The notes under the pieces: model-generated | What the model saw: the letters and a program-made list of their open reading frames with translations, nothing else | Databases searched by the model: none | What the model was told of the DNA's origin: nothing | DNA from: Heliophilum fasciatum | GTDB lineage: Bacteria; Bacillota; Desulfitobacteriia; Heliobacteriales; Heliobacteriaceae | DNA: 64,000 nt | Direction: 5' to 3' | Assembly (NCBI RefSeq): GCF_004341395.1 | Contig: NZ_SLXT01000011.1 | Coordinates: 1-64,000 of the forward strand | Position numbers and translations under genes: made by a program | Part shown: positions 1-64,000 of the stretch, one piece after another | Layout: the number at the start of each line of letters is the position of its first letter | How positions within the stretch are numbered: the first letter of the stretch is position 1

Positions 1-1066
1 TTTCGAATCGATCGTTTCTTCATTTGATTCGACATGCGAAGTCAAAATACCTTTAAATGGTGCAAAATACCATCGAATAATGCGTTTTTTGAATCACCCC
101 TTGGGATGCGGGGGTTTTTAGACAGACTCATATAGGTAATAGCGAAAAACGTTCCGTCCATCGCTATTGAATTATTGTTATTGAGGACGACCCCGACACT
201 TCATGTATTTGGATATAAATATTCGTAATGATCCCGTAGAGCATAATGCGGAAATGTATCAATGCCGCTGGTAAGTCGAGCTTCTTTTTCGCTTCCTTAA
301 GCAATATTTAAAACTAACGAATTTCTTCGCTACTACTTAAAATGCCGTCTTTGGACAGCTTTTTTGTGCTTTAATTATGGTCCGTCCTAATGATAAAAAC
401 GTTTCATCAAATAAAAAGCGTACAACATTGCAAAAAACTACCTTGGTTGCATTTTATGTCATCTTCTTATACATTCGCTGCCAACTGAGATCATCGTCGC
501 ATTTGATTTCTGTGTTTGAGCTCATCGATCTCATAATATTCATTGATTATTTTGGATAATCAACAGGCCGGATGTGAAAAGGTTTGCCCTGCTATAGAAT
601 TGCCGGCAATCACTGATAATAATATACGGTGAAGTATATTGCTAGTTGATGAAATTCTCAGAGCATTGACCTCTATCTGGAGGGGCTTTTTCAAGCACAG
701 CAGATAATTTTTTAAAAAATGGCTGGCGTCGTTTTTGGTGCCGAACTTGGCAGCGACTTTGTAGTATGTCATGTCGGTACATTCGTGATCGGTTAACCAT
801 ATATAGTGAAATTTATCAATGGATTCACCACATTGGAAATGCCGCTTCATGTTCCCAAGGCAAAAGGGGACCCCATATTGTGGGTATTCTTCATTACGAT
901 TGCAACAATAACCGGAAACTGTTGTAAATCGGAGTTTGTTTGATTTGTACGTGTTCTTTTTGGGGTGAATTTGGTTAACCGAACACGAATGAACGATTGT
1001 TAAGTAAGGCCAGTCTTTATGGATTGTTAAAAAAGAAAAATATTCTATAGAAAGAATGAAACACAA
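1..1066. other. AT-rich stretch without a supportable gene
   Basis: Neither strand has a reading frame that looks like a known protein. The longest open frames are a 60-codon plus-strand frame (377-559) and a 168-codon minus-strand frame (560-1066). The latter is rich in Cys, His and aromatic residues, has no Shine-Dalgarno sequence and matches no family I recognise. Short frames broken by stops on the minus strand between 300 and 560 could be decayed transposon or gene remnants, but I cannot name them. A weak hairpin with a following T run (ACCCC pairing with GGGGT near 97-120) may be an old terminator. Confidence 0.4.
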
Positions 1067-1666
1067 ATGAAAGGTGTAAAAGTTACTTTGAATGAGAAAA
1101 GAAACCGTGATAAATATAAAAAATACGGTTTTTTTATTTGGTTTCTATCTCGTATTATAAGAATACTTCCCATTCATGCGCGAATTTTTTATATAAATCG
1201 GTTGAACAGGAGAAGTGGCAAAATTGCAATAGGATTGCGTTACGCCGCGTTAAGAACCATTGCCAGAGAATGCGGGGAGAATGTTGCTATTGATGAGGGT
1301 GTTATCCTGTATAACCCTGAAAACCTTAAACTTGGCAATAATATTTCAATTAATCAATTCTGCTATCTGCAAGCAAGAGGCGGAATAACGATTGGAGATA
1401 ATGTTTCAATTGGTCACATGGTAACCATCATGTCATCTGAGCATGTATTCACTGATATCCATAAGCCAATTAAAGATCAAGGGATTCAAGTAAAGAGTGT
1501 TGTCATAGAAAACAATGTATGGATTGGAGCAAAGGCAACAATTATGATGGGTGTACATATTGGTCAAGGGGCCATTATTGCTGCAGGGGCCGTTGTTACA
1601 AAAGACGTTGCACCGAATACTATAGTTGGTGGCGTGCCCGCTCGCGTGATTAGGAAAAGAGTATGA
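1067..1666 (+). CDS. Hexapeptide-repeat O-acyltransferase (LbH acetyltransferase)
   Basis: The protein of about 199 residues probably transfers an acetyl group from acetyl-CoA to a sugar hydroxyl of the surface polysaccharide, in the cytoplasm. The N-terminal 60 residues are basic and partly hydrophobic, as in WcaF/WcaB-like enzymes. From about residue 85 to 195 there are isoleucine/valine hexapeptide repeats typical of a left-handed beta helix, with the likely catalytic His at about 126 (SSEH) and the usual ending with [11 protein letters not shown] 1067 has a poor ribosome site. An in-frame TTG at 1088 lies 11 bases after AAGGTG and may be the true start. The stop overlaps the next gene by four bases, so this is the first visible gene of a polysaccharide operon running to 7802. 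The acceptor sugar cannot be told. Confidence 0.85.
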
Positions 1667-2958
1667 ATATATTGGTGATAACCCGCGGTGCTTGGAATAC
1701 CAGCAACAATACCGGTAACACACTTGAGAACTTCTTCCAGGGGTTGTCTGAGTACAGCTTTTATAATCTGGCATTGAAAGAAGAGCCAATGAATTCTGTT
1801 GTATGCAAGAGAAGCTTTGTTATTTCAGAGGAAAAAATGATAAAGCACTTTTGTTGCAAGAAGTATGAACAAGAAATGTCTTGCAATACACAGCTTTCAT
1901 CCGGTGGGAATAGGATTTATGTCGATGTAAATAAGAGACATAATTCGTTGGTACTGAAAATTATCCGCGAGATAATATGGGCAGTGAAGCGTTGGGATGG
2001 TAAACCACTTAAGCAGTATCTTGATGAAATAAAGCCAGATGTTGTGTTCATGCCTGTCTACAATTGCCTGTATCCGTTTGATGTACTTGAGTTTGTCAGA
2101 ACTTACACTGGTGCAAAAGTTGTTCTCTTCCATGCAGATGACAACTTATCGGTTCCTAAAGACAGCAAATCCGATCTGTTTGTTGCCTACCGTAAAAGAC
2201 TGCAGAAGAAAATCAAAAAGGCAGCCAATCATTCATTTGTTAATCTGGCAATTAGTCCACTGATGGCAAAAGAGTATTCTAAGCAGCTTAACAAGGAAAT
2301 GTGGGTAGTACAAAAATCATATCTTCCCGAACAGGTTATTGAAACAGCATTTGACTATGCAAGTATTGTTGACAGCGAAACGGTTAAGATGGTTTATACA
2401 GGTAACGTTGGGTCTGGAAGACTGGCAACACTGATAAAGGTTGGCCAGGAAATCAATAAACTCAGCTGTTGCAAAAAAATTGTTCTTGAAATCTATACGA
2501 ATACGGCACTCTCCGAGGAAGATTGCATGAATATTGAAACAACTAATGTTATAAAAATTATACCGCCCGTTAGCTATGAAGAAATTCAAAAGGTGCAAGC
2601 AAAAGCAGATTTTCTTGTCTATGCCGAGCCATATGACAAGGAGAATTTAGAACGAGTACGGCTTTCTTTTTCCACCAAAATAACGGATTATTTGACAAAA
2701 GGCAAGTGTATAATTGCCTTTGGAAACGAGGGAGCAAATTCGATTCAGTATCTTCAAGAAAATAATGCTGCCGTAGTTGTAACAAATCCGGATAAGATTG
2801 GACAAACGGTTTGCAATATCATTTTTGATCCAAAGTTTTGTACCAAAACTGCTGATAATGCTGTTAAGTGTGCTAAGAAAAATCACAGTCCCGATTCCTT
2901 GCGTAATCTGCTGAAATCAGTGTTTGAGGAGATTAATGATGAAAGTTGCACAGATTAA
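1663..2958 (+). CDS. Glycosyltransferase (GT-B fold, GT4-like)
   Basis: This cytoplasmic protein of 431 residues resembles GT-B glycosyltransferases that build repeat units on a lipid carrier. The C-terminal half has the nucleotide-sugar-binding pattern: a strand with VYTGNVGSG near residue 245, then [20 protein letters not shown] near 308, then a Thr/Asp-Tyr-Leu region ([16 protein letters not shown]) where GT4 enzymes bind the donor. The N-terminal half is acceptor-binding and poorly conserved. It starts by ATGA overlap with the acetyltransferase and its end overlaps the next glycosyltransferase, so translation is probably coupled. Codons are AT-rich like its neighbours and unlike the genome after 15.3 kb. 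The sugar transferred is unknown. Confidence 0.8.
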
Positions 2959-4159
2959 TACTGTATATGAATACGGTAGCACGGGTCGCAACTGTAGCGA
3001 ACTATGTGGATACTTAAGGGAAAACGGTGTTGACTGTGTCAATATCTATTCGAAGGGAAAGAAAAGTGATGGAGGATATGTAGTCGCATCGGTTTTGGAA
3101 TGCAAGTTGGCGGCTTTGTTGTCAAGGGTTACTGGGTATCATGCCCATAACTCCTTAATCTCGACAAACCGTTTGCTGAAGATTCTAAGTAAAGAAAAAC
3201 CGGATGTTGTATGCTTGAATAATCTTCACTCTAATTATGTGAATCTTCCACAGCTTTTGTCTTTTTTAAGTATTAACCAAATTCCCACTGTTGCTATTTT
3301 GCATGACTGCTGGTTTTACACTGGCTATTGCACTCATTATACATATATTCGCTGCGATAAATGGAAGAGAAGCTGCGGTGACTGTAAGTATGTGATACAA
3401 GATGGCGGAACATGGTTTTTTGACCGTACAAAACAGATGTGGGACGACAAAAAAAAATATTTTAATTCTATAACAAATCTCGCAGTTGTCGGTGTTTCTA
3501 AGTGGATAACAAATGAAGCAAAGAAGTCACCTATATTTGGCCGCGCAAAAGAAATCGTTCATATTGGGAACTGGATTGATTTGTCAGTTTTTAGACCTAA
3601 ATATTCTAACAAGAAAATAGAAGGATTTTCCGTGTTGGTTGAAGCAACAAAATGGTACGACATGAGAAATTGTGAGGTAAAAAAAAATCTCTTAAGTAAC
3701 CTATGGGCAGATTGCAAAATTCTTTTGCTCGGAAATGAACAGAAGGACGAAATTGATGACCCACGGGTGATTAATCTAGGTTACATAAATAATATTGAAA
3801 AGCTAGTAGAGGTTTATAATACTGCCGATTGCTATTTACATATGTCCTACGAAGATAGCTTCGGCAAAATTGTTGCTGAATCAATGGCATGCGGAACGCC
3901 TGTAATTGTATATGACAGTACCGCGCTTCCAGAATTCGTTGTTAATGAACGCTGCGGTTATGTTGTTAAGCCTGGTGATGGCAAGGATATTATTTGTGCT
4001 TTGGACAAGATAAGAGGTAATGGAAAAAAATACTACAAAGATGAATGTGTAAGTTTAGCAAAAGAAAAATTTGAAAAACAAAAGCAATGTGTGAAATACC
4101 TCGAATTATTCAAAAGAATGGTTGGCGAAAACAGTGTGGCAGATATTTGTATACATTGA
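2939..4159 (+). CDS. Glycosyltransferase family 4
   Basis: A GT4-type retaining glycosyltransferase of about 406 residues. The N-terminal domain has HDCWFYTGYCTHYTYIRCDK, a Cys-rich segment seen in WcaC/WcaL-like polysaccharide enzymes that receive a first glycosyl residue. The C-terminal donor domain shows DCYLHMSYEDSFGKIVAES followed by MACGTPVI, which fits the E-x7-E signature of the family. ATG 2939 was chosen because GAGGAG lies 7 bases upstream; ATG 2936 and TTG 2924 are in frame but worse placed. The start lies inside the previous gene and the end overlaps the next by about 38 bases, consistent with one transcript. It probably works on the cytoplasmic face on undecaprenyl-linked intermediates. 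Confidence 0.85.
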   Translation: MKVAQINTVYEYGSTGRNCSELCGYLRENGVDCVNIYSKGKKSDGGYVVASVLECKLAALLSRVTGYHAHNSLISTNRLLKILSKEKPDVVCLNNLHSNYVNLPQLLSFLSINQIPTVAILHDCWFYTGYCTHYTYIRCDKWKRSCGDCKYVIQDGGTWFFDRTKQMWDDKKKYFNSITNLAVVGVSKWITNEAKKSPIFGRAKEIVHIGNWIDLSVFRPKYSNKKIEGFSVLVEATKWYDMRNCEVKKNLLSNLWADCKILLLGNEQKDEIDDPRVINLGYINNIEKLVEVYNTADCYLHMSYEDSFGKIVAESMACGTPVIVYDSTALPEFVVNERCGYVVKPGDGKDIICALDKIRGNGKKYYKDECVSLAKEKFEKQKQCVKYLELFKRMVGENSVADICIH

Positions 4160-5195
4160 GGTGTTCATATTAGCCTTTATTGCAATTTATGGTAATGCAA
4201 AAACGAGAAAAGGTGATTTCTTTGTTCGAAAATTCGTTTATTTAAGTCTGGTAATACTTGCTTGTACCAGAAACTATTCGGGTTACCCCGATTACATCGG
4301 ATATAATGGTTACGAACAAGAGTACAATCGTTTTGCAATAATGTCATTTGAGAGCATAATCGACCAATTTGATATTCTTAAGGACCCGGTTTATTATTTG
4401 GTCGGCAGTGTCTTTGGCAAATTAGGTTTACCGTTTCGTATATGGATTGCTGTGATTGCGGTTTTTTCTATAGCCGCATTAATTAATTATGTCTGGAAGT
4501 ATTCACAAAATAGAGGATTGTCCATGTTGCTGTACTGCACGTTTGGCTACTTTTTCTTTTCACTATGCGGATTAAGACAGGCAATTGCTATAGGATTTAT
4601 TTTTTATGCTTACATTCAGGCTAAAGAACAGCACCTTGTAAAATTTTGTGTTCTTGTTGTGATGGCGACCATGTTCCATGAAAGTGCACTTATTTTTTTA
4701 CCCGCTTACTTTATTATCTCAAGGGAAAAACCAAATAAGAGAACTGCAATGTTACTTGTTCCTATAGCAGTTATTTTGTTAATAAGATCGGATTTGGTTA
4801 TATCTTTCTTGAAAATTATTATTATTAATGATACCAGATTTGAGGGAGTGCTTTCTGGAGCACAGGAGGGGTTAAATGCTACAAATGGTATTATTTTTAC
4901 AGCTATATTAATATATTCCTTTACAATCAGGCACGCTAATGCGGATATAGGCAAACAAATAGATTGCCTTACTTTGCTTGTAATAGGATGGTTTTTCCGG
5001 ATGTTTTCGATGGTAATGTCCGTGTCATTTAGGCTTGCAATGTATTACGATATATTTATTATTTCGTATATACCGGAGCGGTATATTGGTTCGGGAAAGA
5101 ATAAAACTGATGTAAAAACTTATGCAATTATCGGTATGTGCTTGCTTTATTTCGTATTCTTTTCAGGCAGGAGTTTTGGCGCATTTAACTGGTAA
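4122..5195 (+). CDS. EpsG-family polysaccharide polymerase (Wzy-like)
   Basis: A polytopic membrane protein of up to 357 residues with about nine or ten hydrophobic segments. The order of features fits the EpsG family: a Tyr/Asp-rich first outer loop (GYPDYIGYNGYEQEY), then a segment with SLCGLRQAIAIG and FHESALIFLP, both characteristic of EpsG/Wzy proteins that join repeat units outside the membrane. TTG 4122 is the longest start and has no clear ribosome site; GTG 4134 is possible. The gene overlaps the end of the glycosyltransferase before it. Together with the flippase at 6429 it indicates a Wzx/Wzy-dependent pathway. Confidence 0.75.
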   Translation: MAKTVWQIFVYIEVFILAFIAIYGNAKTRKGDFFVRKFVYLSLVILACTRNYSGYPDYIGYNGYEQEYNRFAIMSFESIIDQFDILKDPVYYLVGSVFGKLGLPFRIWIAVIAVFSIAALINYVWKYSQNRGLSMLLYCTFGYFFFSLCGLRQAIAIGFIFYAYIQAKEQHLVKFCVLVVMATMFHESALIFLPAYFIISREKPNKRTAMLLVPIAVILLIRSDLVISFLKIIIINDTRFEGVLSGAQEGLNATNGIIFTAILIYSFTIRHANADIGKQIDCLTLLVIGWFFRMFSMVMSVSFRLAMYYDIFIISYIPERYIGSGKNKTDVKTYAIIGMCLLYFVFFSGRSFGAFNW

Positions 5196-5222
5196 AAAAC
5201 AAGGGAATATTTAGGTGATAAT

Positions 5223-6380
5223 ATGGATGAATTACTATACATTGGGTGTTACGACTGCAATGAAAATAAAATAGAAAACAGAAAAGTTGCTCTTTCGGCA
5301 GTGAACAAAATGAATTACATTGCAAAATCACTTCGTGACATCGGATATCGCGTTAAAATAGTTTCGTCGGCAATTACAATGAATAAAAAACGATATGAAG
5401 CCCGTTCTGTTAATTTGGAACATAATATTGAATTGCAGTTGTTGCCGACTTTACCATGCGGGAGTGTATGCGCTCGTGTTCTTCAACGGCTTACAATGAG
5501 GATACAAATAGCAAGATTTCTTTATAAAAATACCAATGAAAATTCAAAAGTAATTGTCTACCATTCCTGCGGCTATATGCGAATTATTGAGTTGCTAAAG
5601 AAAATCAAAAAATTTAAACTTATACTTGAAGTTGAGGAAATATATGCTGATGTTAGCGGAAATGAGCGTATGAGAAAGAGTGAATTGCACTTTTTTAATC
5701 AGGCGGATGCATTCATTTTCCCGACGGAATTATTAAATCAACAGATAAATAAAAAGGGTAAACCTTATGTACTGATACATGGCACATACCAAGTAGAAGC
5801 GGCGAGAGAGTGCAAGTTTTTCAATAGCAAAATTCATTCCGACAAACAATCGCAGATCCATGTGGTATACGCAGGGACATTTGATTCTAGAAAAGGAGGT
5901 GCCATAGCCGCCGCCGCCGCCGAACATTTACCTTCTAACTACCATATTCATATAATTGGCTTTGGAACAGTAGAAGAAACAGAAAAAATGAAAAACTTAA
6001 TATCTAAAATTGCAGACAAAAACAAAGCTATGGTAACTTATGACGGTTGCTTATCAGGCGAAGAATACATACGTTTTATTCAAGGATGTGACATTGGTCT
6101 TAGCACCCAGAATCCTGATGCTGCTTTTAATATGACCTCGTTCCCGTCAAAAATCCTTTCTTACTTGGCAAACGGTTTACGTGTGGTAAGCATAAGAATA
6201 AGCGCAATAGAAGATTCTGCTATAGGTAAAGAATTATTTTACTACGAAAATCAGACACCGTTAGAAGTGGCTGAGGCAATAAAAAGAGCGTCCGCAGAAA
6301 AGAAGAATTCAAGAGCGGTAATAAAGGAACTTGATGAGAAGTTCAAGGACGAGATAGGAAAAATACTGAGTATAGTATAA
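5223..6380 (+). CDS. Glycosyltransferase (GT-B, family 4-like)
   Basis: The protein has 385 residues and starts at an ATG preceded by AGGTGA. The N-terminal half has alternating strands and helices of an acceptor domain. The C-terminal half carries VVYAGTFDSRKGG near residue 218, YHIHIIGFG near 240, and a donor-site region near 285-320 (GCDIGLSTQNPDAAFNMTSFPSKILSYLANGLRVVS) typical of GT-B enzymes. A run of four alanine GCC codons lies near 5905. It sits 27 bases after the polymerase and 48 bases before the flippase in the same direction, so it very likely belongs to the same operon. Its donor and acceptor cannot be inferred. Confidence 0.8.
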   Translation: MDELLYIGCYDCNENKIENRKVALSAVNKMNYIAKSLRDIGYRVKIVSSAITMNKKRYEARSVNLEHNIELQLLPTLPCGSVCARVLQRLTMRIQIARFLYKNTNENSKVIVYHSCGYMRIIELLKKIKKFKLILEVEEIYADVSGNERMRKSELHFFNQADAFIFPTELLNQQINKKGKPYVLIHGTYQVEAARECKFFNSKIHSDKQSQIHVVYAGTFDSRKGGAIAAAAAEHLPSNYHIHIIGFGTVEETEKMKNLISKIADKNKAMVTYDGCLSGEEYIRFIQGCDIGLSTQNPDAAFNMTSFPSKILSYLANGLRVVSIRISAIEDSAIGKELFYYENQTPLEVAEAIKRASAEKKNSRAVIKELDEKFKDEIGKILSIV

Positions 6381-6428
6381 AAAGCAATGTTATATAGGAA
6401 GAAAGATATAAACGATGGATAAAGGTGT

Positions 6429-7802
6429 ATGCATATTAGATTAAGTGAATTAATTAAAAAAATCAAAGATTCAGACAACGATACAAAGAATGTTCTGATT
6501 AATATGTTTGGGGCCTTTTCTGTTAAAGGTGGTGCATTGATTGTTTCACTTTTAGCAACCCCCGCATACATTCGTTTCTTTAACGATAACAGCGCATTAG
6601 GGTTGTTGTACACGTTACTCTCTGTAATTTCATGGGTTTTGAATTTTGATTTGGGCATCGGAAATGGGCTTCGCAATAAGCTCACGGTTGCCTTTGCGAA
6701 AAAAGATAATGATGCAATAAAAAAATATATTACAAGCTCCTATATTTCAATAGGCATGGTCGTTCTGATAATTATTCTTCTGTCTATTTTTTCATTTGAC
6801 TTCGTTTCATGGAATTTGATCTTTAATATCGACTCAGAAATAGTATCTTATCAGGCTGTACTGCTGTCGGTTAAAATTGTTTTTAGTGGCATTATGCTTC
6901 AGTTTTGGCTTAGAATTATTTCTTTTATTTTGTATGCTTTGCAATTATCGTCAATAAATAATGTATTGTCTCTTATAACTTCTATACTTCAATTATTGTA
7001 TGTATCTTTTGCCGCTTCTGGTACTAATGATTACAATCTTGTCGTGATGGCAGTTGTACATACTCTTGCGGTTAATGTGCCGCTCGTAGTTGTGACAGTA
7101 GTAGTTTTTTCAATGAGGAGGTTAAAAAGTGTAAGACTGAGACTGTCTGATTTTAGCCTGTATCACACAGTTGATGTATTAAGGCTTGGCGGTAAGTTTT
7201 TCTTTGTCCAGATTGCATACATGGTCCTAATTAATACAAATGAGTATTTTATCTCTTTGTTCTCGGATAGTTCATATGTAGTAGATTACCAAATATATTA
7301 CAAGCTATTTACAATAATAGGGACGATAGTAAGCTTAACACTAACCCCAATCTGGTCTGCAATAACAAAGGCAGTTGTAGAAAAGAGGATTAAATGGATT
7401 AATAAACTGTACAAAAAACTTCTTCTATTTGGGGCAGTGGGTTGCATTTTTGAGTTCATTTTAATACCGTTTTTACAGTTTGTAATTAACATATGGCTAA
7501 AAGAAGATGCTATAGTTCTTGATTACACATATGCTACAGTGTTTGCAGTATTTGGGAGCTTGATCATATTGAATAGTATCTTCTCAAGTATAGCAAATGG
7601 AATGGGTAAACTTATGCCTCAGCTTATCTGCTTTGGACTCGGCGCAATTATAAAAGTACCATTGGCTTATCTACTTGTATCGCATATCGGTTCATGGATA
7701 GGAGTTATTATCGCCACTGTTATTACAATGGCTGTATATGTAATTATCCAGCCTATAGTATTAAGGCAGGAAATCAACCGTCTCGGTAAATCAATAGAAT
7801 AA
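6429..7802 (+). CDS. Wzx-like polysaccharide flippase (MOP superfamily)
   Basis: A 457-residue membrane protein with about twelve hydrophobic segments spread over its whole length, the layout of the RfbX/Wzx branch of the MOP exporters that flip undecaprenyl-linked repeat units outward. The N-terminus has the family pattern NMFGAFSVKGGALIVSLL and LNFDLGIGNGLRNKL, common in this family. ATG 6429 is four bases after AAAGGTG, a rather short distance, but no better start is seen. It is the last gene of the first polysaccharide operon; the following 220 bases up to capE contain a TTGACA hexamer at 7868 but no matching -10. Confidence 0.85.
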   Translation: MHIRLSELIKKIKDSDNDTKNVLINMFGAFSVKGGALIVSLLATPAYIRFFNDNSALGLLYTLLSVISWVLNFDLGIGNGLRNKLTVAFAKKDNDAIKKYITSSYISIGMVVLIIILLSIFSFDFVSWNLIFNIDSEIVSYQAVLLSVKIVFSGIMLQFWLRIISFILYALQLSSINNVLSLITSILQLLYVSFAASGTNDYNLVVMAVVHTLAVNVPLVVVTVVVFSMRRLKSVRLRLSDFSLYHTVDVLRLGGKFFFVQIAYMVLINTNEYFISLFSDSSYVVDYQIYYKLFTIIGTIVSLTLTPIWSAITKAVVEKRIKWINKLYKKLLLFGAVGCIFEFILIPFLQFVINIWLKEDAIVLDYTYATVFAVFGSLIILNSIFSSIANGMGKLMPQLICFGLGAIIKVPLAYLLVSHIGSWIGVIIATVITMAVYVIIQPIVLRQEINRLGKSIE

Positions 7803-8024
7803 TAGTGGAACAAATAAATGTATATAAGGGTGTTAATCACTCTTGTTTTGAAGAGAAATCAAAATCATTGACAACACGGACAAACACCCTAAGTGGTATT
7901 TTAGCGGGCAGTTCAAGAGCAATTATAGCCATACAGGCCTTTGAAGATAGATGATTATCTCACCTGATTATATAACCATATTCCATTTCTGATTAACATT
8001 TTCACATAGGGAGGTAACAGAAAA

Positions 8025-9077
8025 ATGAGCGTACAACCTAATTCGTTATTTACAGGAAAGACATTAATGATTACAGGTGGGACAGGGTCATTTGGCAATG
8101 CCATACTTAACCGTTTCATTGAGTCTAACATTGGCGAAATACGTGTCTTCAGTAGGGACGAGGCCAAGCAAGATAACTTAAGATACTCCCTCCAGGTACG
8201 CTTTCCTGAAGCATCCGAAAAAGTGAAGTTCTTTATCGGTGATGTGAGAGACATCCAGTCCATCCGTAATGCTATGCACGGTGTGGATTACATCTTCCAC
8301 GCTGCTGCTTTGAAGCAGGTACCGAGCTGCGAGTTCTTCCCGATGGAAGCTGTTAAAACAAACGTTATTGGTACTGACAATGTACTGACGGCGGCTATTG
8401 ATGCGGGTGTTAAGACGGTCATTTGCCTCTCAACAGATAAAGCTGCATACCCTGTCAACGCAATGGGTACGAGCAAGGCAATGATGGAGAAAGTTATAGT
8501 GGCTAAGAGCCGGACAACGAAGAGTACGAAGATTTGTTGCACCAGGTACGGTAATGTCATGTGTAGTCGTGGATCTGTTATACCTCTGTGGATTGACCAG
8601 ATTAAAGCGGGTAATCCAATCACCATTACAGAGCCATCAATGACCCGATTTATCATGTCTTTGGAAGAAGCAGTTGATCTCGTGATGTTCGCCTTTGAAC
8701 ACGGCGAAAGCGGTGATGTACTGGTTCAGAAGGCACCAGCGTGTACAATTGAAACTCAGGCCAAGGCTGTAATCAGACTCTTCGGCGGGAAGGAAGAGGA
8801 CATTAAAGTCATCGGCATCCGTCATGGCGAGAAGGTATATGAGACGCTTTTGACTAACGAAGAGTGCGCTCACGCCATTGACTTGGGGAAGTTTTACAGA
8901 GTACCATGCGACAAGAGGGATCTGAATTATAATAAGTATTTCACGGTTGGAGATACCGAGAGAAACACACTCACTGAATTCAATTCCAATAACACAGAAC
9001 TGTTGAATGTCGAGCAGACTATGGAGAGAATAGCTGCCTTGTCTTACATCCAAGGACTGCTTGCTGAAAAGAAGTAA
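8025..9077 (+). CDS. capE: UDP-GlcNAc 4,6-dehydratase/5-epimerase (CapE type)
   Basis: An extended short-chain dehydrogenase of 350 residues that should convert UDP-GlcNAc to the 4-keto-6-deoxy-talose type intermediate, step one of UDP-L-FucNAc synthesis. The NAD-binding motif GGTGSFG is at about residues 18-24. The active-site segment is STDKAAYPVNAMGTSKAMME, where the usual Tyr of YxxxK is Met, as in CapE/FlaA1-like enzymes. The C-terminus (GEKVYETLLTNEE) also matches CapE. AGGGAGG precedes ATG 8025. capF and capG follow in the same direction, making the assignment strong. Base composition is intermediate between the AT-rich operon upstream and the chromosome, suggesting a separate origin. 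Confidence 0.92.
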   Translation: MSVQPNSLFTGKTLMITGGTGSFGNAILNRFIESNIGEIRVFSRDEAKQDNLRYSLQVRFPEASEKVKFFIGDVRDIQSIRNAMHGVDYIFHAAALKQVPSCEFFPMEAVKTNVIGTDNVLTAAIDAGVKTVICLSTDKAAYPVNAMGTSKAMMEKVIVAKSRTTKSTKICCTRYGNVMCSRGSVIPLWIDQIKAGNPITITEPSMTRFIMSLEEAVDLVMFAFEHGESGDVLVQKAPACTIETQAKAVIRLFGGKEEDIKVIGIRHGEKVYETLLTNEECAHAIDLGKFYRVPCDKRDLNYNKYFTVGDTERNTLTEFNSNNTELLNVEQTMERIAALSYIQGLLAEKK

Positions 9078-9144
9078 TTTCTGATTGAGTCTGGATTTGC
9101 TCATATTATTGTGCTAAACCTTTGAGTTCGGATGAAGGGATGAA

Positions 9145-10374
9145 ATGATGAGGATTTTAGTTACCGGTGCAGCAGGTTTCATAGGAAAGAACTTGTGTAC
9201 ATCTTTGAAGAACATAAAAGAGAAAAAAGACAGGACGCATTTTGGGCTGGCCATTGATGAAATCTTTGAGTATGATATTCAATCCACAACTGAAGATCTG
9301 GATGCCTACTGTAGCCAGGCAGATTTCGTTTTTAATCTTGCCGGTGTGAACAGACCGAAGGATGAATCAGAATTCATTGCAGGAAATTTCGGCTTTGCTA
9401 TTCAACTGCTAGCCACCCTTAAAAAGCATAATAATTTTGCTCCTGTAATGCTGTCTTCTTCAATCCAGGCGACTCTCATCGATCGCTATAGTGGGTCCGA
9501 CTACGGCAAAAGCAAGCTGGCAGGTGAAGAGTTGTTCTTCCGGTATGCTGCCGACACAGGTGCTCGTGTCCTTGTCTATCGTTTCCCGAACATTTTTGGC
9601 AAGTGGTGCCGACCAAAATACAATTCGGTAATTGCCACTTTTTGCAACAGTATAGCCAACGATCTGCCAATAACTGTGAATGATCGATCCACTGAACTGG
9701 AACTGCTTTACATAGATGACCTCGTCGCAGAAATGATTGCAGCACTTGAAGGCAAAGAACATCACTGTGACTACAACGGCTTGAATCCTGTGGAGAAAGC
9801 TGATGGTCGTTACTGTTTCGTCCCGACAACACATCATGTAACTCTGGGTGAGGTTGTGGACTTGTTGTATACCTTCCACGACCAACCACAGACACTGATT
9901 ATGCCGGATCTACCGGATGGTAGCTTTGCCAAGAAGCTCTATTCAACCTATCTGTCGTATCTGCCTGCGTCTAAGGTTGTATTCCCGCTGAAGATGAACG
10001 TGGATGCAAGAGGCAGCTTCACAGAGTTGCTGAAGACAAAATCCTGCGGTCAGTTTTCTGTGAATATCATCAATCCTGGTATCGTCAAAGGACAGCATTG
10101 GCATCAATCCAAGTGGGAGCTCTTTATCGTCGTATCAGGTCACGGTCTAATTCAAGAGAGACAGATCGGATCCGACGAGGTGCTTAACTTCGAAGTCTCC
10201 GGTGACAGTATCCAAGCAGTCCACATGCTGCCTGGATATACGCATAACATAATTAACCTGAGCGATACAGAGTCGCTCGTTATAGTCATGTGGGCAAATG
10301 AGCAATTTGACCCGAATCACCCTGATACGTTTGGTGAGCCAGTAGATCCAGTTGCTCCAACGGAGGACAAATAA
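9145..10374 (+). CDS. capF: CapF bifunctional reductase/epimerase
   Basis: A 409-residue two-domain protein. The N-terminal part (1-270) is a short-chain dehydrogenase with VTGAAGFIGKN at residues 6-16 and a YGKSK catalytic pair near 120. The C-terminal part (about 280-400) is a cupin with GQHWHQSKWELFIVVSGHG, whose histidines bind the metal. This is the architecture of Staphylococcus CapF, in which the cupin epimerises C3 of the CapE product and the dehydrogenase domain reduces C4 with NADPH. It lies between capE (68-base gap) and capG (2-base gap). An ATG-ATG pair begins the gene; either Met could be first. Confidence 0.92.
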   Translation: MMRILVTGAAGFIGKNLCTSLKNIKEKKDRTHFGLAIDEIFEYDIQSTTEDLDAYCSQADFVFNLAGVNRPKDESEFIAGNFGFAIQLLATLKKHNNFAPVMLSSSIQATLIDRYSGSDYGKSKLAGEELFFRYAADTGARVLVYRFPNIFGKWCRPKYNSVIATFCNSIANDLPITVNDRSTELELLYIDDLVAEMIAALEGKEHHCDYNGLNPVEKADGRYCFVPTTHHVTLGEVVDLLYTFHDQPQTLIMPDLPDGSFAKKLYSTYLSYLPASKVVFPLKMNVDARGSFTELLKTKSCGQFSVNIINPGIVKGQHWHQSKWELFIVVSGHGLIQERQIGSDEVLNFEVSGDSIQAVHMLPGYTHNIINLSDTESLVIVMWANEQFDPNHPDTFGEPVDPVAPTEDK

Positions 10375-10376
10375 TT

Positions 10377-11555
10377 ATGAAGTTAGATTATAGCGATATT
10401 AAATTTGCAGACAACGGAAAACTAAAGCTACTTATTATCGTCGGTACAAGACCTGAAATCATCAGACTCGCTATGGTCATTTCTAAGTGTCGACAATACT
10501 TCGATTGCATCCTTGCACACACCGGACAGAACTACGACTATAACCTCAACGGTGTGTTCTTCAAGGATCTGAAACTAGCAGACCCGGAAGTATATATGGA
10601 CGCAGTGGGCGATGACCTCGGTGCAACTGTTGGCAATATCATCAATTGTTCCTACAAGCTGATGAATGCTATCCAACCGGACGCTCTCTTAATACTTGGT
10701 GATACTAATTCTTGTCTTTCTGCTATTTCTGCAAAGCGCCTTCATATCCCTATCTTCCATATGGAAGCGGGTAATAGATCCAAAGATGAATGCCTTCCTG
10801 AGGAGACGAACCGTCGAATCGTTGACATAATCTCCGACGTGAATATGGCATACTCCGAGCACGCAAGAAGATATCTTGCTGAATGTGGATTTCCAAAGGA
10901 GAGAACCTATGTAACTGGTTCACCGATGGCCGAAGTGTTGCATGCAAACCTTGAGGATATCAAAAATAGTACCATCCTTGAAAAGCTGGGACTCCAGCCG
11001 AAAAAATACATCCTCCTCTCGGCTCATCGTGAGGAGAACATAGACACAGAGAAGAACTTCTTGTCGCTTTTCACAGCTATAAATACGCTATCCGAGAAGT
11101 ATGACATGCCGATTCTGTACTCTTGCCATCCGAGGAGCAAAAAGAGACTGGAACAGTCCGAATTCGCCTTGGACCACCGTGTTATCCAGCACGATCCGCT
11201 TGGCTTCCATGACTACAATAACCTGCAGATGAATGCCTACGCTGTAGTTTCTGATTCTGGTACTCTGCCAGAGGAATCAAGCTTCTTCACGTCCATCGGA
11301 CACCCGTTCCCAGCAGTATGTATCAGAACTTCCACAGAACGCCCAGAGGCATTGGATAAGGCATTGTTTATCCTCGCTGGAATCGACACGAAGAGCTTAC
11401 TGCAGGCGGTTACCACAGCGGTCGAGTTGAATGACAATGGACAATCCGGCATTCCAACACCGGATTACCTTGATGAAAACGTATCAACTAAGGTCGTGAA
11501 GATCATCCAGTCCTACACTGGCATAGTGGATAAGATGGTATGGAGAAAATATTGA
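10377..11555 (+). CDS. capG: UDP-N-acetyl-L-talosamine 2-epimerase (CapG/WecB family)
   Basis: A 392-residue member of the UDP-GlcNAc 2-epimerase family. Visible signatures are GTRPEIIRL (about 23-31), HTGQNYDYNLN, the active-site stretch MEAGNRSKDECLPEETNR near 125-142, and SAHREENID. In the CapE-CapF-CapG pathway it performs the final C2 epimerisation that yields UDP-L-FucNAc. It starts two bases after capF, so the three genes are one unit. Immediately after its stop the sequence enters a decayed transposase on the opposite strand, so the original downstream context has been lost. Confidence 0.9.
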   Translation: MKLDYSDIKFADNGKLKLLIIVGTRPEIIRLAMVISKCRQYFDCILAHTGQNYDYNLNGVFFKDLKLADPEVYMDAVGDDLGATVGNIINCSYKLMNAIQPDALLILGDTNSCLSAISAKRLHIPIFHMEAGNRSKDECLPEETNRRIVDIISDVNMAYSEHARRYLAECGFPKERTYVTGSPMAEVLHANLEDIKNSTILEKLGLQPKKYILLSAHREENIDTEKNFLSLFTAINTLSEKYDMPILYSCHPRSKKRLEQSEFALDHRVIQHDPLGFHDYNNLQMNAYAVVSDSGTLPEESSFFTSIGHPFPAVCIRTSTERPEALDKALFILAGIDTKSLLQAVTTAVELNDNGQSGIPTPDYLDENVSTKVVKIIQSYTGIVDKMVWRKY

Positions 11556-11569
11556 TATGCGGATAACGG

Positions 11570-12285
11570 TGTTTGTCAAGGTAGTTGTCATGTACGAGAT
11601 ATCATAGACCCAAACGGTATTGGGTGCATCGACGTGAAAATCTTGCTTTAACAGGTTTTCCGCAACGGGCAAGTTATGATTGGAGTTCGTAGTAGCTTTA
11701 TATTTCCGGCACCGGATTGAACGAATTCCATGGTCTTGCATCATCGGTACACTCGTTTGCGACTGCAACGTTGCTGTTCCCGAACATCGGCCAGGATCTT
11801 GTCAACCCATAAATCCCTTTGCTTGTTTGATGTCTTGCTTGAATGAGCTTCAAAACTTGGGCATCTTCTTGCTTGCGACGGCCTGGCTTGCGGCGCATCC
11901 AGGCATAGTAGTTGCTCCGTGGAAACTCCAAATCATGGCACAACCTCGCCACCGAATGTTCGGAGCAATTGTCCCGGATAAACCGGCACTTTACTTCCAG
12001 TGTTGCGTTGCGAAGAAGGCCGTTGCTTTTTTAAGATTGTCACCGTTTCTTCCAGGTCGGCTGTTCGTTTCTCTGCGGCCCGTAACTTTGCTTCAAGTTC
12101 CTGAATCCGTACTTGATCCGGATTTTCCTGGCTTTATCACGTTCCATCCGGCAATAGATGTTTTGATTGCTGACACCGAGGTCTTTCGCTACACTCGTGA
12201 TGCTTCGGCCCTGTTTTTAGATCATTTGTAGGGTATTTTGCTTAAATTCTTCACTATATCTCATTCCCGTTCGTGGCATTTTCAT
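11570..12285 (-). pseudogene. Decayed IS3-family transposase (orfA/orfB remnant)
   Basis: On the minus strand an orfA begins at 12285 with MKMPRTGMRYSEEFKQ, typical of IS3-type helix-turn-helix proteins, but meets an in-frame stop at 12217-12219. Further on, in changing frames, come orfB pieces: LCHDLEFPRSNYYAW (around 11945) and NLPVAENLLKQDFHVDAPNT followed by VWVYDISYM (around 11600), the first catalytic Asp region of the DDE domain. The remaining two thirds of the catalytic domain is missing and the remnant stops near capG. The upstream end at about 12330-12344 contains a likely terminal inverted repeat (TGTACCCGATTTGTTGGACA on the minus strand). It cannot transpose by itself. Confidence 0.8.
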
Positions 12286-12344
12286 CGCTCTCCCTAAGAG
12301 TATTTTATCTCACTCTTAGGTGTCCAACAAATCGGGTACAGGTC

Positions 12345-12566
12345 ATAGGTGGTATGCTGAAAGAAATTGATATGCCTCCACACTCTCTCCGATGTATTAA
12401 CCGCTTTGCGGCCCTTCTCTTCGCATACCGGGCAATCAAATTTTCCGCCAGGTGTAAAATCAAGGAAGATGCCCAATCGATCTTGTTCTACGTAAAAGCG
12501 TGTTTTTTTGACATGCCATGGCGGTCTCAATCCTAATGCAAGTTTAAATAAATCAATATTGTTCAT
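12345..12566 (-). pseudogene. Truncated ISL3-family transposase, N-terminal part
   Basis: The minus-strand frame from ATG 12566 begins MNNIDLFKLALGL and continues with FDCPVCEEKGRKAVNTSERV and WRHINFFQHTTY. This is the N-terminal zinc-finger and linker of ISL3 (IS204/IS1001/IS1165) transposases, which are normally above 400 residues. After about 74 residues the frame runs straight into the end of the IS3-type remnant at about 12344, so the IS3 element seems to have inserted into, or recombined with, this gene. The rest of the ISL3 gene is absent. Together the two remnants fill the space between capG and ugd. Confidence 0.8.
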
Positions 12567-12751
12567 ACCCATATTTTGCCCAGGTACCCTTGCATTCACA
12601 CTTTGTTACCCGAGCTAAACAGCGAAGAACCAAACAAAGTTACTGACAATGACGATGCCCCGTGAGATATTGGATCATGGTCATTTTGGTAACCACTGGA
12701 ACAACGGTTCATGTTACATAATAAAAATAAATTAAAGAAAGGTAATTCGGC

Positions 12752-14080
12752 ATGTGCAAAATAGCAATAGCGGGAACTGGTTATGTTGGTCTTGTATCCG
12801 GTGTGTGCTTTGCCGAAAAGGGACATCAGGTAACTTGTGTCGATACTGATGAGAATAAAGTTAATATAATGAAATCAGGGGTTTCTCCAATTTATGAAGC
12901 AGATCTGGAAGAACTGATGCAGAAGAACTATGCAGAAGGTAGAATTAGCTATACGACAGACTATAAATCAGCCTACAAAGATGCGGATGCAATATTTATT
13001 GGGGTAGGAACTCCAGAGCAACCTGATGGATCTGCTAATCTTACATATATTGCGACGGTAGCAAGGCAGATAGCTGAAACTGTAATGAGGGACTGTCTTG
13101 TTGTCGTTAAATCCACGGTGCCCATTGGTACCAATGATAAAGTTGAGCAGTTTATAAAGGACTTTTTAATTAATGATGTTAAGGTAGAAGTGGCTTCTAA
13201 TCCAGAATTTTTGGCCCAGGGAACGGCCGTACGAGATACACTTCATGCGGCAAGGGTAATCATTGGAACAGATAGTAAATGGGCAGAAGATATGCTTAAG
13301 AAGATTTACGAACCATTCAATCTTCCAATAGTGTCTGTGAGCAGAAGATCTGCCGAGATGATAAAATATGCCTCAAATAACTTTTTAGCGCTTAAAATAT
13401 CGTATATGAATGACATTGCTAATCTCTGTGAACTGGTGGGAGCGGATATACAGGACGTTGCTAAAGGTATGAGCTTTGACGAGCGTATTGGCAACAAGTT
13501 TCTGAGTGCTGGTATTGGTTATGGGGGATCGTGTTTTCCTAAGGATACGAAAGCGCTAGAATACCTTGCCAAACAAAATGGCTATGAATTAAGGACCGTA
13601 AAGGCTGGCATAGCTGTTAATAAGGAACAAAAGACTCTGCTTTACAAGAAGGCCAGCAGCAGATTGATAACATTTAACGGTTTAAAAGTTGCTGTTCTTG
13701 GGCTAACATTTAAACCGGGAACAGATGATCTTAGGGAAGCTCCGTCGCTTGAAAATGTGCCGTTATTGTTAGCACAAGGAGCAAATATCTATGCTTTTGA
13801 CCCAGTAGGCAAGAAAAATTTTGAGGATAGATTCCCAGAAGGCAAACATGATAAAGGAAGAATTACATACGTAGATAATATAAAAGATGCATTGATAGAT
13901 GCTAATATTTGCTTTATATTTACTGAATGGAGCGAAGTAAAGTCTGTAGCTCCAGAAGATTATAAAAATCTCATGAGAACACCATTGGTTTTTGACGGAA
14001 GAAATATTTATGAAATAAAAGACATGAGAAAAGCAGGAGTTGAATACTACTCTGTTGGAAGAAACTATCATGGGAGATGA
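12752..14080 (+). CDS. ugd: UDP-glucose 6-dehydrogenase
   Basis: The 442-residue enzyme oxidises UDP-glucose to UDP-glucuronate with two NAD+. It shows the N-terminal dinucleotide motif GTGYVGLVSGVCFAEKG (about 7-23), the GTAVRDTLHAARVIIG segment, the catalytic cysteine in GYGGSCFPKD (about residue 260), and the C-terminal UDP-binding domain with GLTFKPGTDDLREAPS. AAAGAAAGG precedes ATG 12752. Its end overlaps the following epimerase, and the two form a UDP-galacturonate branch. Codons are strongly AT-rich, like the glycosyltransferase operon upstream. Confidence 0.95.
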   Translation: MCKIAIAGTGYVGLVSGVCFAEKGHQVTCVDTDENKVNIMKSGVSPIYEADLEELMQKNYAEGRISYTTDYKSAYKDADAIFIGVGTPEQPDGSANLTYIATVARQIAETVMRDCLVVVKSTVPIGTNDKVEQFIKDFLINDVKVEVASNPEFLAQGTAVRDTLHAARVIIGTDSKWAEDMLKKIYEPFNLPIVSVSRRSAEMIKYASNNFLALKISYMNDIANLCELVGADIQDVAKGMSFDERIGNKFLSAGIGYGGSCFPKDTKALEYLAKQNGYELRTVKAGIAVNKEQKTLLYKKASSRLITFNGLKVAVLGLTFKPGTDDLREAPSLENVPLLLAQGANIYAFDPVGKKNFEDRFPEGKHDKGRITYVDNIKDALIDANICFIFTEWSEVKSVAPEDYKNLMRTPLVFDGRNIYEIKDMRKAGVEYYSVGRNYHGR

Positions 14081-15110
14081 GAAATTGAGTTATAAACAAA
14101 TAGATAGATCGAAAATATACCTTGTAACTGGGGTGGCAGGTTTTATAGGATTTTTTTTATCTAAAAAACTTTTAGAACATGGATGCAAGGTAATTGGTAT
14201 AGATAATATGAATGATTATTACGATGTAAAACTTAAACATACTCGTTTAGATCAGCTTAAACTATTAGAGAAATTCTCGTTTATAAAAGGTGATATTTCG
14301 GAAAAGGCTTTAATTACCAAATTGTTCGAAGAATACAAGCCTAATATTGTAGTGAATTTAGCTGCACAGGCAGGTGTTCGCTATTCGTTAGAAAATCCAG
14401 AAGTGTATATTCAAAGTAATATCATTGGATTTTTTAATATTCTTGAAGCATGTAGGCATAATCCTGTAGATCATCTTTTATATGCATCATCAAGCTCGGT
14501 TTATGGGGCAAATAAAAAGGTTCCATTCGAGGAAACGGATTTTGTGGATAATCCTATATCACTATATGCTGCTACAAAGAAATCAAATGAATTAATGGCC
14601 CACACCTACAGCCATCTCTATAAAATACCTGCTACAGGGCTAAGATTTTTTACGGTATATGGACCTATGGGAAGACCAGATATGGCATACTTTAATTTTG
14701 CTGATAAGCATTTTGCTGGAGAAGCCATAAGAATATTCAACAATGGGAATTTTGAGCAAGATTTGTATAGGGACTTTACATATATAGATGACATAGTGGA
14801 AGTAATTATGAGGATTCTTAATAACCCCCCTGATGATTTAGTTCCTCAAAGGGTTTTTAATATAGGAAACAACAGTCCGCAAAAACTTATGACATTCATA
14901 ACAACTCTTGAGAAAGCTTTAAGCAAGGCAGTTGGTAGAGAAATTATCTTTGAAAAGTTATTCGAACCTCTGAAGGATGGGGACGTGCCTGCTACCTATG
15001 CATCCACACAAAAAATCCAGGAAGCAGTAGGTTTTCAACCATCTACATCCATTGAAGACGGATTACAGAAATTCGCTGACTGGTATGTAAAATCAAGAAA
15101 GTTAGTATAA
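14070..15110 (+). CDS. UDP-glucuronate 4-epimerase (NAD-dependent epimerase)
   Basis: An extended SDR of about 346 residues, near-identical in layout to capsular UDP-GlcA 4-epimerases: VTGVAGFIGFFLS near residue 20 for NAD, ASSSSVYGANKKVPFEE, the catalytic SLYAATKKSNELMAHTY with Tyr and Lys, and RFFTVYGPMGRPDMA. These last two motifs and the adjacency to ugd favour glucuronate over glucose as substrate, giving UDP-galacturonate. ATG 14070 overlaps the end of ugd; a TTG at 14085 lies 7 bases after GGGAGATG and is an equally good start. It is the last AT-rich gene of the island. Confidence 0.88.
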   Translation: MGDEKLSYKQIDRSKIYLVTGVAGFIGFFLSKKLLEHGCKVIGIDNMNDYYDVKLKHTRLDQLKLLEKFSFIKGDISEKALITKLFEEYKPNIVVNLAAQAGVRYSLENPEVYIQSNIIGFFNILEACRHNPVDHLLYASSSSVYGANKKVPFEETDFVDNPISLYAATKKSNELMAHTYSHLYKIPATGLRFFTVYGPMGRPDMAYFNFADKHFAGEAIRIFNNGNFEQDLYRDFTYIDDIVEVIMRILNNPPDDLVPQRVFNIGNNSPQKLMTFITTLEKALSKAVGREIIFEKLFEPLKDGDVPATYASTQKIQEAVGFQPSTSIEDGLQKFADWYVKSRKLV

Positions 15111-15340
15111 ACCTTCAAAAAACCCGATGTTTTCTTTGATTATTGATCTGAATATTTATCTAGATCTGATGCTGTCTATGGGATTTTATATAGGAAAAAT
15201 GAAAACTAAATTGTGGGGTTTTTGTGTCGAATTGTAACTAGAAAAAAGCGTCATCATGCAGGATTGTTTCTCATAATGGAGAACTATATCAAAGTTAGGG
15301 TTAACCTATATCAATACATAGAGAAGGACGGAACCCATCT

Positions 15341-16720
15341 ATGCAAGATCCTGCGCAAACATCAATAGAGTCGAACCAACGAGGGGTGCTTGATGATGAA
15401 ATTGATCTGCGCCGCCTCTTTGGCGTGATCAAAAAATGGAAAAGCATGATCGCCGGGTTGACGTTGCTTTCCTTGTTGACAGCGGCGATTCTCAGCTTTT
15501 TTGTGCTTTCGCCTGTTTATGAAGCGCGCACTACCTTGCTGATCCTGCAGGCCGGCGATGTCAAGCAACTTGGCCAGCAAGGGAAAAACGGTGAAGGCCT
15601 CGAAGATGTGGTCGCTCAAGCATCGCGCATTCCCGAACTGACGCTACAGTCCTACGTCAATCAAGTAAAAAACGAAACCGTAGCACAGCGCGTCATTGAC
15701 AAGTTAGGCTTGCAAGACCGTTACAGTTTGTTTGGCTTACTTGGTCAGATCGATGCCACCCTGATTAAAGACACCAACTTGCTCGAAGTGCGCGTCTCCG
15801 AACAAGATCCACTGCTGGCCAAAGAAATTGCTAATGCATTGGCCCAAGAGTTTGTCGATTATATTGCTTCCACCAATGTGGAGAAGTTGACCAAGTCCGG
15901 AAACCTCCTCGATGCCCAGGCCACAGAAGAAGAAAAGAACCTGCAAAAAGCTGTGGAAGCGTTGAACACCTTCTACGGGCAACCACGCAATCCCAATATT
16001 CTGGAACAAGAATCCAAAAATTTACTGGAGTCCTTGACGAAGTACCGTAATGCCAAGATGCAGGCGGAGATCGATATTCAGCAGTTGCAAGCCCAGATCA
16101 AGCAGATGGAGCAGCAGATGACCCAAATGCCGGTCACCCAAACGGTACGCCGTGTGGGCACCGGTGCTGACGTAGGCGGCTTCGGCGGTGTGACTGAAGT
16201 GGAAGAAGCTAACCCGATCTACAACAGCCTGCGCATTGACTACAGTCAAAAATCCGCCCAGTTGGCTGGCAAACAAGCCGAACTGGCCACAACCACCGCT
16301 GCCATCGCTTCCATTGAAGGTCAATGGCGGCAGATCACCGAAGAATTGGCCAACAAACAAACCGAGCAAGAGCGCTTAAAACGTGAGGTCGATCGGCTGA
16401 GTAAGACCCAAACCTTGCTCGTCGACAAAGTAGCCCAAACGCGGATCGCCAAGTCGATCAACCAAGGTGAAACGACCGTCAAAATCGCTTCGCCCGCCGT
16501 CATGCCCACATCGCCGGTCAAACCCAAAAAAGCGATGAATATGGCCATCAGTTTGGTCCTTGGCCTCATTGTTTCTGTCGGGATTGCCTTTGTCGTGGAA
16601 ATGCTCGATAACCGCATTAAAAATCAAGACGATGTGGAGCAGCACCTCGGCATCCCCGTGTTGGGCATGATCCCCGGCCATGATGATGAAATGCTACGCG
16701 GGAAGGGAGGAAAACGGTGA
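15341..16720 (+). CDS. Wzz-type chain-length determinant / BY-kinase adaptor
   Basis: A 459-residue membrane protein of the Wzz/CapA/YveK group. It has a first transmembrane helix near residues 38-60, a long extracytoplasmic region with coiled coil (about 190-370, rich in Gln, Lys and Ala), and a second helix near 402-424 preceded by the Pro-rich PTSPVKPKKAMN motif. Such proteins set polymer length and activate the partner tyrosine kinase through their cytoplasmic tail. The kinase gene begins 4 bases before its stop. AGAAGGACGG precedes ATG 15341. Base composition rises sharply here relative to the genes before it. The 230 bases upstream hold a near-palindrome TTAGGGTTAACCTA (about 15296-15309) flanked by TATATCAA repeats, a possible operator. 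Confidence 0.9.
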   Translation: MQDPAQTSIESNQRGVLDDEIDLRRLFGVIKKWKSMIAGLTLLSLLTAAILSFFVLSPVYEARTTLLILQAGDVKQLGQQGKNGEGLEDVVAQASRIPELTLQSYVNQVKNETVAQRVIDKLGLQDRYSLFGLLGQIDATLIKDTNLLEVRVSEQDPLLAKEIANALAQEFVDYIASTNVEKLTKSGNLLDAQATEEEKNLQKAVEALNTFYGQPRNPNILEQESKNLLESLTKYRNAKMQAEIDIQQLQAQIKQMEQQMTQMPVTQTVRRVGTGADVGGFGGVTEVEEANPIYNSLRIDYSQKSAQLAGKQAELATTTAAIASIEGQWRQITEELANKQTEQERLKREVDRLSKTQTLLVDKVAQTRIAKSINQGETTVKIASPAVMPTSPVKPKKAMNMAISLVLGLIVSVGIAFVVEMLDNRIKNQDDVEQHLGIPVLGMIPGHDDEMLRGKGGKR

Positions 16721-17457
16721 GTTGGTTTAGCAGCAGCTCTAAGAAGAAAAAACGCGATCACCGGCAGCCGGAACGCAAAGTGATCGCCCTCGATAATCCC
16801 AAGTCACCCATCGCCGAAGCCTACCGTACGCTGCGCACCAGTATTCGCTTTGCCACAGCCATCCAAGAGCAGGCGAAAGTCTTTTTGTTTACCAGTGCCG
16901 GCCCGCGCGAAGGCAAATCGACGGTCACGGCCAACGTGGCTGTTACCTTTGCTCAAAACGGCACCAAAACCTTGCTGATTGACTGTGACTTACGCAAGCC
17001 TGTGCAACATAAAATTTTTCATGTCAGCAATTCCGTTGGCTTGACCAATGTCCTTGTTGACAAGTGTCCCGAAGTCGATGCGATCAATCTGACCAGCATC
17101 CCGCAGTTAGATGTAATGACCAGCGGCCCCATTCCGCCCAACCCGTCAGAATTACTGTCGAGCCCGCGGATGCAGGATTTGCTCGATGATCTTCGCCAAC
17201 GTTATGACTTGATCCTCATCGATACACCGCCGGCCGTGGCCGTCACCGATCCCGTCGTCTTAGCCAGTCATGTGGACGGTATTTTTCTGGTGATTCGGGC
17301 CAAGCAAGCCACCATTGAGATGGCCAAGCTAGCCACAACGCGCTTGCAACAAAGCCAAGGACGGATCATCGGCGCCATCTTAAACGGTATGGAGATCCAT
17401 GGCGAAGATTACTACTATTACTACTACTACGGTGGATCGCAAAACCAAAGCGAATAA
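16717..17457 (+). CDS. BY-kinase (CpsD/CapB-type tyrosine autokinase)
   Basis: A 246-residue cytoplasmic bacterial tyrosine kinase that controls polysaccharide polymerisation. It has Walker A (GPREGKSTVTANVA, about residues 67-80), Walker A' (TLLIDCDLRKP, about 89-99) and Walker B (LILIDTPPA, about 166-174). The C-terminus carries an uninterrupted cluster of seven tyrosines (GEDYYYYYYYGG), the autophosphorylation tail. It overlaps the adaptor gene by four bases, so the two are a split kinase/activator pair as usual in Bacillota. A strong terminator follows, then the matching phosphatase. Confidence 0.95.
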   Translation: MSWFSSSSKKKKRDHRQPERKVIALDNPKSPIAEAYRTLRTSIRFATAIQEQAKVFLFTSAGPREGKSTVTANVAVTFAQNGTKTLLIDCDLRKPVQHKIFHVSNSVGLTNVLVDKCPEVDAINLTSIPQLDVMTSGPIPPNPSELLSSPRMQDLLDDLRQRYDLILIDTPPAVAVTDPVVLASHVDGIFLVIRAKQATIEMAKLATTRLQQSQGRIIGAILNGMEIHGEDYYYYYYYGGSQNQSE

Positions 17458-17465
17458 GCGGTACG

Positions 17466-17500
17466 CCCTGTTTTGTGACGACAAAACGGGGTTTTTTTTC
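17466..17500 (+). terminator. Rho-independent terminator after the BY-kinase
   Basis: CCCTGTTTTG (17466-17475) pairs with CAAAACGGGG (17482-17491), a ten-base stem with one G-T pair and a six-base loop, followed by eight T. It ends the adaptor-kinase transcript. A TATAAT at 17515-17520 just downstream may be the -10 of the phosphatase promoter, but no good -35 is seen. Confidence 0.9.
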
Positions 17501-17544
17501 TTTTCTTTGCTCGTTATAATCAATCAAAAAGGACAGGTGGACCC

Positions 17545-18333
17545 ATGGCAGTGAAGCAACCTATGGAAGACGCAATTATCGATTTGCATTGTCACATTCT
17601 TCCCGGTATCGATGATGGTGCCCCTGATCTGGAAGAGTCGCTGGCCATGGCGCGGCAAGCCTTTGACCAGGGTGTCCGCACGATCACCGTTACGCCCCAT
17701 TTTCTACCGCACGGTGACGCGCCGCCACCTGATGAAGTGCGCCAAGCTTGTGCGGCGTTGCAAGCGGCATTGACGGAGCATGCTATAGAACTAGAACTCT
17801 TGCCTGGCCATGAAGTGTACCTGACGGAAGAAGTACCTCGTTTGTGGCGGGAAGGGAAGTTGCTACCGTTAACGGGGGAAGGGAACAAACTGCTCGTGGA
17901 ACTGCCGCTCAATCAATATGCTTCTTGGATCAGTGATGTACTGTTTGAACTGCAGGTGGCCGGTGCTCAAGTGGTCATCGCCCACCCGGAGCGGTATCGT
18001 TATTTTCGTGATTCCCTCGAACTCCTTGAAGAGTGGGTGGCTCGGGGCACAGTGCTGCAAGTTAATGCCGGCAGCATTGTCGGACACTATGGGGAGTCTG
18101 TGTTCAAGGTGGTGGAGCGGCTCTTTGAGCAGGGCCTCGTCTCGCTCATCGGCTCCGATGCCCATTCGTCCCGGCGACGTACCTTCTTGTTTGATCAAGC
18201 ATCAGCCCAATTGCATCGCTGGGGCATCGATGCCGGACGGCTCTATGCCAATCACCGGCGCTTATTGGCCGGTGAAGAGCTTGATCGGGATATTGTCAAA
18301 GCCCTGCGTCCTTGGTGGCGCCTTTGGGCATAA
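17545..18333 (+). CDS. Tyrosine-protein phosphatase, PHP family (CpsB/YwqE-like)
   Basis: A 262-residue metal-dependent phosphatase that removes phosphate from the BY-kinase tail. Metal-binding motifs of the PHP fold are visible: DLHCHILPGIDDG (about residues 13-25), PHFLPHG near 50, PGHEVYL near 88, HPERYRYF near 148 and GSDAHSS near 206. The length fits CpsB/CapC. AAAGGACAGG lies upstream of ATG 17545. It is separated from the kinase by a terminator, so kinase and phosphatase amounts may be set independently. Its base composition matches the chromosome, not the AT-rich island. Confidence 0.93.
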   Translation: MAVKQPMEDAIIDLHCHILPGIDDGAPDLEESLAMARQAFDQGVRTITVTPHFLPHGDAPPPDEVRQACAALQAALTEHAIELELLPGHEVYLTEEVPRLWREGKLLPLTGEGNKLLVELPLNQYASWISDVLFELQVAGAQVVIAHPERYRYFRDSLELLEEWVARGTVLQVNAGSIVGHYGESVFKVVERLFEQGLVSLIGSDAHSSRRRTFLFDQASAQLHRWGIDAGRLYANHRRLLAGEELDRDIVKALRPWWRLWA

Positions 18334-18390
18334 ATTTTGTTAGGCATGGTTGCTGATTGTAGCTGATCGTTGGAAAGGGGTTGGTTGGAA

Positions 18391-19524
18391 ATGGAACGCC
18401 CGGTCTGGGCTGACGTCGACCTTGCGGCCATTGCCGCAAATGTTCGTAATATCTGTCAGCATGTGCAACCAAGCACTCAGGTGATGGCTGTCGTTAAAGC
18501 CAATGGTTACGGCCATGGTGCCGTGCCGGTAGCTAAGGCAGCCCTGGATGCAGGCGCGACCTATTTGGGTGTTGCCTTGCTTTCGGAAGTGGAAGAATTA
18601 CGCGGGGCGGGAATCACCGCGCCGATTCTCATCTTGGGCTATACGCCGCCGGAATTAGCCGGTGCAGCCCTTGCGACCGGTGCGGCGCTGACCGTTTTTG
18701 ATCTGCCGACGGCCACCGCTTATTCCGAGGCGGCCCAGGCGGCGGGAAAGACGCTGACGGTGCATTTGAAAGTCGATACCGGCATGGGGCGTATCGGTGT
18801 GCTGCCCGAAGAGGCCGGTGACCTGGCAGCGGCTATTGCTCGGTTGCCGGGGCTTGATCTGGAGGGCATCTTTTCGCATTTTGCTGCCTCCGATAGTCGC
18901 GATAAAAGCTATGCCCATGCCCAGTGGGCAGCCTTTCAACAAGTTTTGGCGGCAGTGGCGAAGCGAGGAATTAGGGTGCCGATCCGCCATATCGCCAACA
19001 GCGCCGCCATTTTGGAGATGCCCGAAACTCATCTCGATATGGTGCGAGCCGGGATCATCTTGTACGGATTGCAACCTTCTGATGAAGTGACCTTTCCGTT
19101 CCCTCTGGCACCGGCCATGGAGCTCAAAGCGCGTATCGCCCATCTCAAGACCGTGCCGGCAGGCACCGCCATCAGCTACGGCTGTACCTTTCGGACGGCG
19201 CGGGAATCGGTCATTGCTACCTTGCCGATCGGCTATGCCGACGGCTGGATCCGCTTGATGTCCAACTGTGCCCACGTGCTTGTTCGGGGCCGGCGTGTGC
19301 CGCTCGTGGGCCGGGTCTGTATGGATCAATGCATGATTGATGTGACTGATGTGCCGGCTGTATCTGTTGGTGATGAAGCCGTGCTTTTTGGCCGACAAGG
19401 AGGCGAATTTTTGTCGGTTGATGAAGTGGCCCGTCATGCCGGGACAATTAATTATGAAACGGTTTGTTTGGTCAGTTATCGTGTGCCTCGCCATTATCAC
19501 GGCGCAGGGAAATCGATGCCATAA
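18391..19524 (+). CDS. alr: Alanine racemase
   Basis: A PLP enzyme of about 377 residues making D-alanine for peptidoglycan. The PLP lysine is in AVVKANGYGHGA (about residue 38); the second catalytic Tyr lies in the region AISYGCTFR near 262; GRVCMDQCMIDV near 306 is the C-terminal signature. ATG 18391 was chosen, with AAAGGGG about ten bases before it; TTG 18370 and TTG 18385 are in frame. It stands alone between the phosphatase and galE. A second alr may exist elsewhere, linked to sporulation or germination, so the role could be specialised. Confidence 0.95.
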   Translation: MERPVWADVDLAAIAANVRNICQHVQPSTQVMAVVKANGYGHGAVPVAKAALDAGATYLGVALLSEVEELRGAGITAPILILGYTPPELAGAALATGAALTVFDLPTATAYSEAAQAAGKTLTVHLKVDTGMGRIGVLPEEAGDLAAAIARLPGLDLEGIFSHFAASDSRDKSYAHAQWAAFQQVLAAVAKRGIRVPIRHIANSAAILEMPETHLDMVRAGIILYGLQPSDEVTFPFPLAPAMELKARIAHLKTVPAGTAISYGCTFRTARESVIATLPIGYADGWIRLMSNCAHVLVRGRRVPLVGRVCMDQCMIDVTDVPAVSVGDEAVLFGRQGGEFLSVDEVARHAGTINYETVCLVSYRVPRHYHGAGKSMP

Positions 19525-19640
19525 GTTGAATGTAGCGCTAGCTTGAAGGTGATAACGTCTGGATTGGTCAAGTGACGTCGTAGCGTTACGCTGCCATCAG
19601 CGAAATCGGCAACCTGCGTAACCAAAAGGAGGAAGTGCTT

Positions 19641-20618
19641 TTGTTTTTAGTGACTGGCGGAGCCGGTTATATTGGCAGCCATACGGTGTTGGCGTTACAA
19701 GCGTCCGGACATGCTGTGGTAGTTCTTGATAATTTATCGACGGGCCATCGTGATCTGGTGCCGGAAGGTGCCCTTTTTTATCAAGGTGATATTGCCGATG
19801 CGGATCTGGTGGGGGCGATCTTCCGGCGCCATCCCGTAGAAGGGGTATTGCACTTTGCGGCGCGCAGTTTGGTCGGTGAGTCCATGGGCGATCCGGGGGC
19901 TTATTTTTTGGCCAATACAGCCGGGACGGCGTCACTTTTGCAAACGATGGCGCGCCACGGTGTCAAGCGGTTTGTCTTATCGTCGACTGCCGCTGTCTAT
20001 GGGGAGCCGGAAACGGTGCCCATCGATGAAGGGCACCGGCAACAATCGACCAATCCCTATGGCTTATCCAAATGGATGATCGAACAGATGCTGCCCTGGT
20101 TCGAGCGGGTTCATGGCCTGCGCTGGGCGGCGCTTCGCTATTTTAATGCTGCTGGCGCTGATCCGGCGGGACGAAGCGGGGAACGCCATGATCCGGAGAC
20201 GCACTTGATTCCGAACGTCTTGAAAGTGGCCCTCGGTGAACGAAGCGCTGTAACCGTCTTTGGCGATGATTATCCGACGCCCGACGGAACTTGTTTGCGT
20301 GATTATGTCCATGTGGCTGACCTAGCCGATGCCCATGTGCTGGCGATGCAGCATTTGGACCGTGGTGGTCCGTCCGGTGTGTTTAATTTGGGCAATGGCC
20401 GTGGTTTTTCCGTGCTGGAAGTGATTGCTGCGGCACGCAAAGTCACCGGTCAACCGATTCCGGTGATGATGGAAGGGCGCCGCGCCGGCGATCCGGCTGT
20501 GCTGGTGGCGTCTAATGAGCGGGCGCGCCATGTGCTGGGCTGGCAGCCGCGCTATGGCGATCTGGAGACGATTGTGGCGACGGCCTGGTCCTTTGCTGCT
20601 GCGAAGGCAGGACGGTGA
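19641..20618 (+). CDS. galE: UDP-glucose 4-epimerase
   Basis: A 325-residue SDR that interconverts UDP-glucose and UDP-galactose. Signatures: VTGGAGYIGSHT at the N-terminus, SSTAAVYGEPETVPIDE near 118, NPYGLSKWMIEQM with the Tyr-Lys pair near 143, and RYFNAAGADP. TTG 19641 was chosen because AAGGAGG lies at 19626-19632, eight bases away; the GTG at 19635 is only two bases from it. The stop overlaps the next gene's GTG. It can supply galactose for the polysaccharide encoded upstream although its base composition is chromosomal. Confidence 0.95.
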   Translation: MFLVTGGAGYIGSHTVLALQASGHAVVVLDNLSTGHRDLVPEGALFYQGDIADADLVGAIFRRHPVEGVLHFAARSLVGESMGDPGAYFLANTAGTASLLQTMARHGVKRFVLSSTAAVYGEPETVPIDEGHRQQSTNPYGLSKWMIEQMLPWFERVHGLRWAALRYFNAAGADPAGRSGERHDPETHLIPNVLKVALGERSAVTVFGDDYPTPDGTCLRDYVHVADLADAHVLAMQHLDRGGPSGVFNLGNGRGFSVLEVIAAARKVTGQPIPVMMEGRRAGDPAVLVASNERARHVLGWQPRYGDLETIVATAWSFAAAKAGR

Positions 20619-21322
20619 AGATCTTGAGCAAAGGGGTAAGTGCGTTGCAGGATCAACTTCCAAACAAATTGCTCCGCTATCGAACGGTCCAGGGTGAAGG
20701 TTGCGGGGAGATCGTGATTCAAAAATCCCGCTTTCTTGCTTATGTGAAACGGGCCGAAACGGAAGCGGATGCGTTACATTTCATTGAGCGAATTCGCAAG
20801 CAACACTGGGACGCTACGCACAACTGTACCGCTTACGTGGTCGGTGATCATGATCAATTTCAAAAGGCCAATGATGACGGCGAACCGGCGGGGACGGCCG
20901 GCAAGCCCATGCTGGAGGTCTTGAAGAAGTCGGGGCTTAAGGATACGGTTGTTGTGGTGACGCGCTATTTTGGCGGTGTCAAGTTGGGTGCTGGTGGCTT
21001 GGTTCGCGCTTACAGCAAAGCCGTCAGTGCCGGGCTGGCCGCTGTCGGTGTGATCGAGCGGACCCTGCACCGGCCCATTGCCATCGGGATTGACTACAGC
21101 CAACTGGGGCGTGTCGAGCGGGAACTGCGCACGGCGGGGATTGCCATTGCCGAGATTCGCTATTTGGAAACGGTGACGGTGGTGGCGCTGGCCGAGGCCG
21201 GTCAGGAAGAAGAAGTCGAAAAAAAAGCGATCGACTGGACCGCAGGCCAAGCGTTGTTGGAACGCTTGGCGCCGGTCTGGGTCGATCGCTCGGTAAGCTG
21301 TAATGACGAAGAGTTGTCATGA
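20615..21322 (+). CDS. YigZ/IMPACT family protein
   Basis: A protein of about 235 residues of the UPF0029/IMPACT family, conserved in bacteria and linked in eukaryotes to Gcn2 control; the bacterial role is not settled. The N-terminal domain contains KSRFLAYVKRAETEADA, DATHNCTAYVVG, DDGEPAGTAGKPMLE and VTRYFGGVKLGAGGLVRAY, the family signature. The C-terminal 70 residues are the DUF1949 ferredoxin-like domain. GTG 20615 overlaps the galE stop (GTGA), suggesting coupling; a later TTG is possible. Confidence 0.92.
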   Translation: MKILSKGVSALQDQLPNKLLRYRTVQGEGCGEIVIQKSRFLAYVKRAETEADALHFIERIRKQHWDATHNCTAYVVGDHDQFQKANDDGEPAGTAGKPMLEVLKKSGLKDTVVVVTRYFGGVKLGAGGLVRAYSKAVSAGLAAVGVIERTLHRPIAIGIDYSQLGRVERELRTAGIAIAEIRYLETVTVVALAEAGQEEEVEKKAIDWTAGQALLERLAPVWVDRSVSCNDEELS

Positions 21323-21403
21323 ACGGACGTTGGAACGGTAGTGGTCGTTGGATTTGTATCGGAGTTGTAGTCGAAGCCGCTGGATTCGTTACGCAGGGTG
21401 AAG

Positions 21404-23692
21404 TTATTTTGGGATGTTCATCGCCCGGTAAATGGCGATGGCCGCTTGGGCGCGGTTGATTTGTTCGCCGGGGCCGTAGGATCTGTTTTCTTCGCTGTAG
21501 TTGCCGCGGATGATGCCGAGGCGCGATGCGATGATCACGTGGCCGACGGCGTCGTTTTTGATTAAGGCCGTATCGCTATAAGGTACTTGGAAGATGTCTG
21601 AGTAGCGTGCCGCCGCATCGAGGCCCAGGTAGCGCACGATCAACTGCGCCATCACGTCGCGGCGCAAGGGATCGGCGGGATTCATGTCTTCTTTGACTAA
21701 GCCCAGTTCCCGTGCTTGCCGGAGAATGTCTTCCTCGGTGCCGGTGGCGCCCATGCCTTCGCCGGCGCCTTTGAGGGTCAGCAGGGCGCGCAATACGGCG
21801 GTGCCGGTGGCCGCTTCATCAGGCCGGAAGCTGTTGCCGTATTCTTTGAAGAGGTTGGCTTTGCCCAGGAAAGCGATTTCTTTTTCACCGTAATGGCCTT
21901 GGATGTCGGTAAAGCGATTGCCGCCCGGTTGGACCGGCTTGCCTTGCCAGTCCAGGGGTTTGCCGGTCTGGGCATCAAGCAATTCAAAGAAGGGCATGGT
22001 CGGATCGGCGATGGGCTGGTAGACGAGACGGATTTTGGTCGGTTGGCCTGGCGCACGTTGCGTCAGGTACGATAAGGTTTGCGGACGCAGTTTAAAGTAG
22101 GCGTCCGTTGCTTTTTGCTGTGAAAGAATGTTTTGGGCACTCGGGAACACTTGATGCTTGTTCCAGTTCAAGTCATAGTTGACGACTTTGCCGTTCGTCA
22201 CGTTAACGTAGGCGTAGTTGTCTTGGTAGACGATCCCGTTGACCAGGCGCTTGTAGAAGAAGCTGTGGTTGGTGGGACGGGGCATGCTGGAATCGGTGCT
22301 CGTGTTTTCCAACTGCAGATCTTTGAAATAGGCCGGGGCCACACTTTGCAGGAAATCTTCCGCCACTTTACGGGCTTCTGTCTCGGAAAGCTGTTTGGTG
22401 TTTTTTTGGTTTTCCGGGTCATTGATATCCAAACCCAACAGTTCGCCGGTGGTTGCATCAACGCGGGCCGAGACGGATTGGGGGTTACTGCCGCTGGTTT
22501 CCCACATCAAATACCAAACGCGGTCTTTGCCTTCATTGACGCTGTTGAGATTGGCTGAACGCAAGCTGGCTTTTTGCGTGGACGGTGCCCACCGTTTGAC
22601 GATCCGGATGGCTTGCTCTTGGCTGATCAAACTGGCGGTGGTCGTCAGTTCTTTGATCTCTTGTTCGGTCAAGGGAGGCACGTCGTTGCTGCTGGCCTGC
22701 GTGATCGACGCGCCCATGCCCATGCCGCCTTCCGCTTTGCCGATGCCGTAAAAGCCTTGATGGTTTTGAATGGGTTCACCGCTGTCGGCATCAATGATGC
22801 CGCCTGAGGGGTGATTGAAGCGGTAGGCCAAGATCACTTTGGGCATTTGTCCGGTGGTCATGGGGCGCATGTCATAGATGCGCTGGTAGTTTAACTGCAG
22901 CATCCGGTTGTCGTCGACGATTTTCCGTGCTCGTTCCGGAGTGACGGCCGGTTTGGGCGATGGGACGTTGCCTTCGGTCCAGTTGAGACGGTAATTGAGG
23001 TAGTAGCTGTCTTCGCTGTTGATCGAAATCGTTACGCCGTTGTCGGCAAAGGGCAGGCCGTTAGCGATGCGCCGCCACTGGAATTCATAGGAGCCGGCCA
23101 TATTGCCCGGTTGAATGTTCATCGCCGGATCGATGGGCACACGCTCCAATTGTTGGACTCGTTGCCCGGCAAGGCGTTGCAAGAGGGTTTGGGCCAGTTC
23201 TTCCGCTTCGGCGACGGTCACGTTGACTTGGGCTTGACTGCCGTCACGGCGATAGGTATTTTTCCAGTGCTCCAGGTAGGTAATTTCACCGGTCTGGGCG
23301 TTAACGGAAGCGCTGAGGTATTGATCGGCAATGCTGGGATTGGTCCATTGCAGACTCCACCCTTGTAGGGTATCATCATTGGTATAGCCTGAGGTAAAGT
23401 GGGTATATGTAGCGGGAATGATGATCGTTTGTTTGACTCGGTTGATCGCTTCTTCCAGAGTGATCTTGCTGGCTACGACGGCGCTGCTGCTGGTGGCCGG
23501 CTGGCTCTTGGTGGCGGCGCTTTTGGTGATCCTGTTGTTGCCAGCGGCGCTTGGGACGGCCGTCGAAGCGACTGCTGTGGGGGAGTTGGCCCAACTGAGG
23601 CCGGGTAAGGCGGCGCTGAGCATGATGGTGGCGAGGCCGGTAGCGGTTGCTCGCTGCCAGCGCGATGGGGATGACCAATTTTTCTGGGACAT
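21404..23692 (-). CDS. Secreted YcdB/YcdC-domain protein with SLH-like C-terminus
   Basis: A 762-residue exported protein. Residues 1-36 form a signal peptide ending near SWANS. Two YcdB/YcdC-type modules follow; each contains a related segment, SYEFQWRRIANGLPFADNGV near 190 and HSFFYKRLVNGIVYQDNYAY near 485, and PepSY-like stretches (ETEARKVAEDFL). From about residue 600 the sequence changes to S-layer-homology-like repeats: FTDIQGHYGEKEIAFLGKAN and YSDIFQVPYSDTAL with GIIRGNY, which usually bind pyruvylated wall polymers. AAAGGTGG precedes the ATG. It is divergent from lgt. The function of YcdB proteins is unknown; surface location is inferred. Confidence 0.88.
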   Translation of the reverse strand: MSQKNWSSPSRWQRATATGLATIMLSAALPGLSWANSPTAVASTAVPSAAGNNRITKSAATKSQPATSSSAVVASKITLEEAINRVKQTIIIPATYTHFTSGYTNDDTLQGWSLQWTNPSIADQYLSASVNAQTGEITYLEHWKNTYRRDGSQAQVNVTVAEAEELAQTLLQRLAGQRVQQLERVPIDPAMNIQPGNMAGSYEFQWRRIANGLPFADNGVTISINSEDSYYLNYRLNWTEGNVPSPKPAVTPERARKIVDDNRMLQLNYQRIYDMRPMTTGQMPKVILAYRFNHPSGGIIDADSGEPIQNHQGFYGIGKAEGGMGMGASITQASSNDVPPLTEQEIKELTTTASLISQEQAIRIVKRWAPSTQKASLRSANLNSVNEGKDRVWYLMWETSGSNPQSVSARVDATTGELLGLDINDPENQKNTKQLSETEARKVAEDFLQSVAPAYFKDLQLENTSTDSSMPRPTNHSFFYKRLVNGIVYQDNYAYVNVTNGKVVNYDLNWNKHQVFPSAQNILSQQKATDAYFKLRPQTLSYLTQRAPGQPTKIRLVYQPIADPTMPFFELLDAQTGKPLDWQGKPVQPGGNRFTDIQGHYGEKEIAFLGKANLFKEYGNSFRPDEAATGTAVLRALLTLKGAGEGMGATGTEEDILRQARELGLVKEDMNPADPLRRDVMAQLIVRYLGLDAAARYSDIFQVPYSDTALIKNDAVGHVIIASRLGIIRGNYSEENRSYGPGEQINRAQAAIAIYRAMNIPK

Positions 23693-23892
23693 GACGATCC
23701 ACCTTTCTTTTTTTCGGGGTAGCCCTGTGATTCGGGCATTGTTGCCATGGGGTCTTGTTGGGTAACCTATTGATTAGCGATAAGTCATGCCTTTTCCTGC
23801 CGGGCCGTTGGACCGTTGAACCCTTTGGCGTTGAATCCTTTACCCTTTCACGGTCGGGCAGGGGTGAAAGTAAATTGGAGGAGGTTTGCAGT

Positions 23893-24726
23893 TTGCCGAT
23901 ACCGATCGATCCGGTGGCCTTTACCTTGGGTTTTTGGAAGGTGCACTGGTATGGTTTGATCTTGACGTCGGCGATTGCGCTGGGCATTTACTTGTCCTGG
24001 CGTGAAGGTCAGCGTTTGGGGTTGGACGGGGATTTTTTGCTGGATGCGGCGCTGGTGGTCATTCCGGCCAGTATTTTGGGAGCGCGGTTTTATGAAGTCT
24101 TCGTGCTGAGTTGGGATTATTACGGCCGGCACCCGGAGGATATCTTGGCTGTCTGGAAAGGGGGCTTGGCGATTCATGGTGGTGTGCTGGCCGGTGCCGC
24201 TGCCGGGCTGGTCTTTGCCTGGCGGAAAAAGCAGCCTCTGTGGCGCTGGGCCGATGTGGTTGCACCTTATTTGATTTTATCACAAGCGCTGGGTCGGTGG
24301 GGAAATTTTATTAATCAAGAGGCTTATGGTGCGCCGATACCGCTCTGGCTGGAAGCATGGATGCCGCGTTGGCTTCGTGATCAGATGTGGATCGAAGGCA
24401 CGGTGATGCATCCGGCTTTTCTTTATGAAAGTGTTTGGAACGTTCTTGGTTGTCTAGCGCTGCTGGCTTTTCGCCGGGGGAATCGCCCTTCCGGTATGAC
24501 CTTTTTTCTCTATTTTGTGGTTTACAATCTGGGCAGGGTGGCGATTGAAAGCATTCGCATGGACAGTTCGTACTTATTGTTCCCTGGCCTCCGGACGGCC
24601 CAGGTGGTGGCGGTGCTGTTGATCCTGTTGGGACTGGCTGGTATGTACTGGCGGTCGCGTCAAGGGGAGCGTTATGAGGCGCCGGTGGGGGTCGCCGGGA
24701 AGCGGGAAGTTAAAACGGCGTCTTGA
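23893..24726 (+). CDS. lgt: Prolipoprotein diacylglyceryl transferase
   Basis: A seven-helix membrane enzyme of about 277 residues that adds diacylglycerol to the lipobox cysteine of prelipoproteins. Visible signatures: VHWYGLILTSAI near 18-29, GARFYEVF, the catalytic GGLAIHGGVLAG near 95, and LGRWGNFINQEAYG near 137-150, which holds the conserved Arg, Asn and Glu. TTG 23893 was chosen because GGAGGAGG lies just upstream and it gives the family's N-terminus; an open frame 46 codons longer has no support. The substrate-binding lipoprotein at 35647 is a likely client in this window. Confidence 0.95.
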   Translation: MPIPIDPVAFTLGFWKVHWYGLILTSAIALGIYLSWREGQRLGLDGDFLLDAALVVIPASILGARFYEVFVLSWDYYGRHPEDILAVWKGGLAIHGGVLAGAAAGLVFAWRKKQPLWRWADVVAPYLILSQALGRWGNFINQEAYGAPIPLWLEAWMPRWLRDQMWIEGTVMHPAFLYESVWNVLGCLALLAFRRGNRPSGMTFFLYFVVYNLGRVAIESIRMDSSYLLFPGLRTAQVVAVLLILLGLAGMYWRSRQGERYEAPVGVAGKREVKTAS

Positions 24727-24782
24727 ATCGGTATCCTTGGAAGTTGGAAGTTGAAATAATCGAAGAAATAGAGGTGGCTACA

Positions 24783-25967
24783 TTGGCAAAAACGGTGGAA
24801 CTGATTGCAACAGCAGCCTTTGGGCTGGAGTCGGTCGTCGCTCATGAGTTAAAGCGGCTTGGTTATGATGATCAAACGGTGGAAGACGGCCGCGTAACCT
24901 TCCGGGCCGACATGGCGGCCATCGCGCGGACGAACCTGTGGCTGCGCAGTGCGGAACGGGTCTTGGTCAAGGTGGGCTCTTTCCGGGCCATGACTTTTGA
25001 GGAGTTGTTTCAGGGTGTGAAGGCGCTGCCCTGGGCCGATTGGTTGCCGGTCAATGCTCTTTTTCCCGTCGATGGCAAGTCGATTCGCTCGCAGCTTTTC
25101 AGCGTGTCCGATTGCCAGGCGATCACCAAAAAAGCGATTGTCGAAAAGATGAAGCAAACTTATCGCCAGAACTGGTTCGACGAAAACGGGCCGAAGTATC
25201 AAATTGAAGTGGGCTTGCTCAAGGATGTGGTGACCTTGACGATCGATACGAGCGGTCCCGGGTTGCATAAGCGGGGCTATCGCCAGTTGAATGGGCCGGC
25301 GGCGCTGAAAGAAACGATGGCGGCGGCGCTGTTGTCGGTGGCGCGCTGGTATCCCGACCGCCCGCTCATTGATCCTTTTTGCGGCTCCGGGACGATTCCG
25401 ATTGAAGCGGCCCTGATCGGCATGAATGTGGCGCCTGGCAGTTTTCGGGAGTTTGCAGCGGAAAAATGGCATCAGGTGCCGGCTGAACTCTGGCGACGGG
25501 CGCGGGAGGAAGCGCGTGATCTTGTGCGCCGCGATGAACCGCTGCGGATTGTCGGGACCGATATCAGTGAAGATGTGCTGAGTTATGCGCGCCATCACAG
25601 CCGCGTTGCCGGCGTGGCCGATAAGATTCATTTTCAGCGGATGGATGTCAAAGCGATGCGTTCGCGCTTTGATTATGGGTTTGTGATTTGCAATCCGCCT
25701 TATGGGGAGCGGCTCGGCGAGCAGGAAGAAGCGGAGGCGGTCTATCGTTCGCTGAAGGAAGCTTGTGCGACCTTGCCGACGTGGTCGGTTTTTGTTTTAA
25801 CGTCTCATCCGCGTTTTGAGTTTTTCTTTGGTCGTAATGCTGATAAGAAGCGGAAGCTTTATAATGGGCGGATTCAGTGTAATTACTATCAGTATTTCGG
25901 TCCTCGTCGCCCGCGGTTGGAGCGGACGGCGGCGGCGGTACCGGCAGCGGCTGAGGTAACTGAATAG
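24783..25967 (+). CDS. THUMP-domain class I RNA methyltransferase (RlmL-like)
   Basis: A 394-residue protein: N-terminal THUMP RNA-binding domain (about 45-155) and C-terminal SAM-dependent methyltransferase (about 165-375). The catalytic core has DPFCGSGTIPIEAAL near 200 for SAM and CNPPYGERLGE near 302, the NPPY motif of N2-guanine methyltransferases. It matches the single-domain YpsC/RlmL-N forms that modify 23S rRNA. TTG 24783 was chosen because AGAGGTGG precedes it by about five bases and the protein then starts AKTVELIATAAFGLES, as in relatives. It follows lgt in the same direction. Confidence 0.9.
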   Translation: MAKTVELIATAAFGLESVVAHELKRLGYDDQTVEDGRVTFRADMAAIARTNLWLRSAERVLVKVGSFRAMTFEELFQGVKALPWADWLPVNALFPVDGKSIRSQLFSVSDCQAITKKAIVEKMKQTYRQNWFDENGPKYQIEVGLLKDVVTLTIDTSGPGLHKRGYRQLNGPAALKETMAAALLSVARWYPDRPLIDPFCGSGTIPIEAALIGMNVAPGSFREFAAEKWHQVPAELWRRAREEARDLVRRDEPLRIVGTDISEDVLSYARHHSRVAGVADKIHFQRMDVKAMRSRFDYGFVICNPPYGERLGEQEEAEAVYRSLKEACATLPTWSVFVLTSHPRFEFFFGRNADKKRKLYNGRIQCNYYQYFGPRRPRLERTAAAVPAAAEVTE

Positions 25968-26088
25968 GTTTCTCCTGAACGGTGAAAGCTGTATTTATCT
26001 GTTTTTCTTGATGACCAGTAAGCGGGGCTTGGCGCAACGGTCATGAGAAAACAGGAATACGCTGGAGCAGATATGGGAGGAATCAACG

Positions 26089-26955
26089 ATGGTTCGTCGA
26101 ATCGGGCGCGACCGGTTTGATCTGTCGCGGATCCTGATTGCGTTGCTCGTCCTGGCAACGGTGGCCGGGGTCTTTGCTTTGACACCGGTGCGACAAGCAA
26201 CGGCTGATTTTCTGGGGCTTTTCCGGGCGAAAAAGATGCAAACTGTGCAGATTGATCCGGCCGCCATGGAAGAGATGGCGGCGCAAATTCGCCAGCAGGT
26301 AGGGTCTGTTGATCTGGCGCAGTTTGGCCAGGTAGAGATGGTCATGAAGCCGGAGCAAAAGCAAGTGCCCTGGTCGCAGGCCGGGTCGCTGGTGGCGTTG
26401 CCTTTGCGCCAGCCCTTGGACTTGCCTGCCGGCATGACGCCGGTGGAGCCGGTTACGGTGTTTACGGGGGGACATGCTTCGTTTACGCTGAAAGTGGATG
26501 CAGTGAATCAGTTGCTCACGAGTTTGGGATCGAAAGTGCTTTTGCCGGCCACCTTAAATAACCAGCCTTTTGCTATTGCTATCCCGCAAGGTGTGCAACG
26601 GGACTATGTGCTTAAGGAGCAACGGGTGACTTTTTCGCAGTTTGCCAGTCCGGAGATCGTAGCGCCGCCGGGAACGGATGTGGAGGCGCTTCGCTCATCC
26701 TTGTTAGCCCTGCCTTTTTTGCCGCCGGACTTGCGTCAACAACTGGCGGCGATTGATGATTGGCACAATACGATGGTCGTTCCCTATGAAGCGAGCCGGA
26801 TGGAAAAAGTACAAGTTAATGGTGAGGATGCTGTCTTTGCGCGCGGTGATGGCGGTCAGCAGCATTTGATTTGGATGGAGCAGGGGAATCTCTATCAGCT
26901 ACGTGGTACGATCAGCAAAGAAGCGATGCTGCAGATGGCCCGGCGATTAAGCTGA
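26089..26955 (+). CDS. Membrane-anchored protein of unknown function (possibly DUF4367-like)
   Basis: A 288-residue protein with a basic N-terminus, one hydrophobic helix at about residues 14-32, and a mainly extracytoplasmic remainder. The C-terminal third (YVLKEQRVTFSQFASPEIV, VNGEDAVFARGDGGQQHLIW, GNLYQLRGTISKEAMLQMA) resembles DUF4367-type domains found after anti-sigma factors or beside ABC exporters. The identification is by pattern memory only. GGGAGGAA precedes ATG 26089. It overlaps the start of an ABC-2 permease by one base, so the two are translated together; no ATPase or sigma factor is next to them. Confidence 0.6.
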   Translation: MVRRIGRDRFDLSRILIALLVLATVAGVFALTPVRQATADFLGLFRAKKMQTVQIDPAAMEEMAAQIRQQVGSVDLAQFGQVEMVMKPEQKQVPWSQAGSLVALPLRQPLDLPAGMTPVEPVTVFTGGHASFTLKVDAVNQLLTSLGSKVLLPATLNNQPFAIAIPQGVQRDYVLKEQRVTFSQFASPEIVAPPGTDVEALRSSLLALPFLPPDLRQQLAAIDDWHNTMVVPYEASRMEKVQVNGEDAVFARGDGGQQHLIWMEQGNLYQLRGTISKEAMLQMARRLS

Positions 26956-27833
26956 TGGGACGGATCGGACCGATGGGCACGATTGCGCGGTTGACTTTTA
27001 TCGAAGCCGTGCGCAAAAAGGTGTTTTTGTTGTCCCTTTTGTTGGCGCTGTTGTTTTTGGGCCTTTATGTGTTGGGCATGGATTTTGCCGCTCAGGAGAT
27101 TCAGCGGGTTCGTGCCCTTCATGGCCGGCCGCCGTTGTTAGGGCAGATGATTGGTCGACAATTGCTGGCCATGGGGCTCCATTTTGCGTCTTTTTTGTTG
27201 GCGATGCTTTTGCTGGTGACCAGTGTCGGTGCGATTATGGGTGAGTTGGAAAACGGTCTGATGCATGCTGTGGCGTCCAAGCCGCTGGCGCGCTCGCAGA
27301 TCATGCTGGGCAAGTTTGTTGGCTTCGGTGCGATGACGGCCATTTATGGGACGGTGCTTTTTGGCGCTGTGCTGGCGGTCAACGGGATCTATAACCAGGT
27401 CAGTTTAGAAGGGTTGTCTTTGGCTTCGCTGGTCGGTGCTTGGGCCGTGTTTTTACTGCAGCCGCTGGTGCTGCTGGCTATTGTGTTGCTGGCGGGGACG
27501 TGGCTCAAGACGGTCGCTGCCGGGGTGGTGGCCATGACCTTTTATGTGCTTGCCGGTGTGGGCGGCTTCTTGGAACAGGTGGGCGGGCTCTTGAGCAAGC
27601 CGCTGATGGTGCAGATTGGTATTGCTGTTAGTTTGGTGATGCCCACCGATGCGCTGTACCGGAAGCTGATGGCGATGGTCACTACCAGTGATGTCAGTCC
27701 GGCATCGACGATGTCCATGGGGCCATTGAGCATGGGGGCGCCGCCCAGTGATTTGATGGTGCTTTATGCCGGTGGGTATGTCGTGGCGTTTTTGCTTCTG
27801 GCGCTTTGGCGCTTTGAGCGGATGGATCTGTAA
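26955..27833 (+). CDS. ABC-2 type permease (NosY-like)
   Basis: A 292-residue integral membrane protein with six hydrophobic helices (about 22-42, 70-95, 112-135, 145-170, 178-205, 268-285). The opening GTIARLTFIEAVRKKVFLLSL and the pair MGELENGLMHAVASKPLARS and QIMLGKFVGF near 95-125 are typical of ABC-2 permeases. ATG 26955 overlaps the upstream stop (TGATG). A cognate ATP-binding gene is not adjacent, which is unusual; it may act with a distant ATPase. The substrate is unknown. The gene ends at the start of the Rpn repeat block. Confidence 0.8.
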   Translation: MGRIGPMGTIARLTFIEAVRKKVFLLSLLLALLFLGLYVLGMDFAAQEIQRVRALHGRPPLLGQMIGRQLLAMGLHFASFLLAMLLLVTSVGAIMGELENGLMHAVASKPLARSQIMLGKFVGFGAMTAIYGTVLFGAVLAVNGIYNQVSLEGLSLASLVGAWAVFLLQPLVLLAIVLLAGTWLKTVAAGVVAMTFYVLAGVGGFLEQVGGLLSKPLMVQIGIAVSLVMPTDALYRKLMAMVTTSDVSPASTMSMGPLSMGAPPSDLMVLYAGGYVVAFLLLALWRFERMDL

Positions 27834-27895
27834 TTGTTAGACGCGCCGGTTCGGACGCGCTGTTGTAGGATGGAAAAAAGGTTATGAAATCAAGC

Positions 27896-27925
27896 AAAAG
27901 ACCTGTGCTGGCGCACAGGTCTTTT
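27896..27925 (+). terminator. Perfect hairpin, terminator-like, at the edge of the repeat block
   Basis: AAAAGACCTGTGC (27896-27908) pairs with GCACAGGTCTTTT (27913-27925), a thirteen-base perfect stem with a four-base loop. The U-rich end in both directions would allow it to end the permease transcript from the left and the Rpn fragment transcript from the right. The same motif ends the repeat block at 30200-30229. Confidence 0.75.
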
Positions 27926-27989
27926 CTGGCTGCTGACAGAGTCAGTGGCCTTGTATTTTTATTGACCGATCGTGAATTTTCGAGGCATG

Positions 27990-28367
27990 TCAATGTAAGG
28001 TTAATTGCAGCTTACGTACCTCTTCATAAGGCAATCCGGTAATCTTGACTACGAGTTCAGGCGGGAGGCCTTCTTTAAGTGCGTTCAGGGCATTTGTGTG
28101 CTGGGTCTGTTTTATCCCTTCTTCCCGCCCTTCTTCTCGCAACCATTTCTCAATATCGGTCATTCTCAGCACCTCCAATAACATTTTCTTGATGTGATCT
28201 GGGAGAATCTTATCAGTAATAGCAATAATGCTGGCGATACATAATCCCTGTGCTGGTCCTTGGACTTCTTTGGCGAGATAGGCCGCCTGGACGGCCAGTT
28301 CTTCTTCAGTAAATTGGTTGCTGCGCATCAAAGGAAGAAAAATGAGCTTAAGTATATTGTAGATCAC
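27990..28367 (-). CDS. C-terminal-domain-only copy of Rpn-family protein
   Basis: The frame of 125 residues starts with GTG (MIYNILKLIFLPLM) and ends PYEEVRKLQLTLH. It matches the last half of the full-length Rpn protein at 28544-29431 almost residue for residue, but lacks the PD-(D/E)XK nuclease domain entirely. Its charged linker has fewer REEG units. AAGG five bases before the GTG could be a ribosome site, partly inside the upstream palindrome. It may be a 5'-truncated pseudogene. Alternatively it may be a free-standing small protein like the intragenic RpnS inhibitors described for Rpn nucleases. Reading frame is intact, which favours expression or recent origin. Confidence 0.65.
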   Translation of the reverse strand: MIYNILKLIFLPLMRSNQFTEEELAVQAAYLAKEVQGPAQGLCIASIIAITDKILPDHIKKMLLEVLRMTDIEKWLREEGREEGIKQTQHTNALNALKEGLPPELVVKITGLPYEEVRKLQLTLH

Positions 28368-28403
28368 AAAGACCTTGGATCGCTAACATGATCCAAAGTC
28401 TTT
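28368..28403. repeat. Palindrome upstream of the first C-terminal copy
   Basis: AAAGACCTTGGATC (28368-28381) faces GATCCAAAGTCTTT (28390-28403), thirteen of fourteen bases paired with an eight-base loop. In the minus-strand transcript it directly precedes, and partly covers, the ribosome site of the gene at 27990-28367. Equivalent palindromes lie at 29562-29597 and 30119-30154. Confidence 0.8.
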
Positions 28404-28444
28404 TGCTTCAATCCACGCGTACCGCCAAGCGATACATCGTTAAC

Positions 28445-28482
28445 CAGAACAAGACCAGTGCCGGCGCACAGGTCTTGTTCTG
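28445..28482. repeat. Palindrome between the first and second Rpn units
   Basis: CAGAACAAGACC (28445-28456) pairs perfectly with GGTCTTGTTCTG (28471-28482). It lies downstream of the full-length Rpn gene on the minus strand and may end its transcript. The same sequence, with one base change in the loop, is at 29639-29676. Confidence 0.75.
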
Positions 28483-28543
28483 ACTGCTGACAAAGTCAGT
28501 GGCCTTTTATCTTTATCGACCGATCATGAATTTTTGAGGCATG

Positions 28544-29431
28544 TCAATGTAAGGTTAATTGCAGCTTACGTACCTCTTCATAAGGCAATCCAGTAATCTT
28601 GACTACGAGTTCAGGCGGGAGGCCTTCTTTAAGTGCGTTCAGGGCATTTGTTTGCTGGGTCTGTTTTATCCCTTCTTCTCGCCCTTCTTCCCGCCCTTCT
28701 TCCCGCCCTTCTTCTCGTCCTTCTTCCCGCAACCATCTCTCAATATCGGTCATTCTGAGCACCTCCAATAACATTTTTTTGATGTGATCTGGGAGAATCT
28801 TATCAGTAATAGCAATAATGCTGGCGATACATAATCCCTGTGCTGGTCCTTGGACTTCTTTGGCGAGATAGGCCGCCTGGACGGCCAGTTCTTCTTCATT
28901 TAATTGGTTACTGCGCATCAGAGGAAGAAAAATGAGCTTCAGTATATCGTGCTCATCCAAGCCCACATGATTGTGAATTTTGTGTTGTAGCCGCTCCATT
29001 TCCAGGTCGCCATCAAAAGTGCGCATAAAGACATTGTCCACGCGATACGTAAGGGAGGACATTTCTAAAGTCGCCGGTGCTTCTTTGACATTACCAGCGT
29101 AAATCACGGCGGTGTGCACAGGTTTGCCGTGACGCTCGACGATTCGTGCCCCATAGAGAGCAATACGGCGCAGCAGTTCCGGCGGTGTGTTAACTTGAAA
29201 TTCCAGATGCAAAAGGCTGTCATCTTCCAAAAGAAAAACAAAATCGATCCTACGTTCTTTGGCTTCCACCATGGGCAACACTGTCGGCACTGCGCGAAGC
29301 ACGCGAGCGGTATGCAGCCCAAATACATCCAATGTCTTGTCCATAAACGTTTCGGCCATAAATTTCATGACGATGTCCTTGTTCTGATAGGCTACCTCAG
29401 TAGTTTGCACAGAATCTTCTGCCTGGGTCAT
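28544..29431 (-). CDS. Rpn-family recombination-promoting nuclease (PD-(D/E)XK)
   Basis: A 295-residue full-length member of the Rpn/transposase_31-like family. The nuclease core lies in about residues 15-160: RRIDFVFLLEDD with Asp63, then LLHLEFQ with Glu77 and Gln79, the D...ExQ version of the PD-(D/E)XK site, followed by ALYGARIVERHGKPVHTAVIY. The C-terminal part (about 165-295) is helical, contains five consecutive REEG units near 240-260, and ends KITGLPYEEVRKLQLTLH. Family members bind and cut DNA and some are phage-defence toxins held by a small protein made from their own 3' end. Two copies of just that 3' half flank it. GGAAGAAG precedes the ATG. Confidence 0.85.
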   Translation of the reverse strand: MTQAEDSVQTTEVAYQNKDIVMKFMAETFMDKTLDVFGLHTARVLRAVPTVLPMVEAKERRIDFVFLLEDDSLLHLEFQVNTPPELLRRIALYGARIVERHGKPVHTAVIYAGNVKEAPATLEMSSLTYRVDNVFMRTFDGDLEMERLQHKIHNHVGLDEHDILKLIFLPLMRSNQLNEEELAVQAAYLAKEVQGPAQGLCIASIIAITDKILPDHIKKMLLEVLRMTDIERWLREEGREEGREEGREEGREEGIKQTQQTNALNALKEGLPPELVVKITGLPYEEVRKLQLTLH

Positions 29432-29638
29432 CTTCTTCCGTCACATCCTTTCTTTATTGTATCATGTTTCTGAACTACAAGTTTGTTAGAGTAATATTCG
29501 ACACCATAAGTTAATTTCCTTTTTATGTATACACCTTTTTGTAATTATTTTGAAGAATCAAAAAGACCTTGGATCGCTAACTCGATCCAAAGTCTTTTGC
29601 TTCAATCCACGCGTACCGCCAAGCGATACATCGTTAAC

Positions 29639-29676
29639 CAGAACAAGACCAGTGCCGGTGCACAGGTCTTGTTCTG
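29639..29676. repeat. Palindrome between the second and third Rpn units
   Basis: The arms CAGAACAAGACC and GGTCTTGTTCTG are identical to those at 28445-28482. It sits just downstream of the third Rpn copy on the minus strand and upstream of the full-length gene, in keeping with duplication of the whole unit. Confidence 0.75.
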
Positions 29677-29716
29677 ACTGCTGACAAAGTCAGTGGCCTT
29701 TTATTTTCGAGGCATG

Positions 29717-30118
29717 TCAATGTAAGGTTAATTGCAGCTTACGTACCTCTTCATAAGGCAAACCGGTAATCTTGACTACGAGTTCAGGCGGGAGGCCTTC
29801 TTTAAGTGCGTTCAGGGCATTTGTGTGCTGGGTCTGTTTTATCCCTTCTTCCCGCCCTTCTTCTCGCCCTACTTGTCGTCCTTCTTCTCGCAACCATCTC
29901 TCAATATCGGTCATTCTCAGCACCTCCAATAACATTTTTTTGATGTGATCTGGGAGAATCTTATCAGTAATGGCAATAATGCTGGCGATACATAATCCTT
30001 GTATTGGTCCTTGGACTTCTTTGGCAAGATGAGCCGCCTGCACGGCCAGTTCTTCTTCAGTAAATTGGTTGCTGCGCATCAAAGGAAAAAAAATGAGCTT
30101 AAGCATATTGTAGATCAC
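29717..30118 (-). CDS. Second C-terminal-domain-only copy of Rpn-family protein
   Basis: A 133-residue frame starting with GTG (MIYNMLKLIFFPLM) at the same truncation point as the copy at 27990-28367. It differs from that copy at a handful of residues (for instance AAHLAKEVQGPIQG) and in the linker, which reads REEGRQVGREEGREEG. The nuclease domain is absent. Because both short copies share one 5' junction, they probably derive from one truncation that was later duplicated. Either a pseudogene or a small regulator of the full-length nuclease. Confidence 0.65.
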   Translation of the reverse strand: MIYNMLKLIFFPLMRSNQFTEEELAVQAAHLAKEVQGPIQGLCIASIIAITDKILPDHIKKMLLEVLRMTDIERWLREEGRQVGREEGREEGIKQTQHTNALNALKEGLPPELVVKITGLPYEEVRKLQLTLH

Positions 30119-30224
30119 AAAGACCTTGGATCGCTAACATGATCCAAAGTCTTTTGCTTCAATCCATGCGTACCGGCCAAGCGATACATCGTCAACCAGA
30201 AAAGACCTGTGCCGGCGCACAGGT

Positions 30225-30357
30225 CTTTTGCTTGGGAATGGCTATGGTTATGGTTATGGTGGTTACCGTTACCCTGTAGTTTCCGTTATTCCATGGAACG
30301 GGGATAGTGAGGCATGGGGTAGTTGGTCGGCATCCGGTACATGGGGCTGAGATCGCA
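30225..30357 (+). pseudogene. Possible remnant of a Gly/Tyr-rich small protein gene
   Basis: Directly after the last palindrome of the repeat block the plus strand reads, without a start codon, LLLGNGYGYGYGGYRYPVV and continues to a stop about 25 codons later. Such Gly-Tyr runs are common in small spore-coat-type proteins of Bacillota. No ribosome site or ATG is present, and part of the frame overlaps the 3' end of the opposite ferritin-like gene. It may be the tail of a gene cut by the repeat block, or chance. Confidence 0.25.
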
Positions 30358-31206
30358 AGGATCAGCCGGGCGCTGGGCGGGATAAAGATCACAAGGGTCA
30401 GCGATGGGACGGGGATAACTCTGGCGGGGGCGCGGTGCCGACCGTTTCGGGCTGATCCGCTCAGGCATGGGATGGCGCTCATGGGGCATGGGATGACATT
30501 CGTGCGGCATGGGATGACATTCGTGCGGCATGGGATGGCACTCGTGCGGCATGGGGTGGCACTCGTGCGGCATGGGGCGGCATTCTTGCGGCATGGGATG
30601 GCATTTTTCTTGTCGTTTCGGTCGGCACTCTTGGGGCTTATGGTGTTCGTGATGGCAGTGCTCTACCGGTTTGGGGCAAGCTTCCGGTGCAGGGTGGCAC
30701 TCCATCGGTTGCACCGGTAAGGGCTGCAGCGGCGCTGTCAACACCGGTTGAGGAACGCGGGGCGGGCAGCAACTTCCCTCGGCATCGCTGAGCAAGATCG
30801 GCATACGCATGGCATGTTTGGCTTCGTCGGTGCGGGTCATAAAAAAGAGGTTCTTGAGATGAGAATTGCATGCTTTCAGGTATTGTTCGCCATATTTTTT
30901 GTAGTCCGCTGTCTCGGCGATGATCCGTGCTTTCACGGCTTCGGTGAATTCCGGTACGCAGGGGTCGCAGACTGGTTTAGGGCAATAAGGGCAACCGGTA
31001 ATCATGCGATAGGCATCCATGAAACACTGGGCATGTAATGCTTCTTCGCGGCTGAATTCCATGAGCAGCTTGGCGGCTCGCGCTGTAGGGGCATTGGCTG
31101 CCATGATCGCGTAATAACGGCTGTCACAACGTTCGTCGTTGATGTATTCTTCAAGGTCACGAATCAAAGATTTTTTGCTGCTGCCGCAACAATTGGCGTT
31201 TTGCAC
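30286..31206 (-). CDS. Ferritin-like protein with His/Cys heptapeptide-repeat tail
   Basis: The protein has about 306 residues. Residues 10-150 form a four-helix ferritin/rubrerythrin-like domain: DLEEYINDERCDSRYYAIM and FSREEALHAQCF in the first half, FTEAVKARIIAETADYKKYG and TRTDEAKHAMRM in the second, giving two ExxH motifs as in diiron sites. A Cys-rich link (CPYCPKPVCDPCVP) joins the halves. The tail (about 180-306) is rich in His, Cys, Met and Pro, with consecutive HECHPMP-like heptads, and ends with two DPCDL motifs. GTG 31206 was chosen because AAAGGAG precedes it by about eleven bases. The tail suggests metal binding or a spore-coat role; no relative with known function comes to mind. 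Confidence 0.75.
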   Translation of the reverse strand: MQNANCCGSSKKSLIRDLEEYINDERCDSRYYAIMAANAPTARAAKLLMEFSREEALHAQCFMDAYRMITGCPYCPKPVCDPCVPEFTEAVKARIIAETADYKKYGEQYLKACNSHLKNLFFMTRTDEAKHAMRMPILLSDAEGSCCPPRVPQPVLTAPLQPLPVQPMECHPAPEACPKPVEHCHHEHHKPQECRPKRQEKCHPMPQECRPMPHECHPMPHECHPMPHECHPMPHECHPMPHERHPMPERISPKRSAPRPRQSYPRPIADPCDLYPAQRPADPCDLSPMYRMPTNYPMPHYPRSME

Positions 31207-31453
31207 GTGAATCCACGCTCCTTTGGGATGTTTGTTTGCTTTTCGCGATAACATATGGATGATGGGTGAAATGGGTGCCATAATTTGCCTTGATTCGGAT
31301 CTGTTTTTTGACTTCTTGTTTTTGAATATGCCGTTGCATCCGGATCTGGGAGCATCGAAAGTCTTCGCGTGGCAGGGTTTTTTTGCTATAATGAGCAAGA
31401 TCACCTTGCCAAAATTGATGTGTAATTTTTGATGTTGATAGGGGAGAGTTTAC

Positions 31454-32398
31454 GTGAAAACAAGATTGACCGAGTTGCTGGGGATTCAATATCCTGTGCT
31501 TCAAGGGGCCATGGTCTGGATCTCGGAAGCCAACTTGACCAGTGCCGTTTCCAATGCCGGTGGTGCCGGAATTATTGCGGCTGGTGGCCGAACGGCTGAA
31601 TGGCTGCGTGAGGAAATCCGCAAGACCCGTGAACTGACGGATAAGCCTTTTGGTGTCAATATCATGCTGATGGCGCCCAATAAAGAGGAAATTGTCGATG
31701 TGGTTTGTCAGGAAAAGGTCGCTTTTGCGACGCTCGGTGCAGGCAATCCGGTGCCTTTTTTTGAGCAACTCCACGGGGCCGGTGTCAAGGTGATTCCGGT
31801 GGTGCCCAGTGTCCGGCTGGCGCGCCGTGTCGAAGAAAAGGGTGCTGATGCGGTGGTCATCGAAGGGATGGAAGCGGCGGGGCATATCGGTACGCTGACG
31901 ACGATGGCTCTGCTGACGAATGTGATTCCGCAAGTGAAGATTCCTGTGGTGGCTGCCGGTGGTATTGCTGACGGTCGTGGGATGGCGGCGGCGCTGTTGA
32001 TGGGCGCCTCTGGGGTGCAAATGGGATCGCGCTTTTTACTAGCCGAGGAATGCCTGGTTCATCCCAATGCGAAGCAGAAAATTATTGAGGCGACTGATAC
32101 GGACTCGGTGGTGACCGGTTATTCCCGTGGCCATGGCGTTCGTGGGTTGAAAAACAGTTTTTCTTCCAAGTATCTGGCGCTGGAAGTGCAAGGGGCGCCT
32201 GATGAGGAACTGACGGCCTTGGCAACGGGGACAAGCAAAAAAGCCGCCATCGACGGTGATGTCGATGAGGGCTTTGTGCAGGTCGGTCAAAGCTTGAATG
32301 TGTTAACGCGTATTGAGCCGGTGAAGACGATCATCGAGGGAATGGTTGCGGAAGCGAAGGCGACGCTGGTTGGTGCACCGCGGTTGGTGGAGATGTAA
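31454..32398 (+). CDS. fabK: Enoyl-ACP reductase II (FabK) / nitronate monooxygenase family
   Basis: A 314-residue FMN-dependent TIM-barrel enzyme that reduces enoyl-ACP in fatty-acid synthesis. Visible are TRLTELLGIQYPVLQGAMVW at the N-terminus, GVNIMLM, GMEAAGHIG near residue 137-145 (catalytic His), VVAAGGIADGRGMAAALLMG near 168 and GVQMGSRFLLAEE. These match FabK more closely than fungal-type nitronate monooxygenases. It is a single gene: GGGGAGAG precedes ATG 31454, a TATAAT at 31387-31392 is a possible -10 site without a good -35, and a hairpin follows the stop. Confidence 0.88.
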   Translation: MKTRLTELLGIQYPVLQGAMVWISEANLTSAVSNAGGAGIIAAGGRTAEWLREEIRKTRELTDKPFGVNIMLMAPNKEEIVDVVCQEKVAFATLGAGNPVPFFEQLHGAGVKVIPVVPSVRLARRVEEKGADAVVIEGMEAAGHIGTLTTMALLTNVIPQVKIPVVAAGGIADGRGMAAALLMGASGVQMGSRFLLAEECLVHPNAKQKIIEATDTDSVVTGYSRGHGVRGLKNSFSSKYLALEVQGAPDEELTALATGTSKKAAIDGDVDEGFVQVGQSLNVLTRIEPVKTIIEGMVAEAKATLVGAPRLVEM

Positions 32399-32459
32399 TC
32401 GTTGTTGTAGCCAAAGGGGCAAAGGAGAGACTGGCACAGAAATTATCTTTTTTTCCGTG

Positions 32460-32500
32460 AGGCGCTCACCGGAACGGATGGTTCCGGTGGGCGCTTTGTG
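32460..32500 (+). terminator. Hairpin after fabK; rest of the 291-base gap
   Basis: AGGCGCTCACCGGAAC (32460-32475) pairs with GTTCCGGTGGGCGCTT (32481-32496), a long GC-rich stem with five-base loop and two G-T pairs. The T run after it is weak (TGTGTCTTT). The rest of 32399-32689 holds no gene; its right part carries the cooC promoter. Confidence 0.7.
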
Positions 32501-32591
32501 TCTTTAGGTGTTGTCATTGCGTATTATCTTCGCTCGTGTTTCTGGTGGACACAAATAATAGTATCCTGATTATATTTATAGGAATTTATTC

Positions 32592-32620
32592 TTGACGATG
32601 GTGGGGATTTATTATACAAT
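32592..32620 (+). promoter_or_regulatory. Sigma-A type promoter for cooC-cooS
   Basis: TTGACG (32592-32597) is followed, after exactly 17 bases, by TACAAT (32615-32620). Transcription would start near 32627 and give a leader of about 60 bases before cooC. No clear FNR, CooA or other activator palindrome was recognised. Confidence 0.7.
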
Positions 32621-32689
32621 CTCAATCGGGATACATGCATATAGCTGACCAGACAAACTGGAAGAAACCGATAAGGGTGGAGAAGTAGA

Positions 32690-33517
32690 ATGAAGATTGC
32701 CGTTGTTGGCAAAGGCGGTGTCGGCAAGACGACCCTTGCCGCTGCGCTGGCTCGTACCCTCGACCACCGGGGATATCAGGTAGTGGCGATTGATGCCGAT
32801 CCCGATGCGAATCTCGCCTCGGCACTACCCCTTGACGCCAATGAGCGCGAGAGGATTGTCCCTTTGGCCCAGCAAGGTGCTTTAATTGACGAAGCGCTGG
32901 GCGGAAAAGAACAACTTCGTGATGGCCTTGTACCCCTTAACCCCGATGTGCGCCCCTTGATTGAGCAACTGAGCGTCTCTTGGGGGCAAGGACAACGCTT
33001 GCTTACCTTAGGGTGGACCAAAGGTGGTGGACAAGGCTGTTATTGTAAAGAAAATGCCTTGTTAAGCCGTGTTCTCTCGGCAATTCCCTCCGGGTCCAAG
33101 GATGTTCTGTTGATTGACAGTGAAGCTGGGCTGGAGCACATGAGCCGTGGCACGATTCGCAAGATTGATGCGGTGATTGTTGTCTTGGAACCGGGGGCAC
33201 GCAGTGTGCAAACGGCCCGGGACCTGCACCGGTTAGCCCAAGACTTGCAAATTCCCAAGTGCTTGGCAGTGCTCAATCGTTGCCCATCTCCGGAGGAACG
33301 CGAAGAAGTGCAGCGGTATTTGCCCACTTGGCCCATCGTCGCCGCGTTTCCCGATGATCCTGCGATCCGTCGTGCTGATCTGCAAGGCAGTCTTCCTCCG
33401 CTGTCCGGTGCTTTTGGTGAAGGTGTAAAACAGATTTTGCAACAGTTGTTCCCTCCGGCGGACAATGCGCCGGTGGACAACGCACCGGAGAACAAGGAGG
33501 GTAGCCATCATGCATGA
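32690..33517 (+). CDS. cooC: CO dehydrogenase nickel-insertion ATPase CooC
   Basis: A 275-residue MinD/SIMIBI-class ATPase that helps load nickel into the C-cluster. The deviant Walker A VGKGGVGKTTLAAALA is at residues 6-21, DADPDANLASALP near 36, and a CYC pair (GGQGCYCKEN, about 116-118) matches the Cys-x-Cys that binds metal between CooC1 subunits. LLIDSEAGLEHMSRG is the Walker B/switch region. GTGGAGAAG precedes ATG 32690. The last eight bases overlap cooS, so the pair is translated together. A full CxC motif argues that the partner still receives a metal cluster. Confidence 0.92.
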   Translation: MKIAVVGKGGVGKTTLAAALARTLDHRGYQVVAIDADPDANLASALPLDANERERIVPLAQQGALIDEALGGKEQLRDGLVPLNPDVRPLIEQLSVSWGQGQRLLTLGWTKGGGQGCYCKENALLSRVLSAIPSGSKDVLLIDSEAGLEHMSRGTIRKIDAVIVVLEPGARSVQTARDLHRLAQDLQIPKCLAVLNRCPSPEEREEVQRYLPTWPIVAAFPDDPAIRRADLQGSLPPLSGAFGEGVKQILQQLFPPADNAPVDNAPENKEGSHHA

Positions 33518-35552
33518 TCCACAAGAGTTGAATGAATATCGTCGTACCTTCCCGTCAACGCAACAAGTGCTGGAGGAAACGCCTGATCCCGGTGTGCGGG
33601 CGATGCTCCGTCATTTTGCGGACCAAGGATTGGAAACTACCTTTGATCGTTTTGATGCACAAAAACCGCAATGTACTTTTGGACTTGCCGGCACGTGCTG
33701 CCGCAATTGTAATATGGGACCTTGTAAAATCACACCGAAAAGCCCACGCGGTGTTTGTGGCGCCGATGCTGACTTGATCGTGGCCCGCAATTTTTTGCGT
33801 TGGGTCGCCGCCGGTGTCTCTGCCCATGGTGCTCGTGGGCGGGAAGTCATGTTGGCGCTGAAAGGCGCTGCTGAAGGAACGATTCCGCTGCCGATCCGGG
33901 GACCGGAAAAAGTGCGTGCCGTAGCCAAAGCGTTGGGGATCACGGCAGATAGGCAAAATCATGAACGCCAGGATCGGCAAGGTCAGCATCAAGCGGGCCA
34001 TGATCAACAACCCCGGAATCTGCAAAGCCTGACTGGATCGGATGATCAAGAACCTTCTACTGAGGAGCTTCAAGCCGAAATCCGCTCACTGGCCGCGCAA
34101 ATTGCCGATGTGCTGCTGGAAGATCTTTCGCGGACCGTTCCCGGTGAACATAAAACCTTGGCGGCCATGGCGCCGCCCGAACGGATCGCGACTTGGCGTG
34201 ATTTAGATATCCTGCCGATCGGTGCCTATCACGAAGTGTTTGAAGCGCTCCATCGTACGGGAACCGGTACTGATGGCGATTGGGAAAACATCGCCCGACA
34301 AATCTTGCGCTGTGGTCTGGCTTTTGCTTGGTCCAGTGTCCTCGGTTCGTCGATTGCGATGGACAGCTTGTACGGTCCGCCCCAACGCCAGCGCATCAGC
34401 GCCAATTTCGGCTCTCTCAAGCCGGAGTACGTCAACATCGCGATCCACGGTCATTCTCCGGTGATGGCCTCAGCGATTGTACAGGCCGCTGAATCGCCGG
34501 AAGCCATCGCCCGTGCCCGTGAACTGGGGGCCGCCGGCATTCGCCTCTATGGCATCTGCTGTTCGGGATTGTCCAGCTTGTACCGTTATGGCCAAGTGCA
34601 CCCCTTAAGCAATGCCATCGGTGCCGAACTGGTCATGGGCACGGGAGCGCTTGATCTCTGGGTCGCCGATATTCAAGACGTTTTTCCCAGCATCATGAAT
34701 GTGGCCGCTTGTTTCCATACCAAAGTCGTGACGACCCATGATGCAGGGCGGTTACCGGGCGCGATACATATTGGTTTTGATCATCACCATCGTAATCTGA
34801 ACAAAGTCGAAGCAATGGCTGCCCAAATTGTCGGGCTGGCGATCGAAAATTACCCCCGCCGCAAGGAAGGCAATGTGTTTATTCCGGAGACATCCATCGA
34901 TGCGGAAATCGGTTTTTCCGTGGAGAATGCATTGCCCCTCTTTGGCGGCCCGCAAGGATTATGGCAGTTGATTGACTCCGGTCAGATCCGGGGAATTGTC
35001 AACTTGGTCGGCTGTAACAACCCCAAAGTGATATATGAAAAGACGATCACCGATGTGGCTGATATTTTACTGGCTAATGATATTTTGATTCTCACCAACG
35101 GCTGTGCTTCTTTCCCGCTCTTGAAGCTGGGCTACTGCCATCCTGACGCGTTGGCGCAAAAAGCCGGCCCTGGTCTGCGCCAAGCACTGGAAGCGCATGG
35201 ACTTCCGCCGGTCTGGCACATGGGCGAATGCCTCGACAATGCCCGAGCATCAGCGCTCTTCCGTGCCGTCGCCGATGCGGCAGGAAGACCATTAAAAGCG
35301 ATGCCCTTCGCTTTTTCCAGCCCCGAATGGTCGAACGAAAAAGGTGCTGGTGCTTCGTTAAGCTTCCGGTTGCTGGGATTGAATTCCTACCACTGTGTGC
35401 CGGCGCCGCTCTTTGGCTCGCCCAATGTACGGAAGTTTTTTGAGCATGATACGGAAGCGCTGTTAGGTTCGGTCATGGTTGTTGATCCTGATCCACGCCG
35501 ACTTGGTGAGCGGATAGTGGCGGATCTGGAGAAGCGGCGAAGTCAAAAATAG
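33510..35552 (+). CDS. cooS: Ni-CO dehydrogenase-family protein CooS with altered C-cluster ligand
   Basis: A 680-residue catalytic subunit homologue of the anaerobic CO dehydrogenases. The N-terminal cluster motif CTFGLAGTCCRNCNMGPC with a further Cys in GVCGAD (Cys55, 63, 64, 67, 72, 83) is complete for clusters D and B. Of the C-cluster ligands, His315 (IHGHSP), Cys351 (GICCSG), Cys502 (VGCNNPK), Cys532 (NGCASF) and Cys574 (GECLDN) are present, as are His106 and Lys611. In the motif usually ending Asp-x-Gln-Cys it has ADIQDVFPS, so Asp390 replaces the cysteine. A Gln/His/Asp-rich insertion spans about residues 146-185. ATG 33510 with AAGGAGGG upstream overlaps cooC. True CO oxidation is therefore uncertain. 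Confidence 0.88.
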   Translation: MHDPQELNEYRRTFPSTQQVLEETPDPGVRAMLRHFADQGLETTFDRFDAQKPQCTFGLAGTCCRNCNMGPCKITPKSPRGVCGADADLIVARNFLRWVAAGVSAHGARGREVMLALKGAAEGTIPLPIRGPEKVRAVAKALGITADRQNHERQDRQGQHQAGHDQQPRNLQSLTGSDDQEPSTEELQAEIRSLAAQIADVLLEDLSRTVPGEHKTLAAMAPPERIATWRDLDILPIGAYHEVFEALHRTGTGTDGDWENIARQILRCGLAFAWSSVLGSSIAMDSLYGPPQRQRISANFGSLKPEYVNIAIHGHSPVMASAIVQAAESPEAIARARELGAAGIRLYGICCSGLSSLYRYGQVHPLSNAIGAELVMGTGALDLWVADIQDVFPSIMNVAACFHTKVVTTHDAGRLPGAIHIGFDHHHRNLNKVEAMAAQIVGLAIENYPRRKEGNVFIPETSIDAEIGFSVENALPLFGGPQGLWQLIDSGQIRGIVNLVGCNNPKVIYEKTITDVADILLANDILILTNGCASFPLLKLGYCHPDALAQKAGPGLRQALEAHGLPPVWHMGECLDNARASALFRAVADAAGRPLKAMPFAFSSPEWSNEKGAGASLSFRLLGLNSYHCVPAPLFGSPNVRKFFEHDTEALLGSVMVVDPDPRRLGERIVADLEKRRSQK

Positions 35553-35646
35553 AAGCGAAGAATACAAAGAGATTCGCTGCTTTCAAATTAGGTTAAGGAT
35601 ACCTACGGGGCAACGGAGACAAGTGTGAGAAGAGAGGGCGGTTAAT

Positions 35647-36654
35647 TTGTTTCAGGTCATCATGAATCGTCGGGAGTTAATTAAAACCGGTCTATGGACG
35701 ATGACGGCCGGTGCAGCGCTGATGGCCGCTGGCTGCGGTTCATCGAATTCACAGACCCTATCCGGCAGCGGTGCCGGTGCCAATAAGCCGAAGCTGAAAA
35801 TCGGCTACCTGCCGATTACGGATCACTTGACCGTCATCGGCTTGGATCAGCATCAATTTACCCATAGCCAAGTGGAAGCGGTGAAATTCTCCAACTGGGC
35901 CGAGATCGCCGAAGCAATCAAAGCCGGTGCTATTCAAGGTGCTTTTTTACTGACGCCCATCGGGCTTACGTTACGGCAAAAAGGGGTACCGCTGAAAGCC
36001 GTCATGTTGGGACATCGCAATGGTTCGGTGCTGACCGTGAAAAAAGGCGATGGTGCCCAAAAAATTGAGGACTTGCGCGGTAAAACCGTAGCGATTCCCA
36101 GTCGCTTTTCCACGCACCACATCTTGATCCGCAAAGCCTTGGCCGATCGCGGTGTGGCCGCTTCGGAAGTGAAATTGCTCGACATGGCGCCGCCGGAAAT
36201 GGTCAATGCCTTGGCGACGGGCCGGATCGATGCGTTTATCGTGGCTGAACCCTTTGGCGGTCAAGCGGAACTGCAAGGTCATGGACAAGTGCTGACCTTG
36301 TCCAAAGATTTATGGCCCGATCACATCTGCTGCGCCTTAAATATTCAGGAATCGGTGCTGCAGCAACACCCGGAGGCCGTTACCGAACTGGTCGGTAATC
36401 TGCAAAAAGCCGGCGCTTTTATCGATGCCAACCCGGAAGAAGCGAGCAAGCTGTCGGTGAAGTATTTAGGTCAAAAAAAGGAAGTCATTACCCATGTATT
36501 GACCCAACCACGCGGGCGGGTAACCTTTAATCAATTGGCACCGGCATTGTCTGATTTTACGGCAACGCAAGATTACATGCTTCAGTTTGGGATTACGACG
36601 GAAAAGGTGGATTTGGCTCAGTATGTGGACAATCAATTTGCGAGCGCAACTTGA
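35647..36654 (+). CDS. ABC importer substrate-binding lipoprotein (NitT/TauT type)
   Basis: A protein of about 335 residues of the NMT1/SsuA/TauA family. The N-terminus has NRRELIKTG, a twin-arginine-like motif, a hydrophobic core and the lipobox MAAGC, so it is probably exported folded or by Sec and then lipidated by Lgt. The mature part has KIGYLPITDHLTVIG, TPIGLTLRQKGVPLKAVMLG, and RIDAFIVAEPFGGQAEL, typical of this family. TTG 35647 follows GAGAGGGCGG by six bases; ATG 35662 is the alternative. The permease begins inside its 3' end. The substrate cannot be read from sequence; linkage to cooS suggests a link to that enzyme. Confidence 0.9.
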   Translation: MFQVIMNRRELIKTGLWTMTAGAALMAAGCGSSNSQTLSGSGAGANKPKLKIGYLPITDHLTVIGLDQHQFTHSQVEAVKFSNWAEIAEAIKAGAIQGAFLLTPIGLTLRQKGVPLKAVMLGHRNGSVLTVKKGDGAQKIEDLRGKTVAIPSRFSTHHILIRKALADRGVAASEVKLLDMAPPEMVNALATGRIDAFIVAEPFGGQAELQGHGQVLTLSKDLWPDHICCALNIQESVLQQHPEAVTELVGNLQKAGAFIDANPEEASKLSVKYLGQKKEVITHVLTQPRGRVTFNQLAPALSDFTATQDYMLQFGITTEKVDLAQYVDNQFASAT

Positions 36655-37396
36655 CGGCTGGCTAGCCTTTTTGCTGGTGCTTTTGCTATGGACGGGAGTG
36701 GCCGGATTCTATACGCCGGAGCAGTTGCCGTCACCGCTCGATGTGCTGAAAGCGTTTCCTGAGCTTTGGGAAGCCGATATGCTCGGCAAGCATATCCTGG
36801 TGAGCATGGGGCGTTTTCTCACGGCCTACGGGTTGGCAGTGGTCATCGGGATTCCACTGGGACTTTGGATGGGCTGGGTAACACGGGCGCGGCAGGCCCT
36901 TGATCCGATCATCCAGTTTCTACGGCCCATTTCACCGATCGCTTGGTTTCCTTTGGCTGTGCTTTGGTTTGGTATCGGCAATGCACCGGCAGTGTTTATC
37001 ATTTTCTTAGCCGCTTTTTTTCCGGTGGTGGTGACGACGGTCAGCGCTGTCCGTCAGGTCAATCCCCTTTATTTAAAAGTGGCCTATGATTTTGGCGCCG
37101 GTCCCTTGATGGTTTTTCGGCAAGTGGTGCTGCCGGCCGCTTTTCCGCAGATGATGAATGGCTTACATATTGCTGTTGGGACGGCTTGGATTCATCTGGT
37201 CGCCGGTGAAATGCTTGGCGCCCAAAGCGGCCTGGGGTATTTTATTGTCGATTCACGCAACTTCTTGCGTACTGATTGGATCATCGCCGGCATGATCATG
37301 GTCGGGGCGATTGGCTTGATCATCAATCGCTTGATGCGCACTGCGGAGCGCTGGATCTATCGCCAGTGGGGACAGGAGGCAGGTAGTCATGAATAA
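36623..37396 (+). CDS. ABC importer permease (SsuC/TauC type)
   Basis: A 257-residue inner-membrane permease with six hydrophobic segments. It shows STGRFLTAYGLAVVIGIPLG-like sequence near 60-80 (here SMGRFLTAYG), the RPISPIAWFPLAVLWFGIG motif near 103-121, and the cytoplasmic EAA-type loop DFGAGPLMVFRQVVLPAAFP near 155-174 that contacts the ATPase. ATG 36623 was chosen (AAAAGGTGG twelve bases upstream); it lies inside the binding-protein gene. The ATPase gene overlaps its end by eight bases. Confidence 0.9.
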   Translation: MWTINLRAQLDGWLAFLLVLLLWTGVAGFYTPEQLPSPLDVLKAFPELWEADMLGKHILVSMGRFLTAYGLAVVIGIPLGLWMGWVTRARQALDPIIQFLRPISPIAWFPLAVLWFGIGNAPAVFIIFLAAFFPVVVTTVSAVRQVNPLYLKVAYDFGAGPLMVFRQVVLPAAFPQMMNGLHIAVGTAWIHLVAGEMLGAQSGLGYFIVDSRNFLRTDWIIAGMIMVGAIGLIINRLMRTAERWIYRQWGQEAGSHE

Positions 37397-38219
37397 TGTA
37401 AAAAAAGTTTCTCCTGAGGCGGAACTGGATCCACGTTCGCGTGACTTGGTGTTTCAAATGCGCGGCGTCAGTAAATCCTTCCCTACGCCGGAAGGGCCTT
37501 TGCGGTTAGTCCTGGACGATGTGAATCTGGATATCCAGCAAGGCGAATTTGTTTGCCTCTTAGGTCCCAGTGGCTGCGGCAAGACCACCGTAATGAATCT
37601 GTTGGCACGGTTTATTACCCCTACATCGGGAACGTTGCTGGTCCATGGCGAACCGTTGGTCGCGCCGAACCCGAAGCATGTGACCATTTTCCAAGAACAT
37701 GGCCTTTTTCCCTGGCGGACCGTGATCGACAATGTGGCCTTTGGCGTGCAGGCGCAAGGGGCAAGCAAAAGCGATGCCCGCGAAAAAGCGATAAAATACT
37801 TAGAACTGGTCGGGTTACAGGAAGTGGCCACCTTGTTTCCGCATCAGTTGTCCGGTGGGATGCGGCAGCGTGTGGCCATTGCGCGGGCGCTGGCGGTGGA
37901 ACCGGAAGTGATCTTTATGGATGAGCCGTTTTCGGCGCTCGATGCTTTTACGCGCTACCGTTTGCAAGATGAGATGTTGCGCATCTGGCAAGATCAGAAA
38001 ACAACGATTATTTTTGTAACTCATGATATTGATGAAGCGGTGTATTTGGGCCAAAAAGTGGTGGTCATGGCACCGAATCCGGGGCGGATTGAAATGGTCT
38101 TGCCGATGAATATCGCTCGCCCTTGTGAACGGACGGACAGCCAGTTTCTCTATTATCGCCGTGAAATTTTCAAAGCTTTTCAATTGGTTCATGAGTGGGC
38201 ACCGGAATATGCCATTTAG
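37389..38219 (+). CDS. ABC importer ATP-binding protein (SsuB/TauB type)
   Basis: A 276-residue ATPase. Walker A GPSGCGKTTVMNLLA is near residue 58, the Q loop FQEHGLFPW near 97, the signature LSGGMRQRVAIARAL near 155, Walker B VIFMDEPFSALD near 175 and the switch histidine in TTIIFVTHDIDEA near 208. The arrangement is that of nitrate/sulfonate/taurine importers. GGACAGGAGG precedes ATG 37389, which overlaps the permease. It closes the cooC-cooS-importer group; a terminator follows at 38300. Confidence 0.93.
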   Translation: MNNVKKVSPEAELDPRSRDLVFQMRGVSKSFPTPEGPLRLVLDDVNLDIQQGEFVCLLGPSGCGKTTVMNLLARFITPTSGTLLVHGEPLVAPNPKHVTIFQEHGLFPWRTVIDNVAFGVQAQGASKSDAREKAIKYLELVGLQEVATLFPHQLSGGMRQRVAIARALAVEPEVIFMDEPFSALDAFTRYRLQDEMLRIWQDQKTTIIFVTHDIDEAVYLGQKVVVMAPNPGRIEMVLPMNIARPCERTDSQFLYYRREIFKAFQLVHEWAPEYAI

Positions 38220-38299
38220 TTTAGTTGGGCAACTTGGGTGGGGATGATGGAGGATCTATCCAGGCCTGCTTGGAAATTATCTTTGATCATCGAAAATAG

Positions 38300-38335
38300 G
38301 AGCATCACGAGCATGCGGTGGTGCTCTTTTTTTTT
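38300..38335 (+). terminator. Terminator after the cooC-importer group
   Basis: GAGCATCAC (38300-38308) pairs with GTGGTGCTC (38318-38326), nine bases with one G-T pair, and is followed by nine T. It probably ends the transcript from the cooC promoter. Confidence 0.88.
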
Positions 38336-38403
38336 ATTGGGGATTTGCTTGATGCCCAAGAAAAGGGTAGAATAAATAGAATAAATTTAAAAAGGTGATC
38401 TTG

Positions 38404-38946
38404 GTGCGGCATCAACCATATAAAAATCAAGCGGATTCGGAAGAATTTTACGAAGAAGTATACGAAGAAATTTACGATCACCGCCGTCGTCACCGTGCAT
38501 CGCATCGTGGGGTTTTATGGCTGGGATGGGGTATGGTGATTTTTTGGTGCGCGATTATTTTTATCGTGACTGCATCACCGGAGGGGACGCCGGAAGCCAC
38601 ACGTCTTTGGCTTGCCCAGACTTTTGGTATCGATGGATCTTTGGCTTATTCGTTGAACTGGAGCTTTCGTAAGTTAACCCATCTTTTGTTGTTTGGCGGT
38701 TTGGCCGTTTTGATTTACTTTCTTTTGCGTCAAGTCAAGGTGTCCGGCGGCGTTGCTTTTATCGTGGCTTGGCTGATCACGACGATCTATGGCGCAATCA
38801 ATGAATGGTGCCAGCTTTATGTACCGGGTCAAGATCCTTTGGTTGCTGATGTTATCCTGGTGGCCTTGGGGGCTTTGACGGTCCTGTTGACCATGGTCTT
38901 TGGATTGCAGGCTTATTGTTGGATTAAGGAGCGAAACTCGTTGTGA
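38404..38946 (+). CDS. VanZ-like family membrane protein (first of a pair)
   Basis: A protein of about 180 residues. After a charged N-terminal tail rich in Glu, Tyr, His and Arg there are four hydrophobic helices with FRKLTHLLLFGGLA near 93 and YGAINEWCQLYVPGQDPLVAD near 132, the VanZ signature. AAAAAGGTGATC lies upstream; GTG 38404 and TTG 38401 are both well spaced, GTG 38395 less so. VanZ-like proteins occur widely in Bacillota and their function outside teicoplanin resistance is unknown. Its stop overlaps the GTG of the second VanZ-like gene. Confidence 0.8.
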   Translation: MRHQPYKNQADSEEFYEEVYEEIYDHRRRHRASHRGVLWLGWGMVIFWCAIIFIVTASPEGTPEATRLWLAQTFGIDGSLAYSLNWSFRKLTHLLLFGGLAVLIYFLLRQVKVSGGVAFIVAWLITTIYGAINEWCQLYVPGQDPLVADVILVALGALTVLLTMVFGLQAYCWIKERNSL

Positions 38947-39443
38947 TCATCAATCGCCGGGGTTATCTTGGCAAAATTTTTCATCCCTTTTTCGCTTGGT
39001 TCTTGTTGTTTTTATGGTGTTTCTTGATCTTTTGGATTACGTCTTTACCGGAGGCAACGTCGAACCACACGCAGGGGGTACTGACGAAACTGCTTGGGCT
39101 CTCGCCGCAAGAGATACGTATCGTCAATTGGTTGGTCCGCAAGGCTGCTCATGTTGCGTTGTTTGGTGTTTTGGCGTTGTTTTTGTTGGGAGCGCTGCGG
39201 TTGTCGCGCTTTTCCTGGACGACTTGTTTTCTGGGGGCTTGGGCGGGGGCTACGTTCTATGGGGTCACTGATGAATGGCATCAAATGCATATGCCGGCGC
39301 GCAGTCCGTTGATGTCGGATGTGCTTTGGGATTCCTTGGGTGCTTTCTTGGCTCTGTCAATGGCCGCTGTCGGGCTGGGGCTCCATCGTCGCTTTTGGCC
39401 GGGGAGAGCGGGGAGAGCGGGGAGAGCGGGGAGAGCGGAATAA
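38943..39443 (+). CDS. VanZ-like family membrane protein (second of a pair)
   Basis: A 166-residue relative of the gene before it, with the same four-helix plan: FLIFWITSLPEATS, VRKAAHVALFGVLALFLLG and FYGVTDEWHQMHMPARSPLMSD. The GTG start overlaps the upstream stop (GTGA). The last codons are a run of a nine-base repeat, giving GRAGRAGRAGRAE, which may vary between strains. The pair probably arose by tandem duplication. A 20-base inverted repeat lies downstream. Confidence 0.8.
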   Translation: MIINRRGYLGKIFHPFFAWFLLFLWCFLIFWITSLPEATSNHTQGVLTKLLGLSPQEIRIVNWLVRKAAHVALFGVLALFLLGALRLSRFSWTTCFLGAWAGATFYGVTDEWHQMHMPARSPLMSDVLWDSLGAFLALSMAAVGLGLHRRFWPGRAGRAGRAGRAE

Positions 39444-39495
39444 AAGCTTGGCGACGAAGTCATCGAAGAAAATGTTACGCTCAAAAAATACGATA

Positions 39496-39546
39496 CACAA
39501 AGGAAAAACAGCAGCTGCAATTTATGGCTGCTGTTTTTCCTTTGTG
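39496..39546. terminator. Long inverted repeat, probable terminator
   Basis: Positions 39496-39515 and 39527-39546 are perfect 20-base complements (core AGGAAAAACAGCAGC) with an eleven-base loop. A-rich and T-rich flanks in the arms make it suitable to end the VanZ transcript before comEA. Confidence 0.8.
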
Positions 39547-39676
39547 CTCACTTTACGCGAAGCAACTGCTTTAAAAATGGGATTATAATCTAATTGAGGA
39601 AGGAATTTATTGGACGATGTCGAATACTCGCTATACAGGGAGGTGTAAAAAAAAGGATAAAGGGTGGTGTGGCGAG

Positions 39677-40600
39677 ATGGACAATCGCAAACGCGTCTTT
39701 TTTGTCTTGGGAGCACTCTTGGTGTTAGTGGTGGCGGTGATGCTTTTCCAAGGGACCCGGTTTTCGTCGAGCAGCAACGACCTATCTTTGGCTGACGGCG
39801 GGAAGGCCAACACGCTCACGCTCGGGATGGGTGAGCGCTTCGGTGGGGTCAATCGCCCGGGCGAAAGCGGTGGAGGTCAGGCCCCCGGAACCGGCGGCAA
39901 AGAAATTGTCGTACACGTTTTGGGCGCGGTCTACAAGCCTGGCGTTTATCGCCTGCCAGCAGGTAGCCGTGTGGAGGACGTGCTGCAACTGGCTAGTTGT
40001 ACTGAAGATGCTGATCTGGAAAGTATCAACCGGGCAGCGCCGCTCGTTGATGGCAAGCAGTTGGTCATCTTGACCCGGGAAGAGGTGGCGCAAGCGGCAG
40101 TCGGTTTTGCCGGTAATGGTGCTGTTGCCGGAGGGCAAAACCGTTGGGGAGCAGGTGGTAGCGTTGGGGCTGGTGGGACTAGCAGTAGTGCCGGAAACGG
40201 CGGGACCGGCAATAGCGGCGAAAACGGCGGGGCCGGTGGGACTGGCGGTGCCAAATCAAGCGGCAGCGCTGTACCTACCCGGGCTGCCGGGGCCACTGGC
40301 TATACTTTTGCTGCGGGAGCAGCGACGATGGCCGCTACTGATAATGGGGCTACTGTCCAAAGAGGTGGTAGTTCCGGAGTTCGCTCTGTTGCTGCCGGGG
40401 GTGGCGGTCTGATCGACATTAACCAGGCCACAGTGGCGGAACTCGATCAATTGCCGGGCATTGGCCCCGCTTTGGCTGAACGGATTGTCCAGTATCGTGA
40501 ATCAAAAGGCGGCTTCGCGCGACCGGAAGATCTTCAAGAAGTGGCCGGTATTGGGGCGAAGAAGTATGCCGATTTGAAGGATCGCATTTGTGTGCAGTAG
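39677..40600 (+). CDS. comEA: Competence DNA-binding protein ComEA
   Basis: A protein of about 307 residues anchored by one N-terminal helix (about 7-24) and facing outward. Residues 70-130 are an SLBB domain (VVHVLGAVYKPGVYRLPAGS). A Gly/Ser/Ala-rich flexible linker covers about 150-245. The C-terminus (about 247-307) has two helix-hairpin-helix motifs, INQATVAELDQLPGIGPALA and FARPEDLQEVAGIGAKKYAD, which bind double-stranded DNA for uptake. ATG 39677 was chosen as it directly precedes the basic residues and membrane helix; ATG 39617 is in frame. Its usual partner comEC is 6 kb away and reversed. Confidence 0.92.
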   Translation: MDNRKRVFFVLGALLVLVVAVMLFQGTRFSSSSNDLSLADGGKANTLTLGMGERFGGVNRPGESGGGQAPGTGGKEIVVHVLGAVYKPGVYRLPAGSRVEDVLQLASCTEDADLESINRAAPLVDGKQLVILTREEVAQAAVGFAGNGAVAGGQNRWGAGGSVGAGGTSSSAGNGGTGNSGENGGAGGTGGAKSSGSAVPTRAAGATGYTFAAGAATMAATDNGATVQRGGSSGVRSVAAGGGGLIDINQATVAELDQLPGIGPALAERIVQYRESKGGFARPEDLQEVAGIGAKKYADLKDRICVQ

Positions 40601-40682
40601 ACCGGTTAGTAGGAACCTGGCTGCTTGCCAGTTGTCGCTAACTGTCGGGTGAAGTATTGCTGCCGGGTTGTTAGCCAAGCAG

Positions 40683-41843
40683 TTAGCCAAGCCGTTGGCC
40701 AAGCTGTTGCCCGAGCCGGATCAAATGAAAGGTTTGGCGGGCGCTTGCTGATAGCCAGGCAGTGGCATGGGTCATCGCTTCCGTAACCGGAACCGGTAAG
40801 CGGGTGCTGGTGATCAGGGCGGTGAAGTTTTTGTCCAGGTCGGGGTGATCTTCGATGCCGCCGGCGATGAGGATCAATGGCTTTTCATACTTTGCGGTAA
40901 GAGCAGCGACCCCGGCAGGGACTTTACCAAAAAGGGTTTGAAAATCAGTTTTGCCCTCACCGGTGATGACCAGATCGGCATTAGCAATTTTGGCTTCCAG
41001 ATCAGTGATCGTACTGACTAAAGCAAAGCCTGGCTCCAGCGATGCGTCGAGAAAGCCAAGCAAACCGGCGCCAAGGCCACCGGCTGCACCGGCACCGGGG
41101 ATATTGGCTACATCACGGCCTGTCGCTGTTGCGATACACAGGGCCAAGTGTTGCAAGTTACTGTCAAGTCGTGTCACCATTGTGGGGGTGGCTCCTTTTT
41201 GCGGACCATAGACGGCTGAGGCGCCATGGGGGCCGCAAAGCGGATTGGTCACATCACAAGCGGCAATGATTTGAACCTTATCGCCGGCAATCGCCGGGTG
41301 AAGGTGCGATAAGTCGATCTGATGGAGTTGAGCAAGTGCTTCACCACTGAGCGGCAGAGGCTGATGGTTGTTGTCGAGCAAACGAACCCCGAGGGCTGCC
41401 GCCATACCGGCACCACCGTCATTGGTGGCAGAACCACCGATACCGATGTAGATCGTTGTACACCCTTCGGCGATGGCGGCCGCGATCAACTCACCAGTGC
41501 CATAGGAGGTTGTAGCGAGCGGATTTCGTTGATCGGGAGGCACAAGATGTAGTCCGGAGGCGGCTGCCATTTCAATGACGGCGCTCTTCCCGTCAGGAAG
41601 GATACCCCAGGTGGCCTGAACGCGCTGTGCCGGACCGAGGGGGCCCGTAACTTCGTTGGTGATGGATTGCCCGCCGGCGCCGATCAGCATCGCCTGGACA
41701 AAACCTTCACCGCCATCGGCAAGCGGGATCTGTTCGATGGCAACCCCGGGGAAGACGTCCTGGGCAGCGGCGGCGATGATCGTTGCAACTTCAACGGCAC
41801 TTAGGGACTCTTTATAGGAATCGGATGCGATCACTAGTCTCAT
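40683..41843 (-). CDS. Glycerate kinase (GlxK/GarK family)
   Basis: A 386-residue enzyme phosphorylating D-glycerate with ATP. Family signatures are IASDSYKESLSAVEVA at the N-terminus, PLADGGEGFVQAML near 41, GIGGSATNDGGAGMAAALG near 135, and NADLVITGEGKTDFQTLFGK near 290. It is convergent with comEA and the stop codon is preceded by an imperfect repeat encoding LGQQLGQRLG. The ATG at 41843 lacks a very clear ribosome site (GGAG ten bases upstream). It is the first of five genes on the minus strand. Confidence 0.92.
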   Translation of the reverse strand: MRLVIASDSYKESLSAVEVATIIAAAAQDVFPGVAIEQIPLADGGEGFVQAMLIGAGGQSITNEVTGPLGPAQRVQATWGILPDGKSAVIEMAAASGLHLVPPDQRNPLATTSYGTGELIAAAIAEGCTTIYIGIGGSATNDGGAGMAAALGVRLLDNNHQPLPLSGEALAQLHQIDLSHLHPAIAGDKVQIIAACDVTNPLCGPHGASAVYGPQKGATPTMVTRLDSNLQHLALCIATATGRDVANIPGAGAAGGLGAGLLGFLDASLEPGFALVSTITDLEAKIANADLVITGEGKTDFQTLFGKVPAGVAALTAKYEKPLILIAGGIEDHPDLDKNFTALITSTRLPVPVTEAMTHATAWLSASARQTFHLIRLGQQLGQRLG

Positions 41844-41941
41844 TCATGAATCACACTCCTCGTCCGGAAATGGCTACGGATGACGATAGTATGCCCTGGT
41901 TAGGGTAGTGGTCACGATTACGGTGAAGGTAGCGTGAGCGG

Positions 41942-43273
41942 TTACGTTTTGGGTGAACCTTCATTGCCCAGATAGGCCTTTAGTTCGGCCATCCAACGCT
42001 GGATTTGTTTTTCCCGCCCGTTATCACTGGGGGTGTAGAATTGAGCACCGGCAAACTCCTCCGGCAAGTAGCGCTGTGCTGTATAGCCGCCAAAATCGTG
42101 GGGGTATTTATAGCCAACGCCGTGGCCCAGGCGTTGCCGCGCTTGGCTGTGTGAGGTATCGCGCAAATGGCGGGGTACCTCAATTTTTTTGGCTTCCCGT
42201 ACCGCTTGCAGCGCCTGATCGATCGCTACCTTGGCCGTGTTGCTTTTCGGCGCCGTTGCCAGGTAAATTGTTGCTTCCGCCAGGGGAATGCGCCCTTCCG
42301 GCATACCGATCAGTTGTACCGCCGCCGCGGCTGCTTGGGCGATCAGCATGGCATTGGGGTCAGCCAGTCCGATATCTTCAGCGGCATGGACGACGAGGCG
42401 GCGAGCGATGAAGATCGGATCTTCGCCGGCGTCGATCATGACGGCCAGGTAAAAAAGCGCTGCGTCAGGATCGGAGCCCCGAATGCTTTTGATGAACGCC
42501 GAGATCGTGTCGTAGTGGCGATCGCCTTTTTTGTCGTAATAGGTGGCCATTTTGCCGGTGATGGCCATCACTTCTTTGGCACCGATGGCAACTGTCCCAT
42601 AAGCGCTCATCACCATCTCCAGCAAAGTCAGTGCTGCCCGGCCATCGCCTTTGGCTGCTTGGATGATGGTGGCGAGGCCGTCCTCCACCAAGCACTCGGC
42701 CGGGAGCCCCAGTCCCCGTTCCCTATCCGTCAACGCGCGCAGGACAAGCTGCCGTAAATCGCTTTCGCCGATCGGTTGCAGGACATAGACGCGTAGCCGT
42801 GATAGCAACGCCGAGTTGATCTCGTAGAGGGGATTTTCCGTGGTAGCACCGATCAACAGGAGTGTGCCGTCTTCCAGAATCGGCAGGAGGACGTCTTGTT
42901 GGGCTTTATTAAAGCGGTGAATCTCATCGATAAAAAGGATCGTTCGCCGCTGGTAGTAGGCTAGGTGGCTTTCCGCTTCTTTGGCCACTTTTTTGATTTC
43001 GGTGGAGGAACTGTTGACCGCCGAAAGGGTGATAAAACGGCTTTGGGTGGAGCGGGCGATCACTTGCGCCGTTGTGGTTTTGCCTGTGCCCGGTGGGCCG
43101 TAAAGGATAAAGGAGTGCAAGCGGTCACCGCTGATCATGCGGCGCAGCGGTGCACCCGGTCCTAAGAGGTGCTGCTGGCCTACGATGTCGTCGAGGCTTT
43201 GGGGACGCATGCGATACGCCAGTGGTGCGTCGCTGTGTTTCTGGGTTTCCCTTTGACTTGTAAAGAGATCCAT
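41942..43273 (-). CDS. rarA: Replication-associated recombination protein RarA
   Basis: A 443-residue AAA+ ATPase of the RarA/MgsA/WRNIP1 family that acts at stalled replication forks. N-terminal [20 protein letters not shown], Walker [14 protein letters not shown] near 57, Walker [20 protein letters not shown] near 103 and sensor [18 protein letters not shown] near 132 are present, followed by the MgsA C-terminal domain with [19 protein letters not shown] near 385. ATG 43273 has GGGAGGG seven bases upstream; an open frame eleven codons longer is unlikely. It follows typA after a terminator. Confidence 0.94.
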
Positions 43274-43291
43274 CCAAATTCCCTCCCAAGG

Positions 43292-43321
43292 CAAAAAACC
43301 AGCCATGATGCTGGCTGGTTT
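43292..43321 (-). terminator. Terminator after typA
   Basis: On the minus strand AAACCAGCC and GGCTGGTTT form a nine-base stem around an eight-base loop, followed by further T. It lies between the typA stop and the rarA start. Confidence 0.85.
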
Positions 43322-43333
43322 GTAAGTGGTGAT

Positions 43334-45148
43334 CTATTTTTTATTGGCTCGTGCCCGCATGTGGGGATCGAGGATGCGTTTGCGCAGGCGAATCGATTTG
43401 GGCGTGACTTCGACGAGTTCATCGTCTTCAATCCACTCCAAGGCGTCTTCCAGCGACAGTTCGCGGTGCGGTTCTAAGCGGGTGGTGCCGTCGGAGCCGG
43501 AAGCACGCATGTTGGTCAGGTGCTTGGTTTTGGCGACGTTGCACTCCATGTCTTGCTCACGGGCGTTTTCGCCGACGATCATGCCCGTATACACGTCGGT
43601 ACCAGGCGGGATAAAGAAGGAGACCCGTTCTTGCAAGTTCCCCAAGGCGTAAATCGTGGCCGTGCCGTTTTCGGCAGCGATCACAGCGCCGCGGGAACGA
43701 CCGGCGATCTCGCCGCGATAGGGGCCATATTCATGGAACAGATGGTGCATGATGCCGAAACCTTTGGTGTCCGTCAGGAACTCGGTACGGTAGCCGATGA
43801 GGCCCCGGGCGGGAATGATAAATTCCAAGCGCAGTTGGCCTGTGCCGGCGGTGCCCATGTTGGTCATTTCGGCGCGCCGTGTTCCCAGTTTCTCCATAAC
43901 GACGCCCATAAATTCTTCGGGCACGTCGATGATCAGGTGTTCTAAGGGCTCTTGCAGTTCGCCCTCTTCGTCGCGATGCAGAATCACTTGCGGTTTGGAA
44001 ACGGCCAGTTCGTAGCCTTCGCGGCGCATCGTCTCGATCAAGATGGAGAGATGCAGTTCGCCGCGGCCCGAAACGAGAAACACATCGGGGTCTTCCGTTT
44101 CTATGACGCGTAGGGCTACGTTTTTCTCCAGCTCTTTATAGAGGCGGTTGCGCAGGTGCCGCGACGTGATAAAGTCGCCTTCTTTGCCGGCGAAGGGGCT
44201 CGTGTTGGTCTGGAAGGTCATCTGCAAGGTGGGCTCATCGATGTCGATCACTGGCATAGGCTCTGGATTGTCAAAATCCGAGACCGTTTCGCCGATATGG
44301 ACGTTTTCAATGCCGGTGACGGCGATAATGTCGCCAACGGTGGCTGATTCGACGGGGATACGCTTGAGACCTTGATAGGTAAAGACTTGCAACACTTTGC
44401 CTTTGACGATGGAACCGTCGCGCTTGCAGATCGAAACGTTTTGGCCGGATTTCAAGGTGCCTTGATGGATGCGGCCGATGGCGACGCGACCGACATAACT
44501 GTCATAGTCTAACTGGGTGACCATGAACTGGACCGGTTTTTCCGTGTCACCTTCGGGGCAGTGTACCCGCTCCAGGATGGTCTTAAATAACGGTTCTAAG
44601 CTTGTACCGGGGGTTTCCATATCTAAGGTGGCCCAACCGGCGCGGCCGACGGCGTAGAGGGTCGGGAATTCCAGCTGATCGTGGTCGGCACCGAGGTCCA
44701 TAAAAAGTTCCAGGATCTCGTCGTATACTTCGGCCGGGCGTGCGTCTTGGCGGTCCATTTTATTGACGACGACGATCGGCGGCAAGCCGGCTTCCAAGGC
44801 CTTGCGCAGGACGTATTTGGTTTGGGCCATGACGCCTTCGGCGCTGTCGACGAGCAAGATGGCGCCGTCGACCATGGAAAGGATCCGCTCTACTTCGCCG
44901 GAGAAATCGGCGTGGCCCGGTGTATCGACAATGTTGATTTTTACACCATCATAGGAGACAGCCGTGTTTTTAGCCAGGATCGTGATGCCCCGTTCCCGTT
45001 CCAGATCATTGGAGTCCATCACGCAAGTCTGGACGTCCTCGTTGGCGCGAAAAACGCCTGATTGTTTCAGCAGTCCGTCGACGAGTGTTGTTTTGCCATG
45101 GTCGACGTGTGCGATAATGGCGATGTTTCTGAGGTCAGTCCGTTTCAA
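43334..45148 (-). CDS. typA: Translational GTPase TypA/BipA
   Basis: A 604-residue ribosome-binding GTPase involved in stress and ribosome assembly. G motifs: [15 protein letters not shown] near 11, RGITI near 55, [12 protein letters not shown] near 73, [10 protein letters not shown] near 128. Domains II, III and V follow, with [18 protein letters not shown] near 350 and the TypA-specific C-terminus [16 protein letters not shown] near 483. TTG 45148 was chosen because AAAGGGAG is seven bases upstream and gives the usual N-terminus [17 protein letters not shown]. The length is normal. Confidence 0.95.
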
Positions 45149-45371
45149 CGTCAATCTCCCTTTCAATCATAAAAGAAGTGAGTGTTGATTACACTCACCG
45201 GCTCCCGTTCGTTAACCTTTCAGATCATACGTGGTTTATGATCTTTTTGTCAAGATGAAAACTGTAACTTTCTCCCGAATAATTTCTTTGCCTGTATCTG
45301 CGGAATCGTCGGGGGCAATGGAAGATCCCTTGAAGATTACCTACGAGCAAGAAAAGGAGAAATTACGTTGA

Positions 45372-46433
45372 CTACTTTACCAAATCATAAAGCCTTTTAT
45401 TTTGATAAATTCGTTCCTTACCGATTTTTTCCGATATTAAAAAACCTTCTTTTTCCAATACATTAAGGTAATTGATGGCTGTTTTTCTGGATACTGATAA
45501 GCCTTTTTCAATATAGGTTATTTTGGTATAGAATTCGTAAAACAACAATTCGATAAGCTCCTTGGAATATATTTTCGGAAGCTTATCTTTGATTTCTGCA
45601 CTCATGGCTTCTACTTCCGCATTAATCCGCTTGACAAGCTGTAAGGTCTCTTCCGCCGTTTCTTCGATTCCGGTAAGGATGTAGATAATCCAGGGTTCCC
45701 AATTGCTTTCCGTTCGAACGCTCTGCAAAAGTTGGTAATAAGCCGATTTATTCCGAATGATATACCGGCTCAAATAGAGTATGGGGCTGTCGAGTAATCC
45801 TTTTAACACTAAATAAAGTACATTGATGATTCTGCCGGTTCGGCCATTACCATCATAAAAGGGATGGATGCTCTCAAACTGATAATGAATCATAGCCAGT
45901 TTGATCAGCGGGTCAATATCGTCGATATCATCGTTAATGTATGTTTCAAGATTGGCAAGCAGCGTTCGAATGGTGTCTTCACCGGCTGGTGGTGTATAGA
46001 CTGTTTCACCGGTTCTTTCGTTTCGCAATACCGTACCGGGCAATTTTCGAATACCGGCACGATTTTTTTCGATGTGACCCTGGATTTCGATCATCATATT
46101 GGTTGTCAGCATTTCGCGAGCTTTTACCTGTTCATAGCCAAACCACAACGCCGTCCGGTAGCTAACCACTTCTTTAGCGGCCGCACTTGCCCCGTTGGCA
46201 TCACTCATGGCTTTATATAAATCGTCATGAGTCGTGATGATGTTTTCAATGGCAGAACTGTCCTTTGCTTCGTTGATCATTACGGCATTGATCAAAATGT
46301 GTTTATTCGGAATGGTGTCAGCGTACCCTTTCAGTTCCGCTAACGCTCGGTTCGCTCTGGCCAGTTGTTTTAAGACCGCCTTTGTTTCGACATCCACATC
46401 AGGCGGCAACAGCGGTAACTGATTCCCGTTCAT
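45372..46433 (-). CDS. Fic-domain AMPylase (class II) with C-terminal winged helix
   Basis: A 353-residue Fic protein. The catalytic loop HPFYDGNGRTGRIINVLYL (about residues 197-215) matches HPFxxGNGRxxR, and the upstream helix carries SSAIEN (about 60-65), matching the inhibitory (S/T)xxxE(G/N) motif, so it is auto-inhibited class II. The N-terminal segment LPPDVDVETKAVLKQLARAN is the Fic_N domain. Residues 290-353 form a helix-turn-helix (SVSRKTAINYLNVLEKEGFL), probably for autoregulation. GGAGGTG precedes ATG 46433. No antitoxin gene is adjacent. Targets are unknown; such genes are often acquired. Confidence 0.9.
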   Translation of the reverse strand: MNGNQLPLLPPDVDVETKAVLKQLARANRALAELKGYADTIPNKHILINAVMINEAKDSSAIENIITTHDDLYKAMSDANGASAAAKEVVSYRTALWFGYEQVKAREMLTTNMMIEIQGHIEKNRAGIRKLPGTVLRNERTGETVYTPPAGEDTIRTLLANLETYINDDIDDIDPLIKLAMIHYQFESIHPFYDGNGRTGRIINVLYLVLKGLLDSPILYLSRYIIRNKSAYYQLLQSVRTESNWEPWIIYILTGIEETAEETLQLVKRINAEVEAMSAEIKDKLPKIYSKELIELLFYEFYTKITYIEKGLSVSRKTAINYLNVLEKEGFLISEKIGKERIYQNKRLYDLVK

Positions 46434-46456
46434 GGCTACACCTCCATTATATGGGC

Positions 46457-46485
46457 ATATTATCACCAATTTTTACCTATGTCAA
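46457..46485 (-). promoter_or_regulatory. Strong promoter for the Fic gene
   Basis: On the minus strand TTGACA (46480-46485) is followed after 17 bases by TAATAT (46457-46462). The leader is very short. Sequence around it repeats ACCTAT/CCCATAT elements that also appear in the inverted repeat at 46510-46544, perhaps operator sites for the Fic protein's own winged helix. Confidence 0.75.
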
Positions 46486-46496
46486 TTTTCATATGG

Positions 46497-46544
46497 GTAA
46501 AAAATGTGCAAAACTACCTATATCACAGGGATATAGGTAGTTTT
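46497..46544 (-). terminator. Inverted repeat between comEC and the Fic gene
   Basis: A perfect 15-base stem (46510-46524 with 46530-46544; core CTACCTATAT) and five-base loop. On the minus strand it is followed by TTTTGCACATTTTTT, so it can end comEC transcription. Its ACCTATATC core resembles ACCTATGTC within the Fic promoter, so an operator role is also possible. Confidence 0.65.
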
Positions 46545-46664
46545 CGTTGCTTTTTTACTCTTTTATTGTTCTCAATATGAATCGAAGTTTACTTAAGCCA
46601 GGTTCCACCCTGAAAATACCCCCGCTCTGTGTTCTTCTTGGGTGCTGCGTAGCGGCATAGGGGG

Positions 46665-49514
46665 CTATTGCGGACTCATGATCATTGGGTTCCTCAGCAT
46701 CGTGCGCCAGTTCATGATCGTTCCGTCACTTTCAATCGTTACGGCGCCGTGGTGATCGGTGCGCAGCACGGTGGCACCGGTGTTGGCCCAGGCATCGATC
46801 ACTGTTTTGGCCGGATGGCCGAAGGTGTTTTTGCCTACCGAGATGATCGCCAGTCGCGGTTGTGTAGCTGGGGGGAGATTGCTATGGAATGTACGGGAAC
46901 TGCCGTGATGGGGCACCTTGACGATGTGCGCTAGCAGAGGTTGTTCTTGATTGCTGTCGCTGAAGTGTTTGAGAAGTTGTTCTTGGCCGTTTTTATCAAC
47001 GTCGCCTGTCAGGAGCAAGCGCAAGCTACCGTAGGTAAGTGCTGTGACGATGGACGAATCGTTAATATTTTCCGGTCGAGAGTCGACTGTGGGGTACAAG
47101 ACATGAAGGTGCAGTGGCGGGTCATGCTTTTGCGCTGCCAGCGGTGCTAGGTCGCTTTCAGGTGCGGGTGCTTCGACTACGGTGATACCGCGTTGTTGGG
47201 CCAATTCCAGTAACGACAGATACGCTTCGTTCGGTTCCGGCGACGGTGAAAGAATCAACCGCTCCACCGGAATGGCCTTAATGATGGCCAATAAGCCGCC
47301 AATATGATCTTGATCGGCATGGGTATTGATCACAGCGCTGAGGCGCGTCGTGCCGGTGCGGTTGAGGTAGGGAAGCACTGTTGTTGCCCCGGGATCGCGT
47401 GGGGTGGCTGGACCGCTGTTGCTCTGATTGCCCCAGGAGCGAGCCGGCCCCGGCGCATCAATGAGTATGGGGTCCCCCGTGGGCGGATGAATAACGATGC
47501 TGTCTCCTTGACCGACGTCAAGAAAAACAACCCGCAGCGGCTGGGGCCACCACCACGTAAAGGCGATCAGGGCCATGAGTAACAATGCACCTGGCGGAGC
47601 AAACTGCAAAATCCAGGCGCTGTGCTTCGGCGAGAGGTGATCGAGCCGGAACTCACGCCAGAGCAAGAGAAGCCCATAGAAAAGCACGATCCAAAGCGGA
47701 TGGGGGGAGGCGATCGTTAATGCCGCCCCAGGCAACTCAGCCAGAAACTGCAAGGCTGTGCGCATGATGCTGACGAGCAGGGCAACTGGCTGGAGTAAAA
47801 GCGCCGCCAGATCGGTGGAGATGAACTGGAGGACGCTGGCGGCCATACCGATGTTGGTGACGAGGCCGATGATCGTGCCGGCGGCCAGATTGGCCACAAA
47901 ACCAGCTAAGGAAAAAAGGTTAAAGTGGTAAATGCTCAGCGGCGCCACGGCGATTTGGGCGGCCACTGTCAGGCAAGCGGCCGTGATCAAGCCCTGGCGC
48001 AGTTTTTGGGTCCAAGGGGAGCCCGATGCCCCATCTTCTGCTGCGGCCCCGGCTTCGTTATGTGTCGCGTCCCGTGCTACATCCTGTTCTGGGCCTGCTG
48101 ATTTTCCTTTTGCTTCGCCTACGGCTTCGGTTGGTACTGTCACTGCCCCTTCCTGGTAGGCAGCAAGCATGGATAAAGTTATGCTTGGACCCGAACCTAT
48201 GCTTGGTTGTGAACTTATGCTTTCCTGTGAAGTTCTACTTGGTCGCGGTGTAAGAGCCGGCAAAAGATAGATGATCCCCCAGGTGGCGATAAAGGAAAGT
48301 TGGAATCCCGGGTCGGCAATCATTAAGGGCTCCCAAAGCAGCAATGGTAAGGCGGCAGCGGCAATTAATGTCGGCGGATCGGTGCGGCGGCTAAGACCGC
48401 GCGCCAGCAACGCCATCAAGGCCATGGCCAGGGCGCGCTGCACCGAAGGCGGAAAACCGGCCATCCAACTGTAAAAGGTGATGATCACCGCCGTCAGCGC
48501 CAAGCTGGGCCGCAGTGGCAAGCGAAAGCGGGGATGCCCTTGCAAGATCCAAAGAACGCTGGCTGTGATTACGGCAATGTTAGCGCCAGACACGGCAAAA
48601 GCATGGGCGACACCGGTCAAACGAAAAGCGTCGCGATCGGCCGGCGAAAGCCCGGCTTGTCCGCCAAAAAGAATGCCCTTGATGATCGCCCCCTCCTCAG
48701 GCGCTGTGGCGGCGTCCACAAAGGCCTCCAGGTTCAGCCGTTGCCGAGCTGCCGTAGCTTGGATTTGATCGATGATGCTTGTAAGTATACCGGTGCGGCT
48801 CCGGACGAATGCTTCTTCTTCAGGCGATAAAAGTTCCAGGCCACCCTGGCGGTCGAGCAGCAGTTCCACAGCTATGCCTTGTCGCCACAAATAGGCTTGA
48901 TAATCGAAATCACCGGGATTGCGCGGTGGCGATGGCCGTTGGATTTTGCCGGTAGCACGAACGATTTGATTGACGTAGACGGAGCCGGCCTCTGTTGTGG
49001 CGTCGGCCTCCGTCAGAGCGATGGCCTTCGTCGTGGCGCCGGCCCCTGTCAGGGCGGCTTCCGTCGTGGCGCCGGCTTCTGACCTGCTGCCAAAAGGGCC
49101 AAATTGGCGCAAACCGATGATTTCACCGTTTTCCAAGCGCAAACGGTACGTGCGGCGTTCCGGGCTGTACTGGGCTTCGGTGATCGTGCCACGCACAGTG
49201 ATGCGCTCGTCCTGATCGGTAGTGATGGACGAGGTAATCTGGGCTGCTTGCGCAGCATAAAAGGCGGCGGTGATCACAATTAAACTGTAAAGCAGCCAGC
49301 GAAGGGCCGGTGCTTTTACTCGTGGCGCGAAGGAGGGGGCCGCCGTGAGGTGACGGTCGCTTCCGTAGACGATCATCGCCAGTGTGAGAACACAACTGAT
49401 CAACAGAGCGCCTTTCGCCGGATCGCCGGCATCATGCAGCCACGGCGGGAAGGTCAATCCGAGGGCCAAGCCGTTGGCGAAAAGCAGAGAAAATACGACC
49501 AATGGTCGCTGCAT
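46665..49514 (-). CDS. comEC: DNA internalisation protein ComEC/Rec2
   Basis: A 949-residue polytopic membrane protein forming the DNA uptake channel. After two N-terminal helices come an OB-fold-like DUF4131 region (about 75-250), the Competence domain of helices (about 270-660, with GILFGGQAGLSPADRDAFRL and GVAHAFAVSGANIAV) and a metallo-beta-lactamase domain (about 690-930: FLDVGQGDSIVIHPPTGD, INTHADQDHIGG, KVPHHGSSRTFH). Two low-complexity inserts are odd: GAGATTKA/EADATTEA-like repeats near 155-190 and an acidic/Ser-rich loop near 425-500. ATG 49514 with GGGGAGG eight bases upstream was chosen. It faces away from holA instead of preceding it. Confidence 0.93.
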   Translation of the reverse strand: MQRPLVVFSLLFANGLALGLTFPPWLHDAGDPAKGALLISCVLTLAMIVYGSDRHLTAAPSFAPRVKAPALRWLLYSLIVITAAFYAAQAAQITSSITTDQDERITVRGTITEAQYSPERRTYRLRLENGEIIGLRQFGPFGSRSEAGATTEAALTGAGATTKAIALTEADATTEAGSVYVNQIVRATGKIQRPSPPRNPGDFDYQAYLWRQGIAVELLLDRQGGLELLSPEEEAFVRSRTGILTSIIDQIQATAARQRLNLEAFVDAATAPEEGAIIKGILFGGQAGLSPADRDAFRLTGVAHAFAVSGANIAVITASVLWILQGHPRFRLPLRPSLALTAVIITFYSWMAGFPPSVQRALAMALMALLARGLSRRTDPPTLIAAAALPLLLWEPLMIADPGFQLSFIATWGIIYLLPALTPRPSRTSQESISSQPSIGSGPSITLSMLAAYQEGAVTVPTEAVGEAKGKSAGPEQDVARDATHNEAGAAAEDGASGSPWTQKLRQGLITAACLTVAAQIAVAPLSIYHFNLFSLAGFVANLAAGTIIGLVTNIGMAASVLQFISTDLAALLLQPVALLVSIMRTALQFLAELPGAALTIASPHPLWIVLFYGLLLLWREFRLDHLSPKHSAWILQFAPPGALLLMALIAFTWWWPQPLRVVFLDVGQGDSIVIHPPTGDPILIDAPGPARSWGNQSNSGPATPRDPGATTVLPYLNRTGTTRLSAVINTHADQDHIGGLLAIIKAIPVERLILSPSPEPNEAYLSLLELAQQRGITVVEAPAPESDLAPLAAQKHDPPLHLHVLYPTVDSRPENINDSSIVTALTYGSLRLLLTGDVDKNGQEQLLKHFSDSNQEQPLLAHIVKVPHHGSSRTFHSNLPPATQPRLAIISVGKNTFGHPAKTVIDAWANTGATVLRTDHHGAVTIESDGTIMNWRTMLRNPMIMSPQ

Positions 49515-49700
49515 CTTCAACACCTCCCCATGATGAGCGATTCTTCGTCAAGGTGAATTAAAAATCCTGCTATAAAATACATTAAATGGTTAAAATGGCG
49601 CGAAGTTTTTTTCTGCACTGTCGACAAAGGGAGTCGTGACTGCTCACGAGTGGTTGCGGTATACTGGTGAGGAATGAGTTGATGAGAAGGTGGCAAGGCA

Positions 49701-50852
49701 ATGGATTACCAGGGCTTCAAAGCGGCGCTTGATCGTGGCTTGCTCGCGCCTGTTTATATCCTGACCGGTGAAGACCCTTTTTTGCTTCAGGAGCTTTACG
49801 GCCGTTTGACGGCTTGGTTTTTAGCGATGCCGTCGGGCGATTTTAACTTTGATCGCCTGGAAGGGGATACGTCGGCAGAAGCCTTGACGGAGCTAGCTCA
49901 AACGCCGCCGTTTTTGGGGGAACGGCGCTTGGTTGTCGTTCGTGACTTGGCGTTGCTGCGCAGTCGCGGCGATAGTGGTGCCGGTGCTGGTGACGAGGAA
50001 GGAGCCGGAGCGGCTGTGGGTGCCGGCAAAGAAAGCCCGGTAGCATCGGCAGCGACGGCCCCTTCGGCAGCAACTTCCAGCGGTAAACGGGGAAAAAACA
50101 AAAAAGCGCCCGATTCGGACGCTTCCTTGCTGGCTTATGTTCAAGATCCGAACCCGACGACGACGTTAGTTTTTTATTCGCCGGGCGGTGTAGATAAACG
50201 CAAACGGCTCTATAAGGCCGTGGAAAAAGCCGGCGGCGTCGTAGAAGTCAAGGCGCTTCGTGACAGCGACGTGCTGGCCTGGGTGCGGCGGCGCGCTGAC
50301 GGGCTGGGCATGCCGATTGATCCGGAAGCGTTGACCTTGCTCGTCGAGCGCACCGGCAATGATCTGGGACTGTTGACGCAGGAATTGACAAAGTTGCAGA
50401 CCTTCCTGGGACAACCGTCGCCGCAGCGACGGGTTACGGTGGAACGGGTGCGTCGCTTGGTGCCGGCTACCGCCATGGACAAGATTTTTGCGATCACCGA
50501 AGCGCTGGGACGGCGGGCCGTTGGTGAAGCGCTGACGTTGACTCGTGAATTGATCTTGCATGGCGAAAAGCCGGTGCCCTTGATGTTTTTGATCGTCCGC
50601 CATGTGCGCCAACTGTTGATGGTGACTGATCTGGCGGCGCGCCGTGTGCCCAAGACGGAGTGGGTGACTGTGTTAAAGGTACCCCCGGGGATCGTACGTA
50701 AGTTAGAGGAGCAGGCGAAGCGATTTCGTCCCGACGATCTGCGCATGCTCCATGGGCGGTTTGCCGAAGCTGATCGGGCGGTGAAAAAAGGCCGTGAAGA
50801 TGCCCAAGCGCTGCTGGAACGGATTATGCTTTCCTTTGCCCGGTCACAATAG
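49701..50852 (+). CDS. holA: DNA polymerase III subunit delta
   Basis: A 383-residue clamp-loader subunit. Domain I starts PVYILTGEDPFLLQELYGRL, domain II has TLLVERTGNDLGLLTQELTKL, and domain III VTVERVRRLVPATAMDKIFAITEALGRR and GEKPVPLMFLIVRHVRQLL. An insert of about 45 residues rich in Ala, Gly, Ser and Lys (about 92-140, GAGAGDEEGAGAAVGAGKE) interrupts domain I, longer than in usual HolA. GAGAAGGTGG precedes ATG 49701. In many Bacillota it directly follows comEC on the same strand and converges with rpsT; only the rpsT part holds here. Confidence 0.93.
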   Translation: MDYQGFKAALDRGLLAPVYILTGEDPFLLQELYGRLTAWFLAMPSGDFNFDRLEGDTSAEALTELAQTPPFLGERRLVVVRDLALLRSRGDSGAGAGDEEGAGAAVGAGKESPVASAATAPSAATSSGKRGKNKKAPDSDASLLAYVQDPNPTTTLVFYSPGGVDKRKRLYKAVEKAGGVVEVKALRDSDVLAWVRRRADGLGMPIDPEALTLLVERTGNDLGLLTQELTKLQTFLGQPSPQRRVTVERVRRLVPATAMDKIFAITEALGRRAVGEALTLTRELILHGEKPVPLMFLIVRHVRQLLMVTDLAARRVPKTEWVTVLKVPPGIVRKLEEQAKRFRPDDLRMLHGRFAEADRAVKKGREDAQALLERIMLSFARSQ

Positions 50853-50862
50853 CCAAAAAATG

Positions 50863-50896
50863 AAAAACCCTTCGCCGTTCGGGCGGAGGGTTTTTT
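50863..50896. terminator. Bidirectional terminator between holA and rpsT
   Basis: AAAAACCCTTCGCC (50863-50876) pairs with GGCGGAGGGTTTTT (50882-50895), fourteen bases with one G-T pair and a five-base loop. A and T flanks allow termination of both convergent genes. Confidence 0.93.
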
Positions 50897-50913
50897 AGCG
50901 TCTTATGAATAAA

Positions 50914-51183
50914 TTATTGCGCAGCTGCTTTGTTCAGCTTGCGGGTAAGACGGGACTTTTTCCGGGAAGCCATGTTTTTATGCACAAGGCCTTTCGCGGC
51001 AGCTTTGTCCAGGGCTCGAACAGCTTTGGCGAGGGCTAGACGAGCGTTATCAAGATTAGCCGAAGCTACGGCTTCTTCAAAGCGTTTGATCGTCGTACGC
51101 AGCGCTGAACGAGCCGATGCATTGCGCAGGGTCCGTTCTTGGGTAATTTTCACACGCTTAATCGCCGATTTGATATTAGGCAC
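50914..51183 (-). CDS. rpsT: 30S ribosomal protein S20
   Basis: An 89-residue helical, very basic protein binding 16S rRNA. It reads PNIKSAIKRVKITQERTLRN at the N-terminus and GLVHKNMASRKKSRLTRKLN near the end, the S20 signatures. GTG 51183 was chosen because GAGGAGGTG lies upstream and the protein then starts (M)PNIKSAIKR as in relatives; a longer frame begins 14 codons earlier without support. Convergent with holA as in Bacillus. Confidence 0.96.
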   Translation of the reverse strand: MPNIKSAIKRVKITQERTLRNASARSALRTTIKRFEEAVASANLDNARLALAKAVRALDKAAAKGLVHKNMASRKKSRLTRKLNKAAAQ

Positions 51184-51323
51184 ACTCTTCACCTCCTCGC
51201 TGGTCAACAACGGATATTCTACCATGTTATCGCTCGTGGTGCAAGTATGTTTTTCACTGTATGAATCGTTATCTTTTGAGTCATACTACTACCGGATTAA
51301 AACGCAAAGGAGGTTAGAACGTT

Positions 51324-51686
51324 TTGATTGGTGCATTGGTTCGTTTTCTCGTATCCGCCGTGGTTCTTTTAGTGGTTAGCTGGTTTGTTCCAGGCTTTGT
51401 TATTAACGGCATTATGGGTGCGGTTATCGCAGCTTTTGTGATCGCTTTGCTGGGGTATGCCGCCGAAGCTGTGCTGGGTGACCAGGTAATGGGCATGCGC
51501 CGTGGGATTGTCGGCTTTGTTGTTTCCGCGATTGTTATCTGGCTTAGCCAATTGCTCGTTCCCGGATCGATTCAAGTTACCCTCGTAGGTGCGATTATCG
51601 CTGCGTTGGTCATCGGCGTTTTGGATGCTGTATTGCCTACACCGCTTGACAGCGCCCGTGCGTTGAACAATCGCCCTAAGGAATAA
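51324..51686 (+). CDS. Small membrane protein, phage-holin-4/YvlD-like family
   Basis: A 120-residue protein with four hydrophobic helices (about 4-25, 28-48, 60-80, 86-106). The pattern FLVSAVVLLVVSWFVPGFVI and LVGAIIAALVIGVLDAVL fits the holin-like YvlD/phage_holin_4_2 family of membrane proteins, which are mostly chromosomal and of unknown role. TTG 51324 has AAAGGAGG ten bases upstream. It occupies the position between rpsT and spoIIP where gpr is found in Bacillus. Confidence 0.75.
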   Translation: MIGALVRFLVSAVVLLVVSWFVPGFVINGIMGAVIAAFVIALLGYAAEAVLGDQVMGMRRGIVGFVVSAIVIWLSQLLVPGSIQVTLVGAIIAALVIGVLDAVLPTPLDSARALNNRPKE

Positions 51687-51720
51687 TTGAATAGGCAATT
51701 ATTTTTCTGACATAGGTCAG

Positions 51721-51757
51721 TCCCCCTTCTCATAAGCTAAAGAGAGGGGGGATTTCT
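51721..51757 (+). promoter_or_regulatory. Hairpin covering the spoIIP ribosome site
   Basis: TCCCCCTTCT (51721-51730) pairs with AGAGGGGGGA (51743-51752), ten bases with one G-T pair. The right arm contains the GGGGGG that would act as Shine-Dalgarno for the TTG at 51758, and the stem is followed by TTTCTTTG. It can be read as a weak terminator after the holin-like gene or as a structure limiting spoIIP translation. Confidence 0.5.
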
Positions 51758-53002
51758 TTGTTTTTTGGCTGGACAAACCGCGGGAGGCAGCTTGTCTTGC
51801 GCTGGATCGGCTGGGGAAGTGCCGGCGCGTTGATGGTCGGTGTTGTTTGGTTAGGCGGCTTGTGGACATTCCAAGGCGGTCTGCGCCAGATGATCGCCGC
51901 ACCGTTGACGTGGCTTCATGTAGCCGTGCCGGCCGTAGGCAGTCGGGAAGCTGCAGCGGGATTGATTCCGCCGGAAGGAACGGCCGGTGCCCTGTCACCC
52001 CATCCCATAAGTGCATTGTTGAGTTGGCAGTTGCCTTTTTGGCGAAGCGCCGAGTCCGCCGGCGGGGAAAAGCAGCAAGATGACCTGGAAGTGGGAAGAA
52101 AAGCGGGGCTGCAGGCGGGGACGGAAGCCGGCACACAAGCCAAGCTGGGGCTACAACCACCGGAACCGACGGTGCCGCCGCTCACCGGTGCGCTGGCTTT
52201 GCGTAAGGTCGACACAGGGGAACCGGAAGCTGCCGAAGTCGAAGGGGAAGACAACTTGGACGTCGATGTGCTGCGTGAAGATCTGCGTGGCTTGCCCGGT
52301 GACGGAAAGGGATCTGCGAACGGTGGCGGTGCGGCCGGAGGGGCCGGAGAGGCCGGAGAGGCTGAGCCGATCAAAGAACGGCCGATTTCGCCGGTACTGC
52401 TGCTTTATCATACACATAACAGTGAAACCTACGCAGCGACCGGCGGCAAGTCCCGCTTGGACGGGCAAAATGCCGGTGTTTATAAGGTAGGCAAGCGTTT
52501 TGCCGAACAGATCAAAGCCAAGCGCGCCTTGCCGGTGATTCATTCCGAACGGATCAATGATTTTCCTTCCTATCAAGCGGCCTATGCTGAATCGGCCCGT
52601 ACGCTGGCAGAGATGCTGATCTCCCATCCCAACCCCTTGGCGATTATGGACATTCATCGTGATGCCGGGCCGGGCCGGGAAACGGTTAAAATCGGTAAGC
52701 GAACCTATGCCAAGATCCTTTTTGTTGTCGGTACGGATGCACGGGCACCGCACCCACGGTGGCGGGAGAACCTTGCTTTTGCTGAAGCCTTATCGGCCAA
52801 GTTAAATGAGCTCTATCCGGGGATCAGTAAGGGCATTCTGACCAAGAACGGCCGCTATCATCAGCAAGTGTCGCCACGGGCGCTTTTGGTGGAGATCGGT
52901 AGTGATCGTAACGCCACGACGGAAGCTTTGGCTTCGGCTGATGCCTTGGCTGATGCCTTGGGCAAGCTACTGGAAGAGCAAGGGTTACTCAAGGACCTCT
53001 AA
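51758..53002 (+). CDS. spoIIP: Stage II sporulation protein P
   Basis: A 414-residue membrane-anchored peptidoglycan hydrolase (amidase/endopeptidase) of the SpoIID-SpoIIM-SpoIIP engulfment complex. One transmembrane helix is near residues 18-40. A low-complexity linker rich in Gly, Glu and Pro covers about 105-205. The catalytic domain (about 208-410) has LLLYHTHNSETYA, LAIMDIHRDAGPG and LLVEIGSDRNATTEA, carrying the conserved His, His and Glu. TTG 51758 is six bases after GGGGGG. The gene is direct evidence that the organism sporulates or descends from a sporulating ancestor. Confidence 0.93.
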   Translation: MFFGWTNRGRQLVLRWIGWGSAGALMVGVVWLGGLWTFQGGLRQMIAAPLTWLHVAVPAVGSREAAAGLIPPEGTAGALSPHPISALLSWQLPFWRSAESAGGEKQQDDLEVGRKAGLQAGTEAGTQAKLGLQPPEPTVPPLTGALALRKVDTGEPEAAEVEGEDNLDVDVLREDLRGLPGDGKGSANGGGAAGGAGEAGEAEPIKERPISPVLLLYHTHNSETYAATGGKSRLDGQNAGVYKVGKRFAEQIKAKRALPVIHSERINDFPSYQAAYAESARTLAEMLISHPNPLAIMDIHRDAGPGRETVKIGKRTYAKILFVVGTDARAPHPRWRENLAFAEALSAKLNELYPGISKGILTKNGRYHQQVSPRALLVEIGSDRNATTEALASADALADALGKLLEEQGLLKDL

Positions 53003-53036
53003 AAAAACCTTTGTCGATATGACGAGGTTTTTTTTT
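53003..53036 (+). terminator. Terminator after spoIIP
   Basis: AAAACCT (53004-53010) pairs with AGGTTTT (53025-53031), extended inside by GTC/GAC with a bulge, and is followed by T to 53036. A TATAGT with upstream TG near 53052-53060 may be an extended -10 promoter for murJ. Confidence 0.85.
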
Positions 53037-53088
53037 TGCTCGTTACCTGTTATAGTGAGGAGCGATACAATGGGGGAGGGGAGAGGCC

Positions 53089-54648
53089 ATGACCCAGGGC
53101 CAGCGTGTAGCCCGTGCTGCCGGTTCCATGATGTTAGCTATGCTGGTGTCGCGGATTCTTGGCTTTGTCCGTGAAGCCGTCATCGGTGCTAAGTTCGGAC
53201 AAAATGAAATTACTGATTCCTATATTGCGGCCTTTGCTTTACCGGATTTTTTATATTTTTTGCTGGTTGGCGGTGCCATCTCGACGGCCTTTATCCCGGT
53301 CTTTTCGTCTTATGTAGCCCGTCAGGAAAACGAAGACAGTTGGCGTGTGGCTTCTTCCATCGTCAATGCGATGGTGATCATGCTGGTCATCGGTATTGTG
53401 TTGGGCGAGATTTTTACGCCCTATCTGATCCCGCTCGTTGCGTTTGACTTTGAAGGAGAGACGCTGGAACGAACGATCTTCTTGACTCGGCTTATGTTTC
53501 CTTCGGTCTTGTTTACCGGTTTGGCCGGACTGTCGATGGGGATTTTGAATTCCCATCAGCATTTTCTCATGCCGGCCCTCGGATCGATTCTTTATAATTT
53601 GGTGATCATTGTCGTTGGTTGGCTCTTTGCGGATCAACTGGGGATTGCGGCTTTTTCGATCGGCGTGGTTTTCGGAGCTTTGACCAATTTTGCTGTACAA
53701 TTGCCGGCGCTGTCGCGGGCCGGTTTTCGTTACCGCTTGACCTTAGATCTCCGCCATCCCGGCGTGAAGCGGATCGGTGCGTTGATGATACCGGCGCTGA
53801 TCGGTTTGTCGATCGGACAAGTGCAGGATATTATCAATCAGAATTTGGCGTCGTCGCTGGAAGCCGGATCGATTACGGCGCTGCGCTTTGCGAACCGGCT
53901 GATGCAACTGCCTCTAGGAGTTTTTGCCATTGCCATTTCGGTGGCTGTGTTCCCGACACTGACTCGCTGTGCAGCAAACAAAGAGTGGGAGGAGTTTCGT
54001 AAACATTTGTCTTTGGGCTTGCGCAGTGTCGTGTTCATTACGTTGCCGGCGGCAGTGGGGATGATGATCTTGCGCGTGCCCCTTGTGCAGGTGCTTTTTG
54101 AACATGGCAAATTTGATCGCGCCGCGACGCTAAGCACGGCATCGGTGTTGTTTTACTTCTTGATCGGCTTGGTGGCGCAGGGGGCCAATCAGTTATTGCC
54201 GCGGGTTTTTTATGCGGTGCAAAAACCGCAGATCGTCGTACGCATATCGGCGATTTCGCTCGTTTTTAATACGCTGATTTCGCTGGTGGTGCTGAACTGG
54301 CTTGGCGCAGAAGGCCTGGCGCTGGCTTTTTCGATCAGTGCTTTTTTGACGACGGGGCTCTTTTTGCTGATGGCACGCCGGGCACTGCGCAAGATGGGCG
54401 GGCGGCGCATGGTGCGCTCCTGCTTGCAGACGCTGTTCGCTGCGGTGCTGATGGGGGCGGTGCTGCAAAGTGTGGTTTATCTGGTGTCCACTTTTTTACC
54501 GGTGGAGCAGGAATGGATGCAGTATGGGGCGATGGTGATCTATGTTGCCGTCGGTGCGCTGGTCTATGGCGCGGTGACGATCGCCATGGGGATGGAGGAA
54601 GCGCGCTTTGTGCAGCAGGCGTTTCTGGGGCGATTTAAGCGACGGTGA
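53089..54648 (+). CDS. murJ: Lipid II flippase MurJ
   Basis: A 519-residue MOP-superfamily protein with fourteen hydrophobic helices. The N-terminus RVARAAGSMMLAMLVSRILG and FVREAVIGAKFG with DSYIAAFALPDFLYFLLVGG, then GLSMGILNSHQHF near 145 and RFANRLMQLPLGVFAIAISV near 265, are MurJ/MviN signatures. It moves lipid II across the membrane for wall synthesis. GGGGGAGGGGAGAGG precedes ATG 53089. It stands between spoIIP and lepA, each with its own signals; a role in vegetative wall or in the spore cortex cannot be distinguished. Confidence 0.93.
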   Translation: MTQGQRVARAAGSMMLAMLVSRILGFVREAVIGAKFGQNEITDSYIAAFALPDFLYFLLVGGAISTAFIPVFSSYVARQENEDSWRVASSIVNAMVIMLVIGIVLGEIFTPYLIPLVAFDFEGETLERTIFLTRLMFPSVLFTGLAGLSMGILNSHQHFLMPALGSILYNLVIIVVGWLFADQLGIAAFSIGVVFGALTNFAVQLPALSRAGFRYRLTLDLRHPGVKRIGALMIPALIGLSIGQVQDIINQNLASSLEAGSITALRFANRLMQLPLGVFAIAISVAVFPTLTRCAANKEWEEFRKHLSLGLRSVVFITLPAAVGMMILRVPLVQVLFEHGKFDRAATLSTASVLFYFLIGLVAQGANQLLPRVFYAVQKPQIVVRISAISLVFNTLISLVVLNWLGAEGLALAFSISAFLTTGLFLLMARRALRKMGGRRMVRSCLQTLFAAVLMGAVLQSVVYLVSTFLPVEQEWMQYGAMVIYVAVGALVYGAVTIAMGMEEARFVQQAFLGRFKRR

Positions 54649-54716
54649 TCGCCAAGCTTGTCCGTGCTTGTGCCAAGCTTGCCCATGCTTGTGCTGTGCT
54701 TCTGCGGCTAATCCTG

Positions 54717-54745
54717 TTGCTCCGATGGAACAGGTTAGGTATAAT
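54717..54745 (+). promoter_or_regulatory. Promoter for lepA-hemW
   Basis: TTGCTC (54717-54722) and TATAAT (54740-54745) are 17 bases apart. Just upstream (54652-54700) an imperfect 21-base tandem repeat, GCCAAGCTTG with GTGCTTGT, occurs twice and a partial third time. Confidence 0.7.
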
Positions 54746-54788
54746 ACATTAGATATGTCGCTTTTTAAGGCAAGGGAGGTTAAGACTC

Positions 54789-56594
54789 ATGGGATTGGTT
54801 CAAGAGAACGTCCGCAATTTTTGCATTATCGCCCATATTGATCACGGTAAATCGACCCTTGCTGATCGGATCTTGGAATTTACCGGGGCGCTTTCGTCGC
54901 GGGAGATGGAAGACCAGGTCTTGGACAGCATGGACTTGGAACGGGAACGGGGGATTACGATCAAGCTGCAGGCAGTGCGCTTGCAATATAAGGCCAAAGA
55001 CGGTCAGACCTACACGCTGAATTTGATCGACACACCGGGCCACGTTGACTTTACTTATGAAGTTTCACGGTCGCTGGCCGCTTGTGAAGGTGCGTTGCTG
55101 GTTGTTGATGCGGCCCAAGGCATTGAAGCGCAAACGTTGGCCAATGTCTATCTGGCTTTAGACAATAACTTGGAGATTATTCCGGTGATCAACAAAATTG
55201 ATCTGCCCAGTGCGGAGCCGGAACGGGTCAAGCAAGAGATCGAAGATGTGATCGGCCTCGATGCCTCCGATGCGATTCTGGCTTCGGCCAAATCCGGTTT
55301 GGGGATTGAAGACGTACTGGAGGCTGTAGTGGCCAAAGTGCCGCCACCGAAGGGCCAAGTGGAAGAGCCTTTGCAGTGCATGATCTTTGACTCCTTTTAT
55401 GATGCCTACAAAGGGGCCATATCCTACGTGCGGGTTGTGCACGGGCAGGTCAAAAAAGGCACGAAGATCAAAATGATGTCCACAGGCCGCACTTTTGAGG
55501 TGACGGAAGTGGGCGTCTTTACGCCGGCGCCGCGTCAAGTGGAAGGTTTGCATGCCGGTGAAGTCGGCTTTATCGTGGCATCGATCAAAAACGTCAAAGA
55601 TACCCGTGTCGGTGATACGATTACCGATGCGGAGCGCCCGGCGGCGGAGCCCTTGTCCGGCTATCGTCAGGTGGTGCCGATGGTCTATTGCGGTCTTTAT
55701 CCGGTAGAAACGAACCAGTATGAAGACCTGCGTGATGCACTGGACAAGCTGCGTTTGAATGACGCGGCTCTGTTATATGAACCGGAAACGTCGGTGGCGC
55801 TGGGCTTTGGTTTCCGTTGTGGCTTTTTAGGCCTCTTGCACATGGAGATCATCCAGGAACGGCTGGAGCGGGAATTTGATCTCGATCTGATCACGACGGC
55901 GCCCAGTGTTATTTATCGGGTCAATCAAACCGACGGCGAAGTGGTCATGATGGATAACCCGACCAAACTGCCGCCGGTAGCCAAGATCGAATCGATTGAA
56001 GAGCCTTATGTCAAAGCGTCGATCATGGTACCGACCGATTATGTCGGTGCCGTTATGGAGCTTTGCCAGGAAAAGCGCGGTACTTTCACCAACATGGACT
56101 ATATCGCTTCGACGCGGGTCATGCTTACCTATGATCTGCCGCTGGCCGAGATCGTCTTTGACTTTTTTGATCAATTAAAGTCGCGGACCAAAGGCTATGC
56201 GTCCCTCGATTATGAGCTGATCGGTTACCGGGTATCGCAGCTGGTTAAGCTTGATATCTTGCTCAACAGTGATTTGATCGACGCCTTCTCGGTGATTATC
56301 CATAAGGACAAAGCCTATGCCCGTGGGCGGGCGCTGGCAGCTAAGCTGCGTACGCTCATTCCCCGCCAGATGTTCGAAGTGCCCATTCAGGCGGTGATCG
56401 GCAACAAAGTCATTGCCCGGGAAACGATCAACGCCATGCGTAAAAACGTCCTCGCCAAGTGCTACGGCGGTGACATCTCGCGGAAGCGCAAGCTCCTGGA
56501 AAAGCAAAAAGAAGGCAAAAAGCGCATGAAGCAAGTGGGCAGTGTCGAAATTCCGCAGGAAGCCTTTATGGCGGTACTGGCGATCGATGAATAA
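54789..56594 (+). CDS. lepA: Elongation factor 4 (LepA)
   Basis: A 601-residue translational GTPase that back-translocates or remodels ribosomes under stress. G motifs: [16 protein letters not shown] near 15, [14 protein letters not shown] near 55, [19 protein letters not shown] near 78, [16 protein letters not shown] near 130. The C-terminus has the LepA-specific [20 protein letters not shown] and [19 protein letters not shown]. The length is usual. CAAGGGAGG precedes ATG 54789. hemW overlaps its last eight bases. Confidence 0.97.
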
Positions 56595-57855
56595 TCTCGC
56601 CCCGTTGCGCCTGGGCTGGACGATCTATGTGCACGTACCCTTTTGTGTCGCTAAGTGCAGTTATTGTGATTTTTACTCGCACCGGGCCGATCCGGCGGAG
56701 CGTTTGGCCTACGGCGAAGCGCTCCGCCGGCATCTTGCCGCTTTGCCGGCCGATCCCGGTGGTGACGGCCGCCCGCCGGCCAGTCTTTTTTTCGGCGGCG
56801 GCACGCCATCGCTACTGCCGCCAAGCATGCTGGTAGGGCTGGTCGGGACCGTAGCGGAACGCTTTGGCATGCCGGCAGAAGTGACCGTCGAAGCCAATCC
56901 CGGTACCGTTTCTCCCGATGACTTGGCGACCTGGGTCGCCGGGGGGATTCGTCGGCTTTCCTTTGGCGCCCAAGCGTTTCAGGGGCGCCTTTTGCATTTG
57001 CTTGGCCGTTGTCATGATCAAGCGGCCATTGGTCAAGCGGTAGCCATGGCGCAGCAGGCCGGCATCGAAGACATTAATCTCGATCTGATTTATGGCATTC
57101 CCGGACAAACTCTGGAAGACTGGCGAGAATCGCTGCAAGCGGCAGTGGCGCTGGCACCGACCCATTTGTCCCTTTATAACTTGAAGTTAGAAGTGGGAAC
57201 ACCGTTGGAGCGGCAAGCGGCGGCCGGTCATGTGGCGCTTTGCCCGGAAGAAGATGAAGTGGCCATGTACGAATGGGCCTGCGCTTATTTAGCGGCTCAC
57301 GGTTTTGACCAGTATGAGCTTTCCAATTTTGCGCGGCCCGGTTATCAATGCCGGCATAATCTGAATTACTGGCGCCGCGGCGATTATCTGGGCATCGGTA
57401 GTGGCGCCGCCTCGAACTGGGGACACTATCGCTGGACCTGGTGCCTTGACAGCCGGCGGTACAGCCAGGCTTGGCAGCAGGGGGAAGCATGTGCGCTGCC
57501 GTCAATGCTTGGAGGCGGATCAAACGATAACGTTCTGCGTTCAAGCGGCGGTGCGGAGCGACCCGCCGGGGTCGGTCCCGCGCAGACCGTGGAAATGATC
57601 GATGATTTCGAAGCGCTGGCGCCGGAAGTGGCCGCCGGTGAAGCCATTTTTCTCGGCTTGCGCCGGATGGTCGGCGTTGATCTGACGGCCGTTGCTGCCG
57701 AGTATCAGGTGGTCCCGTCAGTGCTGACCCGTTGGCAGCGGGAAGCCGAAAAGTTGAGGCAGCAAGGCTGGGTTACCTGGGATGGCCGGCACCTGACGTT
57801 GACGCCCAAAGCCTATCTTTTATCGAATGAGATCATGGAGCGCTTTCTTCCGTAA
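56587..57855 (+). CDS. hemW: Heme chaperone HemW (radical SAM, HemN-like)
   Basis: A 422-residue radical SAM protein. The cluster motif [14 protein letters not shown] (about 19-32) is CxxxCxx[14 protein letters not shown] near 68 and [21 protein letters not shown] follow, then [14 protein letters not shown] near 165 and [20 protein letters not shown] near 242. It lacks the second SAM pocket pattern of true HemN, so heme delivery is favoured over coproporphyrinogen oxidation. A Gly/Ser-rich insert near 302-335 is unusual. ATG 56587 overlaps the lepA stop (ATGAATAA). Confidence 0.92.
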
Positions 57856-57863
57856 GGGGACTA

Positions 57864-57892
57864 TTGACAACTGTAGATCGTGGTGGTATTTT
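57864..57892 (+). promoter_or_regulatory. Sigma-A promoter of the heat-shock operon
   Basis: TTGACA (57864-57869), 17 bases, TATTTT (57887-57892). The CIRCE element starts 13 bases after the -10, so HrcA bound there would cover the transcription start. Confidence 0.85.
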
Positions 57893-57905
57893 TTATCCAA
57901 GAGTG

Positions 57906-57932
57906 TTAGCACTCAACTCTTGAGAGTGCTAA
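57906..57932 (+). promoter_or_regulatory. CIRCE operator (HrcA binding site)
   Basis: TTAGCACTC, nine bases, GAGTGCTAA: a perfect match to the CIRCE consensus. It lies between the promoter and hrcA, so HrcA represses its own operon, which here includes the chaperonin, grpE and dnaK. Confidence 0.98.
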
Positions 57933-57950
57933 CAGAAGGGGTGAACCGAG

Positions 57951-58985
57951 ATGCAGATGGATGAGCGTAAGCAAAAAGTATTGTGGGCGATCATTCAAGA
58001 TTACGTGTCTACGGCCGAACCCGTTGGCTCTCGAACACTGGCACGCAAGTACGACATTGGAGTTTCACCGGCAACGATTCGCAATGAAATGTCTGACTTG
58101 GAAGAGATGGGCTATATCGAGCAGCCGCATACTTCGGCGGGCCGGATTCCTTCCGACTTTGGATATCGTTATTTTGTCGATTGTTTGATGCAACGTGAAG
58201 CACTGCAAGAGTACCAGCGGCAGCAAATCCGCCATACCTTGATCGATAAGCTCCAGGAAGTCAACATGCTGATGCAGCAGACGACGACCATCTTATCGCA
58301 GTTGACCAACTATACGGCCATCGTTCTGGGGCCGCAGGTCGGCAAAACAACCTTCCAGCGGATTCAGTTGATTCCGATTCAGCCGAACAAAGTGGTGGTC
58401 GTCGTTGTCACTTCCGCCGGGATTATGGAAAGCCGGATCATCGATGTGCCCGATTCCGTTTCGGCCGATGATTTGCAACTCGTAGCGGACCTGATCAATT
58501 CCGAACTGGCCGGGCAGACGATGAAGCAAGTGCGCAACTCTCTCTATCGCAATTTGTCGCAACTGCTAAAAAAACAAAAACAAGTGCTGGTGCAATCGCT
58601 GGAACTGATCGATCAAGCGATGCAAGCCGAACGTGAAGAACAAGTGTATCTTGCCGGTACGCTCAATATCTTTAAACAACCGGAATTTAAAGATGTCGAA
58701 AAAATCCAGAATCTATTGGGTATACTGGAAGAGCATGATCTTGTGCGGAATCTGCTTCGTGGTGTCGAATCGGAAGGTGTTTCGATTAAGATCGGCACCG
58801 AAAATCACCATGAAGGGGTACGCAACTGCAGTATGATCACCGCCACCTACCAGGTGGACGGCGAAGTCCTCGGGGTCATTGGTTTGCTTGGACCTACGCG
58901 CATGGAATATTCCAAATCCCTGGCGGTTGTCGAAAATTTAACAGAACAGTTGTCAGTGGCGTTAAAGCGTTTGTTTGGTCGCTGA
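57951..58985 (+). CDS. hrcA: Heat-inducible transcription repressor HrcA
   Basis: A 344-residue CIRCE repressor. N-terminal winged helix ([20 protein letters not shown] and [34 protein letters not shown]), [16 protein letters not shown], a GAF-like middle domain, and a C-terminal part with [20 protein letters not shown] and [21 protein letters not shown]. The ATG lies 18 bases after CIRCE with GAAGGGGTGA as ribosome site. In other bacteria GroEL assists HrcA folding; here the neighbouring group III chaperonin may do so (inference). Confidence 0.97.
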
Positions 58986-59046
58986 TGAGGCTGGGGGCCC
59001 CTTAACGGGCCTCCACGCCAGCACGATGAAAGTTGGAGGCAGCACA

Positions 59047-60621
59047 TTGAGTGTCAAACAAGTCAGTAACAATGCAGAAGTCGATGAGCGCTTAACGGCG
59101 CTGATCACCAATGCCAACGCGATCCGGGCGATCGCTTCGGCCGTGGAGGGCACCTTAGGTCCCAAAGGGCTCGATACGATGCTGGTCGATAAGTTCGGTG
59201 ATGTGGTGATCACCAATGATGGCGTGACGATCCTGCAGTTGATGGAAGTCAACCATCCGGCAGCGCGCATGCTGATCAAGACGGCCAAAGCCCAACAAGC
59301 CGAGATTGGTGATGGCACAACGACGGCGACGGTGCTCGCCGGCAGCTTGGTTTCCGAAGGCGTAGAGCAGGCCCATAAAGGGGTGCCTGTATCGCGCGTC
59401 ATCGAAGGACTGAAATCGGGTGTAAAAAGTGCCGTCGACATTTTGGCGCGCCATGCTCGGCCTGTTGAATCGATTGATGATCCCTATCTGAACAACGTAG
59501 CCCTCGTTGCCGGTCGGGAGCATACCGATATTGCCGACTTGGTCGTTTCCGCTGCCCGGCTGGTGGGACTGGAAAAATTGAAGGAAAACGGCTTCAAGCT
59601 TTCCGATTCCGTCTTTGCCCAAGAAGGTGCGGAAAACCTGGTTTTTTCCGGCGTAATCATCAACAAACGTCCCTTAAGCGAAGACATGCCCAAAGCGCTT
59701 ACCGATGCGCCGGTGCTGATCATCGATGATGCCCTGGAACCGGAAGAACTGAGCAGTGAGGCCTTGAGCACCGAAGCCGGCTTTGCTTGGTACCGGGAAA
59801 AACAGCAAGAGTTTTTGGCCAATATCCGCAAGATCATCGACATGGGCGTTCGGGTCGTACTCGTCGACCGTGGTGTCGAAGACATTGCCCAGGAAATGCT
59901 GACCGATGCCGGCATTCTCGTGGTGCAGCGTGTGTCGAGCCGGGAACTGAAAAAAGCGGCCGAGCATACCGGTGCCCGCGCCGTCAAACGAACCGGTCTC
60001 TTGCGCGAACCGGCCGACTTGAACCGCTATCTCGGCCGCGCCGGGCAGGTGCTCGTTGATGACAAGCTGGAGCATGTCCGGATCATGGCCGGTCAAGGCA
60101 AACCGGTAGCGACGGTGCTTGTCGGCGCAGCCACGGAAGAAGTTGTCGGCGAGCGAGAACGCATCGCCAAAGACGCCGCCTCGGCGGTGCAAGCCGCCGT
60201 CAAAGGTGGCCTCATACCGGGCGGCGGCGCCATTGAACTGGCCGTAGCTCGCCAAGTGGAAGAAGTGCGCCGAGACATGCGCGGCATGTCGGCCTATGGT
60301 CTTGATTGTGTCGTGACAGCACTGAAGCGTCCCTTTGCCCAGATCGTCGCCAACGCCGGCTTTAACCCGTTGGAAAAGCTTGGCGATGTGATCGCCGCCC
60401 AGATGGAGCAAGGCAAAGACACCTTGTCAATCAACTGTGACAACGGTGAAGTGGCCGATATGTGGGAAATGGGCGTCATTGACCCGGCCCTCGTCAAGAT
60501 TCATGCCTTACGGGCCGCCGGGGAAATTGCCGAGGCCATCTTGCGCATCAACACGATCATCAAAAAGCGGGAACAACGGCCCGAACATATGCAAAATGAA
60601 TCAGGGGAGGGATCTTGGTGA
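59047..60621 (+). CDS. Group III (archaeal-like) chaperonin
   Basis: A 524-residue ATP-driven chaperonin of thermosome type, not GroEL. Equatorial motifs: LGPKGLDTMLVDKFGD near 37-52, VITNDGVTIL near 54-63, EIGDGTTTATVLAGSL near 86-101 and LIPGGGAIELAVARQVEE near 390. The apical part has a helical protrusion (about 215-255) that serves as built-in lid, so no GroES is needed. TTG 59047 was chosen with GGAGG seven bases before it; a longer frame runs back to 58975. It follows hrcA and overlaps grpE, the operon position known for group III chaperonins of Carboxydothermus. No groES/groEL is in the window. Confidence 0.92.
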   Translation: MSVKQVSNNAEVDERLTALITNANAIRAIASAVEGTLGPKGLDTMLVDKFGDVVITNDGVTILQLMEVNHPAARMLIKTAKAQQAEIGDGTTTATVLAGSLVSEGVEQAHKGVPVSRVIEGLKSGVKSAVDILARHARPVESIDDPYLNNVALVAGREHTDIADLVVSAARLVGLEKLKENGFKLSDSVFAQEGAENLVFSGVIINKRPLSEDMPKALTDAPVLIIDDALEPEELSSEALSTEAGFAWYREKQQEFLANIRKIIDMGVRVVLVDRGVEDIAQEMLTDAGILVVQRVSSRELKKAAEHTGARAVKRTGLLREPADLNRYLGRAGQVLVDDKLEHVRIMAGQGKPVATVLVGAATEEVVGERERIAKDAASAVQAAVKGGLIPGGGAIELAVARQVEEVRRDMRGMSAYGLDCVVTALKRPFAQIVANAGFNPLEKLGDVIAAQMEQGKDTLSINCDNGEVADMWEMGVIDPALVKIHALRAAGEIAEAILRINTIIKKREQRPEHMQNESGEGSW

Positions 60622-61247
60622 CCATAGAGAAGGATGTCCAGGAGGCGCAAGCCACCGCTTCTGCTGAACCGGCGGAAGTGACCGAAACAACGGAAACTGC
60701 CGAAGCGACCGAAGGGATCACTCCCGAGCAGCAGGCACAAATGGATGACGCCATGCGTCAATTTACCGAGTTCATGCAAGACATTCAACAGACCAAAACC
60801 GAGTTGGAAGCTGCGCGCAAAGAAGTGGAAGAAAGTGAAACCCGCTATGCGCGCCTGCAAGCTGACTTTGATAATTTCAAACGCCGTACCCGGCAGGAAA
60901 AAGAAGATCTGGCCCGCTTTGCCAGCGAGCAACTGATTGTGCAACTCCTGCCCGTTCTGGATAACTTTGACCGGGCCGTTGCCGCCATGGAAGCGCAAGG
61001 TGCCCAAAACCTCGTTTCCGGCTTGGCCATGATCCAGCGTCAAGTCCTGGATATCTTGAGCCGCGAAGGCCTGCAAGCCATGGATGCGGTAGGTCAGCCC
61101 TTTGACCCCAATTACCATGATGCCGTCATGCACGAGCCGGCCAACGAAGCCTTCCCCGATGGCACCGTCATGATGGAATTACAAAAAGGCTATGTCCTCA
61201 AAGACAAAGTGATTCGTCCGGCCATGGTCAAAGTGGCCCAAGACTAA
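60618..61247 (+). CDS. grpE: Nucleotide exchange factor GrpE
   Basis: A 209-residue DnaK cofactor. The first 50 residues are Thr/Glu/Ala-rich and disordered; about 45-95 is the long coiled-coil dimer helix (TKTELEAARKEVEESETRYA, RLQADFDNFKRRTRQEKEDL); the beta domain ends with PFDPNYHDAVMHEP and VLKDKVIRPAMVKVAQ. GTG 60618 overlaps the chaperonin stop (GTGA) six bases after GGGAGGG; TTG 60615 is the alternative. It exchanges ADP for ATP on DnaK, encoded 67 bases downstream. Confidence 0.95.
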   Translation: MTIEKDVQEAQATASAEPAEVTETTETAEATEGITPEQQAQMDDAMRQFTEFMQDIQQTKTELEAARKEVEESETRYARLQADFDNFKRRTRQEKEDLARFASEQLIVQLLPVLDNFDRAVAAMEAQGAQNLVSGLAMIQRQVLDILSREGLQAMDAVGQPFDPNYHDAVMHEPANEAFPDGTVMMELQKGYVLKDKVIRPAMVKVAQD

Positions 61248-61314
61248 TACCCGGCGCAAGTGCAAGTAACTGCCAACGATAACGTGGCTAACTAAACAGG
61301 AGGTTAGAATTAAG

Positions 61315-63156
61315 ATGGGTAAAATTATCGGTATTGACTTAGGTACAACGAACTCATGCGTATCCGTCATGGAAGGCGGCGAAGCTGCCGTTATCGCCAA
61401 CAAAGAAGGCGCCCGCACGACCCCTTCGGTGGTCGGTTTCTCCAAAACCGGTGAGCGCCTGATCGGTCAAGTGGCCAAACGTCAAGCGATCACTAACCCG
61501 GACCGCACCATCGCTTCGATCAAACGGCACATGGGCACCGACTACAAAGTCACCATTGATGACAAAAAATACACACCCCAAGAAATCTCGGCCATGGTCC
61601 TGCAAAAACTCAAAGCCGATGCCGAAGCGTACTTAGGCGAAACAGTTACGCAAGCCGTCATCACCGTGCCGGCTTACTTCACCGACTCGCAGCGTCAAGC
61701 GACCAAAGACGCCGGTGCCATCGCCGGTCTGGAAGTGTTGCGTATCATTAACGAACCAACCGCAGCCGCCCTGGCTTACGGGATTGACAAAAGCGAAGAC
61801 CACACCATTCTCGTCTATGACCTCGGCGGCGGTACCTTCGACGTATCGATCCTGGAACTGGGCGACGGCGTTTTCGAAGTCAAAGCAACCTCCGGTAACA
61901 ACCGCCTCGGTGGTGACGACTTTGACGAGCGCGTCATCGACTGGATGGTCGCTGAGTTCAAAAAGAGCAACGGTGTGGACCTCAAATCCGACAAAATGGC
62001 GATGCAGCGCTTGAAAGAAGCCGCTGAAAAAGCCAAAATCGAGCTTTCCGGCGTCGTATCCAGCAACATTAACCTGCCCTTCATCACCGCTACCGCTGAA
62101 GGTCCCCAGCACTTGGATCTGACCTTGACCCGTGCAAAATTCGACGAACTGACGGCTGATCTGGTCGAAAAAACCATGGGGCCGACTCGTCAAGCCTTGG
62201 CCGATGCGGGACTTCAACCTTCCCAGATCGACAAAGTCATCCTCGTCGGCGGTTCCTCCCGGATCCCGGCTGTGCAAGAAGCGATCAAAAAATTCCTGGG
62301 CAAAGAGCCCTTCAAAGGTATCAACCCCGATGAAGTTGTCGCCATGGGCGCCGCTATCCAAGCCGGTGTGCTCGGCGGTGAAGTCAAAGGCATCGTTCTC
62401 GCCGACGTTACGCCTCTGTCCCTGGGGATTGAAACCCTCGGCGGCGTTTGCACCATCCTCATCGAGCGCAACTCCCGTATCCCCACCGAAAAAAGCGAAA
62501 TCTTCACTACCGCTGCTGACAATCAAACGTCAGTGGAAGTACACGTGCTGCAAGGGGAGCGCAAAATCGCCGCGCAAAACAAAACACTCGGTCGTTTCCA
62601 ACTGACCGGCATTCCTCCCGCACCCCGTGGCATTCCGCAGATCCAAGTGAAATTTGACATTGACCGTAACGGTATTGTCCATGTCAGCGCCAAAGATATG
62701 GCTTCCGGCAACGAGCAAAAAATCACCATTACCGCTTCCACCGGCCTTTCCAAAGACGAGATCGACCGCATGGTCAAAGATGCCGAACTCCATGCCGAAG
62801 AAGATAAAAAACGTCAAGAAGAAGTGGAAGTCAAAAACCGCGCCGACTCCCTCGTCTATCAGACCGAAAAAACCTTAAAAGACTTCGAAGGCAAAGCCGA
62901 TGAAGCCGATGTCACCAAAATCAATGCCGCCAAAGACGAACTGAAAGCGGCCATCGACAGCAACAACTTCGAAGAGATCAAACAAAAAACCGAAGCGCTG
63001 ACGACAGTGCTTTATGAACTGACTTCGAAAATGTATCAACAACCCGGCGCCGAAGGCGCACCGGGCGCAGCTGGTGCACCGGGCGCAGGCCAAGCGCCGC
63101 AAGACGATGTGGTCGACGCCGATTACACCGTTGTCGATGAAGACAAGAAAAAGTAG
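61315..63156 (+). CDS. dnaK: Molecular chaperone DnaK (Hsp70)
   Basis: A 613-residue Hsp70. ATPase domain motifs: [18 protein letters not shown] at the N-terminus, [13 protein letters not shown] near 143, [19 protein letters not shown] near 165, and [14 protein letters not shown] near 306. The linker [17 protein letters not shown] leads to the peptide-binding domain, and the lid ends with a Gly/Ala/Pro-rich tail and [19 protein letters not shown] lies upstream of ATG 61315. Its length and lack of the 23-residue insert near the N-terminus agree with Gram-positive DnaK. Confidence 0.98.
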
Positions 63157-63175
63157 ACAGTAGAAAACGATGACT

Positions 63176-63210
63176 GGGGGGCGAAAAGCCCCCCTCTTGA
63201 TGCTTTTTTT
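63176..63210 (+). terminator. Hairpin with T run between dnaK and dnaJ
   Basis: GGGGGGC (63176-63182) pairs with GCCCCCC (63188-63194) around GAAAA, followed by TCTTGATGC and seven T. It may be a partial terminator that lowers dnaJ relative to dnaK. Confidence 0.7.
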
Positions 63211-63230
63211 ACGGTAAGGGGGGGAACGAG

Positions 63231-64000
63231 ATGAGCAAACGCGACTACTATGAGGTTATGGGCATCTCCAAAAATGCCGATGATAACGAGATCAAAAAGG
63301 CCTATCGCCAACTGGTCAAAAAGTATCATCCTGATATCCATCCGGACAAAGAACAAGCGGAAACCATGCTGAAAGAGATCAACGAAGCCTACGAAGTGTT
63401 GTCGGATCCGCAAAAACGCGCCCAATATGATCAGTTTGGTCATGTCGGTCCCGGCGGCGGTTTCGGTGCAGGCGGTCAGGACATGGGCGGCTTTGGCGAT
63501 ATTTTCGACATGTTTTTTGGTGGCGGTTTTGGCGGCGGCTCTTCGCCGACCGGTCCCCAGCGCGGCAACGATCTGCGCTTCAATATGGAAATCGCTTTTG
63601 AAGAAGCGGCTTTCGGCGTGGAAAAAGAAGTGGAACTGCCTCGTATGGAAGCTTGTGATGTCTGCGGCGGTAACGGTTCCGAACCGGGGACCAAGCCGAA
63701 CGTTTGTAATACCTGTAAAGGCTCCGGCCAAGTTCGCACTGTGGCCAAGACGATGCTCGGCAATATCCAAACGATGCGTACCTGTCCCGATTGTCACGGC
63801 GAAGGGCAGATCATCACCAAGCCCTGCAAACACTGCAAGGGCAAAGGCCGTGTGCGTAAGTCGCGGCGCATTCGTGTGAACATTCCCGGCGGTGTTGATT
63901 CGGGCATGCGCATCCGCGTTCCCGGTGAAGGTGAAGGCGGTCAACGAGGCGGCCCGGCCGGCGATCTCTATGTTTTTGTCGAAGTTCGCCCCCATGCGCT
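63231..64000 (+). CDS. dnaJ: Chaperone DnaJ (Hsp40), cut by window end
   Basis: The first 256 residues are visible. The J domain starts SKRDYYEVMGISKNADDNEI and contains the HPD motif (KKYHPDIHPDKEQAET). A Gly/Phe-rich region (about 72-108) follows, then four zinc-binding CxxCxGxG repeats: CDVCGGNG, CNTCKGSG, CPDCHGEG and CKHCKGKG, then the start of the second substrate domain. It stimulates DnaK ATPase. GGGGGGAACGAG precedes ATG 63231. The stop lies beyond the window. Confidence 0.97.
   Translation, partial: MSKRDYYEVMGISKNADDNEIKKAYRQLVKKYHPDIHPDKEQAETMLKEINEAYEVLSDPQKRAQYDQFGHVGPGGGFGAGGQDMGGFGDIFDMFFGGGFGGGSSPTGPQRGNDLRFNMEIAFEEAAFGVEKEVELPRMEACDVCGGNGSEPGTKPNVCNTCKGSGQVRTVAKTMLGNIQTMRTCPDCHGEGQIITKPCKHCKGKGRVRKSRRIRVNIPGGVDSGMRIRVPGEGEGGQRGGPAGDLYVFVEVRPHA

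Follow-up and report, generated by a model that had tools for sequence, protein, structure and literature searches.

Why would a ferritin-like protein carry a tail built of HECHPMP heptads, and where in the cell might such a protein work? These questions are raised by a gene for a 306-residue protein in the window analysed here, a 64,000-nucleotide stretch of Heliophilum fasciatum contig NZ_SLXT01000011.1. The features of the locus, all on the minus strand, are collected in Table 1.

Results

The gene and its start

The minus-strand open frame that contains the gene is longer than the gene itself, extending to 31404, past the GTG at 31206 that the first-pass annotation had taken as the start of a frame running to 30286. 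That choice stands: GTG 31206 is the best-supported start, since AAAGGAG stands 11 bases ahead of it and a promoter-like site (31277-31249) falls inside the longer frame. A sigma-A type promoter was looked for upstream of the gene on the minus strand and none was found, nor was a minus-strand terminator called for it.

Table 1. Features of the locus, with positions in the window
Feature	Position	Strand	Basis or remark
Sigma-K-type promoter-like site, CACC-N16-CATATGTTA	31249..31277	minus	-10 begins 51 bases before the start codon
Ribosome-binding-site-like AAAGGAG	31218..31224	minus	11 bases 5' of GTG 31206; no other good ribosome-binding site found
Coding sequence, 306 aa + stop, GTG start: ferritin-like domain and Pro/His/Cys/Met-rich tail	30286..31206	minus	ORF list, Pfam
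Ferritin-like (rubrerythrin-superfamily) domain, residues 14-141	30784..31167	minus	PF02915, AlphaFold, alignment
Loop CPYC-PKPV-CDPC (four Cys), between helices 2 and 3	30958..30993	minus	alignment with the four closest relatives
165-aa tail, predicted disordered	30289..30783	minus	pLDDT mostly under 55, no secondary structure in the AlphaFold model
Seven in-register heptads, 21-base DNA repeat	30463..30609	minus	translation, TRF

A ferritin-like domain with a complete di-metal site

The description of the N-terminal part as ferritin-like held up in a domain search, in the AlphaFold model, which is a four-helix bundle, and in structural comparison. The protein matches the Pfam Rubrerythrin profile, PF02915, at 27.7 bits (curated cut-off 22.8), and this is the sole Pfam family matched at E up to 10; an NCBIfam profile search of the protein gave no match. 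When PF02915 was used to search the organism's own genome it found seven other proteins, and a first pass missed the 306-residue protein itself. The four main helices are modelled with pLDDT of about 85-96 for helices 1 and 2 and mostly 77-89 for helices 3 and 4, and the nearest solved folds by VIA-align are the Dps-like PA4880 (Z 17.4), nigerythrin (Z 17.0) and bacterioferritins (Z about 16), with 128-150 residues aligned at 7-20% identity. Foldseek E-values for the model are weak (best 3.3e-3), perhaps because disorder covers more than half of it. With the domain alone, phmmer had no match in the PDB (E up to 1); distant ferritin-like chains came up with profile A2, the best being 9viw_A at 5e-8.

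Both of the ExxH motifs seen at first reading are present in the domain and, with one further Glu each from helices 1 and 3, they make up a complete di-metal ligand set of the form 2 x (Glu + ExxH): E25, E55, H58, E98, E128 and H131. For comparison, 76 loci of the family were assembled and 73 counted, after L077 and L015 had been dropped as near-duplicates of L076 and L016, and L054 as having no start. The six ligand columns, in the order just given, are kept in 69, 72, 73, 72, 72 and 72 of the 73 members, which amounts to a consistency check and not to independent proof, as the profile used to collect the family already contains these residues.

Two other identities were considered and rejected: a manganese catalase of the CotJC kind, since there is no Mn_catalase profile match at E up to 10, and a Csp copper storage protein, since the protein has no DUF326 match. 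Nor did Pfam, searched up to E 10, give a rubredoxin domain match; the four-Cys loop between helices 2 and 3 is present without such a match. This last result bears on the idea of a cytosolic, vegetative rubrerythrin-like protein that handles peroxide or iron and trails an expanding junk repeat. The superfamily to which the domain belongs speaks for that idea, and the lack of a rubredoxin match speaks against it; taken together with the evidence on the repeat and the promoter given below, we regard it as quite unlikely.

The domain is also unusual in its cysteines. Each of the four closest relatives has at most one Cys in the helix 2-3 loop, compared with four here; the globular domain contains seven, the highest number among the 73 members (median 1); and the whole protein contains 23, the next-highest member having 7.

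The heptad tail

The tail of 165 residues contains 42 Pro, 18 His, 14 Cys and 12 Met. Its heptads read, in order, EKCHPMP, QECRPMP, HECHPMP four times and HERHPMP, so that the repeat reported in the first-pass annotation is real, although its count of at least five near-identical HECHPMP-type heptads becomes four exact copies and three variants. At the DNA level, TRF reports the 21-base repeat at 30464-30605 with 6.8 copies and a score of 200. When the tail was shuffled 20,000 times, four copies of any heptad were never reached, the most being three, in seven shuffles. Among the four exact copies the DNA varies in four columns, all four at third codon positions and all silent; the protein sequence of the repeat therefore appears to be held constant, with the qualification that four copies have little statistical power. 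This pattern argues against a junk repeat on a vegetative protein, for which it can be said that short tandem repeats expand easily and that no second genome with the tail turned up in the searches made.

Such a tail may bind metal and/or cross-link the coat. An alternative is that it is mainly structural, a Pro-rich, Cys-containing low-complexity polymer linked by disulfides and having no specific role with metal. The raised Cys content of the globular domain (seven, as noted, against a family median of one) would fit this, as would the Tyr/Pro/Gly-rich segments, poor in His and Cys, that relatives carry instead of the tail. Against it, a set of metal ligands (His, Cys, His, Met) stays together in every exact copy, and the DNA of these copies differs only silently. 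We would call the purely structural role a real possibility, though not the one on which we would settle. Tyrosine, of which the tail has five, gives at most a weak Tyr-rich coat signature in this protein, a point against placing it in the coat.

Distribution of the tail and of the domain

Among 84,980 named genomes, scanned in a way that reaches close relatives only, four relatives of the domain were found with 61-63% identity over the ferritin-like part: Peptococcaceae bacterium BRH_c4b (L013), Bacillota SKS1.bin35 (L014), Clostridia ZC4RG12 (L015) and Caldicoprobacter oshimai (L016). The His/Cys/Met tail is absent from all four, and two of the proteins, those of ZC4RG12 and Caldicoprobacter, are instead extended at the N-terminus by a Tyr-rich segment. 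Loss of the repeat in close relatives, which the first-pass annotation had named as an outcome that would tell against it, is thus seen in part, in the closest relatives of the domain. A search of 21 genomes with the tail alone returned the window gene and one other frame (L049), with no other carrier of the tail; the second match is an unrelated-looking Pro/Ala-rich frame of 71 residues (E 3.5e-4) and was judged to be due to chance.

The domain type itself was found in 1 of 82 genomes of the class at E 1e-15, that one being the genome of the window, in 23 of 398 genomes of an even draw of the phylum with profile A1, and in 69 of 398 with the broader profile A2 at 1e-12 (phylum draw, completeness at least 90). 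Its distribution is patchy, through loss or transfer. A tblastn search of plasmids found one ferritin-like protein, 29% identical, in a Vescimonas record.

Extensions across the family

Extensions of at least 20 residues are carried by 44 of the 73 members, and in 25 of the 73 such an extension is rich in His/Cys/Met (7) or in Tyr/Pro/Gly (19) by thresholds that we set ourselves. Domain stretches of the same length, taken as a control, pass at rates of 0.047 for His/Cys/Met and 0.016 for Tyr/Pro/Gly per extension; over 49 extensions about two and one would be expected, so that the excess is strong for Tyr/Pro/Gly and modest for His/Cys/Met. Since start codons were picked by an automatic rule, some N-terminal lengths may be wrong, and the 94-residue N-terminal extension of the BRH_c4b protein is doubtful for this reason. 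Examples include His-rich N-termini in L010 (G005) and L102 (G001), both from genomes of the window's own taxonomic family, a Met-Pro repeat in L079 and Gly-Tyr-Pro repeats in L073 and L053. None of the other members among the 73 is as long as the window protein. As relatives often have other low-complexity extensions, tail swapping looks common. The remark in the first-pass annotation that no protein of this build had been described survives, in the searches made, for the exact tail; it does not survive for the general build, which recurs in the family.

Several other architectures were seen. A second ferritin-like protein of the same genome (L046, C17:60893-61282) has an N-terminal PEHHHPMGKY segment. 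Three members (L007, L009 and L011) join the ferritin-like domain to an N-terminal part that we take to be LysM-like, possibly a variant anchored in cortex or coat. In L080 (G440) the domain is followed by a 138-residue C-terminal segment, presumably a cupin, and L089, L094 and L099 have C-terminal segments of 70-100 residues that are unlike the low-complexity tails, those of L094 and L099 resembling each other.

A sigma-K-type promoter-like site

The organism's genome encodes both sigma-K (TIGR02846, 347.7 bits against a cut-off of 298.65) and SpoIVA (PF09547, E 3.4e-118). The letters of the sigma-K logo themselves, beyond the sizes of the elements and the gap between them, are taken here as general background. 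At its spacing, the CACC-N16-CATATGTTA site is the sole match in the 64-kb window (mean of shuffles 0.27). Across the genome the exact pattern has 15 matches compared with 11 for a reversed control, so that alone it is not specific, and for this reason the upstream regions of the family were tested and weight is placed on the position of the site and on enrichment in the family. The strict site occurs in 9 of 73 family upstreams (200 shuffles, mean 0.14, maximum 2), AC-N17/18-CATAnnnTA in 15 of 73 (shuffled mean 0.43, maximum 3) and CATAnnnTA in 33 of 73 (shuffled mean 4.72, maximum 10); two permuted control motifs, with 6 and 5 of 73 and means of 4.33 and 4.36, are at background. An earlier set had CATAnnnTA in 10 of its 26 family upstreams, compared with 7 of 137 for the other ORFs of those loci; the sets of 26 and 73 overlap and contain related genomes. 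The strict site is missing upstream of the four closest relatives, L014/L050 having just a -10-like CATATTTTA, and this counts against a conserved promoter in the subclade of the window protein.

The bclA promoter of B. thuringiensis, shown to depend on sigK, has the form CAC-N16-CATATGTTA (PMC4750369), and its -10 is the same as that of the window gene. Sigma-K promoters are described as a 5-nt and a 10-nt element separated by 14-16 nt (PMC517825), a layout that the block sizes and spacing of the window site fit. The promoter-like site and its enrichment in the family are further points against a vegetative protein.

Relation to YhjR and other spore proteins

B. subtilis YhjR is reported to be an inner coat protein, regulated by SigK and encoded in an operon with Csp3 (yhjQ) (PMC9484137); its gene is listed among spore coat genes (PMC3533761) and its peptides among spore proteins (PMC8005191), and it is described as a coat/crust component of unknown function (PMC11736430). 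One family relative, L116, and no other, has a Cys-rich, Csp-like ORF beside it: a DUF326 match (57.2 bits) follows it directly in the same orientation, and because of this arrangement L116 is probably of the YhjR type, with the two genes (minus strand, about 970-1770 of the reverse complement) a likely yhjR-yhjQ pair. In a tree of 126 columns with many weak forks, the clade of L116 also holds L010 and L102, the window protein falls outside it with modest support, and the clade of the window protein contains three of its four closest relatives (L015 having been left out as a near-duplicate). Placed in this way through L116 and not by alignment of a YhjR sequence, YhjR probably belongs to a branch neighbouring that of the window protein.

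By the same route through L116, YhjR and the window protein would share a broad ferritin-like family, and the two genes have a sigma-K-type promoter in common, which for the window gene is a sequence match. They differ in that the window protein sits in another subclade and carries the 165-residue His/Cys/Met tail, and in that the list of genes around it, unlike the surroundings of the YhjR type, shows nothing Csp-like. L010 and L102, as the window protein does, combine a ferritin-like domain with an extension rich in metal ligands, and they have a -10-like CATACAATA upstream; their His-rich segment is N-terminal, however, and lacks Cys/Met heptads.

Rubrerythrins associated with spores have been reported from M. 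thermoacetica, C. sordellii and C. difficile (PMC8745062, PMC5927469, PMC3789822), those of C. difficile and M. thermoacetica being placed in the spore or exosporium (PMC8745062). They have the ferritin-like di-metal domain in common with the window protein, which differs in its tail and in giving no rubredoxin match. Csp3, too, is a Cys-rich four-helix bundle linked to the B. subtilis spore coat (PMC9484137), but in Csp proteins the cysteines line the core of the bundle, whereas in the window protein the core holds Glu and His ligands and most cysteines are in the tail and loops. A search of the literature for a ferritin-like spore-coat protein with a histidine-rich metal-binding tail found none, as judged partly by title.

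The suggestion of a spore coat made in the first-pass annotation has thus gained ground from the sigma-K-type promoter, the presence of sigK and spoIVA, the promoter enrichment in the family and the literature link by way of YhjR, and on these sequence-level grounds the predicted assignment of the protein to the spore coat is well supported. The HECHPMP tail looks new; the general build behind it, a coat-type ferritin-like domain plus some low-complexity extension, does not.

Gene neighbourhood

CooJ is a protein with a His-rich tail and a role with nickel, and the surroundings of the gene raise the thought that its tail might similarly act as a store or chaperone of nickel (or another metal) feeding a CooS-type CO dehydrogenase encoded 2.3 kb away. 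An ATPase with matches to P-loop families (32690-33517), which we take to be CooC-like, and a Prismane/CO dehydrogenase protein (33465-35552) are indeed nearby, and His and Cys abound in the tail. The gene is nevertheless transcribed divergently from this cluster, with a nitronate-monooxygenase-family gene between, and so lies outside a coo operon, the ground on which a CooJ-type nickel chaperone was rejected; this arrangement also weakens the CO dehydrogenase link in general, leaving proximity as its sole basis. Moreover, no CO dehydrogenase genes are apparent around L013, L014 and L016, where ORFs read by eye revealed no visible conservation of the gene neighbourhood, and the site upstream of the window gene is of sporulation type. 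We consider a role in supplying the dehydrogenase quite unlikely.

Two other features of the neighbourhood may be recorded. An NMT1-type ABC transporter (35647-38219) comes after the CooC-like ATPase and CO dehydrogenase genes; the whole group occupies 32690-38219 and is unusual as a pairing. Beside the gene, at 27990-28367, 28544-29431 and 29717-30118, are one full-length and two truncated copies of one protein, presumably an Rpn-type transposase/nuclease from its look (it has no Pfam match), the full-length copy having GREE-type 12-base repeats in its tail.

Discussion

From the gene, the domain with its ligands, the repeat, the promoter-like site, the sporulation genes and the enrichment among relatives, we infer a location in the coat, metal binding, cross-linking and catalysis, and the reading that we favour, and believe to be probable, is that of a late mother-cell, sigma-K-controlled di-metal protein of the spore coat whose tail has turned into a metal-binding and/or cross-linking segment. 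In the evolutionary and mechanistic scheme that this suggests, sigma-K would switch the gene on in the mother cell at a late stage of sporulation, and its product would be laid into the spore coat. There, at the surface of the spore, the conserved four-helix centre, diiron or dimanganese, might oxidise Fe(II) or Mn(II) or might reduce peroxide. The N- and C-terminal segments would be the fast-changing part of the family, the C-terminus having become, in this case, a Pro-spaced His/Cys/Met tail which, together with the extra cysteines of the domain, could hold several soft or borderline metal ions. Cross-links through disulfides and/or metal bridges would then fix the protein in the coat and load the coat with metal.

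It is tempting to go further and to picture a self-sufficient metal-loading and cross-linking coat protein, whose ferritin-like centre oxidises metal or burns peroxide while its own flexible HECHPMP tail, lying next to that centre, captures the ions and so becomes bridged oxidatively into the coat; the family as a whole would then be one of coat di-metal oxidases, each having as substrate its own swappable tail, Tyr in some species and Cys/His/Met here. This extended version we put forward as speculation that is rather unlikely to be right in full. Linking an intact di-metal site to sigma-K-type promoters and to swappable extensions across the family provides a direct hypothesis for the function of YhjR-type proteins, of which the HECHPMP tail would be the extreme case, one open to measurement of metal binding and cross-linking on a synthetic peptide.

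Follow-up and report, generated by a model that had tools for sequence, protein, structure and literature searches.

What does a protein of the CO dehydrogenase family do once one of the cysteines that hold its catalytic cluster has given way to aspartate? The question is raised by a cooS-like gene (33510..35552, + strand, 680 aa) in the window, by which is meant the whole analysed stretch of 64,000 nucleotides from Heliophilum fasciatum. It is approached here through the gene unit, the active site, the clade to which the protein belongs, the genes that accompany its relatives, and the transporter encoded beside it.

The gene unit and its surroundings

The cooS-like gene overlaps by 8 bases with a preceding gene for a cooC-like maturation ATPase (32690..33517, +), which carries the P-loop KGGVGKTT and a Cys-x-Cys motif. 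It is followed by genes for a lipoprotein solute-binding protein (SBP) of the SsuA family (35662..36654, +), an ABC permease (36587..37396, +) and an ABC ATP-binding protein (37389..38219, +), the last two assigned to the NitT/TauT family by profile matches. Since a promoter-like site (TTGACG-17-TACAAT, 32592..32620, +) lies upstream of cooC and an intrinsic-terminator-like hairpin with a T9 tail (38309..38326, +) follows the ATPase gene, both as consensus matches only, it is plausible that cooC-cooS-SBP-permease-ATPase would be read as a single transcript. No riboswitch was found upstream within the window. A FabK-like gene (31454-32398) is unlikely to be a member of the unit, because an inverted repeat (32462-32494) and the promoter-like site intervene.

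Just upstream of the FabK-like gene, a rubrerythrin/ferritin-like protein is encoded (30286-31404, -; PF02915, 27 bits), whose long tail is rich in Cys, His, Met and Pro, repeats 'HECHPMP' and may bind metal. Three related ORFs within 27990-30118 on the minus strand (27990-28367, 28544-29431 and 29717-30118) are probably tandem duplicates; they resemble Rpn/PD-(D/E)XK transposase-type proteins with GREE repeats, and the longest has no Pfam match.

Asp390 and the ligands of the C-cluster

Residue 390 of the CooS-like protein is encoded by GAC (34677..34679, +) and stands for the second C-cluster cysteine, Cys333 of C. hydrogenoformans CODH-II. In pairwise HMMER alignments, this Asp lies opposite the Cys of D-x-Q-C in the solved CODHs 6t7j, 6elq, 6vwy and 6b6v. 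The claim of the first-pass annotation that an aspartate replaces a C-cluster cysteine is thus borne out, and the check it proposed, a search for the same residue in close relatives, returned Asp in all eight of the nearest. The other ligands it had expected also fall into place in the alignments, all on the + strand: His315 (34452..34454; His261 of CODH-II), Cys351 as Cys1 (34560..34562), Cys502 as Cys3 (35013..35015), Cys532 as Cys4 (35103..35105) and, within Glu573-Cys574 (35226..35231), Cys574 as Cys5, the Ni ligand in CODH. The D- and B-cluster cysteines 55, 63, 64, 67, 72 and 83 (33672..33758, +) are present as well, with Cys55-x7-Cys63-Cys64 as a type II D-cluster and Cys 64/67/72/83 as the B-cluster, and the acid-base catalysts His106 (33825..33827, +) and Lys611 (35340..35342, +) align with His93 and Lys563 of CODH-II. 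The complete six-ligand C-cluster of active Ni,Fe-CODH is therefore lacking, Asp390 replacing one Cys.

Among about 90 aligned homologues, 85 clade-B rows read H-C-D-C-C-C/H-K, with Glu found in 2; Cys at position 390 occurred solely in rows of other clades and in none of the close relatives. Because the Asp is invariant in the eight relatives and the 85 homologue rows are alike, a sequencing error is rejected. Cys401 was rejected as an alternative ligand, since its counterpart in the alignments is a different conserved Cys ('VAACFHT' opposite 'VAQCYHT').

The substitution does not stand alone. At least 7 further changes are fixed in the 30 Asp-type rows, several of them adjoining ligands. They include Thr530 to Asn, just before the ligand Cys532 and confined to the Asp-type clade, with Thr elsewhere; Ser573 to Glu, beside the Ni-ligand Cys, where Ser or Gly is found elsewhere; Thr352 to Ser; and Ala612 to Gly. 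In all 30 rows, the active site is retained and co-ordinately altered. A CODH that still converts CO or CO2, its cluster tolerating an Asp ligand for CO oxidation or CO supply, would explain why the other ligands, the D and B clusters, His106, Lys611 and cooC are all kept; it is nevertheless very unlikely, since the operon is without ACS, CooF, hydrogenase or FNOR, group B-2, to which the protein is assigned below, fails the complete active-site motif, and several of the additional fixed changes adjoin ligands.

Family, fold and clade

The CooS-like protein scored 477.4 bits against NCBIfam TIGR01702 (cut-off 478) and 468 bits against the Pfam family Prismane (PF03063), with weak matches to hydroxylamine reductase models, and its predicted fold has TM scores of 0.83-0.85 to CODHs. 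At residues 388-391 the AlphaFold model falls below a pLDDT of 50, and how Asp390 is oriented is therefore not readable from it. A Gln/His/Asp-rich insertion at about residues 150-181 (33957..34052, +), predicted to be disordered, is missing in the closest relative (75% identical) and in all others aligned.

In a tree of 66 rows, built without the named clade B reference sequences of Inoue et al., all Asp-type proteins group in a single clade (support 100/100), the sister of which is a Cys-type clade, and the two jointly stand apart from all other sampled CODHs. A single Asp-type clade indicates that the Asp change happened once, is old and extends across many phyla. Groups B-1 to B-3 were described as having Asp (or Glu) at the second Cys, a type II D-cluster and the His/Lys pair, and as flanked by NitT/TauT ABC transporter genes, with B-2 devoid of His-rich tails (PMC6344411). 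The window protein combines H-C-D-C-C-C, the type II D-cluster and His/Lys with NitT/TauT ABC neighbours, and it has no His-rich terminal extension (2 His upstream of the CooS core and none in the tail). Judged by its sequence, it is a further member of group B-2, and its Asp variant is already known and very old. The earlier suggestion of a possibly new variant falls away, the exact residue set being that of group B-2 (Inoue et al. 2019, PMC6344411, Table 2). Kinship to CooS-V found no support either: CODH-V belongs to clade D-1, with a different cysteine (Cys1, Cys295) changed to Glu and an acid-base Tyr, whereas the window protein has Cys351, His106 and a type II D-cluster.

The same comparison bears on a stress enzyme of the HCP or CODH-V kind, in which an altered Fe-S-O cluster reduces hydroxylamine or NO, or senses the redox state. 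The shared superfamily, the replacement of a thiolate by an oxygen ligand and the weak hydroxylamine reductase matches fit such an enzyme, and in CODH-II the change C295E abolishes CO activity and confers that of a hydroxylamine reductase (PMC6344411). However, CODH-V differs in the changed residue and in clade, the acid-base His/Lys are kept, unlike in clade D, and the recurring partners of the Asp-type genes are transport and sulfur genes instead of nitrosative-stress genes, so this function is considered improbable. A degenerate non-catalytic remnant or a structural protein is more doubtful still, to the point of being hardly credible: clade B was described as possibly degenerated (PMC13056359), and truncated Cys-type clusters exist (L204 and L205, see below), but the frame in the window is open, and the ligand set and second shell are invariant in all 30 rows from many phyla.

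Two clade B CooS proteins (L009 and L010) carry at the N-terminus over 60 residues of His/Asp repeats (HDHEHHHDHDH), which far exceeds the length needed by a simple tag-like metal site. Two more CODH homologues are encoded in the same genome (L002/L173 on G000:C3 and L003/L174 on G000:C7), both with full cysteine sets and with altered acid-base residues, Asn/Lys (D-2-like) and Tyr/Gln (clade C-like), respectively. No further CODH was found in the genome, and thus none that its residue pattern would place in the CO-active clades A, E or F.

Sulfur genes near the relatives

Neighbourhoods were compared for 81 loci, 80 from named genomes plus the window, and for 4 further Asp-type loci, 85 in total. 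An adjacent cooC, which the first-pass annotation rightly saw kept beside cooS and took as a hint that a metal cluster is still built, was found in just 9/85 Asp-type loci; it is therefore a trait of the heliobacterial/purple-bacterial branch but no general proof of cluster building. An ABC transporter lies near cooS almost throughout, with an SBP in 75 of the 81 loci (window included).

The sulfur genes counted were those for O-acetylhomoserine sulfhydrylase/cystathionine enzymes, cysteine synthase and serine acetyltransferase (MetY/CysK/CysE). At least one was present in the ~20-kb neighbourhood (~10 kb each way) of 32 of the 85 Asp-type loci (31/81 + 1/4), as against 0/26 other-clade CODHs and 0/20 arbitrary regions (0/46 in all); the query sequences were drawn, at least partly, from Asp-type loci themselves. 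Fisher's test gives p 8e-8, a value that overstates the case, given this origin of the queries and the lack of independence between loci of related species. More weight is carried by the fact that the pattern recurs across six broad taxon groups: Pseudomonadota, Desulfuromonadales-like bacteria, Chlorobi, Verrucomicrobia/Lentisphaerae/Planctomycetes, Fibrobacteres and Clostridia. The remaining 53/85 loci have no such gene nearby, and none was found within ~10 kb of the window cooS; the two full-score cysK genes and the SAM riboswitches of this genome are on other contigs. The draft genome paper of Heliophilum fasciatum found no CysJI and left sulfite reduction there open (PMC9147875). A missing sulfite reductase was dropped as support, as siroheme-reductase homologues occur in most genomes tested.

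In the Cys-type sister clade, 10/10 loci have cysK directly before cooS, on the same strand and no more than 3 kb away. Four more Cys-type loci, fetched after the hypothesis as a test of it, all have cysK before cooS, bringing the total to 14/14. At L118, a SAM riboswitch (87.5 bits) heads two PF01053 transsulfuration-type genes followed by cysK-cooS-SBP-permease-ATPase on one strand, while at L116, TusA-like, sulfite-reductase-like and ThiF genes diverge from cysK-cooS-ABC. SAM riboswitches are also near the Chlorobi loci, on the opposite strand. Some Asp-type loci contain a family 2A encapsulin with a cysteine desulfurase cargo, a pair that cyanobacteria induce when starved of sulfur (PMC8049743). 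Decay is seen at two Cys-type clusters with internal deletions: L204 joins a truncated cooS to truncated ABC genes, and L205 a truncated cysK to cooS to the ATPase.

For Megasphaera, a cysteine synthase beside cooS was reported in 11/12 genomes and listed as a minor type without an assigned meaning (Katayama 2024), and the literature search found no link between clade B and sulfur. It is the cysteine- and methionine-gene context of the relatives that is new here, as an association well supported statistically.

The transporter and its solute-binding protein

The nearest solved structure to the window SBP is 3UN6 of S. aureus, which we take to be the SBP of the putative TauBAC operon in the CymR regulon; CmpC/NrtC, TauA and SsuA follow. 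Sulfide represses the S. aureus genes NWMN_0115-0119 (putative TauBAC), members of the CymR cysteine regulon, 11- to 34-fold (PMC5480029). The window SBP barely meets the cut-off of the SsuA family TIGR01728 (163.5-163.7 bits against 163.5), and SsuA_fam is matched by 36/36 SBPs tested. Its subfamily signature, numbered from window position 35725, consists of His97, Ser129/His131 and Cys202-Cys203. Both His97 and Cys202-Cys203 are invariant in 36/36 SBPs (alignment A2), present in the window SBP and 3UN6, and absent from TauA and CmpC. The NCBIfam model SaoX weakly matches all 36 SBPs and the (seleno)protein model SaoB_CU one of them, which suggests a putative, related Cys-Cys/Cys-Sec binding site in the SBP.

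The same His97 and Cys202-Cys203 are carried by SBPs on plasmids of Synechococcus (pANL), Agrobacterium, Thermomicrobium, Bartonella and Pseudonocardia, where the partner of the transporter is a protein of the acyl-CoA-dehydrogenase family and not CooS. On pANL, a sulfur-regulated cyanobacterial plasmid, the ABC operon is near cysK, epsC and srpI, and the acyl-CoA-dehydrogenase-fold protein is weakly nearest to SfnB (39 bits, the cut-off being 431). Flavoenzyme and CooS occur together at four loci, two of them purple-bacterial and two verrucomicrobial. Most simply, these arrangements are read as a single importer of sulfur compounds that can be paired with either of two processing enzymes, of which one works without oxygen. 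A DUF4242 gene directly precedes the acyl-CoA-dehydrogenase-ABC operon at L175 (pANL), L178 and L180; for L175 and L178 it has a Pfam SCO4226-like 'nickel responsive' match, a hint at nickel that the link of the cluster to sulfur does not explain.

Sulfur acquisition has its main rival in the import of nickel or zinc. On this view, Ni2+ or another metal enters through the ABC transporter and is loaded by CooC and by the His-rich tails that relatives carry; CooS would be a Ni-CODH whose cluster has been tuned (Inoue et al. 2019). The kinship of the SBP to 3UN6, termed a metal-binding S. aureus protein by Inoue et al. (PMC6344411), agrees with this, as do the conserved His97 and Cys202-Cys203 as a possible metal site, the His-rich N- or C-termini of many relatives, cooC in the window unit, the 'nickel responsive' DUF4242 beside the transporter in aerobes, and LarE in 5 Asp-type neighbourhoods. 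Yet the same transporter occurs without a CODH in sulfur-regulated settings, and aerobes pair it with an acyl-CoA-dehydrogenase-fold protein; the proximity of cysK at 14/14 Cys-type loci and the cysteine/methionine genes are left unexplained; and all 36 SBPs match a sulfonate-binding family. Metal supply is thus regarded as unlikely, and the two readings may each hold in part.

A role in sulfur acquisition

We know of no settled enzyme by which strict anaerobes without oxygenases obtain sulfur from sulfonates. The unit cooC-cooS-SBP-permease-ATPase probably, if only just, serves anoxic sulfur acquisition, not carbon monoxide use; this role is put forward as a new, context-based hypothesis. The SsuA/TauA-type lipoprotein would capture a small sulfur-containing compound, probably anionic and sulfonate-like, and the ABC transporter would import it. 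The CooS homodimer would then accept electrons of low potential and lead them, by way of its D and B clusters, both intact, to a C-cluster remodelled to His, four Cys and one Asp, adjoined by Glu573 and Asn530, with His106 and Lys611 as proton donors. This cluster would reductively free sulfide or sulfite from the imported compound, and cysteine synthase or O-acetylhomoserine sulfhydrylase would turn the product into cysteine or homocysteine. Gene order, residues, fold, clade membership and the link to sulfur genes in many phyla are observed; the imported compound, the course of the reaction with its direction and chemistry, the metals of the cluster and the single transcript are inferred.

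A broader and more tentative proposal, doubtful on present evidence, is that the clade B 'CO dehydrogenases' act as reductases that remove sulfur independently of oxygen, in which an Asp-ligated Fe-S (or Ni-Fe-S) cluster would cleave a C-S or S-O bond in the imported organosulfur compound, as the acyl-CoA-dehydrogenase-fold flavoenzyme would do beside the same transporter in aerobes. The sulfur-gene association offers a concrete and testable role for the Asp-type CODH-like proteins. If true, it would mean a new activity on the CODH/hybrid-cluster fold, and a change of one cluster ligand and its second shell would have been shown to redirect a Ni-Fe-S site.

Comparison with known systems

The window protein shares with the clade B groups B-2, B-1 and B-3 (PMC6344411) the H-C-D-C-C-C set with His/Lys, the type II D-cluster and the NitT/TauT neighbours, but it differs in the retention of cooC, rare in clade B, and in its Gln/His/Asp-rich insertion of 30-45 residues. 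Its likeness to CODH-V of C. hydrogenoformans (clade D, D-1) is limited to the CODH fold and an acidic residue for a C-cluster cysteine; CODH-V has Glu at Cys1 (295), an acid-base Tyr, a type III D-cluster and no ABC transporter operon. To the CODHs of C. hydrogenoformans (CODH-II), Thermococcus AM4 and D. vulgaris it is 31-35% identical, with the same fold, B/D clusters and acid-base pair, whereas Cys2 is Asp, and Asn530, Glu573 and other fixed changes set it apart. The transporter belongs to the family of the Ssu/Tau sulfonate transporters, S. aureus NWMN_0116-0118 and the pANL ABC operon, and its conserved SBP signature is common to 3UN6 and the pANL SBP; where the Ssu/Tau and pANL systems have a flavin-dependent or acyl-CoA-dehydrogenase-fold partner enzyme, it has CooS. 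Finally, class III HCP of M. marburgensis has the superfamily and the homodimer architecture in common with the window protein (PMC10502027), but its ligands are the hybrid-cluster set with Glu/persulfide, while the window protein keeps ligands and clusters of the CODH type.
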